Positions 1 to 64,000 of a DNA stretch of 64,000 nt are shown piece after piece. The notes below the pieces were generated by a model that saw only the letters and a list, made by a program, of their open reading frames with translations, was not told the DNA's origin and did no database searches. Made by a program: the position numbers and the translations under genes. Source of the DNA: Deltaproteobacteria bacterium (GTDB taxonomy: Bacteria; Desulfobacterota; Desulfuromonadia; Desulfuromonadales; Geopsychrobacteraceae); contig JAGYPB010000002.1 of the NCBI GenBank assembly GCA_018399135.1, positions 1 through 64,000 on the forward strand, written 5' to 3'. Each line of letters opens with the position of its first letter. Position 1 is the stretch's first letter.

Positions 1-581
1 TTTGCAATCCATTAAAAAATCGGCAGAATTCTCAACATGGCCAAACAATGACGAATTGAATCTGACCAATTCAAAACACAACAACATCAAGGTCGCGGGG
101 TCGCGGCCCCGCACGCCGCCTGACTTTTTGGCAAGCGCTCCAAAAAGTCAGCAAAAAGAGCTTTCCACTGGCGTGGGGCGACTTGTGGTGCGCATGGTTC
201 GGTGCATTTTTCGGCGGTAGATGAAAGTGGCTGGCCGCTGCCTTTTTTCACGAACGGCAAAAAGCGCCCCCTCTCACTTCGTTCGCCAGGGGTGTATTGC
301 GAACGTTCGGTGGTAAAGGCCCGACCGGTAGAGTGTAACGGTTGTTTTTACATCACCTTTATTCATCACAGGTGGAATCCAGAAAGCGTTGCAATTGTAG
401 GGGAGCAATTCATTGCGCCCAGAGGTTCTATGGCACCGTTGCAGAGCCAGTGACAAGGGACAAGGGACGAATTAATTGACCTTCGCCCCCAGTCAGTTTA
501 GTGTGTTGCACATTAAACGACTTTCATCGGGAGGGTGGGATGTTTGGATCGGGTAAATTCAGAGGAAAATGTGAATGAATT

Positions 582-619
582 AACCGCTTGTGGCCGATTG
601 GCTGAGGCGGTTTTTTTTT
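582..619 (+). terminator. Rho-independent terminator-like hairpin (AACCGC...GCGGTT + T9)
   Basis: aaccgcttgtggccgattggctgaggcggttttttttt; inverted arms followed by a T run; no clear ORF directly upstream. Confidence 0.55.
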
Positions 620-673
620 GTTGGGAGTATGACTTAAAGTGACAATAAAATGCGGCATGATGGTGGGAGCTTG

Positions 674-1359
674 ATGTACAAAATTTGTGTGCCGTTACGA
701 GGTGTCAACGACTGGCAGGCATTTTTGGCCGACCCCGTAAAGCATTGGAAAACCGGTTATTCCGCAAGGGCGCTGGCATACAGCTGGGAATAGGCTTCTG
801 TTTTCTCTGATGAGGTGTAGCAACTTTTTATATCCGCAAGTGATCCGGATTTTCACGAGATAGAACCAATCCTGACGATTCCGGAGTACAAGGTTTCCTT
901 GTCCTGTGGCGTTACCGATTCTCAAAATGTACGTTTTTGTCTTGGCCCGAATACCTGAAACCCTGGTGTCAATTACAAGTGAGGGTAAAGTTGCCGAATC
1001 TTTCGGGCCATCCCTCGGGGATTGGCACAAAAATCCCTCAACCGGAAAAACGACCCGACTGGTATATTTGAAAAAAACAACTGGGACTTTCTGTAGAGCT
1101 ACGCTCTTCAATCCGTTATCAGTTACTGCACAGAACAGCATCGGCAGTTATTGAAGCCAGACGCTATCATGCGGAAAAAGCTGTCATGATTGTTCATTCC
1201 TTCAGCCCGAAAAATGACTGGTTTGATGACTTTGCGGCTTTTGTTCAGTAGTACGGGAAAGATGCAGAAATTGGCAAACTTGTCCACGCTTCAACAATAG
1301 TTGGCATTGAGCTATATCTTGGCTGGGTTAAAGGGGATGAGCGATATCTGGTGGTATAG
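674..1359 (+). pseudogene. Decayed conserved hypothetical gene (resembles the family I recall as DUF6946)
   Basis: Segments MYKICVPLRGVNDWQAFLADPVKHWKTGYSARALAYSWE*, ARIPETLVSITSEGKVAESFGPSLGDWHKNPSTGKTTRLVYL and RYQLLHRTASAVIEARRYHAEKAVMIVHSFSPKNDWFDDFAAFVQ*YGKDAEIGKLVHASTIVGIELYLGWVKGDERYLVV* occur in order in different + frames, with in-frame stops and frameshifts. Confidence 0.65.
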
Positions 1360-1410
1360 GGGTTTTTGCTTGGGGAGAGAATAAATTAATCACTGCTGGC
1401 GGAGGGAACA

Positions 1411-1668
1411 ATGCTTACTGAATATTATCTGTCGACAGACCAACCAGAAACTTGTCGTGAATGCGGAACAAGAACAAATTTTATTGACCTAACGCCTATA
1501 CTTCAATCCCATCAATGTCCAAATTGTAAGTATTCATATGTGCTTGGAATCGTACAACTATTTTGTGAAAAATGCCAATCGACTGATGTGTTTGAAGAAG
1601 TGCTTTGTGACAAAAAAATCATTGAATGTGGTGCTTGTGAAACGATATCTCGCCAAGAATTTTGCTAA
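1411..1668 (+). CDS. Small zinc-ribbon-like protein (85 aa, multiple CxxC)
   Basis: ORF MLTEYYLSTDQPETCRECGTRTNF...CPNCKYSY...CEKCQSTDVFEE...CGACE; preceded by ggagggaac RBS-like sequence. Confidence 0.6.
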   Translation: MLTEYYLSTDQPETCRECGTRTNFIDLTPILQSHQCPNCKYSYVLGIVQLFCEKCQSTDVFEEVLCDKKIIECGACETISRQEFC

Positions 1669-1730
1669 TTCCAGTAGAAAGTCTTGCTGTTCATGATTCT
1701 TTAACTCTTGCCGATAAAACGAGGTTCCCC

Positions 1731-2537
1731 ATGGCAACCGGAAAGCGGTGGTCCTACGATGAACTGCTGATTGCAATGAACCTTTATTGCAAGCTGCCGT
1801 TCGGTCAATTGCACCGTGGCAACCCATTGATCATCGAGGTATCGGAAAAACTTGATCGGACACCAAGCAGTCTGGCGATGAAACTCTGCAACTTGGCGGC
1901 TCTAGATCCCTATCATAAAGAGCGCGGCATCAGGGGCTTAACCAGCACCAGTAAGGGGGATCGTGATATTTGGGCGGCGTTTCATGCCGACTGGGAAGGA
2001 CTTGGTGTGACGAGCGAAGAGCGATTACAACAGTTGTTGGGGGATGAAACGCAATATACTGACGTCGCCGTGACCCCGCAAAAGAAAAAACCGGCGCAAG
2101 AATTCAATATGCCCATCAGGGTTCCGACCGGTCCGACAGAAAAGACGCTAACGACCAAGGTACGTATCGGCCAGCGCTTTTTCCGGCAGAGTGTACTGGC
2201 CTCCTATAACGCACGCTGCTGCGTTACCGGCAACCCGGTTCCGGAATTACTGGTCGCCAGCCATATTTTGCCTTGGGGTAGCCACCCAGAACAGCGACTC
2301 AACCCGCGCAACGGGCTCTGCCTCGCACAAACGCAGGATGCAGCGTTTGATCGTGGGCTGATTACCTTTGATGAGGATTTTCGATTGGTACTTTCACCAT
2401 ATCTGCGGGATTTTTTACCGAACGAGGCTCTGGCGAGGAATTTCACTATCTATGAGGGAACTAAGATCGAGATGCCTGATAAGTTTTTGCCTGATGATGA
2501 ATTTATGCAACAGCATCGAGCAGAGGTGTTTCGATAA
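1731..2537 (+). CDS. HNH endonuclease domain protein (restriction endonuclease-like)
   Basis: MATGKRWSYDELLIAMNLYCKLPFGQLHRGNP N-terminus; CCVTGNPVPELLVASHILPWG...LNPRNGLCLAQTQDAAFDRGLITF HNH-type core. ORF opens at 1662 but internal ATG 1731 is the better start. Confidence 0.8.
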   Translation: MATGKRWSYDELLIAMNLYCKLPFGQLHRGNPLIIEVSEKLDRTPSSLAMKLCNLAALDPYHKERGIRGLTSTSKGDRDIWAAFHADWEGLGVTSEERLQQLLGDETQYTDVAVTPQKKKPAQEFNMPIRVPTGPTEKTLTTKVRIGQRFFRQSVLASYNARCCVTGNPVPELLVASHILPWGSHPEQRLNPRNGLCLAQTQDAAFDRGLITFDEDFRLVLSPYLRDFLPNEALARNFTIYEGTKIEMPDKFLPDDEFMQQHRAEVFR

Positions 2538-2629
2538 AAATGAATAGTTCTATGTGATCTGTGTCCCTCATCTACCTTTTTTGCCAGTGGCTTCAATAGG
2601 TAGGCAGCTTGCGGGAATTTTTGGAGGCT

Positions 2630-2836
2630 ATGTTGGTGGATAACTATTGCTCCTTCTGCAGGGCAGAACTCCATAATGGCGATTCTGTTTATGGTTTAAC
2701 TGGCGGAATAATCGATGCCGATTGTAATGGGTTTTGTATGGACTGCGATAGCGAATGGAATCTTTATTGCCGCGATTGTATGAACAAAATTGACAGGATT
2801 CTGGCAGAGATTAAGAGAAATGAAACTGGCCTATGA
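2630..2836 (+). CDS. Small Cys-rich putative zinc-binding protein
   Basis: MLVDNYCSFCRAELHNGDSVYGL...CNGFCMDCDSEWNLYCRDCMNKID, repeated CxxC; alternative TTG start at 2609. Confidence 0.5.
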   Translation: MLVDNYCSFCRAELHNGDSVYGLTGGIIDADCNGFCMDCDSEWNLYCRDCMNKIDRILAEIKRNETGL

Positions 2837-2964
2837 TTGACGTTGCCTGTGCAATTATTAAGAAGGATGGGCTGATTTTGGCTGCTCAGCGTAGCGAAAG
2901 AATGAGCCTTCCGCTCAAGTGGGAATTTAATCAAACAGACGAACAAAAATGTCTCGCACTTTAG
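2833..2964 (+). pseudogene. Truncated NUDIX (MutT-like) hydrolase fragment; Nudix box lost
   Basis: MIDVACAIIKKDGLILAAQRSERMSLPLKWEF matches the N-terminus of MutT-type 8-oxo-dGTPases up to the point where FPGGK would begin, then unrelated NQTDEQKCLAL*. Confidence 0.7.
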
Positions 2965-3530
2965 AATATTACAGCATTAATGCCTCTACTTTTTTCCGTG
3001 ACACCGTAGGTGTGGATATGTCCGCTCTTCATGACCGGCTCCTGAGCGTCATTCCTGAGGGAGGGATTGTCTTAGATGCGGGTTGCGGTTCGGGGCGGGA
3101 CGCCAAGGCATTTAAGAAGCGTGGTTATCGAATCGTAGCGTTTGACGCTTCAAGTGAATTAGCGGCAATGGCTGGTGAGATTCTTGGGCAACCTGTTTCC
3201 GGTGCGAACATTTGCCGATGTCGACGAGGTTGCTTCCTATGACGGTATCTGGGCCTGTGCCAGTTTGCTTCACTTGCCTTTTTGCGAGATTCCCGACGCT
3301 TTGGGTCGGCTCTGGTCTGCATTGAAACCGGGTGGCGTTCTTTATTTGAGTTTCAAAGAAGGGCAAGGAGAACGAGAAAAGGATGGTCGGCATTTTACCG
3401 ATCTTGACGAGAAAACATTGCGTGACCTGCTCAGAAATTTGAATTATGTTGGCACTCTCGAAATTTGGCGAACATCGGATCAACGTCCAGAGCGATCCGA
3501 TATTTGGCTAAATGCCTTAGTACATCGTAA
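2949..3530 (+). pseudogene. Class I SAM-dependent methyltransferase, frameshifted
   Basis: MSRTLEYYSINASTFFRDTVGVDM...VLDAGCGSGRDAKAFKKRGYRIVAFDAS (SAM motif I) in one frame, then RTFADVDEVASYDGIWACASLLHLPFCEIPDALGRLWSALKPGGVLYLSFKEG in another; frame change near 3205. Confidence 0.8.
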
Positions 3531-6500
3531 GCATCCAGCCCCCGATAAACTCATTACGGGTGGCAAGAACAATCCTTTTTTACCTTCCTTACTTTCGGGC
3601 ATTCGAAATGCCACCGAAATCGATCTGGCTGTAGCTTTTATAAAAGCAACAGGACTGCGACTACTTTTCGCCGATTTGAAAGAAGCAATCGATCCTTCTG
3701 AAAAAAGCCGGAGACCTCCAGCTCGATTGCGAATTATCACCAGCGACTATCTCGATGTGACAGATCCAGAAGCCCTACGCAGCCTCATGCTTTTGCAAGA
3801 GCGCGGTGCTCAGATTCGAATTTACGAATCTGCAGGTTCCAGCTTTCACATGAAGGCTTATATTTTTGTGCGACAGGCAGGAGAAAAGGTCGCTCAAGGG
3901 ATGGCCTTTGTCGGCTCCAGTAATATCAGTCGCCAAGCGTTGCAGGATGGGTTGGAGTGGAATTATCGTGTCGAAGCATCGGGCTCAGTCGAATCGTCTG
4001 ACAACTCAGGTTTTACCGAGATTCGCAGTCGATTTGAAGAGCTCTTTGCAAATGATCGGGCCGTACGGCTTACATATACCTGGATCGACGAATACGAGCA
4101 GCGGCGCAGGCTCTCAACAATACCCGTGGCTCCCGGCAGCAATGAGCGCGAGAAACCACCTGAACCAACTCCCATTCAAGAAGAGGCCCTTATTGCCTTA
4201 GACCAAACACGCAACGAGGGTTATCTGCGCGGATTGGTCGTTATGGCCACTGGACTTGGGAAAACTTGGCTGGCGGCTTTTCGACAGTCAGCAAATGAAT
4301 GCCAAACGGGTGCTGTTCGTCGCGCACCTAAGTATAGTTCTTTTCAGGCGGAAAATACGTTTCTGCGTATTCGTCCGCATGTTCCTGTCAGTTTCGGCGC
4401 AATGGCCAAATCAAAGACAAAGAAGTCGATATTTTATGTGCTTCAGTGCAAACACTGGGCAAAACTAGAACATCTCGACTATTTTCCTCGGCATTTCGAC
4501 TATGTGGTGGTCGATGAATTTCATCATGCTGCCGCGTCCACTTATCGGCGCTTGCTCGGACATTTCGAACCACGATTTTTGCTCGGATTGACGGGCCACA
4601 CCAGATAGAACCGACCAGTCACACATACTTTCCTGTGCGATGACAACTTGGTGTTCAGTAGAGATTTGTTTACGGGCGTCAACAGCGGCTTACTGGCACC
4701 TTTCCATTACTTCGGTATCTTTGACGAAGCGGTGAATTACCGCGAGATCCCTTGGCGCAGCGTGGCAAATTCGACCCTGAGCAACTTTCCAACAAGTTGG
4801 CGACCTTGGCTCGTGCCCGCCACGCCTTTAGAGTTTGGAAGCTGCACGCCCAACAGCGCACTCTGGCATTTTGTGTCTCGATTCGACATGCTGAATTCAT
4901 GGCCGAGCGATTTAGACAACAGGGTGTCAAGGCCGATGCGGTTTACGCCGGTTCCAGCATGACTCGTGGCGAGGCACTTGAGCAATTAGCGGATGGACGG
5001 CTACAGATAATCTTCTCGGTCGATCTTTTTAACGAGGGGGTGGACTTGCCCTGTCTTGATACGGTCATGTTGCTGCGCCCTACCGAATCCAAGATTCTCT
5101 TCCTGCAACAAATCGGTCGCGGCCTTCGCAATGCTCCTGACAAAGAGCACCTGGTGATCCTTGATTTCATCGGCATCATCATAGTTTCCTCCACAAGCCC
5201 CAGGCGCTCTTCAAGGCTGGTGCCAGTTACAAGGCCCTAGCAGACTTTGCCCGCAGGGTGGAACAAAACCGCTTTGAGCTTCCCGATGGGTGTTTCTGTC
5301 AATTACGATCTGAAATCATCGAGTTCTTGAAAGAACTCGATAGTGATGGCCCATTGAAAGAATACGACGCGCTGCGCGAAACCTTTGGCCGTCGACCGAC
5401 GCTATCCGAATTTTACCGTGCGGGTGCGTCAGTCAGCCAGATGAGAAGGCAGCATGGCGACTGGTTCTCTTTTGTCGAGTCGATGAATGATCTGTCCTTA
5501 GAGGAACAGCTCTGTGCCGACCGACATAAGAAGTTTTTCCGTGAGGTAGAAACAACCGCCATGACCAAGTCCTTCAAGATGATCCTACTTGAAGCGCTCC
5601 TTGAGCATGACGGCTTGTTCACGCATCCTTCCTTGGAATCTTTGGCTGTACAGTCATTGGCTATTTTTCAGCGCCGGCGGAAGTTGGTCAGTGACATCAG
5701 GGAAGATCTTCAAAATATTAACTCGGTACGTCCAGCAGACTGGCAGAGATACTGGGAAAGCAACCCTGTCAATGCTTGCACCGGCGGTAACCGGAAATTC
5801 TGGCACACAGGACTTGGTTTCAGGTTGCCGATGACATGTTCGTGCCTCGATTCAACGTCGACGCCGGTGAGCGGATACTTTGGCTGCACTGCTTCAGGAG
5901 TTGGTCGACTATCGATTTGCATCTTACGAAGCAAGATGTGAACCGGCCCAAATGGATAATGTCGTGCCATTGCGACGCGAACCTGACAAAATCGAACTTC
6001 CCTTTTCCCCGAACATCAAAATTGCTTGTGGCCACTTTAAGACGGGCCAGTCCGGATGCAGAGGAATATCGTAGCCTCGGGGCTGGTTATGGCAAAACTC
6101 GAACCTGCTCTGTCACTTTATCGCTCGCGCCTCTGGCAATTCGATGAATGGCGGCAAGAATCCTATTCATGATGGTGATTATTTACTCTTGGAACGAGTC
6201 ACCCCACAAAGCGCAGGTTCGATTACTGGTTTGATAATGGCGATAGAGCGCCAAGACACCGGAGACAATCAATATCTTCTACGGCTCGTCACTAAGCCTA
6301 GCCCCTGGTCACTATATACCTGTGCTACAAACCCCGATTATGAGGATTTGGAAGCTGACGACAGTATGCGCACTTTTGCAAGGCTAAAGGGAATATTGAA
6401 TCCTCTTGACCTGGCTATTGGGCAAGAGTTAATGCGTGAAGATATACCGATTCTCTTTGGTGAAGAGTATAACCGAAACTGGAACGTCGGCCATGTGGTG

Positions 6501-6817
6501 CTCTATGATCAACGTGTTCATGTTTTGTTGGTCACAATAAATAAGCAAGGGAAAAGCCAGGAGCATCGATATCACGACTATTGGGTGGATGAAAAAACTT
6601 TTCATTGGCAAAGCCAGAACAGCACTCACTCCCCATGAGTAAACGCGGAGTAGAATTAATAGAACACCAGAAAAGGGGAATATCGGTACATCTATTTGTG
6701 CGCGAAACGAAGTTAGTCGGCGGTAAAGCCGCACCTTTTGTCTATTATGGGGCTGTGATCTACAAACACCATAAGGGGAGTGCGCCAATGAGTATAGAAT
6801 GGCGAATCGACGATTAA
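3531..6817 (+). pseudogene. PLD-nuclease / SF2 helicase / DUF3427-like protein, multiply frameshifted
   Basis: PLD-like segment (IRNATEIDLAVAFIKATGLRLL...SFHMKAYIF...FVGSSNISRQALQDGLEWN), Walker A (VVMATGLGKTWLAAF), DEFH box (VVVDEFHHAAASTYRRLL), helicase C (FSVDLFNEGVDLPCLDTVMLLRPTESKILFLQQIGRGLR), C-terminal module (FGEEYNRNWNVGHVVLYDQRVHVLLVTINKQGKSQEHRYHDYWVDEKTFHWQSQN / MSKRGVELIEHQKRGISVHLFVRETK). Pieces lie collinearly over all three + frames. Confidence 0.85.
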
Positions 6818-6868
6818 AACCACTGAAGATGGGCTTCAATGGACACAATACCGATATTTCGTGATCCC

Positions 6869-6886
6869 GGCACGGCGCGCCGTGCC
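6869..6886. repeat. Perfect 18-bp palindrome, REP-like, directly upstream of RAYT remnant
   Basis: GGCACGGCGCGCCGTGCC equals its own reverse complement; 13 bp before the RAYT ATG at 6900. Confidence 0.65.
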
Positions 6887-7051
6887 CGGAGGGGGGAATA
6901 TGGCATATAATCCAGAGGTTCATCACCGGCAATCGATACGTTTACGTGATTACGATTATTCCCGCGCCGGCGCGTATTTTGTGACGATCTGCTCGTGGCA
7001 ACGGGAATTTGGGATGCGTTGCCGCAAAGGTATCAGGACATCGAGGTTGAA

Positions 7052-7123
7052 TTATTTTGTGAGAAATGCCAATCGGCGGATGTGTTTGAAGGCTTCCTGT
7101 TTGATAAGAAATTCATTGAATGT
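7052..7123 (+). repeat. Partial copy of the zinc-ribbon gene (72 nt, ~80% by eye to 1558-1629)
   Basis: ttattttgtgagaaatgccaatcggcggatgtgtttgaagg...ttcattgaatgt vs ctattttgtgaaaaatgccaatcgactgatgtgtttgaaga...atcattgaatgt. Confidence 0.85.
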
Positions 7124-7125
7124 AG

Positions 7126-7155
7126 CCCTTACACACATTGCCCTTACACACATTG
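7126..7155. repeat. 15-bp exact tandem duplication at the RAYT/zinc-ribbon junction
   Basis: cccttacacacattg twice in a row. Confidence 0.9.
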
Positions 7156-7396
7156 CTCTTCCGGAAATTGCACCTACGAGACCGACGTAACATGACCCTG
7201 CCGAAGATCATCGGGTACTTGAAGATGAATTAAGCTAAACACATCTATCAAGAACGCGACACCCCCGGCAACCCGGTGTGGCAACGAAATTATTACGAAC
7301 GAGTTATTCGCGACGAATTGGAATTGCACCCGATTCGGCAATATATCACCGAGAATCCGGTAAAATGGGTTGATGATGAAAACCACCCGGCACGAC

Positions 7397-7822
7397 ATGC
7401 ATGAAATAACCGGCAATATATGGGATTTTCTAGGGCGGGCGACAATCGTCATCACCACCAATTGCGGGGTTGATCGGCGGGGTCGCGCTGTCATCGGACG
7501 TGGCTGCGCTCGCCAGGCTTTGGCGTACTATCCCGATCTAGCCGAACATCTGGGTCGTTTACTCCAGCAGGGAGGCGCGCGGGTGCATGACCTTGGCAAT
7601 GGTCTGGTGAGCTTTCCGGTTGAAGATACGGCCTGGTCGCTGCCCGACCTGAGTCTGATCAGAAAATCGGCGCAGCAACTGCGTGAACTGGCTGATGAGA
7701 AGCGCTGGACAAAAATTATTGTCCCTCGTCCTGGTTGCGGCGGCGGAGGGCTCGACTGGCACATTGTCAGGCCGATACTGCAGGAAAACTTTGATGAACG
7801 CTTTCATGTCATCAGCATGTGA
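7397..7822 (+). CDS. Macrodomain-like (ADP-ribose-binding) protein
   Basis: MHEITGNIWDFLGRATIVITTNCGVDRRGRAVIGRGCARQAL...DLGNGLVSFPVE...IIVPRPGCGGGGLDWHIVRPIL; glycine-rich loops typical of small Appr-1''-p / macrodomain proteins. Confidence 0.7.
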   Translation: MHEITGNIWDFLGRATIVITTNCGVDRRGRAVIGRGCARQALAYYPDLAEHLGRLLQQGGARVHDLGNGLVSFPVEDTAWSLPDLSLIRKSAQQLRELADEKRWTKIIVPRPGCGGGGLDWHIVRPILQENFDERFHVISM

Positions 7823-8082
7823 CCAGGGCCCGGCGCACTATCCACTACGGTAAAATTAATTGACCATTCGGTGGTTGATTCTTCTTGTTGCCGATGATCA
7901 GAAGAAAAACAGATGCAGAATGGCCTGACCGGTAATGCCGCACAGGGAGACGCCGACCAGATCTAGCGGGTTGATGGTGCTGGTTTTTGTGTCTCGTTTG
8001 CTTTGATTTCTTGAGACCAACGGCACCATACTTTCATGATGTCGGATCAATGACCGGAACGGCATCCAGAAGGATTGACAAA

Positions 8083-8586
8083 ATGAAGATTGCAGGCAAC
8101 GACCAGCTCGGAACCGCATATGCGTCCCTCGATGATACGACCTTTGTTCCCATGTTCCGGGCAGCGTGTTTTTGCGGCAGGGTTCGCTACGAGGTGAGCG
8201 CTGAACCGGTGGATGCCAAACTCTGCCATTGTAAATCCTGTCAAACCCTGCATGGGGCGCCGATGCAATGGGCTGCAATCTTTCACAAACAGCATGTACG
8301 CTTCACCGCCGGGACAGACCTGCTGCGCTTTTACCATAGTGACCGGGATATTCTCGAGCGCGTACTCCCCTGCAAGGTCAGCTGCAGCCACTGCGGAACA
8401 CCGATAGCGGATGAGGGGCGCCGGATGTGGCTGGCTTTTCCTGCGCTGTTCGATTTTGGACAACCTGCCGTGATACCGAAAAGCTTCAAACCGACCTGCC
8501 ATATTTTCTACGGCCAGCGGGTGATCGATATTGATGATGATCTGCCTAAATGGTGGGGACACAAAAATCATTCTGCCCGTTGTTGA
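8083..8586 (+). CDS. GFA-family (CENP-V/GFA fold) zinc-binding protein
   Basis: ACFCGRVRYEVSAEPVDAKLCHCKSCQTLHGAPMQWAAIF...CSHCGTPIADEGRRMW; C-x-C, C-H-C-x2-C and CxxCGTP motifs. Confidence 0.8.
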   Translation: MKIAGNDQLGTAYASLDDTTFVPMFRAACFCGRVRYEVSAEPVDAKLCHCKSCQTLHGAPMQWAAIFHKQHVRFTAGTDLLRFYHSDRDILERVLPCKVSCSHCGTPIADEGRRMWLAFPALFDFGQPAVIPKSFKPTCHIFYGQRVIDIDDDLPKWWGHKNHSARC

Positions 8587-8629
8587 TCCTCTTCGTACGG
8601 GCATTTTTCACAGTTTGTCCAAAAACAAT

Positions 8630-8651
8630 TTATCGTCAAATCTGACGATAA
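8630..8651. promoter_or_regulatory. Perfect 9-bp inverted repeat upstream of hipB (candidate operator)
   Basis: TTATCGTCA-AATC-TGACGATAA; no T run after it; related half site tttgacga at ~8681. Confidence 0.5.
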
Positions 8652-8774
8652 GAGCCTTATAAATTCTTTAACTCGACAACTTTGACGACCTTTGTGCCTT
8701 TGTGTTATGTATTAATTCGCATTCTTTGGCGAAAAAAGATATAATTATGGGTATTATTCGCCAGAGGAGACGAC

Positions 8775-9125
8775 ATGAGTATCGAACCCCATATGAGCGA
8801 CAAGGCGATTTTGGCAGATATCGGTCAGCGGCTCAGCCGCCGACGTGTGGAGATGGCGCTGACCCAGGCTGCTCTGGCAGAGGAGGCCGGAGTCTCAAAA
8901 CGGACTGTGGAGCGGATTGAGGCCGGGGAGTCGGTTCAGACGACCACCCTGATCCGCATTCTGCGGGTGATGGGTCTGCTCGAAGCGCTCAATGCGGCAA
9001 TTCCGGAGGTCGGGCCACGCCCCATGGATCTGTTGAAACTGCGGGGCAAAGAGCGTCAGCGGGCCTCGTCGAAAAAAAGTAACAAGGAAGCAGCAGGCGA
9101 TTGGTCCTGGGGGGATGAGTCGTGA
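8775..9125 (+). CDS. hipB: HipB-like Xre-family antitoxin
   Basis: IGQRLSRRRVEMALTQAALAEEAGVSKRTVERIEAGESVQTTTLIRILRVMGLLEAL helix-turn-helix; 4-nt overlap with hipA. Confidence 0.8.
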   Translation: MSIEPHMSDKAILADIGQRLSRRRVEMALTQAALAEEAGVSKRTVERIEAGESVQTTTLIRILRVMGLLEALNAAIPEVGPRPMDLLKLRGKERQRASSKKSNKEAAGDWSWGDES

Positions 9126-10432
9126 GTACGGTGGCCGAGGTTCGGCTCTGGGGGCGCACCATCGGGGCGGTCGCTTTGGTGGAGGGAACCGATGTGACCT
9201 CTTTCGAATACGATCCGGCCTTTATCCGCAGTGGTATTGAGGTGGCGCCCTTAACCATGCCGTTGGCGCGCCGTATCTACTCATTCCCGGCGCTGGGACG
9301 GGAAACTTTCCACGGTCTGCCCGGTCTGCTTGCTGACTCACTGCCCGACCGTTTTGGCAATGTTCTGATCGATGCCTGGCTGGCCACCCAGGGGAGGAGC
9401 CCCGAGTCTTTCAACGCGGTAGAGCGGCTGTGTTATACCGGAATGCGCGGCATGGGGGCACTGGAATATTTGCCGGTGCTGGGACCTCACCGGTCGCGTC
9501 AGTCCAGTCCGGTCGAGATCGACAAGCTGGTTGAACTCGCATCCGAGATTCTTACCCATCGCAATAACCTGCAGGCTTCCTTTGGTGATGACGACAGTCG
9601 GGAAGAGGCGTTACGCGACATCCTGCGGGTCGGCACCTCGGCAGGGGGCGCACGGGCCAAAGCGGTCATCGCCTGGAACCCCGAGACCAACGAGGTTCGC
9701 TCCGGGCAGATCAAGGCCGACCCGGGTTTTGAGCACTGGCTGCTCAAATTCGATGGTGTCTCCGGCAACAAAGACAAGGAAATGGAAGACCCCCGGGGCT
9801 ACGGTGCCATCGAATATGCCTACTACCTGATGGCGACGGCGGCTGGGATCAGCATGAACCCATGCCGACTGCTGGAAGAAAATGGCCGGCGACATTTCAT
9901 GACAAAACGCTTTGATCGGCAAGCAGATGGTGGAAAACTGCATATGCAATCTCTCGGAGCCATGGCGCATTTTGATTATCATCTGGCTGGGGTCTACGCC
10001 TATGAACAGGCATTGCTTGTTATCCGCCAACTGGGATTATCGATGAACACCATTGAGGAGCAGTTCCGGCGCATGACTTTCAATATTGTCGCGCGCAATC
10101 AGGATGATCATGTCAAGAATATTGCGTTTTTGATGGACAGGGAGGGGCGCTGGTCACTCGCTCCGGCATTTGACGTGACCTACAGTTTTCAGCCACAGGG
10201 CCGGTGGACTTCGCAACACCAGATGACGCTGAACGGCAAGCGCGATGGGTTTACGCTGGAAGATTTCCGTGCCTGTGCCGAGGCCGTAGCGATGAAACGC
10301 GGTCGCGCCGCAGCGATCCTTGAGGAGGTGCGCAGGACGGTTTCACGCTGGCCGCAGTACGCTGAGGAGGCCGGTGTCGCGGTTGACTGGCGGGATAAAA
10401 TCGCTCGCACCCTGCGTTTGGAGAGGTTCTGA
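9122..10432 (+). CDS. hipA: HipA-family toxin (serine/threonine kinase fold)
   Basis: GTG start overlapping hipB stop; GTSAGGARAKAVIAWN, HFMTKRFDR, NIVARNQDDHVKNIAFLMDREGRWSLAPAFDVTYS motifs. Confidence 0.9.
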   Translation: MSTVAEVRLWGRTIGAVALVEGTDVTSFEYDPAFIRSGIEVAPLTMPLARRIYSFPALGRETFHGLPGLLADSLPDRFGNVLIDAWLATQGRSPESFNAVERLCYTGMRGMGALEYLPVLGPHRSRQSSPVEIDKLVELASEILTHRNNLQASFGDDDSREEALRDILRVGTSAGGARAKAVIAWNPETNEVRSGQIKADPGFEHWLLKFDGVSGNKDKEMEDPRGYGAIEYAYYLMATAAGISMNPCRLLEENGRRHFMTKRFDRQADGGKLHMQSLGAMAHFDYHLAGVYAYEQALLVIRQLGLSMNTIEEQFRRMTFNIVARNQDDHVKNIAFLMDREGRWSLAPAFDVTYSFQPQGRWTSQHQMTLNGKRDGFTLEDFRACAEAVAMKRGRAAAILEEVRRTVSRWPQYAEEAGVAVDWRDKIARTLRLERF

Positions 10433-10478
10433 TGGTGACGGGTTCACATACCAACCTATCAAGAAGGAGGGCTATTCG

Positions 10479-11099
10479 ATGAGTGACAAAAACCCGGTGA
10501 CGCAGCCCCTTGAACGTCTCGATCCTGATCCGGTCAGGCAGTTCAGGCAGTGGCTGCAGGACGCGAAGCAGGTCGGTATGGCCCAGCCGTATGCGATGAC
10601 CCTCGCAACCGCAGGCGGTGACAATATGCCATCGGCCCGCATCGTTCTGCTCAGGGGGATCGACGATTCTGGTTTTGTTTTTTTTACCAACTATGACAGC
10701 CTCAAGGGGCAACATCTTCAACAGAATCCTTTCGCCGCGCTGCTGTTCTACTGGCCGGAATTGTCCCGTCAGGTTCGCATTGTCGGCGCGGTGGAACAGT
10801 TGGATGCCGAAGCCTCGGATCGTTATTTCGCCGGCCGGCCCCGCGGCCACCAGCTCGAAGCCCATGCTTCGCCCCAGAGCCGGGTGATCAGTGGTCGGGC
10901 GGAGCTGATTGAGCGCTTTGAGGCAGTGTCTCACGAATATGAGGGGAAGGACGTACCGCGCCCCGCAAACTGGGGCGGTTATCGGCTGGTTCCTGATGCG
11001 TTTGAATTCTGGCGCGAAGGGGAAAACCGTCTCCATGACCGCTGGCGGTATCGGCGTGACAGACAGCATAACTGGGTGATCGAACAACTGGCGCCCTGA
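10479..11099 (+). CDS. pdxH: Pyridoxamine 5'-phosphate oxidase
   Basis: PYAMTLATAGGDNMPSARIVLLRGIDDSGFVFFTNYDSLKGQ...FYWPELSRQVRI...ASPQSRVI...NWGGYRLVPDAFEFWREGENRLHDRWRYRR. Confidence 0.95.
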   Translation: MSDKNPVTQPLERLDPDPVRQFRQWLQDAKQVGMAQPYAMTLATAGGDNMPSARIVLLRGIDDSGFVFFTNYDSLKGQHLQQNPFAALLFYWPELSRQVRIVGAVEQLDAEASDRYFAGRPRGHQLEAHASPQSRVISGRAELIERFEAVSHEYEGKDVPRPANWGGYRLVPDAFEFWREGENRLHDRWRYRRDRQHNWVIEQLAP

Positions 11100-11135
11100 T
11101 GAGCTGCTCCCGTCGGGTCCGCAGGGGCGATGGTA

Positions 11136-11732
11136 TCAGGCCAAAAAGTTTTTAAGTCCGGTAAAAAAGATCTGTGCCGCAATGGCGGAGACAAAGAGTC
11201 CGGTCAACTTGGTCAGGATGGTCAAGCCCTGTTGGCCGAGAACCTTTTCCAGGCGTCCGGCAACAAAGAGCAAGCTGCCCAGAACCAGTACTGCGCTCAA
11301 TAAAGCCAGCCCTGCTACAATTTTTTCAGTGACGCTTTCAAGATCAGCCCCCAGAACCAGCAAGACCCCGATTGTTCCCGGCCCGACGGTAATCGGGATG
11401 GCCAGAGGGACAACGGCGACATCATCCTTCTTTGATGTTTGTGGTGATACTGTTGCCTTGCCCTGAATCATTGAAACGGCCGAGAGAAATAGCACCGCCC
11501 CGGCACCGATACGAAAAGCATCAAGGGTGATACCAAACAGGGCGAAAATGTACGTTCCGAAAAAGAACAACACCATGCAACTGATGGCAACTGCCAGGGT
11601 GATTTTAACGGCAATTATGCGGCGTTCAGCCAGGGAGTCATCCTTGGTCAGGGACAAAAAAGCCGAAATGACAAAGAAAGGAGTAAAAATAAGAAAAATC
11701 TTCAAAAACAGATTGATATACAAGGTCGCCAT
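11136..11732 (-). CDS. MarC-family integral membrane protein
   Basis: FTPFFVISAFLSLTKDD...PLAIPITVGPGTIGVLLVLG; multiple TM segments. Confidence 0.85.
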   Translation of the reverse strand: MATLYINLFLKIFLIFTPFFVISAFLSLTKDDSLAERRIIAVKITLAVAISCMVLFFFGTYIFALFGITLDAFRIGAGAVLFLSAVSMIQGKATVSPQTSKKDDVAVVPLAIPITVGPGTIGVLLVLGADLESVTEKIVAGLALLSAVLVLGSLLFVAGRLEKVLGQQGLTILTKLTGLFVSAIAAQIFFTGLKNFLA

Positions 11733-11780
11733 TCAATAACTCCCGGCCCTTTTCCAGCCGCTACGTGAGACAGGTTGTAA

Positions 11781-11812
11781 CTATTCAGCTATGGCTATCC
11801 GGTGCTGAATAG
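11781..11812. repeat. Intergenic inverted repeat CTATTCAGC...GCTGAATAG
   Basis: 9-bp perfect arms, 14-nt loop; not followed by a T run. Confidence 0.6.
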
Positions 11813-11896
11813 ATATGACAGATTTAAATCCAATTTACCATCGCTGCAGCGAAAAGGGTGTTGGGGATGCCGGTTGCCAACAGTGATTGCTCTGGA

Positions 11897-12544
11897 TCAA
11901 TTGTTTTCATACCGTTCGTTTAAAATCAGGTTGGGCAGATGATTGATGTTGTTTGTTTCCGGGGGAAAGTGCTCAGCCAGAATTTTTGCCGTATCAGCAA
12001 TGATATGACACAGGGTTTCACTGGCCTGCCCCTGCTTTATTCCGTCGGTAAGCACATCCACCAGTTCTTTCCATCTTTCGGGAGGGACTTTGTCGCTGAT
12101 TCCGCTGTCTGCAACAATCTCTACCCGATGTTCAAACAAGGAAATCAAAATCAGGACCCCGATGTTCTCCGGGGTCTGGTGCAGCCCTTCCCTCATAAAG
12201 CTGGTCAGTGCCTTGTTGTGCACAGCGGCATCAAGTTCACGGGGATGAATGAGAAGGCGCTTGAGCCAGGACAGACGGTGGACTATCTGCGAGAGGATCA
12301 GGGCGCTGATCACCAACAGCAGAAGAATAAACCAGGTTGAATGAATTCCCAACAGATAATCAGCTGCCAGGGTGACAATCAGTGCCAGGCCACCGCCGGC
12401 AAAAAGATCTACCTGCGGATAGTCATCAGAAGAGCTGACCACCATCGGCACAATTTCGGCACGGGTTGTCGTTTCGGCAGCGGTTACGGCCGCAATAATC
12501 TCCGTTTGTTGTTCAGCTGTAAAAAAATCGGAAGCCCTTTTCAT
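11897..12544 (-). CDS. TPM-domain membrane protein
   Basis: ITAxE/TRAEIVPMVVSSSDDYP...HRVEIVADSGISDKVPPERWKELVDVL; two TM helices. Confidence 0.75.
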   Translation of the reverse strand: MKRASDFFTAEQQTEIIAAVTAAETTTRAEIVPMVVSSSDDYPQVDLFAGGGLALIVTLAADYLLGIHSTWFILLLLVISALILSQIVHRLSWLKRLLIHPRELDAAVHNKALTSFMREGLHQTPENIGVLILISLFEHRVEIVADSGISDKVPPERWKELVDVLTDGIKQGQASETLCHIIADTAKILAEHFPPETNNINHLPNLILNERYENN

Positions 12545-12592
12545 GTTGATTCTCTTTCTGTGTCACCAGATTTGTCGGGGGGAGGGGATGGC

Positions 12593-13318
12593 TCACCACC
12601 CGCCTGATGCTCCACCACCACCACTGCCACCTCCACCAAAACCACCGAATCCGCCGCCACTGCTGATGCCGCCACCGCCAAAACCTCCATGTCGTCTGCG
12701 CGAGGATGAGCGGTAGCTGACGGGTAAATCATGCCGACCTGAATAACGGCGACTGCGACGACTCAGGTAGGGGATCAGGAAAAACATGATCAAAAACAGG
12801 AACAGCGGAACAATGGAATCCTGTTCCGGTTTTTCGGTTGCCTCATATTCACCGGTGACGCCAGCCATGATCGCGTTAATGCCACTGGTGACCCCCTGAT
12901 CAAAGTCATTATTGCGAAAATGGGGACTGATCTGATCCCGGATAATGCGACCGGCAATCAGATCCGTGAGCCGACCTTCCAGCCCATAGCCAACCTCAAT
13001 CCTGAGTTTGCGGTCAGCAACGGCAATCAGGAGCAAAACCCCATTGTCTGCTTCACTTGTGCCTATCCCCCACTGTTCAAAAATCCGCACTGCAGCCTGC
13101 TCAATGGTGTCACCTTCGAGGCTGGAGACAATCAGAACGGCAATCTGGGTAGATTCCTGCTGATCGAACTTACGCAGCTGCTGCTCCAGTTGTGAACGCA
13201 CCCCGGAAGACAGCAAGCTGGCCCGATCATTGACATAGCCGGTTGGTTCTCCTGGATCAAATGCCCAGGTGCCGGCGGCTATCAGCCATCCTGCGAATAC
13301 CAACAGGATGAGTCGCAT
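12593..13318 (-). CDS. YgcG-like TPM-domain protein with Gly-rich C-terminus
   Basis: GYVNDRASLLSSGVRSQLEQQLRKFDQQESTQIAVLIVSSLEGDTIEQAAVRIFEQWGIG...VGYGLEGRLTD; GFGGGG tail. Confidence 0.9.
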   Translation of the reverse strand: MRLILLVFAGWLIAAGTWAFDPGEPTGYVNDRASLLSSGVRSQLEQQLRKFDQQESTQIAVLIVSSLEGDTIEQAAVRIFEQWGIGTSEADNGVLLLIAVADRKLRIEVGYGLEGRLTDLIAGRIIRDQISPHFRNNDFDQGVTSGINAIMAGVTGEYEATEKPEQDSIVPLFLFLIMFFLIPYLSRRSRRYSGRHDLPVSYRSSSRRRHGGFGGGGISSGGGFGGFGGGGSGGGGASGGW

Positions 13319-13926
13319 CAGAAATTAACCTGGGGTGCTGTAGCTGCAGCAGGGTCGGCACTGAATGGTTCCTTGCGCTCCAGTTTGAGCAGCAGTTTGT
13401 TAGTCAGGCTGTTGGGAAAGGTGCGAATCGACGTATTGAAGGTCTGAACTGCGGCATTATAGCGCTGCCGAGCGACATTAATACGGTTTTCAGTCCCTTC
13501 CAGTTGATTCTGCAGATCACGAAAGTTCTCGCCGGCTTTGAGTTCCGGATAATTCTCGGCTACCAGAAGCAGGCGCGACAGGGCCCCCGACAACTCACTC
13601 TGAGCCTGCTGATATCCGGCTATGGCGGCGGGATCATCAAGATCAGCTACATTGAGTTGTATCTGTCCGACCCGGGCACGGGCGTTCGTCACGGTGGTGA
13701 AGGTTTCCTGTTCGTGAGAGGCGTAGGCCTTGACCGTCGCTACCAGATTAGGAATCAAATCGGCCCGGCGCTGATAGGTCGCTTCAACATCCCCCCAGGC
13801 GGCAATCACCGCCTCTTCGTTCTGTTGAATGGTGTTGTACCCACACCCTGACAGGGTGACAACAGTTATCGCTACAAGAAAGATGATACGGATGTGAACC
13901 TTCATGATGCCTCCGGTGAGATGCAA
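13318..13926 (-). CDS. lemA: LemA family protein
   Basis: CGYNTIQQNEEAVIAAWGDVEATYQRRADLIPNLVATVKAYASHEQETFTTVTNARARV; lipobox-like SGCG. Confidence 0.92.
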   Translation of the reverse strand: MHLTGGIMKVHIRIIFLVAITVVTLSGCGYNTIQQNEEAVIAAWGDVEATYQRRADLIPNLVATVKAYASHEQETFTTVTNARARVGQIQLNVADLDDPAAIAGYQQAQSELSGALSRLLLVAENYPELKAGENFRDLQNQLEGTENRINVARQRYNAAVQTFNTSIRTFPNSLTNKLLLKLERKEPFSADPAAATAPQVNF

Positions 13927-14193
13927 ATGATTAAAAAAAGATTCTGGCCATGTGTGAAATTGTCAATCAACAGTTGTCCCGGATATGATTAGGCCATGTG
14001 TTCGGTCATTTTAAGGGAGACTTTATGGCAAATAAAATGACGTATTTTTTAATTAGCTCTGGAAATGTAACTTAAAAAGGGATATATATCAAACAGGCGT
14101 ATATTGTTAGCGAAAGATCCAGGGGAGTTAGCGGTATGCTGATTTTTGATCGCTGTTTAGCTAAAGAAACAACATAACAGGAACGCTTTTTCA

Positions 14194-14226
14194 ATCGGCA
14201 AGTCTTATCGGCTTGCCGATTTTTTT
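14194..14226 (+). terminator. Hairpin + T6 between two short genes/leaders
   Basis: ATCGGCAAG-tcttatcgg-CTTGCCGAT-TTTTTT, 33 bp upstream of the next ATG. Confidence 0.75.
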
Positions 14227-14259
14227 GGTCAACTAACTTTACCTTTGAAAGGAAAATTT

Positions 14260-14670
14260 ATGGCTAATTACAAGGTCGATGAAGTAGAAGGAATAGGGCC
14301 GGTTATCGGCGAGAAACTGCGAAATGCCGGGGTCAAAGACACTGACATTTTGCTGGCTCGGTCACGTACCCCCAAAGATCGCAAGTCCTTGGCGGAAGAG
14401 TCTGGGTTGACCACCAAACAGATTCTGAAGTTTGCCAATATGGTCGATTTGTTTCGCATCGATGGCGTGGGTTCAGAATTCGCTGAACTTCTTGAGGCTT
14501 CCGGAGTCGACACTGTTCCGGCACTGGCTCAACGCAATCCGGCCAATCTGACTCAGGCGATGGCTAGCAAAAATGAGGAAACAAAACTGACCCGGCGTGT
14601 TCCTTCGGAAAAAGAGGTTACCAAGTGGGTTGAACAAGCCAAGGACCTGCCGCGAATGCTCGAGTATTAG
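14260..14670 (+). CDS. DUF4332-type helix-hairpin-helix protein
   Basis: VDEVEGIGPVIGEKLRNAGVKDTDILLARSRTPKDRKSLAEESGLTTKQILKFANMVDLFRIDGVGSEFAELLEASGVDTV; ATG 14260 with gaaagg SD. Confidence 0.85.
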   Translation: MANYKVDEVEGIGPVIGEKLRNAGVKDTDILLARSRTPKDRKSLAEESGLTTKQILKFANMVDLFRIDGVGSEFAELLEASGVDTVPALAQRNPANLTQAMASKNEETKLTRRVPSEKEVTKWVEQAKDLPRMLEY

Positions 14671-14705
14671 CAGGGTATTTTCAAGTACTAAGGTGCTTTG
14701 TTAAC

Positions 14706-14744
14706 AAAAAAAGAGGGCTGCCAGTTAGTAGCTCTCTTTTTTTT
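14706..14744 (+). terminator. Rho-independent terminator after DUF4332 gene
   Basis: aaaaaagagggctgccagttagtagctctctttttttt. Confidence 0.75.
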
Positions 14745-15154
14745 GAATAGTTACAGTGAGTTAGATTTGGATCCCCCCCCCGAAATGTTGATAGACGTTC
14801 TGGTGTGAAATCCCCTTCAGATTCAGAATGACACAATAGCGAATTCGTGAGGCACCAGGGCAGTGCATGCGTCGTCACTCTCGGGACTTTCGTTTGATAC
14901 GAGCGCCGGCATTATCTGACTGGCACCAATCTTCCGCTTGAACCTTTCTCCTGGGGGAGATGGTGGCTGAAAGCCGGACGAGGGGGCTTGAAATGATCAA
15001 ACCCTCCCCCTCACCCTGACCCTCTGCCTCATGGAGAGAGGACAAGATAGTATCGACGGAAGATCAGTTCTTCTCCTCAGGAAAAATATTATTCATGTTT
15101 TTACAGGGTTCAGTTAGAATGCCCGATAATTCGCTCCGCAAACACCGACAGGAC

Positions 15155-15784
15155 ATGCTAATGAAAACACCAGCAGCAAAGACTCTTTTACTGATAAGTG
15201 CAGTGCTTTTAACGTTTACGCTCCCGTCTATGGCAGCTGTGAATTCTGTGCGTATTGGTCCGCTGCCATTCAGTGCGGCAACCGGTGTAACGGTGGAGGC
15301 TGAAATCGCCAAGGACAGACCGGATGTGTCGCTGGAATACCGCTGGTTTATCAATGATGACGAGCAGTTTTTCGAGAAATCTGCCAGTTTGCCCGGCCAT
15401 CTGTTTAAGCGTGGCGATGTTATTGCCGTGGAGGTAACGCCGGTCACCTACGCTGGTGAACGGCTTTTATCCACTGTTTCCCGTCCTTTCGAAGCAATGA
15501 ATGCCCCGCCTGTGATAACTTCTGAGCCGCCTGAGGAACTTGCTGATTCCGGATTTCGATATCAGGTAACAGCGGTTGATCCAGATGATGATGCCCTCAC
15601 TTTTCGCCTCGAAGATGCCCCTGAAAAAATGACGATTAATGCTACCAGCGGACTGATCCTCTGGCCATTTGATACCATGCCGGAAGGTGACTTTCCGGTG
15701 AAAATCATCGTGGAAGATGACCATGGCGGGCAGGCCGAACAACTGTTTGAACTGCAGATGTCTTACGAAGAAGTTGCTTTGTAG
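15155..15784 (+). CDS. Secreted protein with C-terminal Ig/cadherin-like repeat
   Basis: Signal peptide MLMKTPAAKTLLLISAVLLTFTLPSMAA; ITSEPPEELADSGFRYQVTAVDPDDDALTFRLEDAPEKMTINATSGLILWPF (putative Ig / cadherin-like motif). Confidence 0.75.
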   Translation: MLMKTPAAKTLLLISAVLLTFTLPSMAAVNSVRIGPLPFSAATGVTVEAEIAKDRPDVSLEYRWFINDDEQFFEKSASLPGHLFKRGDVIAVEVTPVTYAGERLLSTVSRPFEAMNAPPVITSEPPEELADSGFRYQVTAVDPDDDALTFRLEDAPEKMTINATSGLILWPFDTMPEGDFPVKIIVEDDHGGQAEQLFELQMSYEEVAL

Positions 15785-15868
15785 GTGTGTAGTAGCTGCT
15801 TTTGACGATTAATAGCGACAATCCCGGTTCATATTCCAATCGTCCTGCAACCGGACTTTTGCGGCAAC

Positions 15869-15889
15869 CAGACCCTCTCCCAGGGTCTG
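15869..15889. terminator. Hairpin CAGACCCT-ctccc-AGGGTCTG in convergent intergenic region
   Basis: 8-bp perfect stem between 3' ends of two convergent genes; weak T run only. Confidence 0.4.
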
Positions 15890-15900
15890 ATTTGGTACGG

Positions 15901-16037
15901 TCACCAACTGCTGCGTTGCTGCCATTGTCTCACTGCTTCGACGTACGTAAGTACGCCTCATTGCTCAACAATGGCGCGCCTTGCATTTGGCGCTTTTTGT
16001 TTAGCCATCCAACCTGATGCTTTTTTGCGAAAGCATC
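15901..16037. repeat. Dispersed intergenic repeat, copy 1 (137 bp)
   Basis: 136/137 identical to 44547-44683 (single T/C difference). Confidence 0.97.
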
Positions 16038-16042
16038 AATAT

Positions 16043-17158
16043 TTACTTCCCTGAAGAAAAATATTCCTGCAGAAAGTCGGACTTAAAGGCAGCAAAGTCT
16101 CCTGCCTCAATGGCCGTGCGAGCCTGTGCGACCATGTTCAGATAAAAACGCACATTATGAATGGCCGACAGAGTTGCCGACAAAATCTCATTAGCGTTAA
16201 ACAGGTGGTGCAGATAAGCACGACTGAAATTGGCGCAGCAATAGCAGTCACAGGAAGGATCGACGGGGAAGAAGTCGCGGCGGAAATTGCGATTGGTCAG
16301 GCGAATTTTGCCGCGTCGGGTAAAGAGAGTAGCGCTGCGAGCATAGCGGGTTGGAATAACGCAGTCGAACATATCCATCCCGCGTTCAATTGATTCGAGA
16401 ATATCCTCCGGCAGCCCGACTCCCATCAAATAGCGTGGCTTGTGTTGTGGCATATGAGGTTCGGTATCGTTAACAACTTTTTTCAGCAGTTCCAGCCCCT
16501 CGCCAACGCTGACACCGCCGATGGCGTAACCGGGGAAATCAAGAGTACTGAGTTGTTCTGCGCATTCACGCCGTAAATCCGGGAAGACGCTGCCTTGAAC
16601 AATCCCGAACAGGGCTTGATCATCCGGGCGCTGGTGGTGCTGAAGACAACTTTCGGCCCAACGCAGGGTTTTTTTGATCGATTTTGCAGAATAGTCATAA
16701 GTGGCAGGATAGGGAATACATTCATCAAAGGCCATCATGATATCGGATCCCAAATCATTCTGAATCTGCATGGCCTCTTTGGGCCCGAGAAAAATTTCAT
16801 CACCGGTTCCCTCGTGGCGAAAGTGTACACCTTCTTCACCAATCTTTTTATTGGGAAGAGAGAAAACCTGAAAGCCGCCACTGTCGGTAAGAATCGGTCG
16901 TTTCCAGTTCATAAACTGGTGTAGACCCCCGGCTTTTTTTATTAACGCTTCACCTGGTTTGAGATGGAGGTGATAGGTGTTGGAGAGAATAATCTGCGCC
17001 CCGGTTTCTTCTACCTGGGCCGGGGTCATGGCTTTAAGGGCACCATGGGTGCCCACCGGCATGAAAATCGGTGTTTCGATCGTGCCATGGGGGGTTTGAA
17101 GCCGTCCGCGGCGTGCACGGGTTTGCGGATCTTGCGCAAGCAAGGTAAAGTGAAACAT
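16043..17158 (-). CDS. tgt: tRNA-guanine transglycosylase family protein (paralog 1, divergent)
   Basis: [45 protein letters not shown]...[13 protein letters not shown]...MGVGLPEDILESIERGMDMFDCVIPTRYARSATLFTRRGKI...CDCYCCANFSRAYLHHL. Confidence 0.93.
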   Translation of the reverse strand: MFHFTLLAQDPQTRARRGRLQTPHGTIETPIFMPVGTHGALKAMTPAQVEETGAQIILSNTYHLHLKPGEALIKKAGGLHQFMNWKRPILTDSGGFQVFSLPNKKIGEEGVHFRHEGTGDEIFLGPKEAMQIQNDLGSDIMMAFDECIPYPATYDYSAKSIKKTLRWAESCLQHHQRPDDQALFGIVQGSVFPDLRRECAEQLSTLDFPGYAIGGVSVGEGLELLKKVVNDTEPHMPQHKPRYLMGVGLPEDILESIERGMDMFDCVIPTRYARSATLFTRRGKIRLTNRNFRRDFFPVDPSCDCYCCANFSRAYLHHLFNANEILSATLSAIHNVRFYLNMVAQARTAIEAGDFAAFKSDFLQEYFSSGK

Positions 17159-17249
17159 CTGTTATTTCTCCTGTTCAGGCAATATTGCCGATAAACGCGA
17201 CTGACGTATAACAAAATCCACGTCCGCATGCAATCATAACGGAGGTTCC

Positions 17250-18197
17250 ATGTCCCTGTCTGTCGCCCCTCCGTCCTGGCTGGAGCGTCTTGATTGCGCG
17301 CAGATAACCTTTGTGCTGTCTCTGGTGGAAGAAGTTGATTTGCCGCCACTGGCCCTGTTTCAACTGCGGCGTGAATTTTCCTCGGTCATAACAGAGTTAG
17401 AAAGGCAGTACGGAGCCGATGTCGCCAGCCTGGTTGGCAGCCTGCTGTTTCCACAACCGGCGATTGATCCGGTCGTGCAGCGTCAGGTGCAAAAGCCGTC
17501 CGCAGCAGTGATATTTTCTCCGGACGCTGTTACGACAGGGCGCTTTGCCTCGGGCCATCAATTCAAGCTTCCCGCACTTTTTATCGGAGATGGTGTCGTT
17601 GCAATCGAGGCCTTTAGCGTATTGCTGCAGTTGCTTGGTCAACGTGGAATATATAAAGGGCAGGGGAGATTTGATGTGTCTGCCGGTGAGATTGTCGTGA
17701 ATGATGGTCACTCGAATTCTCGAAACGATCTGGGAGGCAGTGTGACTCCCACTATTGTGCCTCTGTCCTGGTTGTTGGTGCAACAAGGCTCGTCCTTATC
17801 TCATGTAGAATTGGAAGTAGTTACTCCATTGCGTTTGATAAAAAAAGGGAAGCCTTTATTTAGATTTAATTTTAATGATTTTTTTTCAGCATTGCGACGA
17901 CGAGTTAATCATCTGGCCATCGCCCACGGTGAGACCGTTAATGATGACGATGATGACGAGCAGAGTGCGTTGGCTGCAACGATTGTGTGCGGCGTTGAGC
18001 ATCTGCATTGGTCGGATTGGCGACACCTTGAACAGGGTCGTAAAGGGCAGGGAATTGGTGGTCTAACGGGGACTTTAACTCTGAGGGGTGACGCTCTGGC
18101 TGACCTGTTGTGGCTGCTTGAATTGGGGGTTTTGCTGCATGTCGGCAAAGGGGCATCCTATGGTTTTGGTCGCTTTCACTTGTTGCAATGCTCGTAG
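17250..18197 (+). CDS. Cas6-like RAMP protein (CRISPR pre-crRNA endoribonuclease family, PF10040-like), orphan
   Basis: VELEVVTPLRLIKKGKPLFRFNFNDFFSALRRRVNHLAIAHGE...LHWSDWRHLEQGRKGQGIGGLTGTLTLRGDALADLLWLLELGVLLHVGKGASYGFGRFHLL: C-terminal RAMP fold with G-rich loop. Confidence 0.85.
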   Translation: MSLSVAPPSWLERLDCAQITFVLSLVEEVDLPPLALFQLRREFSSVITELERQYGADVASLVGSLLFPQPAIDPVVQRQVQKPSAAVIFSPDAVTTGRFASGHQFKLPALFIGDGVVAIEAFSVLLQLLGQRGIYKGQGRFDVSAGEIVVNDGHSNSRNDLGGSVTPTIVPLSWLLVQQGSSLSHVELEVVTPLRLIKKGKPLFRFNFNDFFSALRRRVNHLAIAHGETVNDDDDDEQSALAATIVCGVEHLHWSDWRHLEQGRKGQGIGGLTGTLTLRGDALADLLWLLELGVLLHVGKGASYGFGRFHLLQCS

Positions 18198-18262
18198 ACC
18201 AGCAGGTTTTTTTTTCGTACAATGGCATGGAGTTGTGTTTTTACTGCTGACGGAGGTGAGAT

Positions 18263-18658
18263 ATGTTCTGGTTTGTGCTGTTGCTGATTTTGTTGGGTTT
18301 GGGGTTTTATTTTTATCAACGAATGGTTGCTCTGGAGCAGGAAATTCGCGCCGATCAGGCACGAGAGAAAGAACAACAGCAAACAGACCAACGTAGCGAA
18401 GAGCCCGCGCCCTTTAAGGAAGCGTCAGCTCCACGAACGCCGGAATCTGCTGCCCCGGTTGAACCAGCTGCAGGGGTTGTGGAAAACCCCATTTTACGGC
18501 TTATCTGTTCGCAACCTGGTGTCGTTCAGTCCGCTGTCTATGCCGAGCTGCCCCAGCTGAACAAAAAACAGGCGCAACAGATGATCAGGGAGCTGGTTGA
18601 TGCGGGAAAGATCAAGCGCGAACGTCTGGGCCGTTCTTTCAAATTGTATCTGGTTTAA
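18263..18658 (+). CDS. Membrane-anchored protein with C-terminal winged-helix-like domain
   Basis: N-terminal TM FWFVLLLILLGLGFYFYQ, Pro/Ala/Glu linker, then NPILRLICSQPGVVQSAVYAELPQLNKKQAQQMIRELVDAGKIKRERLGRSFKLYLV. Confidence 0.65.
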   Translation: MFWFVLLLILLGLGFYFYQRMVALEQEIRADQAREKEQQQTDQRSEEPAPFKEASAPRTPESAAPVEPAAGVVENPILRLICSQPGVVQSAVYAELPQLNKKQAQQMIRELVDAGKIKRERLGRSFKLYLV

Positions 18659-18712
18659 ATGATCCATGGGGGAACGGCAAATATCCTGTTCCCCCATGGA
18701 AACTAAAAGCCC

Positions 18713-20023
<1,311 letters not shown>

Positions 20024-20144
20024 TCAGCTGTAAAAAGATATTGTCCGATTGGTCAGTATTGACGAGCCGGACAGATATAAAAAGTCGAACCTGCTTATTT
20101 ATAGCACAGGATCTGTTGCAGTCGAGGGCTTTTTATCAGGAAAG

Positions 20145-21215
20145 ATGATGGAAAAGAATATCACTTCAGTGTTTGAGTTAAGTGTTATTGTCCCGGTGCT
20201 CAACGAGGTGGCAGAACTGTCTGCTTTCCTCGCTGATCTGCGCCGTCAACAGCAAGTTGCCTACGAGATCGTCTTTGTCGACGGCGGCTCGACCGACGGG
20301 ACATTGAACCTGCTGCAGCAAGAGCAGGTCAGAGTCATCAGTAGTGCGCGCGGTCGCGGTCAGCAATTAAATGTCGGCGCTGCAGAATCCCATGGTGACT
20401 GGATGCTGTTTCTGCATGTCGACAGTCGCTTTGACGATCCTCTGGCGTGGCGCAACGGGATCGATTTTTTGTCACGTAGCAGAGACAGTCGAATCGCTGG
20501 TCACTTTGCTTTGAGTTTTCAGACTGGTGACCATAAAAAGAGTAAAGGCTATGATTTTTACGAGCGCAAGGCCCGATCGTCGCGAAGGGAAACCATCCAT
20601 GGCGATCAGGGGTTTCTCCTCCATCGCAGTCTTTGGCGCCAGGTTGGTGATTTTTGCACCGATCTGCCGGTGATGGAAGACACGGATTTTGCTGAACGTT
20701 TGCGCACCGTCGGGCAGTGGCAATTACTGCCGGCAGTGATTAAGACCTCCACCCGTCGTTTTGACGCGGAAGGGTTATGGCAACGCCAACTGCTTGGCGC
20801 CCTGATGATGTGTTTTCGCAGCATTGGCTGGCGCGAATTTTTTGCTCGCGCACCAGCTGTTTACCGATTGCAGACAGATACGGAACGCTTGCAGCTTGCC
20901 CCGTTTTTTGATCTGGTTGCAGAACTGCTTGCGGCCAAGCCGATAGCGCAGCGTTGGCAGCTATGGTACGCTAGCGGTAGCTATGTTCTTCGCCATGGCT
21001 GGCAACTTTTTTTTGCTGCCGATGCTTTCAGGGCTCATCAGCAGGGGCGATCAACAGCGGATACCCCCGACGTCTGGCAGTTCTGGTGTGTGCCGATCTA
21101 TCAATGGCTTACCGATAATCTCCTCGTTCGCTCGCTGGCGACAACCTTGTTGCGTTTGTGGTTTGTTGCCATGCGCCTCTGGTTGCGCCACAAAGAAGCC
21201 CCTAAGCGCTGCTGA
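20145..21215 (+). CDS. Family 2 glycosyltransferase (TIGR04283-like)
   Basis: SVIVPVLNEVAELSAFLADLRRQQQVAYEIVFVDGGSTDGTLNLL...GRGQQLNVGAAESHGDWMLFLHVDSRF...HGDQGFLLHRSLW. Confidence 0.85.
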   Translation: MMEKNITSVFELSVIVPVLNEVAELSAFLADLRRQQQVAYEIVFVDGGSTDGTLNLLQQEQVRVISSARGRGQQLNVGAAESHGDWMLFLHVDSRFDDPLAWRNGIDFLSRSRDSRIAGHFALSFQTGDHKKSKGYDFYERKARSSRRETIHGDQGFLLHRSLWRQVGDFCTDLPVMEDTDFAERLRTVGQWQLLPAVIKTSTRRFDAEGLWQRQLLGALMMCFRSIGWREFFARAPAVYRLQTDTERLQLAPFFDLVAELLAAKPIAQRWQLWYASGSYVLRHGWQLFFAADAFRAHQQGRSTADTPDVWQFWCVPIYQWLTDNLLVRSLATTLLRLWFVAMRLWLRHKEAPKRC

Positions 21216-21378
21216 TGTGGTTCTGCAGCCGCAGGTGTTGCCGACATCTTGTCCCTGATACGGCGAATGTGCTACACAGTCAGAAGAATCTTCAGTCAAT
21301 AGCCTGCTGCAGCCGCTACACTCCGTATGGAATGGGTGAGCCGGGCTGCCAGGAACCCAACAAAAGGAGAAAACAACA

Positions 21379-22818
21379 GTGTCAGCTTTTAGTGATTTTA
21401 AAGTGAAAGACCTCAGTCTGGCGGAATGGGGGCGCAAGGAAATTCTCCTGGCCCAGGAAGAAATGCCGGGACTGATGGCATTGCGTGACGAATACCAGGG
21501 GCAGTTTCCGCTTAAGGGTGCGCGGATCACCGGTTCTTTGCACATGACGATTCAAACTGCTGTGCTGATTGAAACTCTGATCGATCTGGGCGCCAGGGTA
21601 CGCTGGTGCTCGTGTAACATTTTTTCCACTCAGGATCATGCTGCTGCTGCGGTTGCTGTTGGCCGTGAGGGAACGGTTGAAGAACCTGCGGGAGTTCCAG
21701 TGTTTGCCTGGAAAGGGGAAACCCTGGTGGAATACTGGTGGTGTACCGAGCAGGCGTTAAGCTGGCCGGATGAGGAAGTTCCCAACATGATTCTTGATGA
21801 TGGCGGCGACGCTACCCTGTATGTTCTCAAAGGAAGTGAATGGGAGCGGGCCGGCTGCCCCGATATCAGCGATGATGACCCGGAAGACTGGCGCGAGCTG
21901 GTGTCCTGCTTGCGCAACTCCATCGCCGCCAATCCTGACCAATGGAGCCGTAGTGCTGCTGCCATCAAAGGGGTTACTGAAGAAACGACTACCGGCGTTC
22001 ATCGTCTTCACCAGATGGCAGAAGAGGGCGTCCTGCAGTTTCCGGCAATGAACGTCAATGATGCGGTGACTAAATCCAAGTTTGACAATGTCTACGGTTG
22101 TCGACACTCCCTGGTGGACGGGATCATGCGGGCGACAGATGTGATGTTGTCGGGCAAGGTGGCGGTGATTTGCGGTTACGGCGATGTCGGCAAGGGGTGC
22201 TGCCAGTCACTGCGTGGTCAAGGGGCCAGGGTGATTGTTACCGAAGTCGATCCGATCTGCGCCTTGCAGGCGCTCATGGAAGGGTACGAGGTCAAGCGGG
22301 TAGAGGATGTCCTCGATTTTGCCGATCTTTATATCACCACCACCGGCAATAAGGATGTTATTACCCTGGAGCATATGCGCCAGATGAAGAACAATGCGAT
22401 TGTTGGCAATATCGGTCATTTTGACAATGAGATCGAGATGAATGCTATGGAAAAAGATCCGACGGTGACACGGGAGAAAATCAAACCCCAGGTCGATCGT
22501 TGGGTGTTTGAGGATGGCCATGGTGTCATTGTACTGGCTGAGGGGCGGTTGCTGAACCTGGGTTGCGCTACCGGTCACCCAAGCTTTGTCATGTCCTGCT
22601 CATTCACCAATCAGGTGATGGCGCAGATCGAGTTATTTACCAATACCGATGCTTATGCCAACAAGGTGTATGTGCTTCCCAAGCTGCTGGATGAGAAAGT
22701 GGCACGGTTGCACCTTGACAAGCTCGGAGCCAAGTTGACCGTGCTTTCCGATGAGCAGTCGCGCTATCTGGGGATTCCGACAGTCGGGCCGTATAAGCCT
22801 GATACGTATCGTTACTAA
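21379..22818 (+). CDS. ahcY: Adenosylhomocysteinase
   Basis: GTG start; [33 protein letters not shown]...[15 protein letters not shown]...[28 protein letters not shown]...[11 protein letters not shown] terminus. Confidence 0.98.
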
Positions 22819-22846
22819 GTTTCTGCCCGGAAACTCTAAGCAGAAG

Positions 22847-22881
22847 AACGGCAGTCCTAATGTCAGGGACTGCCGTTTTTT
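22847..22881. terminator. Terminator between convergent ahcY and lptG
   Basis: AACGGCAGTCC-taatgtca-GGGACTGCCGTTTTTT. Confidence 0.85.
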
Positions 22882-23962
22882 ATTGTTTGACGCCGAGAAA
22901 GAGCCAGACAGCCAGCAGGGTGAAGATCAGATTGGCCGTCCAGGCGGCGACCAGTGGTGGCAGGGCGCCGGCATAGCCGAAGGAAATGACGGCTGATTGA
23001 ATGATGAAGTAAGTGGCACCAATGGCAAGGCTCAAACCAACCCCCAGGGCCAGATGACTCTGTCGACCCCGTTGTAGAGCAAAAGGAATTCCCAACAACC
23101 CCATGACGAGACCGGTAAAGGGGGCTGCCAGTCGTGCTTGCAGGTCAACGCGCTGGCGTGTGGCATCGTAGCCTTCCTGCTCCAGGCGCGTTGCCAGTTG
23201 GGCTATCTGTCGAGCACCAAGCTCGGCGTTTACATCTTCCTCACGGGCAAAATCATCAATCAGACGATCAATATCCAGGGGGTGATTCTCCAGCCGCCTG
23301 GTCTGCAGCAGTGTGCCGGATTGAGGATCAAAGGAGCGTTCGAGCAGGATTGGTGCCAGCCATTGCTGATCGCGAAGTTCTGCTTCGTCGGCATCGACCC
23401 TCCGTATGATGGTCGATCCCTGATCGATCTCAAAGATGGTTACTCCCCTTAATTTTTGTTCGCGGGTTTGCACCCGATCGATATTGATGATCTTATTGGC
23501 GCTGCGATACCAGATTTTACTGTGCGTCAGGCGGGCCTGCTCACGGCCACGCAATTTGATTTCAACCAGTTCATTTAACGTGCGCACGTTCCACGGGACA
23601 ACATATTCATGCACCAGCAGTTGCAGGCTGCACAACAGGAAAATGATGCCGAGCAATGGGCGGGTGATGCGTGAAAGACTGATACCACAGGCACGTAATG
23701 CCGTCATTTCATTCGTGCGTCCGAGACCACCCAAAGTGAGAACCATGCTGGTAAGAATCGCCAGCGGAAGGATTTGTACAAAGATAAAAGGGATGCTATG
23801 CCCCAGATAGGTCAGGTATTCATTCAGTCCGGCACCGTAATCGATGAATCGATCTACCTTTTCAAAAAAATCCACCAGCAGGTAAATACCGACAAAGGCA
23901 CTGCAGCACAGAATCAGTATCCTGAAAAAATAGGCCAGAACAAAGCGGCTGACAATGCTCAT
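22880..23962 (-). CDS. lptG: LPS export permease LptG
   Basis: YLLVDFFEKVDRFIDYGAGLNEYLTYLGHSIPFIFVQILPLAILTSMVLTLGGLGRTNEMTALRACGISL; YjgP/YjgQ family. Confidence 0.9.
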   Translation of the reverse strand: MSIVSRFVLAYFFRILILCCSAFVGIYLLVDFFEKVDRFIDYGAGLNEYLTYLGHSIPFIFVQILPLAILTSMVLTLGGLGRTNEMTALRACGISLSRITRPLLGIIFLLCSLQLLVHEYVVPWNVRTLNELVEIKLRGREQARLTHSKIWYRSANKIINIDRVQTREQKLRGVTIFEIDQGSTIIRRVDADEAELRDQQWLAPILLERSFDPQSGTLLQTRRLENHPLDIDRLIDDFAREEDVNAELGARQIAQLATRLEQEGYDATRQRVDLQARLAAPFTGLVMGLLGIPFALQRGRQSHLALGVGLSLAIGATYFIIQSAVISFGYAGALPPLVAAWTANLIFTLLAVWLFLGVKQ

Positions 23963-25194
23963 TGCGGGCCCCCGGGGTAGCGCTTAGCCAGCAGGCGCCG
24001 CAGACCGTTCCATAAGTGCAGGTGAATCAATACCGGGCGCTCACGGGCGGTGCGGTAGAGGAAGAATGAGCCGCCGCCCAGAAACACCAGATTCGGTAAC
24101 CAGAGGATAAGGGCCGCCGGAAGTATTCCCTTATCAGCGAGGGTGCCGGCAAAGCTCAAGAGCACGTAATAGACCAGAAACACCACCAACGCCAGGGCAA
24201 AACCCGCCCCTTTGCCGGAGCGTTGCGATTGCAGACCGAGGGGGATGCCAATCAGAATCAGAATCAGGGGGGCACAGGCAACAACAATTCGTTCATGGAA
24301 TTCTGCTTCCAGGCGATAGCGCTGTTTGCCAGGCGTTGCCTGTTCGATCTCCTGGTTAAGTTCTACCCACGACATTTCTCCACGTGAACGACTGCGTTGC
24401 CCTTGACTGATCTGTTCGGAAAAATCAAGATTGATGTCATAGTTATTAAAACTGATGGTCTGGTAGGTGTCCTCCTCTGTGTTGCCCGGTTGCCGGTGGA
24501 TTTCCCCGCTTTGCAGTCGCAAGGTCAATATCAGGCTGTCGGGACTACTGATAAAAAAACCTTCGTTCGCAATAATCGTCGTCGGTGCTGTGTTGTTGCG
24601 TTCATCGGAGATAAAGACGTCACGCATGATCCCCCGGCGTTCATCAACCCCCTGGGCGTAGAGCACGATATCCGGCATGTCGTCGTTGAAGATGCCGGGC
24701 TTGACACTGATGTTGAGACTGGTTGAGGCAATTTCAAAAATTTTGGCGCGTAATGCGCGCTTACTGGCCGGTTCAACCAGGAGAGTTATGGTTGCGGTCA
24801 ACAGGGTAAATACCAGAGCGAGGAAAGCAACCGGCTTGACCATGGAATAGAGACTGATGCCGGAAGCCTTCATGGCGATATATTCGCTGTCTGCTGAAAT
24901 ACGCCCAAAAGCGAGCAGAATTCCGAGAAGAAATGACAGCGGAACCGTAACGCTTAAAAAAGTGGGCAGTAAAAAAGCGAACAGAGCAATGATGTCCAGG
25001 GCAGGAACCCCTTTGCTGATGATCATCTCGGTCAGGCGAGGTATCCGCCCGAGGAGCACGACAAAGGAGAAAATCAGCAGGCTCATGATTGTGGGGACGC
25101 TGATTTCACGCAGGATATATCGATGGATTCGTTGCTGTGACATGGACGGCGATGTTATTACAGTGTCGGGTCTGTGTAAATACACCAAAAGCAT
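23959..25194 (-). CDS. lptF: LPS export permease LptF
   Basis: RIHRYILREISVPTIMSLLIFSFVVLLGRIPRLTEMIISKGVPALDIIALFAFLLPTFLSVTVPLSFLLGILLAFGRISADSEYIAMKASGISL; 4-nt overlap with lptG. Confidence 0.9.
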   Translation of the reverse strand: MLLVYLHRPDTVITSPSMSQQRIHRYILREISVPTIMSLLIFSFVVLLGRIPRLTEMIISKGVPALDIIALFAFLLPTFLSVTVPLSFLLGILLAFGRISADSEYIAMKASGISLYSMVKPVAFLALVFTLLTATITLLVEPASKRALRAKIFEIASTSLNISVKPGIFNDDMPDIVLYAQGVDERRGIMRDVFISDERNNTAPTTIIANEGFFISSPDSLILTLRLQSGEIHRQPGNTEEDTYQTISFNNYDINLDFSEQISQGQRSRSRGEMSWVELNQEIEQATPGKQRYRLEAEFHERIVVACAPLILILIGIPLGLQSQRSGKGAGFALALVVFLVYYVLLSFAGTLADKGILPAALILWLPNLVFLGGGSFFLYRTARERPVLIHLHLWNGLRRLLAKRYPGGPQ

Positions 25195-25420
25195 TCGTTG
25201 CCGCTCATCGCTGTTCTAACCCGTCTCACTTGGCAACAATGTGACCTTTAAGACTGTTCTGTTTTTTCTTGCCTGGGTCAGGGCTGAAATGCTATATGTT
25301 TGCACTTGTCCAAATACGCACGTCTCGTGATTCAGTCAGGGTGGTTCCCTCGAACTTGGGGTCCTGCTGAAGCAGATCGGGGCGGAGGATGAAAAAACCA
25401 GACTTGAAGGAGAAAAGACA

Positions 25421-26254
25421 ATGGCACAAATTTCCATGAAACAAATGCTCGAAGCCGGTGTCCACTTTGGCCACCAGACCAAACGCTGGAACCCGAAAAT
25501 GAAGCCCTATATCTTTGGCGCTCGTAACGGGATCTACATTATTGACCTGCAAAAGACGGTGCGTTACTTCCGTACGGCTTGTCAGTTTATACAGGATACG
25601 GTTGCTGCAGGCGACAAGGTTCTGTTTGTTGGCACCAAGAAGCAGGCTCAGGATGCTATCAAGGAAGAGTCGCTGCGTGCCGGTCAATACTTTGTGAACA
25701 ACCGTTGGTTGGGCGGGATGTTGACCAACTTCACCACCATCAAGGCGAGTATCGATCGGCTCAAAAAAATCGAAGCCATGGCGGCTGATGGAACCCTCGA
25801 TCAGTACACTAAAAAAGAAGCCCTGCAACTTGATCGTGAGCGTGAAAAGCTCGAGAAAAACCTTGGTGGCATTAAGCATATGAACAAATTGCCCGGCGCT
25901 ATCTTTATCATTGATCCGAAAAAAGAGGCAATCGCGGTACAGGAAGCTAAAAAACTTGGTATTCCCGTTGTTGCTGTTGTCGATACCAACTGTGATCCGG
26001 ACGACATTGATTACATCATCCCCGGCAACGATGACGCTATCCGCGCCATTCGTCTGTTTGCCAACCTGATCGCTGAATCCTGCGTTGAAGGGGGTGAGCG
26101 GCAAAAAATCAAAAAACAGACGGAAGCTGAAGGCAAGGATGAGGTTGTCCCTGCGGAAGAAAAAACCGAAAAGGTTGTCACTGTGGAAGAAAAAACCGAA
26201 AAGATTGTCGCTGCTGTGGATGCGGAAGCAACAGAGCCTGCGGTAACAGAATAA
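25421..26254 (+). CDS. rpsB: 30S ribosomal protein S2 with extended acidic C-terminal tail
   Basis: [41 protein letters not shown]...[16 protein letters not shown]. Confidence 0.98.
26156..26215 (+). repeat. Intragenic 30-nt tandem duplication in rpsB 3' end
   Basis: gaagaaaaaaccgaaaaggttgtcactgtg / gaagaaaaaaccgaaaagattgtcgctgct, encoding [10 protein letters not shown] / [10 protein letters not shown]. Confidence 0.85.
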
Positions 26255-26375
26255 GCTGCATCTATAAATTTTTTATCTAAGGCCCAGCGGCCGGGCTGAC
26301 AGGTCCGGCCGTTCTTTTGGTCATCTCATCATGTGCAGGTTAACCAGACCTGCTTTTAAAAATTGGGAGGAAACA

Positions 26376-27284
26376 GTGAGCATTACAGCAGCCATGGTGT
26401 CCGAGTTGCGCAAGGCAACCGGAGCAGGAATGATGGATTGTAAAAAAGCATTGACCGAAACTAATGGCAATATGGAAGAAGCCATCGATTTTCTGCGTAA
26501 GAAGGGACTTTCCGCTGCCGCCAAGAAATCGGGTCGTGTTGCTTCTGAAGGGATCGTCGCTGCCGATTCTAAAGGTTCTATCGGTGCGATTGTTGAAATT
26601 AATGCTGAAACTGACTTTGTCGCCAAAAACGACGCCTTTCAGGAATTCGTCAATTGTGTCCGGGACATTGTCCTTGCCAATCCGCTTGTCGATGTCGATG
26701 CTCTTAACGCCATTGCCTATCCCGGCAGCGGCCGTACCGTAGGCGAAGAATTGACCCATCAGATCGCTACCATTGGTGAGAATATGAGCATTCGCCGCCT
26801 GGATCGCATCGATGCTGGCGAAGGTGTGGTAACATCCTATGTTCACGGTGCCGGCAAGATCGGTGTTCTGGTTGAACTGAAAACAACGGCTAATGATGAG
26901 CGTGTCAATGAGCTCGGAAAGCAGATTGCGATGCATGTTGCGGCAGCCTCTCCTCAATATCTGAACCGTGAGGAGGTGCCGGCTGACATTGTCGAAAAAG
27001 AAAAAGACATCATGCGGGTCAAAGCACTGGAAAGTGGCAAGCCTGAGAATATCGTCGAAAAAATCATCGCCGGTCAGATCAACAAATTTTTCGGTGATGT
27101 TTGTCTGGTCGAGCAGGCATTTGTTATTGACCCTGATCAAACTGTGCAGAAGGTGATTGACGCCTGTGCCAAAGAGCTTGGTGCTCCGGTTGTTCTGAGC
27201 GGCTACGTGCGTTACCAACTGGGTGAGGGGATTGAAAAGAAGACGGATGATTTTGCTGCTGAAGTTGCAGCAATGAGTCAATAA
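26376..27284 (+). CDS. tsf: Elongation factor Ts
   Basis: GTG start after ggagg; [52 protein letters not shown]. Confidence 0.98.
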
Positions 27285-27307
27285 AGGAACACCAACGGGA
27301 GCATCTT

Positions 27308-28039
27308 GTGGCAACCATCAAATACAAAAGAATACTGTTAAAGCTTAGTGGCGAGGCACTGGCCGGCGAACAGGGTTATGGTATTGATCCGGCTGTTATT
27401 AACGGCATGGCGGCTGAAATTAAAGAGGTTGTTGATCTCGGCGTTGAGGTTGCTCTGGTGATTGGCGGCGGTAATATTTTCCGTGGCGTAGCAGCTTCGT
27501 CCAAGGGGATGGATCGCGCCAGTGCTGATTATATGGGGATGCTGGCTACGGTGATGAACAGCTTGGCGATGCAGGATGCTCTCGAAAAACAGGGGGTAAA
27601 TACGCGGGTACAGTCGGCAATCGATATGCAGCAGATCGCCGAACCCTACATCCGCCGCCGGGCCGTCAGACACCTGGAAAAGGGGCGTGTGGTCATTTTC
27701 AGCGCCGGTACAGGCAATCCTTATTTCACTACCGATACGGCTGCCAGCCTGCGTGCCATGGAGATTCATGCCGACGTGATTCTTAAGGCTACCAAGGTGG
27801 ACGGTATTTACTCTGCGGATCCCAATAAAGACAAAAATGCCATCAAATTACCGACATTGACCTATCTGGAGGTTTTACAGAAGGGGTTGCAGGTGATGGA
27901 CGCCACTGCGACGTCCCTGTGCATGGACAACAATCTGCCGATGATCATTTTTGACATGACGTGCCGCGATAACATTAAAAAGGTCGTTCTTGGTGAACGG
28001 ATCGGCACCATCGTCCGAGGAGGTGACAGCAATGATTGA
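27308..28039 (+). CDS. pyrH: UMP kinase
   Basis: [28 protein letters not shown]...[41 protein letters not shown]. Confidence 0.98.
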
Positions 28040-28589
28040 TGAAGTTCTCAGTGACGCGCGCACCGGGATGGACAAAGCAATTAAAGCCTTGAAAAAAGAA
28101 ATGACCAAGGTGCGTACCGGTCGGGCAAGCACGGCGTTGCTTGATGATGTCAAGATCGAGTATTATGGTGTTCCGACACCATTAAGCCAGGTTGCAACCT
28201 TGTCGGCTCCGGAAGCGCGACTGATTACCGTTCAACCCTGGGAGAAGAACCTGTTGCCGGCCATTGAAAAAGCGCTTTTCAAGGCGGATATCGGCTTGAC
28301 TCCTTCTTCTGATGGTCAGTTGATTCGTTTGCCGGTACCAGCGCTGACCGAAGAACGGCGACTGGAAATGGTCAAGCTGATTAAGCGTATGGCAGAAGAC
28401 GCGCGGATATCTGTTCGTAGCGCCCGACGAGATGCTAATGAAAATCTAAAAATGCTCGAAAAGGAAAAAGAAATCACCGAAGACGAACAGAAGCGTGGCG
28501 AAAAAGATGTTCAGCTATTGACGGATGAATATATCAATAATATTGAGGTCGTCTTACAAAGTAAGGAGCGGGAGTTGCTGGAGGTCTGA
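28032..28589 (+). CDS. frr: Ribosome recycling factor
   Basis: [61 protein letters not shown] 28032 overlaps pyrH stop. Confidence 0.98.
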
Positions 28590-28624
28590 TGATGGCTGTT
28601 CTCTTACGTCAAAGGAGAGAGATG

Positions 28625-28789
28625 ATGGCATTGAAGATTACGGAAGACTGTATTGGTTGTGGTACCTGTGTCGACCAATGTCCGGTGGGTGCTATTGTTG
28701 AATCCGGGGACATCTTCACGATTACTGAGGAATGTAACGAATGCCGAGATTGTGTCGACTCATGTCCGGTAAATGCGATTGTTGAGTGA
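28625..28789 (+). CDS. Small 2x[4Fe-4S] ferredoxin
   Basis: MALKITEDCIGCGTCVDQCPVGAIVESGDIFTITEECNECRDCVDSCPVNAIVE; two CxxCxxCxxxCP clusters. Confidence 0.93.
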   Translation: MALKITEDCIGCGTCVDQCPVGAIVESGDIFTITEECNECRDCVDSCPVNAIVE

Positions 28790-28813
28790 ACATCTTTTAG
28801 AGAAGGATAATGC

Positions 28814-28843
28814 AAAGGGCGTTTTTTAACGCTCTTTTTTTTT
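28814..28843 (+). terminator. Rho-independent terminator after ferredoxin
   Basis: aaagggcgttttttaacgctcttttttttt. Confidence 0.75.
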
Positions 28844-28936
28844 GGCAGCAGGCAGTTTATTCTGTCACTTCAGTGTAAGTTAAGTTGTGATGTTTATTTG
28901 CCCTGTAATAAAAAAATGGTGGGGAATTTATCATCA

Positions 28937-29683
28937 ATGAGGCAGAGCACCCTCGAACCAGAAGCTAACAACGTTCCTGCCCATGTCGCCATTATCATGG
29001 ATGGTAACGGGCGATGGGCACGACAACGCGGATTGCCACGGATTGCCGGTCACCAGCAGGGGGTTGAGTCGGTAACCGAAGTTGTTGATGCTTGCGCCCG
29101 GAAGGGTGTGTGCTACTTAAGCCTGTTTGCTTTCAGTTCCGAGAACTGGGGGCGTCCCCGGCAGGAGGTCGATGCGCTGATGCTTTTGCTACTCGACTAC
29201 CTGACCTCGCAGCGGCAAAAAATGCTCGAAAATGGTATTCGTCTACGCGTTATTGGTGACCTCTCGCGGATGACACAAGGCGTCCAGCAGGCTCTTGTCG
29301 AGGCAGTACAGGCAACATCTGCCGGCAAAGGGCTGACCCTGGTCCTTGCCCTGTCCTATGGTGGACGTGATGAAATTCTGCGTGCCGTCAGGCGGATTGT
29401 TATGCAGGTACAAGGAGGAAAACTGGATCCTGACCGGTTGGACGCAGATGCCTTTGCTGCTTTTCTCGACCTTGCTGATATGCCACCGGCTGATCTGATG
29501 ATCCGTACCAGTGGTGAAATGCGAATCAGCAATTTTCTGCTATGGCAGGCCGCCTATACTGAGCTCTATTTTACTGAGGTCTTATGGCCCGATTTTAATC
29601 TGGAAGAATTGAATAAGGCGTTTGCTGATTATTATCAGCGCCGCCGCCGTTTTGGATTGACCGACGAACAACTTCAGCTCTGA
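28937..29683 (+). CDS. uppS: Undecaprenyl diphosphate synthase
   Basis: VPAHVAIIMDGNGRWARQRGLPRIAGHQQGVESV...FAFSSENWGRP...DLMIRTSGEMRISNFLLWQAAYTELYFTEVLWPDF; start uncertain. Confidence 0.97.
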   Translation: MRQSTLEPEANNVPAHVAIIMDGNGRWARQRGLPRIAGHQQGVESVTEVVDACARKGVCYLSLFAFSSENWGRPRQEVDALMLLLLDYLTSQRQKMLENGIRLRVIGDLSRMTQGVQQALVEAVQATSAGKGLTLVLALSYGGRDEILRAVRRIVMQVQGGKLDPDRLDADAFAAFLDLADMPPADLMIRTSGEMRISNFLLWQAAYTELYFTEVLWPDFNLEELNKAFADYYQRRRRFGLTDEQLQL

Positions 29684-29715
29684 TGTCAATGATGCCGATG
29701 TAAAGGAGCCCGACC

Positions 29716-30516
29716 ATTAAACAACGACTGATTACTGCCGCTATTGCATTACCGCTGTTGATATTGCTGTTGGGTTTTGCCCCGCCGGCATTCTTTACCC
29801 TCTTTGTAACCCTGATCGTTTTTCTGGCGCTGGTCGAATTTAATCGGATGGGCATGAAGCAGGAACAGGTTTTTATTCAGTGGTTTGCTGCCGCGCTTGG
29901 CGCTGCCATCGTTCCTTTGTTTTTTTTCAATCTACTGGATTGGTTGTCAACTTTTTTGACAGCCCTTTTTTTCGTTCTCTCCCTGATTTTCTTGCTGCGA
30001 CCAGGAATCCTCGTCCGGGTTCACCATCATTTAGGCTGGATCTGTCTCGGTTTTATCTATGTCGCGCTGCTCATGGGGCATCTCGTGCCGCTCCGTGTGC
30101 TCGATGATGGACGACAGTGGATTTTTCTCACCCTGGTTGTTGTTATGTGCTGTGATACCAGCGCTTATGTTGTTGGTAGCCGTGTCGGCAAGCATAAGCT
30201 GTATCCCTTGATCAGCCCCAATAAGAGCATTGAGGGAGCTATCGGTGGTGTTTTTGGAGCAGTGTTGGGGGCACTGATATCAAAACTTGTGTTTTTTTCT
30301 GCCATCGGATTCTGGCCTGTTGTTGCCGTCGGTCTACTATTGGGTGTCATGGGTCAGATCGGCGATTTGTTTGAGTCGATGTTGAAAAGGGCCTGTGAGG
30401 TGAAGGATTCCGGGAGTATCATTCCGGGGCATGGGGGAATGCTTGACCGGCTTGACAGTCTGCTGTTTGCTTTCCCGCTGGTTTACTATGTTGCCCGTGG
30501 AGGCTTCGGAATTTAG
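29716..30516 (+). CDS. cdsA: Phosphatidate cytidylyltransferase; probable AUU start
   Basis: Frame reads back to ATT 29716 (IKQRLITAAIALPLLILLLGFAPPAFF), with aaaggag 7 nt upstream; VGKHKLYPLISPNKSIEGAIGGVFGAVLGAL...GDLFESMLKRACEVKDSGSIIPGHGGMLDRLDSLLF signature. Confidence 0.93.
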   Translation: MKQRLITAAIALPLLILLLGFAPPAFFTLFVTLIVFLALVEFNRMGMKQEQVFIQWFAAALGAAIVPLFFFNLLDWLSTFLTALFFVLSLIFLLRPGILVRVHHHLGWICLGFIYVALLMGHLVPLRVLDDGRQWIFLTLVVVMCCDTSAYVVGSRVGKHKLYPLISPNKSIEGAIGGVFGAVLGALISKLVFFSAIGFWPVVAVGLLLGVMGQIGDLFESMLKRACEVKDSGSIIPGHGGMLDRLDSLLFAFPLVYYVARGGFGI

Positions 30517-30525
30517 AGAGGTTAA

Positions 30526-31686
30526 ATGAAAAAGATTGTTGTTCTGGGGTCGACCGGTTCCATCGGGGTCAGCACGTTGCAGATTGTCGAAGAATTTCCT
30601 GAAGCCTACCGGATCGTCGCTTTGACGGCGGGAACCAATCTTGATCTGCTCTGCACCCAGGCAAAAACGTTTCACCCCGCAGTGGTGGCAGTGATCAACA
30701 GTCAGGATGCAAAAATTGTCAGAGAGCGTTTAAGTGGCTTGAATATAGAGGTCTGCTGTGGTGTCGAAGGGATGATCCAGTGCGCTACCCTTGACCAGGC
30801 CGATATGGTGGTTGCGGCGGTGGTGGGGGCGGCCGGATTGGTGCCGACCATGGCGGCAGTACAGGCTGGGAAGGATGTTGCCCTGGCCAACAAGGAAACC
30901 CTGGTGATGGCAGGTGGTCTGATCATGGCAGCGGCCAGACAACAGGGCGTTAAGTTGCTGCCGGTGGACAGTGAGCACTCAGCCATTTTTCAGGCCCTTG
31001 CCGGTCATCATCATGGCGATATTCGCCGCCTTATTTTAACCGCCTCTGGTGGCCCGTTTCGTGAGTGGCCCGCCGCGAAGTTCAATCATATCTCACCGGC
31101 TGATGCCCTGGCGCACCCCAACTGGAGTATGGGAAAAAAAATAACGATTGATTCTGCTACCCTGATGAATAAAGGGCTGGAAGTCATTGAGGCGCACTGG
31201 CTGTTCGACGTGGCGGCGACAATGATCGATGTTCATATCCATCCGGAAAGTATCGTTCATTCTATGGTAGAATACGTCGATGGATCTGTGGTTGCACAAC
31301 TTGGCGTGCCGGATATGAAAACTCCGATCTCCTACGCCCTGTCGTGGCCGCAGCGCCTGCCGCTTAACCAGCCTGGTCTTGATCTGTGCCAATTGGGCAG
31401 CCTGACCTTTTCTGCCCCCGATTTGCAGCGGTTTCCATGTCTTACTCTTGCCTATCAGGCTCTTGAGTCCGGAGGGACATTGCCGGCAGTGATGAACGCT
31501 GCCAATGAGGTGGCTGTGGCAGCGTTTCTCAATGCACAGATCCCTTTTACCGGAATTCCTGAGCTGATTGAACGAGTGATGGCCTGTCACACGTCGGAAG
31601 CTGTTACCACGGTCGAACGCGTATTGCAGGCAGATCGGTGGGCACGAGTACGTGCGCGGGAATTTATTGCTGGAGGTTTGATATGA
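30526..31686 (+). CDS. dxr: 1-deoxy-D-xylulose 5-phosphate reductoisomerase
   Basis: KKIVVLGSTGSIGVSTLQIVEEFPE...LLPVDSEHSAIFQAL...LTASGGPFREWP...NWSMGKKITIDSATLMNKGLEVIEAHWLF. Confidence 0.98.
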   Translation: MKKIVVLGSTGSIGVSTLQIVEEFPEAYRIVALTAGTNLDLLCTQAKTFHPAVVAVINSQDAKIVRERLSGLNIEVCCGVEGMIQCATLDQADMVVAAVVGAAGLVPTMAAVQAGKDVALANKETLVMAGGLIMAAARQQGVKLLPVDSEHSAIFQALAGHHHGDIRRLILTASGGPFREWPAAKFNHISPADALAHPNWSMGKKITIDSATLMNKGLEVIEAHWLFDVAATMIDVHIHPESIVHSMVEYVDGSVVAQLGVPDMKTPISYALSWPQRLPLNQPGLDLCQLGSLTFSAPDLQRFPCLTLAYQALESGGTLPAVMNAANEVAVAAFLNAQIPFTGIPELIERVMACHTSEAVTTVERVLQADRWARVRAREFIAGGLI

Positions 31687-33002
31687 TAACCGTCGTTGCC
31701 GGAATTCTGATGCTCGGTTTTCTGGTTTTTGTCCATGAACTCGGACATTTTATCGTTGCTAAAATGTGTGGGGTCAAGGTCCTGAAATTTTCTATCGGTT
31801 TTGGTCCCAGGCTGATATCTTATCGCTATGGTGAAACAGAATATCTGATCTGCGTCGTCCCCCTGGGTGGTTACGTGCAGATGCTGGGTGAAGGGTCGGG
31901 TGAAGGGGGAGAGGCCAGTACCGAAGCCACCGGCGATCATGACAGATCCTTTGCTGCCCAGCCGGTATCGCGGCGACTGGCAATCGTTGGTGCCGGTCCC
32001 TTGATGAATCTGGTGCTGCCGTTACTGATTCTGCCGCTATCTTTCATGGTTGGTGTTCAGATGCCTGCCTATGTTGAGGAGCCGGCATGTATCGGCTACG
32101 TTCTGCCTGATTCTGATGCTGAACGTGCCGGCTTTACCCCCGGTGATTGTTTGACAGCAGTGAATGAAACGCCCATCGAGCACTGGAACGCAGCTAACCT
32201 GCGCTTTGTCAGTGAGGCGGGCTCTCCCCTGTTGTTTGATGTTACTCGTGATGATCGTCCGGTCCAGTTGGTTGTCCCTGCTAACAATAACAGTTTGGAA
32301 GGAATGCAGGGGTTAGGCCTGATGCCCTATCTCGCGTCGCGGATTGGTGGTCTGGCGCCAGGCATGGCAGCAGATCAGGCGGGAATACAGGTCGGTGATC
32401 AGATTCTGCGAATTGATGGACAGGCCGTTCAATCCTGGTATGACCTGCGTGAATTGATCCAACAGACCCAAGGGGCGCCCGTTGATGTGCTGGTAGGACG
32501 TGATGGAGGGGAATTTTCCGTCGTTATGACCCCGGAACAGCGCGAGACCGAAGGTGACTTTCTTCTGGGTGTTGCGCCGCTGCACGAACTTGAGCTGAAG
32601 CGTTTTGGACCGGTAGCCGCTTTTCGTGAAGGCGCTGCAAAAACCCGTGAGCTGATCGAATTGACCATCGTGTTTATTCAAAAGCTCTTTACCGGTAATG
32701 TTTCGGCAAAAAATATCGGCGGACCGATTACAGTAGTTCAGGTTGCCGGCCAGGCTGCCCAGACCGATATCGCCGCTATTTTGACGGTGCTGGCGTTTAT
32801 TTCGATTCAATTGGGGATATTGAACCTGTTACCGATTCCGATTCTTGATGGTGGTCATATTCTGTTTTATCTCTTTGAGTTGATTACTCGCCGTCCGGTT
32901 TCCTTACGGGCGCGGGAGGTGGCTCAGCAGATTGGTCTGGCAATGTTGCTGATGCTGATGGTGCTGGCGTTTTACAACGACATCATCCGTCTGTGGGGTT
33001 GA
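31683..33002 (+). CDS. rseP: Site-2 protease RseP
   Basis: FLVFVHELGHFIVAKMCGVKV (HExxH), PDZ segments, LLPIPILDGGHILFYLFELI. Confidence 0.97.
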   Translation: MITVVAGILMLGFLVFVHELGHFIVAKMCGVKVLKFSIGFGPRLISYRYGETEYLICVVPLGGYVQMLGEGSGEGGEASTEATGDHDRSFAAQPVSRRLAIVGAGPLMNLVLPLLILPLSFMVGVQMPAYVEEPACIGYVLPDSDAERAGFTPGDCLTAVNETPIEHWNAANLRFVSEAGSPLLFDVTRDDRPVQLVVPANNNSLEGMQGLGLMPYLASRIGGLAPGMAADQAGIQVGDQILRIDGQAVQSWYDLRELIQQTQGAPVDVLVGRDGGEFSVVMTPEQRETEGDFLLGVAPLHELELKRFGPVAAFREGAAKTRELIELTIVFIQKLFTGNVSAKNIGGPITVVQVAGQAAQTDIAAILTVLAFISIQLGILNLLPIPILDGGHILFYLFELITRRPVSLRAREVAQQIGLAMLLMLMVLAFYNDIIRLWG

Positions 33003-33009
33003 TCTGATA

Positions 33010-33717
33010 GTGATTGATCATCCCCGGATACTGGCACTGGACACCTCGTCGCAGGTCAGCAGTGTTGCTCTGTGTCAGGCCGAGATGTTGGTGGCTGAAT
33101 CGGCCCTCAATCTGCGCAGTACCCATAGCCAGAGTCTCCTGGCTCAAATTGATGCACTGCTTGTTGCCGCAGGGTGGACTTTAGGGGATCTGGATCTGCT
33201 GGCTGTGGTTGTGGGCCCAGGCGCTTTTACCGGTGTGCGTATCGGCGTGGCGACGATCAAGGGGTTGGCCCAGGTGCTTAATCTACCGATTGTCAGTGTC
33301 TCCTCTCTGGCGGCGGTGGCGATGAATCTACCCTTGTTGTCGCGACCGGTGTGTGTGCTGATCGATGCCAGAAAGAAGGAGGTCTATACCCAGCAGTTTC
33401 AGCAACAGGAGGGATTCCCGCGTCCCTTGAGTCAGGCAGGGGTGATTACGCCCCAAAAGGTTCTGGCTGAGTTGCCGGGGAATGTCTGTTTTGTGGGCGA
33501 CGGTGTGGCCGTTTACCGTGACATCATCTTGGGACATGGTTTTGAACCGCAGTCTATGGCACCTGCCTGCTCACACGCCATCCAGGCTTCCAAAGTCGCA
33601 GCTCTGGCCTTGTTTGACTATTCCAGAGGATTAACCCAACGCGCCGAACAGGTCGTTCCAACCTATATCAGGCCATCGGATGCTGAGCTGAACAGACAGA
33701 ACAGCAATAATGGTTAG
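33010..33717 (+). CDS. tsaB: tRNA t6A biosynthesis protein TsaB
   Basis: GTG start; RILALDTSSQVSSVALCQ...VVVGPGAFTGVRIGVATIKGLAQ...IDARKKEVYTQQF. Confidence 0.93.
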   Translation: MIDHPRILALDTSSQVSSVALCQAEMLVAESALNLRSTHSQSLLAQIDALLVAAGWTLGDLDLLAVVVGPGAFTGVRIGVATIKGLAQVLNLPIVSVSSLAAVAMNLPLLSRPVCVLIDARKKEVYTQQFQQQEGFPRPLSQAGVITPQKVLAELPGNVCFVGDGVAVYRDIILGHGFEPQSMAPACSHAIQASKVAALALFDYSRGLTQRAEQVVPTYIRPSDAELNRQNSNNG

Positions 33718-33807
33718 CGTCCGGTTAGGTGTTGACTTTTCACCACTGATCTGGTTAATTTCAGGCAGGTTAAACAACCCTAAACGTCAACACACGTGGA
33801 GGTTCCT

Positions 33808-34026
33808 ATGGACATTGATCAAACTCTTTTGCAGGATCTTATTGACAACAACCCAAGGTTCCGCATGCTCTATGAAAACCACACCTTACTTGAAAAACAG
33901 CTCCAGGAATTTGAAAAACGCCCCTTTCTTACCGCAGACGAAGAAATCGAAAAAAACAAGGTCAAAAAATTAAAGCTAATCGGCAAGGATGAAATGGAGA
34001 CCATCGTTCACTCCGTTACCGTTTGA
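33808..34026 (+). CDS. DUF465 (YdcH-like) small protein
   Basis: LIDNNPRFRMLYENHTLLEKQLQEFEKRPFLTADEEIEKNKVKKLKLIGKDEMETIV. Confidence 0.8.
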   Translation: MDIDQTLLQDLIDNNPRFRMLYENHTLLEKQLQEFEKRPFLTADEEIEKNKVKKLKLIGKDEMETIVHSVTV

Positions 34027-34054
34027 TCGTGCCTCAACATCAGGATTTGTTTTA

Positions 34055-34098
34055 ATACAGCAAAGGGTTTAAGCGAGCGCTTAAGCCCTTTGCTGTAT
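34055..34098 (+). terminator. Very long (21-bp) near-perfect hairpin
   Basis: ATACAGCAAAGGGTTTAAGCG-ag-CGCTTAAGCCCTTTGCTGTAT, one U:G pair, followed by tt. Confidence 0.75.
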
Positions 34099-34166
34099 TT
34101 AAGGGATTGAAATTCAATGACGATCAGTTTTAACCTTCTGTCCTTGACGATATAACAGGAGACATA

Positions 34167-35834
34167 ATGACCAAGAGAAGTGATGCTATTACCAAAGGCT
34201 TTGAGCGTACACCCCATCGCGCCCTGTTAAAGAGTACCGGCGTGCCTACTGACCAGATGGATCGTCCTTTCATCGGAATCGCATCCTCCTTCACCGATCT
34301 GATCCCTGGCCATACCGGGATGCGCGACCTTGAGCGTTTCATTGAAAAGGGGATTCATACCGGTGGTGGCTTTTCATTTATTTTCGGGATTCCTGGTGTC
34401 TGTGATGGTATTGCCATGGGGCACAAAGGCATGCACTATTCATTGCCGACGCGTGAGTTGATCGCGGACATGGTCGAGTCGATCGCCGAAGCTCATCGTC
34501 TGGATGGCTTGGTTCTGCTCACCAACTGCGATAAAATCACGCCTGGGATGCTGATGGCCGCTGCGCGTCTTGATATCCCCTGTATAGTCGTTACTGCCGG
34601 TCCTTCCCTGACCGGTGCCGGTCGTAACGGTCGTCGTTTTTCCTTTGTGACGGATACCTTTGAGGCGATGGGACAATACAAGGCCGGAGTCATTGACGAA
34701 AAGCAACTGTTTGAATGTGAAGAGAGCGCCTGCCCGACCGCCGGTTCCTGCCAGGGGATGTTTACCGCCAACACCATGGCCGTGTTGACTGAGACCCTCG
34801 GCATGAGTCTGCCCCGTTGTGGTACCGCCAGCGCGGTATCATCGTTAAAGCGACGAATTGCTTTTGCCTCCGGCGAGCGCATTGTCGGACTGGTACGCGA
34901 TCAGGTCACTCCACGCCAGATCCTCACCCGCGCAGCCTTTGAAAATGCGATCCGGGTAGATCTGGCCCTTGGTGGTTCGAGCAATACAGTGCTGCATCTG
35001 CTTGCTATTGCCCATGAGGCCAAGATTCCCCTGCCGCTGGAACTGTTTGATGAGCTCGGTAAAACTACCCCGCAGTTAGCGCATATGAATCCTGGTGGGC
35101 CGAACTTTATGGAGGACCTCGACACAGCCGGGGGTGTTCTGGCGGTTCTTTATCAGTTGCGAGATCAGATCAGTGATAATCCCACCCTGCTGGGACCGAG
35201 TATTACGGAGTTGATTGCTTCGGTGGCAGAAGTTGACGAAGATGTTGTGCGCCCTGTATCGTCGCCGATTCGTCCGGAGGGAGGGTTAGCCGTACTGAAA
35301 GGCAACCTGGCGCCGCAAGGGGCAATTGTCAAGCAGTCCGGGGTCTCGGAAAAAATGATGACATTCAGCGGTCGTGCTCGCTGCTACGATTCAGAGGAAG
35401 ACGCCATGGCGGCTCTGCTGGCTGGTGAAATTGTCGCCGGTGATGTTGTCGTGATTCGTTATGAAGGGCCCAAAGGGGGGCCGGGGATGCGTGAAATGCT
35501 TGCCCCGACAGCAACTCTTATGGGGTTAGGATTGGGTGACAGTGTCGCCTTGATCACCGATGGCCGATTTTCCGGCGGCACTCGCGGCCCCTGCATCGGT
35601 CATATCTCACCCGAGGCGGCTCAGGGTGGGCCGATTGCTCTGGTGTGCGATGGTGATACCATCGTGCTCGATATTCCTGCCCGTTCCCTTGAACTTGTGG
35701 TTACACCAGCTGAACTGGAACAACGACGTAGTGAATGGCAGGCCCCGGAACCAAAAATCAAGACCGGTTGGCTGGCGCGCTATGCCAAGGTCGTTACCAA
35801 TGCAGCAACCGGTGCCGTCTGTAATGCCGATTAA
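34167..35834 (+). CDS. ilvD: Dihydroxy-acid dehydratase
   Basis: [23 protein letters not shown]...[31 protein letters not shown]...[29 protein letters not shown]. Confidence 0.98.
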
Positions 35835-35903
35835 AAATTGATTGTCTGCTGTTTTTGATGGAATTTTTTTATTTTACTGATGTGACATCGAGGAGAGAAA
35901 ACA

Positions 35904-37601
35904 ATGAAACTGACCGGGTCGCAGATTTTGCTCGAGTCGTTAAAATGTGAGGGCGTGGATACCATTTTTGGCTATCCCGGTGGTGCCGTCATCAATATTT
36001 ATGATGATCTCTACGATTCCTCCATCAACCACATTCTGACCCGGCATGAACAGGCAGCGGTTCATGCCGCTGACGGTTATGCACGTTGTACCGGGCGGGT
36101 CGGGGTTGTTATTGCCACCAGCGGGCCTGGCGCGACCAATACGGTGACCGGCATTGCGACCGCTTACATGGACTCCATTCCTCTGGTCATTATCACCGGA
36201 CAGGTACCCACCCCGCTCATCGGTAACGATGCTTTTCAGGAAGCTGATATCTGTGGAATTACCCGTCCCTGTACCAAACACAATTTTCTTGTCAAGAATA
36301 TCCGCGACCTTGCCCGAACCGTGAAGGAAGCTTTTTATATCGCCCGTACCGGTCGTCCTGGACCGGTATTGATTGACCTCCCTAAGGACATTCAGGTAAA
36401 TACGCTGGAGTTCAACTATCCGGAAACCGTCGAACTGCGTGGTTACAAGCCCACCTATTCAGGGAATTTCCGGCAGATTGAAAAAGCCGCCAAAATGATT
36501 CTCGAGGCGCGGCGACCGGTGTTGTATGTTGGCGGAGGTATTAACCTGTCCGGGGCCAATGCGGAATTGTTGGCGCTGGCTGAGTTAACCCGGATTCCGG
36601 TTGCCACGACCCTGATGGCAATGTCGGCTTTTCCGCAGCGTCATCCGCTGGCCCTTGGGATGCTGGGGATGCATGGAACCTTCTGCGCCAACATGTCGGT
36701 GACAGAGTGCGATCTGCTGATCGCTATCGGCTCACGCTTTGACGATCGGGTGACCGGTCGTATCGACAGTTTTGCTGAGAAGGCTAAAATTATCCATGTC
36801 GATATCGATCCGACCTCTATTAAGAAAAATGTCGCTGTCGATCTGCCGATTGTGGGTGACCTGCTTGACGTTTTGAGTAAATTAAAAGAGTCTTTTGACC
36901 AGAAGACCGAGCAGCTTGGGGTCTTCCGTGAGCAGTTGCGTGAATGGCAGTCAGACATTGAAACATGGCGTGAACGTCATCCCATGGCCTATCAGCCTTC
37001 CGATACGGTGATTAAACCACAGTACGTGATTCAGAAGCTGCGTGAATTTTCCAACGACGATGCGATTATCACAACAGAAGTCGGTCAGCATCAGATGTGG
37101 ACGGCGCAGTTTTTCAGCTTCAGCCAGCCCCGTACTTTTTTAACATCCGGTGGTCTTGGAACCATGGGGTTTGGGCTGCCGGCAGCGTTGGGAGCCCAGG
37201 TAGCTTTCCCTGAACGTCAGGTGATTGATATCTCCGGTGATGGGTCATTTCAGATGAATTCGCAGGAACTGGCCACCCTGGTGCAGTATCAGTTGCCGGT
37301 GAAAATCGTTATTTTGAATAATAATTATCTTGGCATGGTACGCCAGTGGCAGCAGATGTTTTTTGACAAGCGTTACAGTCAGACGGTTATGGAGCTGCCA
37401 ATCGATTTCGTCAAGCTCGCTGAAGCCTATGGCGCAGTCGGGTTTAATGCTACGCAGGTCGATGAAGTAGAAACGGTTATCCAGAAAGCATTCGCTACCC
37501 CTGGTCCGGTGCTGATAAATTTCAAGGTATCGCGTGAAGAAAATGTATTGCCGATGGTACCTGCCGGCAAGGCGATCCACGAAATGGTGCTGGCTTCCTG
37601 A
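35904..37601 (+). CDS. ilvB: Acetolactate synthase large subunit
   Basis: [31 protein letters not shown]...[49 protein letters not shown]. Confidence 0.98.
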
Positions 37602-37638
37602 TTTTTTATTCAAATGCCTCTGAGGAGAGTGAACGAGG

Positions 37639-38130
37639 ATGAAACATACAATTTCTGTGTTGGTAGAAAATGAATTTGGAGTGCTTTCGCGTATTTCCGG
37701 ATTGTTTTCAGGGCGCGGGTTCAATATCGAGAGTCTTTCTGTTGCTCCGACCCTTGAGCCCAATACTTCGCGGATGACCATCGTTACCACTGGTGATGAT
37801 CGCATCCTCGAGCAGATTACCAAGCAACTGAACAAACTGATATCAACCATCAAGGTGGTCGACTTTACCAGCAAAGACTTCATTGCAAGGGAGTTGGCCT
37901 TGATCAAGGTAGCAACTGAAGCAGAGACCCGTGCTGAAGCGTTACGGATTGTCGATATTTTTCGCGCCAAGGTCATTGATGTAACACCTAAAACCTATAC
38001 CATCGAAATTACCGGTGCGCCTGGCAAGATCAATGGTATTTTGGAGCTCTTGCGCCCCATGGGGGTTAAAGAGGTCGTCCGCTCAGGCCCGGTGGTTATT
38101 GGTCGTGGGGCCAAGGGCGTGGCCGGATAA
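37639..38130 (+). CDS. ilvN: Acetolactate synthase small subunit
   Basis: KHTISVLVENEFGVLSRISGLFSGRGFNIESLSVAPTLEPNTSRMTIVT. Confidence 0.98.
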   Translation: MKHTISVLVENEFGVLSRISGLFSGRGFNIESLSVAPTLEPNTSRMTIVTTGDDRILEQITKQLNKLISTIKVVDFTSKDFIARELALIKVATEAETRAEALRIVDIFRAKVIDVTPKTYTIEITGAPGKINGILELLRPMGVKEVVRSGPVVIGRGAKGVAG

Positions 38131-38166
38131 TACCAACCAGAGATCTTTCTTCTACGAAGGAGTGTT

Positions 38167-38811
38167 ATGCACAAATCAGATCAGTTTATTGCTCGTGAAG
38201 GTTATCCATTTATTGTGCTATTCGGTTTTGTGACCCTTGTTTTTGCCCTGCTGGGCTGGACTTTTGTCACTCTCATCCTGTTGTTTTTGACTCTTTTTAC
38301 TGCCTGTTTTTTCAGAGATCCTGTGCGCGTTATCCCTGATGAAGAGGGGGTGCTGGTTGCTCCGGCTGATGGCAAGGTGATTTTTGTCGGCGAGATTGAT
38401 GAGGAACGGTTTTTTAATGCTCGTGTCACCAAGGTGAGTATTTTTATGTCGGTATTCGATGTTCACATCAACCGGGCACCCTGTGACGGCAAAGTCGTTG
38501 ACATGTTTTACAACAAGGGAGAGTTTGTCAACGCTTCCTATGATAAGGCCAGTGAGAGTAACGAACAGTCGGGAATTCTTCTTGAGACGAGCTCTGGATC
38601 CAACATTCTTTTTGTGCAGATTGCCGGTTTGATTGCCCGCCGTATTATCACTTATCCCGTCATCGGTGATATGCTTGAACGCGGAACTCGTTATGGTCTG
38701 ATCCGTTTTGGTTCACGGGTGGATATCTATCTGCCCAGTCGGATCGATGTCAGTATCACTTTAGGTGAGCGAACAGTTGCTGGGGAAACCATTTTGGGAC
38801 GTTTTAACTGA
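38167..38811 (+). CDS. psd: Phosphatidylserine decarboxylase
   Basis: FFRDPVRVIPDEEGVLVAPADGKVIFVGE...SIFMSVFDVHINRAPCDGKV...RFGSRVDIYLP. Confidence 0.93.
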   Translation: MHKSDQFIAREGYPFIVLFGFVTLVFALLGWTFVTLILLFLTLFTACFFRDPVRVIPDEEGVLVAPADGKVIFVGEIDEERFFNARVTKVSIFMSVFDVHINRAPCDGKVVDMFYNKGEFVNASYDKASESNEQSGILLETSSGSNILFVQIAGLIARRIITYPVIGDMLERGTRYGLIRFGSRVDIYLPSRIDVSITLGERTVAGETILGRFN

Positions 38812-39581
38812 TGGAAGAAAAGAAACTACGAAACGAAAAGCGTGAGAACCTGCGCAAGGGTGTTTATCTACTACCGAACCTGATTACCGCAGCTGGGATT
38901 TTTGCCGGTTTCTATGTTATTATCTCGACTGTTGACGGTAATTATAATATAGCCGCCTGGTTTATTCTGCTGGCGGCCATCTTTGATGGTCTTGATGGCA
39001 AAGTGGCACGCCTGACCGGAACGACCAGTAAATTTGGCGTTGAACTCGATTCCCTGGCAGATGTCATCTCTTTCGGCGTTGCTCCGGCGGTTCTTCTCTA
39101 TGATTGGGCACTGCGTCCCTTTGGCAAGTTGGGTTGGCTGGCAGCGTTTCTTTTCGTTATCTGTGGTGCTTTGCGACTGGCGCGTTTTAATGTTCAGGTA
39201 ACCACTGTTGAATCGCGGCGTTTTGTAGGGCTGCCGATTCCGGCAGCCGCTTGTATTGTGGCAACCTGCGTGTTGCTGTTTTATCAACTTGGTGGAACCG
39301 GTACCATTCGTATGGTCTCGATGGTCGTACTGGTTTTTTTACTGGCTTTTCTCATGGTCAGCAATGTTCCCTATGTTTCCTTCAAGGATCCTGAACTGTT
39401 CAAGCGCCAGCCTTTTAGGATGCTGGTGCTGTCGATCATGCTGATGATCTTGATCGTAGCCAAGCCGGAAGTGATGCTGTTTTTGATCGGCATAGTCTAC
39501 CTTGCATCCGGTCCGGTTGGTTATTATTTGTCGCGGCGCAACAAGCCTCAGCAGGATCCCCCTTCTTCTGCAGAATTTTGA
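38811..39581 (+). CDS. pssA: CDP-diacylglycerol--serine O-phosphatidyltransferase
   Basis: DGLDGKVARLTGTTSKFGVELDSLADVISFGVAPAVL (CDP-alcohol phosphotransferase motif). Confidence 0.96.
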   Translation: MEEKKLRNEKRENLRKGVYLLPNLITAAGIFAGFYVIISTVDGNYNIAAWFILLAAIFDGLDGKVARLTGTTSKFGVELDSLADVISFGVAPAVLLYDWALRPFGKLGWLAAFLFVICGALRLARFNVQVTTVESRRFVGLPIPAAACIVATCVLLFYQLGGTGTIRMVSMVVLVFLLAFLMVSNVPYVSFKDPELFKRQPFRMLVLSIMLMILIVAKPEVMLFLIGIVYLASGPVGYYLSRRNKPQQDPPSSAEF

Positions 39582-39654
39582 AGGGGTAATGGGGAAAACT
39601 GACATGTTCAATACCGGTATATAAAACTTCTTGACTTGACAATCACTTTTAGGT

Positions 39655-39925
39655 TCAATCACCAGACTGGAAGCAATAGTAAAAGCGATGAAGAGGAGTA
39701 GTAGGCGTCGTATCCGTTCGTGAGAGCCGGTGGTGCTGAGAACCGGCACGGAAAAGCGCTGAACTCGCCTTGGAGCTGTGGAGATGAATGATCAGTAGTT
39801 TCCGCCGTGACCCTGCGTAAAGGGGTAAACAAGGTCTGTCAGGCTGTAACGACAGATGAATCAGGGTGGTACCGCGAAGCTTAAAGCTCTCGCCCCTGTA
39901 GGACATGGGGCGAGGGCTTTTTTTG
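39655..39925 (+). promoter_or_regulatory. T-box riboswitch leader of leuA, likely Leu (CUC) specifier
   Basis: Stem I-like gcgatgaagaggagtagtaggcg, gagagccggtggtgctgagaaccggc, specifier region GAA-CTC-GCCttggag, T-box AGGGTGGTACCGCG at 39863-39876, terminator CTCGCCCC...GGGGCGAG + T7. Confidence 0.93.
39889..39925 (+). terminator. T-box regulated terminator
   Basis: ctcgcccctgtaggacatggggcgagggcttttttt. Confidence 0.9.
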
Positions 39926-40029
39926 TTTTTTATCTGTCATTGAAAAGGGGGTGGTTCTGGCGTGGAATCGAGCGTAGGTGAGCTAGTGCTGATAGACTTT
40001 CTTCAACAGACAAACAACATTCATGAACC

Positions 40030-40051
40030 ATCCTGCAGAAATCTGCAGGAT
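40030..40051. promoter_or_regulatory. Perfect hairpin directly upstream of leuA
   Basis: ATCCTGCAG-aaat-CTGCAGGAT, 22 nt before the leuA ATG. Confidence 0.5.
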
Positions 40052-40073
40052 CTAAGCTGACAAGGAGTACACA

Positions 40074-41615
40074 ATGGCACAGGCAGATAGCATTATTATT
40101 TTTGATACCACGTTGCGCGATGGCGAACAGTCACCCGGCGCAAGTATGAACATCGAAGAAAAGATCCGTATTGCTCAGCAACTTGAACGACTCAACGTCG
40201 ATGTGATGGAGGCGGGTTTTCCGATCGCATCAGATGGTGATTTTGAAGCGGTGAAAAAGATTGCGCAAACAGTTAAAAAAGCTCAGATAGCCGGGTTGTC
40301 GCGTTCAAACAACATGGACATCGATCGCGCCTGGGAAGCACTGAAATATGCGGGTGATAGAGGGCGGATTCATACCTTTATTGCAACCAGCGATATCCAT
40401 ATGAAGTACAAACTCAAAATGAGTGAGCAGCAGGTTCTTGATACCGCCGTTGCTGCGGTTAAGCGTGCTGCCGGTTATACCCCCAATGTTGAATTTTCGG
40501 CAGAAGACGCAGTGCGTACCCGTCTACCTTTCCTTGCCAAAGTGATTAAGGCGGTCATCGATGCCGGCGCGACAACTGTCAATATTCCGGATACGGTTGG
40601 TTACACTATCCCTTCGGAGTATTCGGAAATTATTCGTTATCTCAAGGATCATGTCGATAATATCGACAATGCGATTATTTCGGTCCATTGTCATAACGAT
40701 CTCGGATTGGCGGTCGCTAACTCCCTTGCGGCGGTGCAGGCTGGTGCCCGTCAGGTTGAGTGTACCATCAACGGAATTGGTGAGCGCGCAGGTAACTGTT
40801 CGCTGGAAGAAGTTGTGATGACCTTGAAAACCCGTCAGGATATTCTCCCGTATCAGACCAATGTGGCTACTGAGCAGATTACTCCAACGAGTAAGCTGTT
40901 GTCGAACATCACCGGTATTCTGGTGCAGCCCAACAAGGCGATTGTCGGTGCAAATGCCTTTGCTCACGAAGCCGGCATCCATCAGCATGGTGTGCTGATG
41001 GAAAAAACGACCTATGAAATTATGACGCCGGAATCGATCGGCTTGAACCAGAACAAGCTGGTTCTTGGCAAACACTCTGGTCGCCACGCTTTTATCGATC
41101 GTTTGAAGCAGTTGGGGCATGATCTGACCCGTGAAGAAATCGAAAAGGCTTTTGTCCGGTTTAAGACCCTTGCCGACATGAAAAAAGAAATTTTTGACGA
41201 GGATCTTGATGCCATTGTTGCTGATGAGGTATTGCGCGTACCGGAAACATTTGTGTTGCAGCAGATGAATGTCAGTTCCGGTTCTTTTGCAGCGCCAACG
41301 GCAACTGTTGAGTTGTTAATCAATGGCAAGCCGAAAAAGACTGCAGTCATGGGTGACGGACCGGTTGATGCAACCTTTAAGGCCATCAAGAAGTTAACCA
41401 GAAGCAATGCTCCGCTCTTGAGTTTTTCTGTTGGTGCCATTACCGGCGGTACCGATGCTCAGGGCGAGTGTACCGTGCGCCTGCAGACCGAAGAAGGTCG
41501 TGAGGTGCTGGGGCAGGGGGCTCATCCCGATATTATTGTTGCCAGTGCCAAAGCTTACTTGAATGCACTGAATAAAATTGCCGGTTACACCAAAAGGATG
41601 CAGCCTGCTCTTTAG
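40074..41615 (+). CDS. leuA: 2-isopropylmalate synthase
   Basis: IIIFDTTLRDGEQSPGASMNIEEKIRIAQQLERLNVDVMEAGFPIAS...HCHNDLGLAVANSLAAVQAGARQVECTINGIGERAGN. Confidence 0.98.
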   Translation: MAQADSIIIFDTTLRDGEQSPGASMNIEEKIRIAQQLERLNVDVMEAGFPIASDGDFEAVKKIAQTVKKAQIAGLSRSNNMDIDRAWEALKYAGDRGRIHTFIATSDIHMKYKLKMSEQQVLDTAVAAVKRAAGYTPNVEFSAEDAVRTRLPFLAKVIKAVIDAGATTVNIPDTVGYTIPSEYSEIIRYLKDHVDNIDNAIISVHCHNDLGLAVANSLAAVQAGARQVECTINGIGERAGNCSLEEVVMTLKTRQDILPYQTNVATEQITPTSKLLSNITGILVQPNKAIVGANAFAHEAGIHQHGVLMEKTTYEIMTPESIGLNQNKLVLGKHSGRHAFIDRLKQLGHDLTREEIEKAFVRFKTLADMKKEIFDEDLDAIVADEVLRVPETFVLQQMNVSSGSFAAPTATVELLINGKPKKTAVMGDGPVDATFKAIKKLTRSNAPLLSFSVGAITGGTDAQGECTVRLQTEEGREVLGQGAHPDIIVASAKAYLNALNKIAGYTKRMQPAL

Positions 41616-41648
41616 AGTCTGGCGGTCACCGATGCTACAGGAGCGTAC

Positions 41649-42929
41649 ATGGGTAAGACATTAGCAGAAAAAATATTTGACAGTCATTTGCGCGATGAAC
41701 CGTTCCCTGGGACCAAGGTGCTCAATATCGACCGGGTTCTCTGTCATGAGATCACCACGCCGGTCGCTATTGCCGATCTGGTTTGGCGTGGCAAGGATCG
41801 CGTGTTTGATCGCACCAGTATCAAGGCAGTTATTGACCATGTCACCCCGGCTAAAGACAGCAAAACGGCAACCCAGGCCAAGATATTACGCGACTGGGCG
41901 CGGCGTCATGATATCCCTGATTTTTTTGATGTGGGCCACAATGGCGTCTGTCATGCCCTCTTTCCGGAAAAAGGGTTCATTCATCCGGGACACACCGTCA
42001 TCATGGGGGACAGTCACACCTGTACTCACGGCGCTTTTGGTGCTTTTGCTGCCGGTGTCGGCACCACCGACCTCGAGGTGGGTATTCTTAAAGGGGTCTG
42101 TGCTTTTCGTGAGCCGGCAACGATTCGAGTCAACCTTGACGGGGTCTTGCCGACCGGGGTTTTTGCCAAAGATGTCATCCTCTATGTTATTTCCCGCCTG
42201 GGAGTGAACGGAGCAACGGATAAAGTGATCGAATTCCGTGGTGGGGTGGTCGATCAGATGAGCATGGAAGCGCGCATGACCTTATGTAATATGGCGATTG
42301 AAGCTGGAGGAACGTCAGGGGTCTGCATGCCGGATAAGGTGACGGTCGATTATCTGTGGCCATTCATTGAAAACGACTATGTCGGCAAGGAGGCGGCATT
42401 GGCAGCGTTCAGCAAGTGGTGTTCGGATGATGATGCCAATTACGTTGAAGTGATGGATGTCGATGTGTCAAGTCTTGAGCCTCAGGTAACCTACGGTTAC
42501 AAGCCTGATTGTGTTAAACCGGTCAGCGAAATGGCTGGAACTCCCGTTGATCAGGTTTATATCGGCACTTGTACCAATGGTCGCATTGAGGATCTACGTC
42601 AGGCTGCCGAGGTTCTTCGCGGTCGTCAGGTCGCTGCGACGGTACGTGGGATCGTGTCGCCGGCAACTCCAAAAATTTTCAACGATGCGCTGGCTGATGG
42701 GATTATCCAGGTGTTCATGGATTCCGGTTTCTGCGTGACCAACCCGACCTGCGGTGCCTGCCTGGGGATGAGTAACGGGGTGCTGGCGGAAGGGGAGGTC
42801 TGTGCCTCTACCAGCAACCGAAATTTTAATGGTCGCATGGGGAAGGGCGGTATGGTTCATCTGATGAGCCCGGCCACAGCGGCGGCGACAGCCATCACCG
42901 GCGTTATTACTGACGCCAGAACCCTTTAA
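41649..42929 (+). CDS. leuC: 3-isopropylmalate dehydratase large subunit
   Basis: KTLAEKIFDSHL...VIMGDSHTCTHGAFGAFAAGVGTTDLEVGI...VYIGTCTNGRIEDLRQAAEVL. Confidence 0.96.
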   Translation: MGKTLAEKIFDSHLRDEPFPGTKVLNIDRVLCHEITTPVAIADLVWRGKDRVFDRTSIKAVIDHVTPAKDSKTATQAKILRDWARRHDIPDFFDVGHNGVCHALFPEKGFIHPGHTVIMGDSHTCTHGAFGAFAAGVGTTDLEVGILKGVCAFREPATIRVNLDGVLPTGVFAKDVILYVISRLGVNGATDKVIEFRGGVVDQMSMEARMTLCNMAIEAGGTSGVCMPDKVTVDYLWPFIENDYVGKEAALAAFSKWCSDDDANYVEVMDVDVSSLEPQVTYGYKPDCVKPVSEMAGTPVDQVYIGTCTNGRIEDLRQAAEVLRGRQVAATVRGIVSPATPKIFNDALADGIIQVFMDSGFCVTNPTCGACLGMSNGVLAEGEVCASTSNRNFNGRMGKGGMVHLMSPATAAATAITGVITDARTL

Positions 42930-42948
42930 GCCTGCGGGAGATGACCTG

Positions 42949-43479
42949 ATGCAGAAAGAATTTGGCGGCCGTGCCATTGTGCTGGATCGCTCTGATATTA
43001 ATACCGATGAAATCATTCCGGCTAAATACCTGACTGAAGTAACCAAGGAAGCCCTCAAACCGTATTTACTGGAAGATCTCAAACTGGAAGGCTTTGACCC
43101 TGATGGTGACGTTCTGGCAGAAGCCAGGGTTGTTGTCTCGCGCGAGAATTTTGGCTGTGGCTCGTCGCGGGAACATGCCCCCTGGGTTTTCGAAGTAAAC
43201 GGGATCCATACCATTATTGCTGAAAGTTACGCGCGGATATTCCGTCAGAATATGTTCAATTGTGGCATGCTTGCTATCGAGCTCCCCAGAGATGCCATTG
43301 ATGCTTTGATTGCCATGGCTGCAGCTGCACCACTGGATGTGACTGTTGATCTGGAAGGGGAAAAATTGACGGCTTCGGCTGGTGGCCAGACTTTAAACTA
43401 CGATTTCGACATCAGTTCCTTTGATAAAGCCCTTGTTGTAGCCGGTGGCTGGGTTGAGTTTGCAGACGCCCGCTATTGA
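42949..43479 (+). CDS. leuD: 3-isopropylmalate dehydratase small subunit
   Basis: AIVLDRSDINTDEIIPAKYLTEVTKEALKPYLLEDL...FGCGSSREHAPWV. Confidence 0.95.
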   Translation: MQKEFGGRAIVLDRSDINTDEIIPAKYLTEVTKEALKPYLLEDLKLEGFDPDGDVLAEARVVVSRENFGCGSSREHAPWVFEVNGIHTIIAESYARIFRQNMFNCGMLAIELPRDAIDALIAMAAAAPLDVTVDLEGEKLTASAGGQTLNYDFDISSFDKALVVAGGWVEFADARY

Positions 43480-43522
43480 AAAGAGCTTGAAGAACAGAAG
43501 GGACAAGTAGACGTATCAAGTT

Positions 43523-43558
43523 AAAAGCCGGCACTCCCCAAAAGGGTGCCGGCTTTTA
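43523..43558. terminator. Terminator between leuD and dsbC-like gene (convergent)
   Basis: AAAAGCCGGCAC-tccccaaaagg-GTGCCGGCTTTT. Confidence 0.85.
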
Positions 43559-43591
43559 AGTCAGTTTAAAAACAGTCAGACCCGCAACAGC

Positions 43592-44338
43592 TCAGTTAAC
43601 GGGAACCGAGTTGTCGTTAATCAATTTAAGTAGATCCTCAACGGCACGATAACCGGCATGGATCTGGCCATTCGGCAGGATCAGAGTCGGTGTGCCGGTA
43701 ATCTGTAGCGATTGGGCCAGCTCATGGTTTTTGCGCAGGACGTCTGAATCACAATCCGGTTCGGGAAGAGCTTTGCCGGCAAAGGCCTGCTCTAATTGCT
43801 CCATTGAATTGTTACAGATAATGGTTTGTGAAATGCGTTGTGAGTTTGGTTGCATGGGTAACAGGACAATCTGGAAAAGCAGATTCGGTTCCTTTTCAAG
43901 GGCCTGGTATAGTACGGTGTGCAGCTGACTGCAGTAAGGACAGAGGGGGTCAGTGAAAACAATGATCTGCTGTTGTGCCTGCAGGTTGCCAAGAGGCAGG
44001 GCATCGTCCATGGAGATGGCTGACATGTCGACCGGGTTGAGTCGGCGAAACATGTCTTCCGTAAGGTTCCGGCGTTGTTTTAAATCAATGATGTTGCCGG
44101 AAAACATATAGGTGCCGGAGGCATCCAGGTAGAGGGGGATATTTCGTCCCTGCATTTTTACGCTGACCAGATAAAGTCCAGGGATTTCGGAAGGGGCAAC
44201 ATCGAGAACTTCTCCCTGGATTTCCTTAAGAGCCTCGATGGCCGCTTCTTTAGTCAGCGTAGTTGGTGTTGCTGCTGCCAGGGTGGACATGCCGGTCAAT
44301 ACGACCAACAGCAGTGTTGTTAAAAATAGTTTGCGCAC
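43592..44338 (-). CDS. dsbC: DsbC-like thiol:disulfide interchange protein
   Basis: Signal peptide; VFTDPLCPYCSQLHTVL (CxxC), ITGTPTLILPNGQIHAGYRAVEDLLKLI (cis-Pro loop). Confidence 0.85.
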   Translation of the reverse strand: MRKLFLTTLLLVVLTGMSTLAAATPTTLTKEAAIEALKEIQGEVLDVAPSEIPGLYLVSVKMQGRNIPLYLDASGTYMFSGNIIDLKQRRNLTEDMFRRLNPVDMSAISMDDALPLGNLQAQQQIIVFTDPLCPYCSQLHTVLYQALEKEPNLLFQIVLLPMQPNSQRISQTIICNNSMEQLEQAFAGKALPEPDCDSDVLRKNHELAQSLQITGTPTLILPNGQIHAGYRAVEDLLKLINDNSVPVN

Positions 44339-44458
44339 AGCGTTACTCTCCTGTCATGGTAGGTATGTTGTGTGTTGGATAGAATGTTCGTGGGACTATA
44401 GCATGATCATCTGGTGCTTGTCAGTCGTCACGGTAAAAAGTAACGCAAGAGAAATAAT

Positions 44459-44487
44459 TTGACAAATCAGCGCCCCCTTTTTATAGT
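44459..44487 (+). promoter_or_regulatory. Sigma70-type promoter upstream of leuB
   Basis: TTGACA (44459-44464), 17-nt spacer, TATAGT (44482-44487). Confidence 0.75.
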
Positions 44488-44501
44488 CCCTGCGACTTCG
44501 A

Positions 44502-44526
44502 TGCCCTTAATTCTGAGGGCTTTTTT
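44502..44526 (+). terminator. Terminator/attenuator-like hairpin just after the leuB promoter
   Basis: tGCCCTtaattctgAGGGCTTTTTT, ends ~33 nt after the predicted transcription start. Confidence 0.6.
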
Positions 44527-44529
44527 ATT

Positions 44530-45812
<1,283 letters not shown>

Positions 45813-45833
45813 GCATGTAAGGATGGCGGCCTG

Positions 45834-46589
45834 ATGTCTGAAAAAATCAAGCTCATTGTGGCTTATGACGGCAGCGCCTACGTCGGTTGGCAACTTCAGC
45901 CAAATGGTGTGTCGATTCAGCAGTGCGTTGAACAGGCGTTGTTGCAACTATCTGGTGAGCAGATTCGGGTTCATTCCTCCGGCCGCACCGATGCCCGGGT
46001 TCATGCCCGCGGTATGGTTTGTCACTTTATTACTAACCGGATGTTACCGTTGGCCGCCTGGCGTGAAGGGCTGAACCGTTTTCTGCCGGAAGACATCGCT
46101 GTTCGCGCCGCAGAAAAAGTCCCTGAGGACTTCCATGCCCGCTACTCAGCTACCGGCAAACATTACCGCTATACCCTGTTGCGCGATCCCTCTCGCTCCC
46201 CTTTGGAACGGCGCACCAGTTGGCGGATTAAGGCACCTCTTGATCTTGATGTGATGAAGGAGGCCTGCGCAGTGTTGACAGGTGTCCATGACTTCACAGC
46301 GTTTCGCAGTGCAGGATGCAGCTCCCCTGCGCCGCAAAAAAATATATATGCTATCACCCTGACTGAAGTCGATGCGCTGCTTTATGTTGATGTCTATGGC
46401 AGCGGATTTTTACGTCACATGGTGCGGATGATGGTGGGAACCCTGGTTGAAATCGGGCGTGGTCGTCGCTCTGTTGAAACCCTGAGGTTGATGCTGGAGG
46501 ATCCGGCAAGTGCACCCGCAGCCATAACGGCACCACCCCAGGGTCTGTGTCTGATGTGCGTCGATTATGGGGCTTGTCAGTCAGCTTGA
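45834..46589 (+). CDS. truA: tRNA pseudouridine(38-40) synthase
   Basis: IKLIVAYDGSAYVGWQLQPNGVSIQQCVEQAL...SSGRTDARVHARGMVCHF...DVYGSGFLRHMVRMMVGTLVEIGRG. Confidence 0.97.
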   Translation: MSEKIKLIVAYDGSAYVGWQLQPNGVSIQQCVEQALLQLSGEQIRVHSSGRTDARVHARGMVCHFITNRMLPLAAWREGLNRFLPEDIAVRAAEKVPEDFHARYSATGKHYRYTLLRDPSRSPLERRTSWRIKAPLDLDVMKEACAVLTGVHDFTAFRSAGCSSPAPQKNIYAITLTEVDALLYVDVYGSGFLRHMVRMMVGTLVEIGRGRRSVETLRLMLEDPASAPAAITAPPQGLCLMCVDYGACQSA

Positions 46590-46611
46590 TAAAGGATAGC
46601 CGAAAAATACC

Positions 46612-46640
46612 TTGACAGGGTTGTTTTACTCGGATAAATT
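46612..46640 (+). promoter_or_regulatory. Sigma70-type promoter upstream of rplM
   Basis: TTGACA, 17-nt spacer, TAAATT; rplM ATG at 46699. Confidence 0.65.
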
Positions 46641-46698
46641 TACCGCTTTGTGAGTCCCACAACCCTATTAATACGTCAGATGTTCAGAGAGGAACGCG

Positions 46699-47145
46699 AT
46701 GAGTACTGCAATCGCTAAAGAGCAGGATATCACTAGAGCCTGGTATGTCGTTGATTTGGAAGATATTGTTCTAGGTCGCGCTGCCACAGAAATAGCCCGT
46801 GTCTTGCGTGGTAAACACAAGCCGATCTATACGCCCAGTGTTGATACCGGTGATTTTGTCATCGTGCTGAATGCCGACAAGATCAAGTTGACCGGTAACA
46901 AGCTGGCTGATAAAAAGTATTATCGTCATACCGGGTATCCGGGTGGCATCAGGGAAATTAATGCCGAAAAACTGCTTGCCAAAAAGCCGGAGATGCTGGT
47001 TCAGGAGGCGGTTAAGGGGATGTTGCCGAAAAATAAATTGGGACGCAAGATGTTCACCAAGATGAAAGTCTACAGTGGTAGCGAACATCCCCACACGGCG
47101 CAGCAACCCAAAGAATTGAAGATCGCATCAAGGGAGAATGTCTAA
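46699..47145 (+). CDS. rplM: 50S ribosomal protein L13
   Basis: [72 protein letters not shown]. Confidence 0.98.
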
Positions 47146-47146
47146 C

Positions 47147-47539
47147 ATGGCAGAGCAGAAGTTTTATGCAACCGGTAAGAGAAAAACCTCCATTGCCCGT
47201 GTCTGGTTAACTCCTGGCAGCGGTGTTATTACTGTTAACAAGCGCCCGCTCGATGTGTTTTTCGGCCGCGAAACATCCAAAATGGTTATTCGTCAACCAT
47301 TGGAGTTGACAGATAACCTGGGAAAATTTGATGTTTCTGTTAATGTCGTCGGAGGCGGTATCTCCGGCCAGGCCGGTGCCATCAAGCACGGCATCACCAA
47401 GGCATTGCTCGAGGTAGATCCTGAATTGCGTGGTGTGTTGAAAAAGGCCGGCTTCATTACGCGCGACAGCCGCATCAAAGAACGTAAGAAATACGGTCGT
47501 GCAGCCGCTCGGCGGAGTTTCCAGTTTTCAAAGCGTTAA
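47147..47539 (+). CDS. rpsI: 30S ribosomal protein S9
   Basis: [38 protein letters not shown]...[25 protein letters not shown]. Confidence 0.98.
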
Positions 47540-47570
47540 TCTTTTTAATCTGTTTTTTTATATTATCAAC

Positions 47571-47605
47571 AAAAAGGGAAGCCCGTTTAAGGGTTTCCCT
47601 TTTTT
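47571..47605 (+). terminator. Terminator after rpsI
   Basis: AAAAAGGGAAGCCCGTTTAAGGGTTTCCCTTTTTT. Confidence 0.85.
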
Positions 47606-47753
47606 GTTGAAGCTGGCAGTTTGTCCCTGTTTTAGCGTAAGATGTTTTTTTTAACAGCTCAATTTGTTTGAACTTCATTGCTGGACTGAAGAATCTGGTA
47701 TGTTTCGCTAAGTTTTGTGATTTTCACTCCAACGTGTATTGATTGAGGTTTCC

Positions 47754-48791
47754 ATGGTAAAAGTTGCTGTTGCCGGTGCCAGTGGTTATACCGGAGTGGA
47801 ACTGTTACGGTTGCTGGTTGGTCATCCCCTGGTGGATATTTGCGCGGTGACGTCGCGCCAGCACGAAGGGGTGCCGGTTAACCGGATTTTTCCATCATTA
47901 ACCGGTTTTTGCGAGTTGTCCTGCGAACCGTTGGATGTCGATGTTATTGCGGCACGGGCAGATCTGGTCTTCACCGCACTGCCACATAAATCAGCAATGG
48001 ATGTTGTTCCCGGTTTTCTTGCTGCTGGATGTCGGGTTGTCGATCTGTCTGCCGACTACCGTCTTAACGATCAAGCCACCTATGAACACTGGTATCAGTC
48101 TCATACCAGCCCGGAACTGTTTTCAGAGGCGATTTATGGTTTGCCTGAACGCTACCGCGAGCAGATAAAAAAGGCTCGGCTTGTCGCGAATCCCGGTTGC
48201 TATCCAACCAGTGTCATTCTCGCTCTGACGCCACTGCTTGAACATCAACTGATTGATGCCCGCAGTTTGATCATCGACAGCAAGTCCGGAACCAGTGGTG
48301 CCGGCCGAGGCATCAAGGAGGGATCGCTGTTTTGTGAGGTCAATGAAGGGTTCAAGGCATACGCTATCGGCAATCACCGGCACACTCCTGAGATTGAGCA
48401 GGAGTTAGGTCAGTTGGCGGGATTTGAGGTGTGCATCAGCTTTACTCCACACCTGTTGCCGGTTAATCGTGGTATTCTTTCAACCTGTTACGCATCTCTG
48501 GTCAAAGGCCATTCAACCGCTGAATTGTTGGATTTTTATCAACAGCGTTATGCTGATGAGCCTTTTGTGCGGATCTTGCCTGAAGGAGAACTGCCGAATA
48601 TTGCCTACGTGCGCGGCACCAACTTCTGTGATATCGGCCTGGTTGTTGACCCCCGCACCGGGCGGGTGATTGTGGTTTCTGTCATTGATAATCTGGTCAA
48701 AGGCGCTGCAGGGCAAGCTCTGCATAATATGAATCTGATGTATGGGTTTAATGAGACAAATGGGTTGGAAATCGTTCCGACCTTCCCGTGA
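47754..48791 (+). CDS. argC: N-acetyl-gamma-glutamyl-phosphate reductase
   Basis: [24 protein letters not shown]...[22 protein letters not shown]...[39 protein letters not shown]. Confidence 0.98.
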
Positions 48792-48845
48792 TTTGCCGGT
48801 CTTTGTTGATATGTGGGTTGATTTTTTCGTTGAGCAGGTGATGTC

Positions 48846-50966
48846 ATGTTGGATCAGGGACAAACAATTGCTGATTGCACAGTGGTCAGTCAGCTTGCGC
48901 AGTTCGATTCACGATTTGAGTATCTGGTCAAGACCGGGTCAGGTGAAGAAAAGCTGGTGCAATTCAACGCTTCATCGAACTGGAGCCGGGCTCAGCGTCA
49001 AGCTTTTCATGATCAGATAAAAGCCCTTGGCACGCTGAATATTCATGCCGTGGGAGTGCCCAGCCGGGTCATCGAGCAGGAAGGCGAGCTTTTTTGCCTT
49101 TATCCGCTCCCCCTCGGTGTGCCGTTGCAGGACACCTTGATCGATGAACGTTCCGTCCGGTCGGCACTGGAATTGATTCATACACTCACTGACCTGCTCG
49201 AACCGGCTCATCAACAACAGTTATTTCATGGCGCTTTATCGCCCAATAGTATTTATCTGGACAATGGGAAGCCGTTTTTAGCTGATTTTTCTTTGGCTTC
49301 TCTGGTTGCTTTTGATTATCGCACCGCTGATGAAGTTGAGTATGCCAGCCCGGAACAGATACGCGGTGAGACTCCTGGGACGGCAGCAGATATATACAGC
49401 CTCGGCTGTTTATTATACGCATTACTGATGGGGCGTCCGCCCTTTTTGGGTGACGATGCCTTTACCGTTGGGATGCAGCATCTTAATGACAGCTTTCCCG
49501 AAGTGCCTGAAGCTCTGGTGTGTTGCGCCGAATTGTTGCAGGGAATGACGGTAAAGTCGGCTTCAGAGCGTATGTCTCTGGCCCAGGTCAGGGCTCAATG
49601 TGAGGAACTGCTCAACCTTGAGGTGCTGGATCAAATACCCCGTCGTGATGATATTCCACCCTCTGCGGCAGATGAAGAGCACAAGATAGAGCAAGATGCT
49701 ATAGCGATGGTGGCCCGCATTGAGGATCAGTTGCGTGATATTGAAGCCAGGACGGTAGAGTCCGGTACGGCAAACCATCAGACGGATGAGGAGCTTTCTC
49801 TTTCCTCCTCCTCGCCGTCGCCGCCGGCATCGAAGGTTTCATCAACGCGCCGCATATTTTCTTTGCTGGTTGGAGTTGTTGTCGGATTTTGTCTCGGTGC
49901 GTTGTTTTTTGATTTCTTTCTGTCCCGGCCTGTTGGTGAGCCGCCACCAACCGTCTACTCTGTTGACGTTGTGGCTCCCGATTATACGAACAGCACCCAC
50001 TTGTGGCTAGAGGGGGATCTTGACGGTGCAGAGCGTGAGCTGGAGCGTCTGTTGTCCAACTTTCCTGATCATCCGCAGATTCATAATAATCTGGCAGCTG
50101 TCGCTGCTGTTCGTGGTGATATCGAAGCCGCTCGTGATTGGCTGGAACAGGCAATTGTCCTCGATATTCAAACGGCTACCATTTATCGAAACCTGGGATC
50201 GGTCTATGCTGAAATAGCTCGGGATTCGTACGGACGTGCGCTGCAGTTTGACTATGAACAGACACCCCTACAGTTGGATCTTTTCACCAATAAAGGGGTT
50301 ACTTCCTCACCCTTGGGAGTTGATACTATTGTTGCCCGGATTGCAACGGCATCTGATCAAGAAAAATCTACACGGGATGTGGTTGAGTCTTCAGTCCCTT
50401 TGTCCCCAGAGCCTCTATCTGATGAGCCAGTTGAAACCAGCGCGACCTCCGCTGAGGTTCCTGCAGATGCTGGTGAGAGCGAGGAGGCGATAGAGTCAAC
50501 CGTTGCTGTTACTAAAGCAGCAGAGGTGGGTGCCGCACCTGTTGTTGAACCAGAAGATCCGGTCGCCGAACAAGTCGCACCTGTAATAACTGCAGGTGCG
50601 CCAGCAGTCCCTTCGCCGGAAGATCCTGCCCAGTTTCTGGGGCGTTGGGCTGCGGCCTGGTCAGCGCAGGATGTTGAAGGGTATCTGGCGTTTTATAGCG
50701 CCGACTTTATCCCCGGCGGGGGACTCAATTATGATGAGTGGGTAAGACAAAGGCGTCAGCGTTTGCAACAGCCGGAAGAGATTCTGGTGACTTTGAAAGA
50801 TGTTGATGTGCGTCGGGATACTGATGATGTTCTTCAACTGGAGGTCGTCCAGGAGTATCGCAGTGAACGCTATTCTGACCTGACCCGTAAGCTGTTTGAT
50901 TTGCGTCATCAAGACGGTAGTTGGAAGATTGAGCGCGAGCGCTCCCTGGAGCTGATTTATCGATGA
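48846..50966 (+). CDS. Predicted Ser/Thr pseudokinase with TM helix, TPR-like region and C-terminal NTF2-like domain
   Basis: HGALSPNSIYLDNGKPFLADFSLASL (HRD Asp replaced by Ala; DFG Asp kept), VEYASPEQIRGETPGTAADIYSLGCLLYALLMGRPPF; TM LLVGVVVGFCLGALFFDFFL; TPR-like FPDHPQIHNNLAAVAAVRGDIEAARDWLEQAIVLD; C-terminal FLGRWAAAWSAQDVEGYLAFYSADF. Confidence 0.8.
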   Translation: MLDQGQTIADCTVVSQLAQFDSRFEYLVKTGSGEEKLVQFNASSNWSRAQRQAFHDQIKALGTLNIHAVGVPSRVIEQEGELFCLYPLPLGVPLQDTLIDERSVRSALELIHTLTDLLEPAHQQQLFHGALSPNSIYLDNGKPFLADFSLASLVAFDYRTADEVEYASPEQIRGETPGTAADIYSLGCLLYALLMGRPPFLGDDAFTVGMQHLNDSFPEVPEALVCCAELLQGMTVKSASERMSLAQVRAQCEELLNLEVLDQIPRRDDIPPSAADEEHKIEQDAIAMVARIEDQLRDIEARTVESGTANHQTDEELSLSSSSPSPPASKVSSTRRIFSLLVGVVVGFCLGALFFDFFLSRPVGEPPPTVYSVDVVAPDYTNSTHLWLEGDLDGAERELERLLSNFPDHPQIHNNLAAVAAVRGDIEAARDWLEQAIVLDIQTATIYRNLGSVYAEIARDSYGRALQFDYEQTPLQLDLFTNKGVTSSPLGVDTIVARIATASDQEKSTRDVVESSVPLSPEPLSDEPVETSATSAEVPADAGESEEAIESTVAVTKAAEVGAAPVVEPEDPVAEQVAPVITAGAPAVPSPEDPAQFLGRWAAAWSAQDVEGYLAFYSADFIPGGGLNYDEWVRQRRQRLQQPEEILVTLKDVDVRRDTDDVLQLEVVQEYRSERYSDLTRKLFDLRHQDGSWKIERERSLELIYR

Positions 50967-52300
50967 TTCGTCTAGCTGTTACTGCTGTTTTTTTTGTCCT
51001 GTTGATCGTTGCCACAGTGGTTCGCGTTGTTGCCCTGTGGCCGCAACCTCTTCCTGAAATTTCGCCGCCGGAGCGGCAACTTGATACTGTTATCACACAG
51101 TCAGAGTCCTTACCGGTTTATCCGCCACCGCGACTGCCTGAGCACCTGCAAGGACGTTTAAATGACGCCAATAGTCACTATGAAACCTTGCTGCTGCAAG
51201 GTTTGTTACTGTTTCAAAGCGGCCATGTTGACCAGGCGATTATCCAGATGGAGCTACTGACCGGATTAGCCCCACGGTTTGAGCTTGCCCATCTTGTGCT
51301 TGGTGACTTGTTGCTGGCACGTTTTACCCCGCTAAAAACCATCGGTGGTGCCGCACCGGATGTTGACAATCATCACTACTATCAGCGCCTTGAGGAATTG
51401 CGCAGTGAAGCACGGGCCCGTCTGCATGGTTATTTGTCACGGATGAATGATCATCAGATTCCTCGTGCATTGATTGCATTGGGCGATGAGACTCCCTTTG
51501 CCCTGGTGATCGATAAAAGTAAAAATCGCCTTTATGTGTTTCGTAACCAGGGAGACGGTTTGCCGCCGCAACTGGTAGATGACTTCTATGTCGTTCTCGG
51601 GCAGCAGGTGGGGGATAAAAAGGTTGAGGGGGATTATAAAACACCAACAGGAACCTATTTTGTTACCAGCTATATTTCCTCTGAAAAACTTCCACCACTG
51701 TACGGAAGTGGTGCCTTTCCGATTAATTACCCCAACGAATATGATCGACGTCGGGAAAAAAGCGGTTTTGGTATCTGGTTGCACGGAACTGACCGCTCGC
51801 TGTTCAGTCGTCCCCCATTGGATAGCGAAGGCTGTGTTGTTTTGACTAACGAAGAGTTTGAGCACATTCGTCAATATGTTGAGATTGGACGCACCCCGGT
51901 TGTTATCAGTGAGAGGATTGAGTGGTTGCCCCATGCTGACTGGCAGGCACAGAAGACTGTGCTTAAAGATTTTATCGAAAAGTGGCGCAAACAGTGGGAA
52001 GAAGGGGAACTTCAGGCTTACCTCAATATGTATGCTGAGGATTTCTGGTCAGCTGAACATGACTATCGTAGCTGGAGCCGTTATAAACAGCAGGTGTTTT
52101 CGTCCAAGACCTATCAGCAGATAGCCTTGAGCGACCTGTCCTTGTACGAATATCCCCGACATCATAATCAGCCGGATATGGTTGTTGCCAGCTTTATACA
52201 GGACTATCGTTCCAATAACTTTAACGGCACCATGCGTAAACGTCTTTATCTGGTGAAACAGCAGGATCAGTGGCGGGTGTTATACGAAGGGGGACAATAA
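50963..52300 (+). CDS. L,D-transpeptidase (YkuD-family) with C-terminal NTF2-like domain
   Basis: FALVIDKSKNRLYVFRNQGDGLPPQLVDDFYVVLGQQVGDKKVEGDYKTPTGTYFVT...GIWLHGTDRSLFSRPPLDSEGCVVLTNEEF; C-terminal FIEKWRKQWEEGELQAYLNMYAEDFWS; 4-nt overlap with upstream gene. Confidence 0.88.
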   Translation: MIRLAVTAVFFVLLIVATVVRVVALWPQPLPEISPPERQLDTVITQSESLPVYPPPRLPEHLQGRLNDANSHYETLLLQGLLLFQSGHVDQAIIQMELLTGLAPRFELAHLVLGDLLLARFTPLKTIGGAAPDVDNHHYYQRLEELRSEARARLHGYLSRMNDHQIPRALIALGDETPFALVIDKSKNRLYVFRNQGDGLPPQLVDDFYVVLGQQVGDKKVEGDYKTPTGTYFVTSYISSEKLPPLYGSGAFPINYPNEYDRRREKSGFGIWLHGTDRSLFSRPPLDSEGCVVLTNEEFEHIRQYVEIGRTPVVISERIEWLPHADWQAQKTVLKDFIEKWRKQWEEGELQAYLNMYAEDFWSAEHDYRSWSRYKQQVFSSKTYQQIALSDLSLYEYPRHHNQPDMVVASFIQDYRSNNFNGTMRKRLYLVKQQDQWRVLYEGGQ

Positions 52301-52503
52301 AGTCCTGCGATGCCGATCTGTTACACTGTCTGAGTGGTCGTTCTGGTCGCAAAAAAAAACACCATGGATAAGCTTCTTTGTGCCTGCCGCGGGGGCAAAA
52401 AGGACTATCTGACAGGAGCCCTGTCTGTTCCGCGAAAGCGATTGACAAGAGGGGATAACTATGATTTTCTAGGTCGCTATTTGAATGGTTCGGGATAGAT
52501 TTG

Positions 52504-54679
<2,176 letters not shown>

Positions 54680-54744
54680 CGGCTGATCCTGTATCCACTT
54701 TTTCAGGAAGAATTCTTTCTACTCAACTAAACAAGGAGAAAAAC

Positions 54745-55050
54745 ATGATATCTGAAGCTTTTGCAATGGCCGAAGGCGGCGCTCAGCAAGGTAATCCTTA
54801 CTCCGGCATCATTATGCTGGTAGCGATGTTTGCCATCTTTTATTTTCTGCTCATCCGTCCGCAGCAAAAACGTGCCAAGCAGCATCGTGAACTGATTTCC
54901 AACTTAAAGTCAGGAGAATCTGTCGTTACTGCCGGAGGAATCCATGGCAAAATTACTGCCGTTGAAGATGCGGTCGTCACCCTTGAAGTTTCCAATGGCG
55001 TCAAAATTAAATTGAACCGTGGGTCGATTACCGAAATCAGACAATCATAA
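54745..55050 (+). CDS. yajC: Preprotein translocase subunit YajC
   Basis: IIMLVAMFAIFYFLLIRPQQKRAKQHRELISNLKSGESVVTAGGIHGKITAVEDAVVTLEVSNGVKIKLNRGSITEI. Confidence 0.96.
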   Translation: MISEAFAMAEGGAQQGNPYSGIIMLVAMFAIFYFLLIRPQQKRAKQHRELISNLKSGESVVTAGGIHGKITAVEDAVVTLEVSNGVKIKLNRGSITEIRQS

Positions 55051-55147
55051 GTTTTTTCGTCTGGGAACGACATAGTATTCACCTGGAGGTTCGGGGTGGA
55101 TACTAATCAGTATTCGGTTGTTATTGCTCAAGGGAGATACGACACAG

Positions 55148-56746
55148 ATGTCTAAAAGTCTTAATATACGAGGCCTGGTGGTTTTGTTCTGCCTGCTTCT
55201 GTCACTGTTTGCGCTTGTCCCAACAATGATGCGCGGTGATGTGCCGGCCTGGTGGCCCGAAACCTTCGGGCCAATTCAATTGGGGCTGGATCTACAGGGA
55301 GGGATGCACCTGGTGCTTGGCGTCGATGTTGACAAGGCTGTCGAAAGCCGGGTTGATACGATCATCGACCAGACCGATATCCGTTTGAATGAGCAGGATA
55401 TCATCTACAAACGGATAGAGCGCAGGCAGGGCGATCGACTCGTGATCCAGGTGTATGATGAAGACGAAGGACGTAAGGTCGAGGCGCTGATGAGGGATGA
55501 GTTTCCGGCGCTGGAACCCGCTAGCATGACCGGCGCAGGTGGCTATATCGAAAAGCATTTTCGCTTGAGTGACGATGAAATCGAAAACATCAAGGATTAT
55601 GCCGTTCGCCAGGCGCTGGAAACTATGCGGAACCGGGTTGACCAGTTTGGTGTCAGTGAGCCGACGCTGCAGCGCCAGACCGGTTACCGGATTCTTATTC
55701 AGTTGCCCGGGGTAGATGATCCGGATCGTGCCATCTCCCTGTTGGGTAAAACCGCCCGCCTTGAATTTAAAATGGTCGATGAATCGGCTAATATTCAGGA
55801 AGCTCTGGCAGGCCGATTGCCTGAGGGTACCCAGCTTTTGTATGAACGTAGTACCAACCGTGCGACCGGGGTAGAGACGGAAATTCCCCTGGTCGTATCG
55901 GCACAGACGATTCTTACCGGGGACCTGCTGGCTGATGCCAATGTACGTATTGACTCACGTTTTAACGAGCCCTATGTATCGATTGACTTCAATGCCGTCG
56001 GGGCCCGTCGTTTTGACCAGATCACTGCAGCCAATGTTGGCCGTCGCATGGCCATTGTTCTTGACGATACGGTCTACTCTGCGCCGGTGATACGTGAGCG
56101 GATTTCCGGGGGCAGTGCCCAGATTTCCGGTTCATTCACCTCGCAACAAGCGACCGATCTGGCCATTGTTCTGCGTGCCGGATCACTTCCTGCACCGGTT
56201 GAAGTTCTTGAAAATCGTACCGTTGGGCCCTCCCTGGGGCAAGATTCCATTGATAGCGGAATTCAGTCAATCTGGGTTGGCGCACTGATGGTGCTGGTTG
56301 TCATTATCATCTATTACCAACTGTCCGGTTTGATCGCTATCAGCGCCCTGGTGATGAACCTGTTTTTCATCGCCGCCATGTTGTCGATGTTCGGCGCAAC
56401 CCTGACCCTTCCCGGATTAGCCGGTATCGTTCTGACCGTTGGTATGGCGGTTGATGCTAATGTGTTGATCTTTGAACGTATTCGCGAGGAATTGGCGTTG
56501 GGTCGAGCGCCTAAGCTGGCCATCGAATCCGGTTATGCGAAAGCCTTTTCAACCATTATCGACGCCAACCTGACGACGCTTCTGGCCGCCCTGGTATTGT
56601 TTCAGTTCGGTACCGGTCCGGTACGTGGTTTTGCCGTTACTCTCTCGATCGGGATTATCGCTTCATTGTTTACTGCGATCTTTGTTTCCCGCTTCATCTT
56701 TGACTTTTACTTGAAAAACCGCAACATTAAGCGGTTGAGTATATAA
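55148..56746 (+). CDS. secD: Protein translocase subunit SecD
   Basis: IQLGLDLQGGMHLVLGVDVDKAVESRVD...LRAGSLPAPVEVLENRTVGPSLGQDSIDSGIQSIWVGALMVLVVI. Confidence 0.98.
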   Translation: MSKSLNIRGLVVLFCLLLSLFALVPTMMRGDVPAWWPETFGPIQLGLDLQGGMHLVLGVDVDKAVESRVDTIIDQTDIRLNEQDIIYKRIERRQGDRLVIQVYDEDEGRKVEALMRDEFPALEPASMTGAGGYIEKHFRLSDDEIENIKDYAVRQALETMRNRVDQFGVSEPTLQRQTGYRILIQLPGVDDPDRAISLLGKTARLEFKMVDESANIQEALAGRLPEGTQLLYERSTNRATGVETEIPLVVSAQTILTGDLLADANVRIDSRFNEPYVSIDFNAVGARRFDQITAANVGRRMAIVLDDTVYSAPVIRERISGGSAQISGSFTSQQATDLAIVLRAGSLPAPVEVLENRTVGPSLGQDSIDSGIQSIWVGALMVLVVIIIYYQLSGLIAISALVMNLFFIAAMLSMFGATLTLPGLAGIVLTVGMAVDANVLIFERIREELALGRAPKLAIESGYAKAFSTIIDANLTTLLAALVLFQFGTGPVRGFAVTLSIGIIASLFTAIFVSRFIFDFYLKNRNIKRLSI

Positions 56747-56759
56747 GGAGAAAGACGGC

Positions 56760-57665
56760 ATGCAATTCATCAAGCCGGATATCAATATCGATTTTATCGG
56801 TAAACGCAAATTGGCATTAATTATCTCGCTGGTGCTTATCCTCGTTGGTTTCGCTTCCTTGGTTCGCCATGGGGGCCCCCATTATGGTATCGATTTTGCC
56901 GGTGGTACCCTGGTTCAGGTACAGTTTGAACGCCAGACCGATGCTGCAGAAATAAACAGTGCCCTGGGTAGTCTTGATCTTGGTGTTCCGGTTGTTCAGA
57001 GCTTTGGCGACGGCAGTAATGAGTTTCTTATTCGCGTTGAGCGGACAACTGGAGAGCTGCAGGGGATTTCCGTGCAAATTACTGACACTCTCGAACAGTC
57101 TTTCGGTGCTGGACAGGTTGAGGTGCGTCGGGTGGAGATGGTGGGCCCACAGGTTGGCAAGGATTTACGTAACAAGGGGATGTTGGCAATTTTTTATGCC
57201 ATGCTCGGGATACTTGCTTACATATCCTGGCGTTTCGAATTTCGTTTTGCCGTGGGTGCCATTATCGCATTGTTACATGATGTGTTGATTACGTTGGGGA
57301 TGTTCAGCCTGTTCGCTAAAGAAATCGATCTGCCGATTATTGCCGCTTTTCTTGCCATCATCGGTTATTCATTGAACGATACGATCATTGTCTATGACCG
57401 GATCCGTGAAAATCTGGGCAAACACAATAAAGAAAGTTTCACTTTTATTCTCAACCGCAGCATCAATGAAACCCTTTCGCGAACCATTATCACCTCAGGA
57501 ACAACTCTGTTGGTTGTTCTGTCGTTGTTTGTTTTGGGTGGTGGGGTCATCCATAACTTTGCTTTTGCCATGCTCGTAGGGGTTTTGGTGGGCACCTATT
57601 CGTCCATCTTTGTTGCCAGCCCGTTATTACTGTTGTGGCAAAAAAAATCAGGCAAAACGGCGTGA
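56760..57665 (+). CDS. secF: Protein translocase subunit SecF
   Basis: GIDFAGGTLVQVQFERQTDAAEINSAL...VGPQVGKDLRNKGMLAIFYAMLGILAYISWRFEFRFAVGAIIALLHDVLITLGMFSL. Confidence 0.98.
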   Translation: MQFIKPDINIDFIGKRKLALIISLVLILVGFASLVRHGGPHYGIDFAGGTLVQVQFERQTDAAEINSALGSLDLGVPVVQSFGDGSNEFLIRVERTTGELQGISVQITDTLEQSFGAGQVEVRRVEMVGPQVGKDLRNKGMLAIFYAMLGILAYISWRFEFRFAVGAIIALLHDVLITLGMFSLFAKEIDLPIIAAFLAIIGYSLNDTIIVYDRIRENLGKHNKESFTFILNRSINETLSRTIITSGTTLLVVLSLFVLGGGVIHNFAFAMLVGVLVGTYSSIFVASPLLLLWQKKSGKTA

Positions 57666-57695
57666 TTATTGCCGTTGTTGTTTAGTGGAGCAACA

Positions 57696-58283
57696 ATGAA
57701 AAAAGAAACTATCGTTTTTGCCGTCGTGGCACTGATTATTGGTGTGATGGGCGGGGTCATCTATTCGAACTGGCAACGCGACACAGCTCAACCTGCCGCA
57801 AGCGGTGGAGCTTCCCCTCCAGCGGCTGGGGTTCCCGTAGTAAATTATCAGCAGCAGATTACCACTCTGGAAGGAATTGTCGCGCGAGAACCTGAAAACC
57901 GCAATGCATGGGTGCAACTGGGGAATAATTTTTTTGGATCCGATCAACCGATCAAGGCAATAGAGGCCTATGATAAAGCCCTTGAGCTTGCCCCGGATGA
58001 TCCTAATGTTTTAACCGATCAAGGTACCATGTTCCGTCGGGTTGGCTGGTATGATCGCGCCATCAGCAACTTTCAGCGCGCCGCAGAGCTTGACCCCAAC
58101 CACCTCCAGAGTCGCTACAATATGGGAGTGGTATACCGCTATGATCTGCAGGATTTCCCAAGTGCCGTCGCTGCTTGGGAAAGTTTTCTGGCGTTGAACC
58201 CCGGTGGCAATGTTGACCAGATTCGTGCTGAAGTTGATTCCCTGAAGAATCATCCACCTATGCCACAGACTCCACGCCCTTAG
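57696..58283 (+). CDS. TM-anchored TPR protein
   Basis: N-terminal TM; QQITTLEGIVAREPENRNAWVQLGNNFFGSDQPIKAIEAYDKALELAPDDPNVLTDQGTMFRRVGWYDRAISNFQRAAELDPNHLQSRYNMG. Confidence 0.9.
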   Translation: MKKETIVFAVVALIIGVMGGVIYSNWQRDTAQPAASGGASPPAAGVPVVNYQQQITTLEGIVAREPENRNAWVQLGNNFFGSDQPIKAIEAYDKALELAPDDPNVLTDQGTMFRRVGWYDRAISNFQRAAELDPNHLQSRYNMGVVYRYDLQDFPSAVAAWESFLALNPGGNVDQIRAEVDSLKNHPPMPQTPRP

Positions 58284-58353
58284 ATTAATATCAGATCTGT
58301 CCTGTCCCCGACCCGCTTTATGCTGATCGGGGACTATTTTTTACAAGGTTCTT

Positions 58354-60081
58354 ATGCAGCCTGTCCGCCAACGCCGTTGGATATTACGGGCCAACTCTCC
58401 CGACCCGCTGCTGGTGCAGGAAATGGCTGAGTCGCTACAGATCAATGATCTGCTCGCTGCCATGATTTGCCAACGTGGTTATTCTACAAGCGTACAAGCG
58501 CGTCAGTTCCTGCAGTCGGCGCTGACAAGCTTGCCTGATCCCGATTTGTTGCCTGATATGGACAAGGCCTGCCGACGCCTGCAAACAGCACTTGAATCCA
58601 GAGAAAAAATCAGTATTCATGGTGATTACGATGTCGACGGTATCAGCGGTTGTGCGTTATTGGTCGAAGCACTTCAAGCTTTGGGTGGCCAGGTCGAATA
58701 TCATATTCCCTTACGTTTAAAGGATGGCTATGGCTTGTCTGCCGAGGCTATACGTCAGGTGGCCAGGGGCGACTGCCGGCTGATGGTGTCTGTCGATTGT
58801 GGTATCAGTGCCCATGCTGAAGCCAGACTGGCGCAAGACCTGGGCATAGATCTGATTATTACTGACCACCATCAACCAGGCGCTACCTTGCCGGTAGCGA
58901 TTGCCCTGGTCAACCCGCAGCTGTCGGGAAATCGTTTCCCTTATGTCCATCTGGCAGGTGTCGGTGTGGCCTTTATGCTGTTGATTGGCTTGCGAAAGCG
59001 TCTGCGTGATGCAGGGTATTTTCTTGATAGAGTGGAACCTGACTTGCGCCATTCCCTCGATCTGGTCGCCCTTGGAACCATTGCCGATATTGCTCCCTTG
59101 ACCGGGGTGAATCGTACTTTAGTGAAGACCGGATTGCGGCTCCTTGAAATGGGGAATCGTCCCGGCGTCGCTGCCCTTAAAAGGGTCGCTGGTGTCAGTT
59201 CTGTTACCAGCGGTAGTGTGGGTTTTCAGATGGCCCCGAGGCTCAATGCAGCAGGTCGTATCGAAGATGCTGCTCTCGGGGTCAAGTTGCTCCTTGGCGA
59301 GGAGGGCATCGATGCAGAGGCTGTAGCCCAGCAACTTGATCTGTTTAATCAACAACGTCGGACCCTTGAAAAGAAAGTGCTTGCCGATGCCATTGCCCGC
59401 GTCGAAGTAGATCTTCAGGATCGTCGCGCGATCGTTCTGGCCGGCGCTGACTGGCATTCGGGAGTGATCGGCATCGTTGCCAGCCGTCTGGTAGAACGCT
59501 ATCATCGTCCAACGTTTCTGATTGCTCTGGACAATGGCGTGGGGAAGGGGTCCGGCCGCTCTATCAAGGGCTTTGATCTCTATCAGGCCCTCAAAGAATG
59601 TGGTGACTTGCTGGAAGGCTACGGCGGTCATACCATGGCGGCGGGACTCACTGTTGCCGAAGCTCAGGTGGCTGCATTTTCCCGACGTTTTGAGCAGGTA
59701 GCAGATGAGCGCCTGACCGATGACCTCTGTACTCCCTCTATTGAACATGATGGCGAGTGCCGCCTCGGTCTGTGGTCTGTAGCCGTTGTCGATGAACTCA
59801 AAGCATTAGAGCCTTTTGGTGTCGGCAACCCCCAACCCCTTTTTTTAAGCCGTTGCTGCACGGTAAAAAAATGCTCCCTGGTTGCCGAAAAACATCTTAA
59901 ATTCGAGGTTGAACAGCAAGGAATTGTATTGAGCGCCATTGCTTTTGGTTGTGGTGAGCGCTTTATGGAGTGCTCGGGCGAGCTGGATATTCTCTATCGC
60001 CCGCAGCTCAATCATTGGCGCGGCCATACCCAGGTTCAAATGCAGGTGGTTGATTTTCGGCCGGCTGGAGAACCGGCATAA
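58354..60081 (+). CDS. recJ: Single-stranded-DNA exonuclease RecJ
   Basis: ISIHGDYDVDGISGCALLVEALQALGGQVEYHIPLRLKDGYGLS...DLIITDHHQPGATLPVAIALVNPQ...GSGRSIKGFDLYQALKECGDLLEGYGGHTMAAGLTV. Confidence 0.97.
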   Translation: MQPVRQRRWILRANSPDPLLVQEMAESLQINDLLAAMICQRGYSTSVQARQFLQSALTSLPDPDLLPDMDKACRRLQTALESREKISIHGDYDVDGISGCALLVEALQALGGQVEYHIPLRLKDGYGLSAEAIRQVARGDCRLMVSVDCGISAHAEARLAQDLGIDLIITDHHQPGATLPVAIALVNPQLSGNRFPYVHLAGVGVAFMLLIGLRKRLRDAGYFLDRVEPDLRHSLDLVALGTIADIAPLTGVNRTLVKTGLRLLEMGNRPGVAALKRVAGVSSVTSGSVGFQMAPRLNAAGRIEDAALGVKLLLGEEGIDAEAVAQQLDLFNQQRRTLEKKVLADAIARVEVDLQDRRAIVLAGADWHSGVIGIVASRLVERYHRPTFLIALDNGVGKGSGRSIKGFDLYQALKECGDLLEGYGGHTMAAGLTVAEAQVAAFSRRFEQVADERLTDDLCTPSIEHDGECRLGLWSVAVVDELKALEPFGVGNPQPLFLSRCCTVKKCSLVAEKHLKFEVEQQGIVLSAIAFGCGERFMECSGELDILYRPQLNHWRGHTQVQMQVVDFRPAGEPA

Positions 60082-61067
60082 TGTCTGTTGCAAAGCCCCG
60101 AGGTTATCGGCAGTTAGTGGCCAAAGACATTGATCGGGTTGCTGTGGATGAACCTCTTTGTCATCATAACAGCTGGCAGATCGGTGGCCCGGCAGATCTG
60201 TTTGTCGAGCCTGCAAATCCGACCCAGGTCGCGGACGTCATGTGTGTTGTCCAGGAACAGCAACTGCCGCTGGTGGTGATCGGGCAGGGAACCAATCTGC
60301 TCTTTGATGATGCCGGTGTCCGTGGGGTGGTGATGAAAATCGGCGCCCGGATGGACTCTATTGAGATCATCGGTCCCCGGATAGTGGCTGGTGGTGGTGC
60401 CTGGGTACCGCAGCTGGCACGCCTTGCTATGCGTGTTGGTTTGAGCGGTCTTGAGCATTGTATCGGTATCCCCGGCACCCTGGGGGGGCTGGTGATGATG
60501 AACGGCGGAAGTCACCGGCGTGGCATCGGTGAACATGTTGTCCGGGTTACCATTGTGGACCAGGATGCAAGCATCCATCATGTAAACGCAGATGAGTGTC
60601 AGTTCGACTATCGGTACAGTGCCTTGCAGGAGCGAGGTGCGGTGGTTGTCGAGGTTGAACTGGAGTGCCCGCCGGGGAATCTTGCGGATATCCGTCGGGA
60701 AATGCTGCTCGATCTGCGTGAACGCCGCCGCAAGTTTCCCCGCAAGCAGCCCAACTGCGGATCGGTATTTTTAAGTACCAGTGAGATGCATGCCAGCGTC
60801 GGGCCGCCGGGGAAAATCATTGAAGAGGTTGGTCTGAAGGGGTTGCGTTGCGGTGGTGCAGAAGTTTCACGGCAGCATGCCAATTTTATTGTCAATATTG
60901 GCGGCGCTACTTCTTTCGACGTGCTGCAGTTGATCTCCCGGATTCGTTACGAAGTACGAAAGCAACTTGATTTTGATCTGCGTTGTGAGGTGCGCTATGT
61001 CAGTCCCTCTGGGGAGATCTGCCCGGCGGATCAGGTAGCATTACAAACAGGTCAGATAATAGAATGA
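60081..61067 (+). CDS. murB: UDP-N-acetylmuramate dehydrogenase
   Basis: NSWQIGGPADLFVEPANPTQVADVM...VVIGQGTNLLFDDAGVRGVVMKIG...GIPGTLGGLVMMNGGSHRRGIGEHV...PNCGSVFLS. Confidence 0.97.
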   Translation: MSVAKPRGYRQLVAKDIDRVAVDEPLCHHNSWQIGGPADLFVEPANPTQVADVMCVVQEQQLPLVVIGQGTNLLFDDAGVRGVVMKIGARMDSIEIIGPRIVAGGGAWVPQLARLAMRVGLSGLEHCIGIPGTLGGLVMMNGGSHRRGIGEHVVRVTIVDQDASIHHVNADECQFDYRYSALQERGAVVVEVELECPPGNLADIRREMLLDLRERRRKFPRKQPNCGSVFLSTSEMHASVGPPGKIIEEVGLKGLRCGGAEVSRQHANFIVNIGGATSFDVLQLISRIRYEVRKQLDFDLRCEVRYVSPSGEICPADQVALQTGQIIE

Positions 61068-61131
61068 CGCACATGGACGGGCTGGTGGAATAAACCAAAA
61101 GCGTCGAGCGGGGAGATTGTTGCCGAAATCT

Positions 61132-61818
61132 TCAGGCCAGACGTAGCAACCACATCAGGCCCACCGCCACAAAAACCGCAGGCAGCAGGTTGCCGACCGG
61201 TAAACGCTTGATTCCCATCAGATCAAAGGCAATAGCAGTAATGAGTAAACCACCTACGGCATTCATCTCAACAATGATTGGCGCCGTCAGGATGGCGGTG
61301 CTGAAGTCGGCTGCCAGGGTGATGGTTCCCTGGTAGAGAAACAACGGGATAATGGAAAAGATCACACCGATACCGAGAGTTGAGGCCAGGGCGACGGACG
61401 CTACGCCATCCAGAAAGGATTTAGCATAGAGAATGGTTGGTTCGTTTCCCATGCCTTCCTGCAGCGCACCCATGATCGCCATTGCACCGACGCAGTAGAG
61501 CAGACTGGCGGTAACAAAGCCTTCGGCGATTTTACCCATCCCTAAAAAACGCTGTTGCAACCGTTGTCCAAAGGCTTCGAGTCGGCGTTCAATCCCCACC
61601 ACTTCGCCAATCAATCCCCCCAGAATCAGGCTGCCGATAACGATCATGATCTGTTGACTCTGCAGCGCCAGTTGTAAGCCGATAAGCAGAACCGCCAGAC
61701 CAAGACCGACCATCAGGGTTGTTCTGATACGAGTGGAGAGGTGACTGCCGATCCAGCGGCCAATGAGTGAGCCGATGACAATAGCAGCAATATTGATGAG
61801 GGTTCCCTGAAGTAGCAT
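61132..61818 (-). CDS. DUF554 family membrane protein
   Basis: GTLINIAAIVIGSLIGRWIGSHLSTRIRTTLMVGLGLAVLLIGLQLAL...FVTASLLYCVGAMAIMGALQEGMG. Confidence 0.88.
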   Translation of the reverse strand: MLLQGTLINIAAIVIGSLIGRWIGSHLSTRIRTTLMVGLGLAVLLIGLQLALQSQQIMIVIGSLILGGLIGEVVGIERRLEAFGQRLQQRFLGMGKIAEGFVTASLLYCVGAMAIMGALQEGMGNEPTILYAKSFLDGVASVALASTLGIGVIFSIIPLFLYQGTITLAADFSTAILTAPIIVEMNAVGGLLITAIAFDLMGIKRLPVGNLLPAVFVAVGLMWLLRLA

Positions 61819-61907
61819 CTGTTGTCTCTGGTGTGATGAGAAAAATTCTGGAGTTGTATGGGTGACTGTACTGTAGCCTTGGTTGCAACAGGTTGTTCAA
61901 TGTCTTC

Positions 61908-63098
61908 TCACGTGGAAGCCATCCCCAATTCTACCGCCAGTTTCTCCCACGCAGGCAGGCTGCGTTTGATCATGTCATCCTCAACACAATAGGCGATGCG
62001 GAAGAATCCGGGGGCACCAAAACCGCTGCCGGGGACCAGCAGGATTCCGTGCTGCTGGGCGTGGTGGATGAATTCGATTTCATCGGGCAGGGGCGAACGT
62101 GGGAACAGGTAAAAGCCGCCACCCGGCTTGACCACCTCAAAGCCCAGTTCAACCAGCTTGTGGTAGAGCAGATCACGCTTGATCCGGTATTGCTCGACAT
62201 CAACACTGACCCGCTGCAGACCGGTGACCAGGTGTTGCATCAGCGCTGGAGCGTTAACAAACCCCAGGATCCGGTTGGAAAAAATGGCCCCCTGCATAAA
62301 CAGGTTGACATCCTTCAGGGCGGGTGATGCAGCCAGGTAGCCAATGCGATCCCCCGGCAGGGCCAGATCTTTGGAATGGGAGGTAACGATAACGGCATTG
62401 GTGATGGTGGTAAAGAGGCAAGGAACCTCTTCACCGAAGCTGATACGGGCATAGGGCTCATCAGAAATGGCGACGATGGTGGTGCCAAATTCCTGCTCTT
62501 TTCGGGCCAGCAAGTCGCCGATTTTCTTCAGAGCTGCAAAGGGGTAAATGACCCCGGTCGGATTGTTGGGGGAGTTAATGATGATGGCTTTGGTGCGCGC
62601 GGTGATGGCTGCGGCGATGGCATCCAGGTCGGGTTGAAAATTGGGGAGGGTCGGAGCAACGACAGGAACACCGCCATGATTGTCGATGTAAAAATTGTAC
62701 TCAACAAAATAGGGACTCAGGATGATGACCTCATCACCCGGATTAAGCAAGGTCTTCATGACCACATTCAGCGCCGCCCCGGCTCCGCAGGTCATGACAA
62801 TATGGGCTGCGCTCACCGGCAGGGCACATTTTTCCGCGATCACCTCTGCCACTGCGGCCCGTGTGTTTTCGTAGCCGGCATTGTTCATGTAGCGGTGCAT
62901 GCCGGGAATCGGTGTGGCGGCAATTTTCTGCAACTCCTGCAGCAGCTCCTGCGGTGGTTCCATGGTCGGATTACCAAGGGTGAAATCGAAAATATTCCCT
63001 GCCCCACGCTCTTGACGCAGGCGATCGCCTTCTTCGAACATCTTGCGGATCCAGGAAGAACCTTCAAGGCATTTTTTTACTTTGGCGGCAACGGGCAT
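61908..63098 (-). CDS. Pyridoxal phosphate-dependent aminotransferase (class I/II)
   Basis: FDFTLGNPTMEPPQELLQELQKIA...CGAGAALNVVMKTLLNPGDEVIILSPYFVEY...INSPNNPTGVIYP...VTSHSKDLALPGDRIGYLAASP. Confidence 0.93.
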   Translation of the reverse strand: MPVAAKVKKCLEGSSWIRKMFEEGDRLRQERGAGNIFDFTLGNPTMEPPQELLQELQKIAATPIPGMHRYMNNAGYENTRAAVAEVIAEKCALPVSAAHIVMTCGAGAALNVVMKTLLNPGDEVIILSPYFVEYNFYIDNHGGVPVVAPTLPNFQPDLDAIAAAITARTKAIIINSPNNPTGVIYPFAALKKIGDLLARKEQEFGTTIVAISDEPYARISFGEEVPCLFTTITNAVIVTSHSKDLALPGDRIGYLAASPALKDVNLFMQGAIFSNRILGFVNAPALMQHLVTGLQRVSVDVEQYRIKRDLLYHKLVELGFEVVKPGGGFYLFPRSPLPDEIEFIHHAQQHGILLVPGSGFGAPGFFRIAYCVEDDMIKRSLPAWEKLAVELGMAST

Positions 63099-63297
63099 GG
63101 TTTGTATCCTTTGTTTAGGCGCAAGGTGGTTGATGTTGATTTTTTGTAACTGCAGGAGTGTAGCTTTACGACAGAAACGGGTCAAGGCGGATCAGGGTTT
63201 GTTTTTCCCCTGCCGGTAAATTGATTTCTGTCAGTCTTTAAGCTACATTGCTGCTCCCGTGTCTAAATAGTGCTGACAACTTGAAATGGATTGAATC

Positions 63298-64000
63298 ATG
63301 ACGACAGCCGATAAACTTCAGAAACTCAGGGAGCAGATTGATCGTATCGACGATCAATTCCTTGATTTACTCAACCAACGCGCCAGGATTGTTCTTGATG
63401 TCGGACACCTCAAGGAGCGTGACGACGGTCTTTTTTATGTCCCGAGTCGGGAAAAAAAAATCTATGAGCGTCTGACCGGAAGCAATCCAGGGCCGTTCCC
63501 GAATGATGCGGTGCGCAAGGTTTTTCGGGAGATTATTTCTGCCTCGCTGAATATGGAAATGCCCCTGCAGGTGGCTTTTTTAGGCCCCCAGTCAACCTTT
63601 ACCCATCAGGCTGCCATGCAGCAGTTCGGTTTGTCGGCAGCACTGGTTCCCTTGAAAAGTATTCCAGCTGTTTTTGAGGAAGTTGAGCGTGGGAGGGCTC
63701 ATTACGGAGTCATTCCGGTGGAAAATTCCACGGAAGGGGTAGTTAACCATACCCTGGATATGTTCATCAATTCGGAGTTGAAGATCATCGCCGAAATTAT
63801 GCTGGAGATATCCCATCATCTATTATCGAAGTCAGGACGTATTGAGCAGATCACCAAAATCATTTCCCACCCTCAGCCTCTGGCCCAATGTCGCCACTGG
63901 CTGGAAACCAATCTTCCCGAGATTCCCCTGGTTGATGTATCGAGCACTGCCGCCGCAGCGCTGATGGTGGCCGAGGATGAGAGTGCCGCCGCTATTGCCA
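63298..64000 (+). CDS. pheA: Chorismate mutase / prephenate dehydratase (P-protein), truncated by window end
   Basis: Not in ORF track (runs off end). MTTADKLQKLREQIDRIDDQFLDLLNQRARIVLDVGHLKE...LQVAFLGPQSTFTHQAAMQQFG...YGVIPVENSTEGVVNHTLDMFINSELKIIAEI. Confidence 0.95.
   Translation, partial: MTTADKLQKLREQIDRIDDQFLDLLNQRARIVLDVGHLKERDDGLFYVPSREKKIYERLTGSNPGPFPNDAVRKVFREIISASLNMEMPLQVAFLGPQSTFTHQAAMQQFGLSAALVPLKSIPAVFEEVERGRAHYGVIPVENSTEGVVNHTLDMFINSELKIIAEIMLEISHHLLSKSGRIEQITKIISHPQPLAQCRHWLETNLPEIPLVDVSSTAAAALMVAEDESAAAIA

Follow-up and report, generated by a model that had tools for sequence, protein, structure and literature searches.

The gene cas6L, an orphan member of the Cas6 family in the 64,000-nucleotide stretch of DNA analysed here (the window), probably derives from a type III Cas6 that was captured in the ancestor of its bacterial class and then exapted to bind a host transcript independently of CRISPR. 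In the scheme that we propose, a Cas6 from a type III CRISPR locus would have gained a permanent place in the chromosome no later than the class ancestor, and would then have been uncoupled from CRISPR to become a single-copy, vertically inherited housekeeping gene. Its product, Cas6L, would still hold a specific RNA in the cleft that separates its two RAMP folds, would no longer mature crRNA, and may serve a host transcript by binding it or in the manner of a chaperone. Exaptation is supported by full-length homology to Cas6, a single class-wide locus, purifying selection, independence of cas1 and the loss of CRISPR-linked motifs. A more specific version, in which a class-wide domesticated Cas6 binds or processes one particular cellular RNA, with a zinc-ribbon protein as a frequent partner and both genes lost in one family, is plausible and is put forward tentatively. 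The usual view of Cas6 is that of an enzyme devoted to CRISPR, and here its fold is a single-copy vertical gene in about nine of every ten genomes of the class, most of them without cas1 in the order tested. The gene and its surroundings in the window are as follows.

16043–17158, minus strand: tgt (queuine tRNA-ribosyltransferase), divergent and 91 bp from cas6L; within seven genes of it in 35 of 40 loci of the order
17241–17246, plus strand: ribosome-binding site CGGAGG ahead of the cas6L ATG, recognised by sequence, its GGAG core kept in three relatives of the genus
17250–18197, plus strand: cas6L, orphan protein of 315 aa with a predicted Cas6 fold (PF10040, PADLOC, AlphaFold2 model, Foldseek and class-wide distribution)
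18263–18658, plus strand: small protein of 131 aa with an N-terminal membrane segment and a winged-helix-like C terminus, present in 27 of 40 loci of the order
18713–20005, minus strand: eno (enolase), the edge of the conserved neighbourhood; within seven genes in 25 of 40 loci of the order

The cas6L open reading frame has an ATG start and a good ribosome-binding site (AACGGAGGTTCCATG) upstream. PF10040 matches residues 188–308 of the product with 49.1 bits (cut-off 25), and the PADLOC Cas6 model PDLC01477 spans residues 13–311 (E 3e-45). NCBIfam TIGR01877 scores 18.1 bits against a cut-off of 58.65, and one listed type III-linked relative is also low (25.6 bits). The AlphaFold2 model, built from 28 orthologues (pLDDT 85.5, pTM 0.85), predicts two tandem RAMP (ferredoxin-like) folds, an arrangement expected of the Cas6 family, and its best PDB matches by Foldseek are Cas6 proteins (the MMB-1 Cas6 domain, Thermus TTHB231 and Sulfolobus Cas6; E 7e-13 to 1e-9). 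Alignment of the orphans with type III-linked Cas6 by hhalign extends over 311 columns with E 8.6e-46. A phmmer search of the PDB with the single cas6L protein gave no Cas6 match, and a search with the cas6L profile gave weak matches to Cas6-RT-Cas1. The preliminary description of this DNA had read the gene as Cas6-like from a C-terminal pattern of the Cas6/PF10040 type. That pattern is indeed in the sequence, and the profile, PADLOC and structural matches bear the reading out.

The genome is a 2.86 Mb draft in 153 contigs, 84.9% complete, with the window on a contig of 103 kb. There is no CRISPR-like array in the window, and a second PF10040 gene, cas1, a type III RAMP and a Cas3 HD domain were all not found in this 84.9% complete genome. 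No CRISPR-Cas system was found to accompany cas6L in that part of the genome, and its description as an orphan stands. Had a CRISPR locus lacking its own cas6 been present elsewhere, the gene could be taken for a simple displaced cas6, and no such locus came to light in the 85% of the genome recovered. Relatives on viral contigs or plasmids were likewise not found (the viral search catches close relatives only), and there is thus no sign of a mobile carrier.

The neighbours are those first described, with tgt on one side and the small membrane protein and eno on the other, and the tgt–cas6L–eno arrangement, whose conservation had been suggested as a check, is indeed conserved. Its general form is tgt-(frdCAB)-cas6L-(zinc ribbon)-(ftsH)-eno. 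At least one of tgt, frdB, ftsH or eno lies no more than seven genes away in 39 of 40 loci of the order and 15 of 17 loci of other orders, as against none of 22 CRISPR-linked loci. In the other orders cas6L directly follows frdCAB in 11 of 17 loci and ftsH is within two genes downstream in nine of 17; the recurrence of tgt, frdCAB and ftsH within and beyond the order indicates that the site is orthologous. The 131-aa membrane protein is co-directional with cas6L, begins 65 bp downstream of it and adjoins eno in most of the order; against Pfam it gave sub-threshold winged-helix matches only, and no family above cut-off. A PF13453 zinc-ribbon gene (about 100 aa, co-directional and strongly conserved, with the motif CPKCG...CPGCGGVWLG; e.g. 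L035:8088-8408) directly follows cas6L in 35 of the 40 loci of the order. A strict pairing of the two genes was considered and is weakened by departures of two types. One is the absence of the zinc ribbon, with cas6L present, in family f11 and in the window's own genus, where the small membrane protein comes directly after cas6L. The other is its location elsewhere in several genomes of other orders. We note that one genome (G025) carries two orphan-type copies (C77:6914-7843 and L143:6979-7887), each with its own zinc-ribbon gene.

Within the order, orthologues of cas6L reach 117 of 136 genomes (75 of the 84 good ones) and 48 of 53 genera. In the class as a whole, profile searches found homologues in 251 of 277 genomes, a count that takes in a few CRISPR-linked copies (L123, L125 and L133), and in 173 of the 187 good ones, nearly always as one copy. 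Elsewhere in the phylum, outside the class, the homologues adjoin type III cas genes (cas1, cas10 and csm genes) or CRISPR arrays. In a maximum-likelihood analysis of 81 proteins, three groups are each confined to one side of a branch: the orphans of the order (support 100/100), those of other orders (100/97) and the CRISPR-linked proteins (100/99). With a root taken from shared synteny, in place of an outgroup, all of the orphans would form one clade. Distances between Cas6L proteins follow those between Tgt proteins (r=0.91 over 46 loci, Mantel p=0.0005; r=0.71 within the order), and dN/dS is 0.12–0.26 between close pairs with measurable dS, one pair with saturated dS having been excluded. 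Sequence comparisons of these kinds indicate that cas6L is inherited vertically and is under purifying selection, and the earlier suggestion that the gene is exapted is well supported by this selection together with the class-wide single-copy conservation and the synteny. That cas6L is a decaying relic without function is extremely improbable and is already contradicted: its sequence changes rapidly and motifs have been lost, but the dN/dS values are those given above, the gene is intact in almost every genome, and it has held a single locus since the class ancestor. Two features do stand against the favoured reading. The rate of change of Cas6L is about 3.3 times that of Tgt, which is high for a protein that binds RNA in a housekeeping role, and family f17 of the order manages without the gene.

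Comparison of the 59 orphans with the 22 CRISPR-linked relatives separates the parts of the protein that are kept from those that are lost. The glycine-rich loop near the C terminus, which is a signature of Cas6, and the arginine patch are the most conserved parts, and two of these segments can be located in the window.

17898–17903, plus strand: Arg217-Arg218 of cas6L (R218 in 59/59 orphans and 22/22 relatives; R217 in 59/59 and 19/22)
18144–18170, plus strand: glycine-rich loop G299-K-G-A-S-Y-G-F-G307 near the C terminus (G299, G305 and G307 in 59/59 orphans, K300 in 58/59)

Residues R218, P193, G271 and G274 and the loop GxGKxAxxGxG are common to the orphans and the CRISPR-linked relatives, and R195 and R217 are missing from just a few rows. 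YKGSxxRGxFG, a Cys4 finger and RYSxRQ vary little or not at all in the 22 relatives (the same holds for K35, G36, G41, G44, the four cysteines, R259, S261 and Q263), and all of them are gone from the orphans of the order; among the orphans of other orders the four cysteines are retained in some rows, YKGSxxRGxFG is lost and RYSxRQ is deleted. The cas6L of the window itself has none of these three type III segments. The invariance of these motifs, taken by itself, suggests that the orphans have lost crRNA processing, and their alteration suggests that Cas6L may now handle another cellular RNA. No conserved histidine is present in the orphans, and we dropped an argument from the loss of a catalytic histidine; it does not apply, since an invariant N-terminal histidine is missing from the CRISPR-linked relatives as well and Sulfolobus Cas6 is active in the absence of one (PMC3652601). 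From the fold and the conserved residues we infer that Cas6L binds RNA. No RNA ligand was found, and a search for conserved RNA structure on both flanks of cas6L, covering six clades and a mixed set, gave no convincing covariation; both results count against the RNA-binding reading.

How the protein is used can be read in several other ways. The preliminary description had proposed that cas6L might serve a distant CRISPR locus, and a role in processing crRNA in trans for loci without their own cas6 has some precedent, as type III loci often borrow Cas6 and most are thought to use one in trans (PMC12669027); in two genomes (G056 and G092) type III RAMPs are present and the orphan is the sole PF10040 protein. 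The distribution of the gene speaks against this. Orphan presence in the order is independent of cas1 (36 of 40 genomes with cas1 and 81 of 96 without; Fisher p=0.59), type III RAMPs occur in only seven of the 136 genomes, and the one-contig genomes G063 and G135 have cas6L with neither cas1 nor type III RAMPs. Moreover, the three genomes of the order with a CRISPR-linked copy (G044, G097 and G033) have it as an extra, separate Cas6 besides the orphan, at a type III locus or adjoining a cas10-like gene, three f17 genomes (G109, G112 and G113) have cas1 and no orphan, and the type III-specific motifs are lost in the orphan. Processing in trans is very improbable as a general role, though conceivable in G056 and G092. 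Among the loci compared, a CRISPR array is present at L141:13292 onwards, with 79 copies of a 23-mer, spaced as in an array, close to a type III-A locus, and an 892-aa open frame with a Cas6-like part, perhaps a fusion of the Cas6-RT-Cas1 type, starts at L173:5852 (G156).

Part of another early suggestion, that of an RNA endonuclease acting on cellular RNA, fares better: the Cas6 fold and the RNA-binding loop are kept, and the motifs invariant in CRISPR-linked relatives are gone, which makes cleavage by the orphans doubtful. An active endoribonuclease re-tuned to one cellular RNA would need an active site rebuilt from R40, R41, R195, R217, R218, R258 and K300. Among orphans of the order these basic positions are strongly conserved, and Sulfolobus Cas6 cleaves through a network of lysines and arginines without the canonical histidine (PMC3652601). 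However, that enzyme needs several basic residues together, and the residues invariant only in CRISPR-linked relatives (K35, R259, S261, R263 and the Q263 region) have gone, and we regard retained cleavage as unlikely, though it deserves some weight. It is also conceivable, and very improbable, that the RNA function has been lost and the fold kept as a protein-binding scaffold, for example as a partner of the zinc-ribbon protein. Consistent with this are the position of the zinc-ribbon gene directly after cas6L in most loci of the order and its appearance as a separate gene in the order, whose orphans have no internal Cys4 finger of the kind seen in the CRISPR-linked relatives. The two genes also share a fate in f17, the one family of the order from which cas6L is absent throughout. 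There the flanking genes tgt-ftsH-eno-phoH are in place, and in all seven loci examined (L183-L189) neither cas6L nor the zinc-ribbon gene lies between tgt and ftsH/eno, a natural double deletion. A scaffold does not readily explain why the glycine-rich loop and the arginine patch should be the most conserved parts, and the link to the zinc ribbon is not strict, given its absence in the own genus and in f11 and its separate location in some genomes of other orders.

We favour an RNA-binding protein acting on a host transcript, and several known systems bear on this reading. PF10040/DUF2276 Cas6 proteins of about 316 aa are encoded in type III loci adjoining csx16 and RAMP genes (PMC3936711). 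The orphans resemble these in full-length homology, length, the glycine-rich loop and the predicted two-RAMP fold, and differ in being chromosomal core genes that have lost motifs, whereas the type III-linked proteins lie in CRISPR loci and keep YKGSxxRGxFG, the Cys4 finger and RYSxRQ. The predicted fold is that of Sulfolobus Cas6 (Sso1437, PDB 3zfv; Foldseek E about 2e-9), and both this protein and the non-catalytic Pyrococcus Cas6 paralogue have no canonical catalytic histidine or show reduced catalysis (PMC3652601). Both come from CRISPR-using organisms and loci, unlike cas6L, which is kept without CRISPR. There is precedent for the proposed role in Cas6 proteins with very low rates, which may act like RNA chaperones (PMC3652601). 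Other cas-family genes outside CRISPR loci include solo-Cas4 (PMC5704561) and the cas1-solo and casposon genes (PMC9939771); these families are largely mobile or DNA nucleases, in contrast to the vertical, predicted RNA-binding fold of cas6L at one chromosomal site. A non-defence use of Cas6-processed RNA is described for CreTA and the ectopic-repeat systems, but these need a resident Cascade and a CRISPR Cas6, and cas6L needs no CRISPR system (PMC9458426). We found no published account of an orphan, solo or stand-alone Cas6 of this kind in the literature searched, outside which most subscription journals lie. If Cas6L does bind cellular RNA, it would show a CRISPR protein moving into housekeeping RNA biology. 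A ready test set exists in the CRISPR-linked proteins, the intermediate orphans with residual Cys4, the fully derived orphans and the family without the gene. Annotation pipelines that label cas6L as a CRISPR component are wrong for the whole class. The sole Rfam match in the window is a T-box leader RNA (RF00230, positions 39679–39900, plus strand, 119 bits), far from cas6L.
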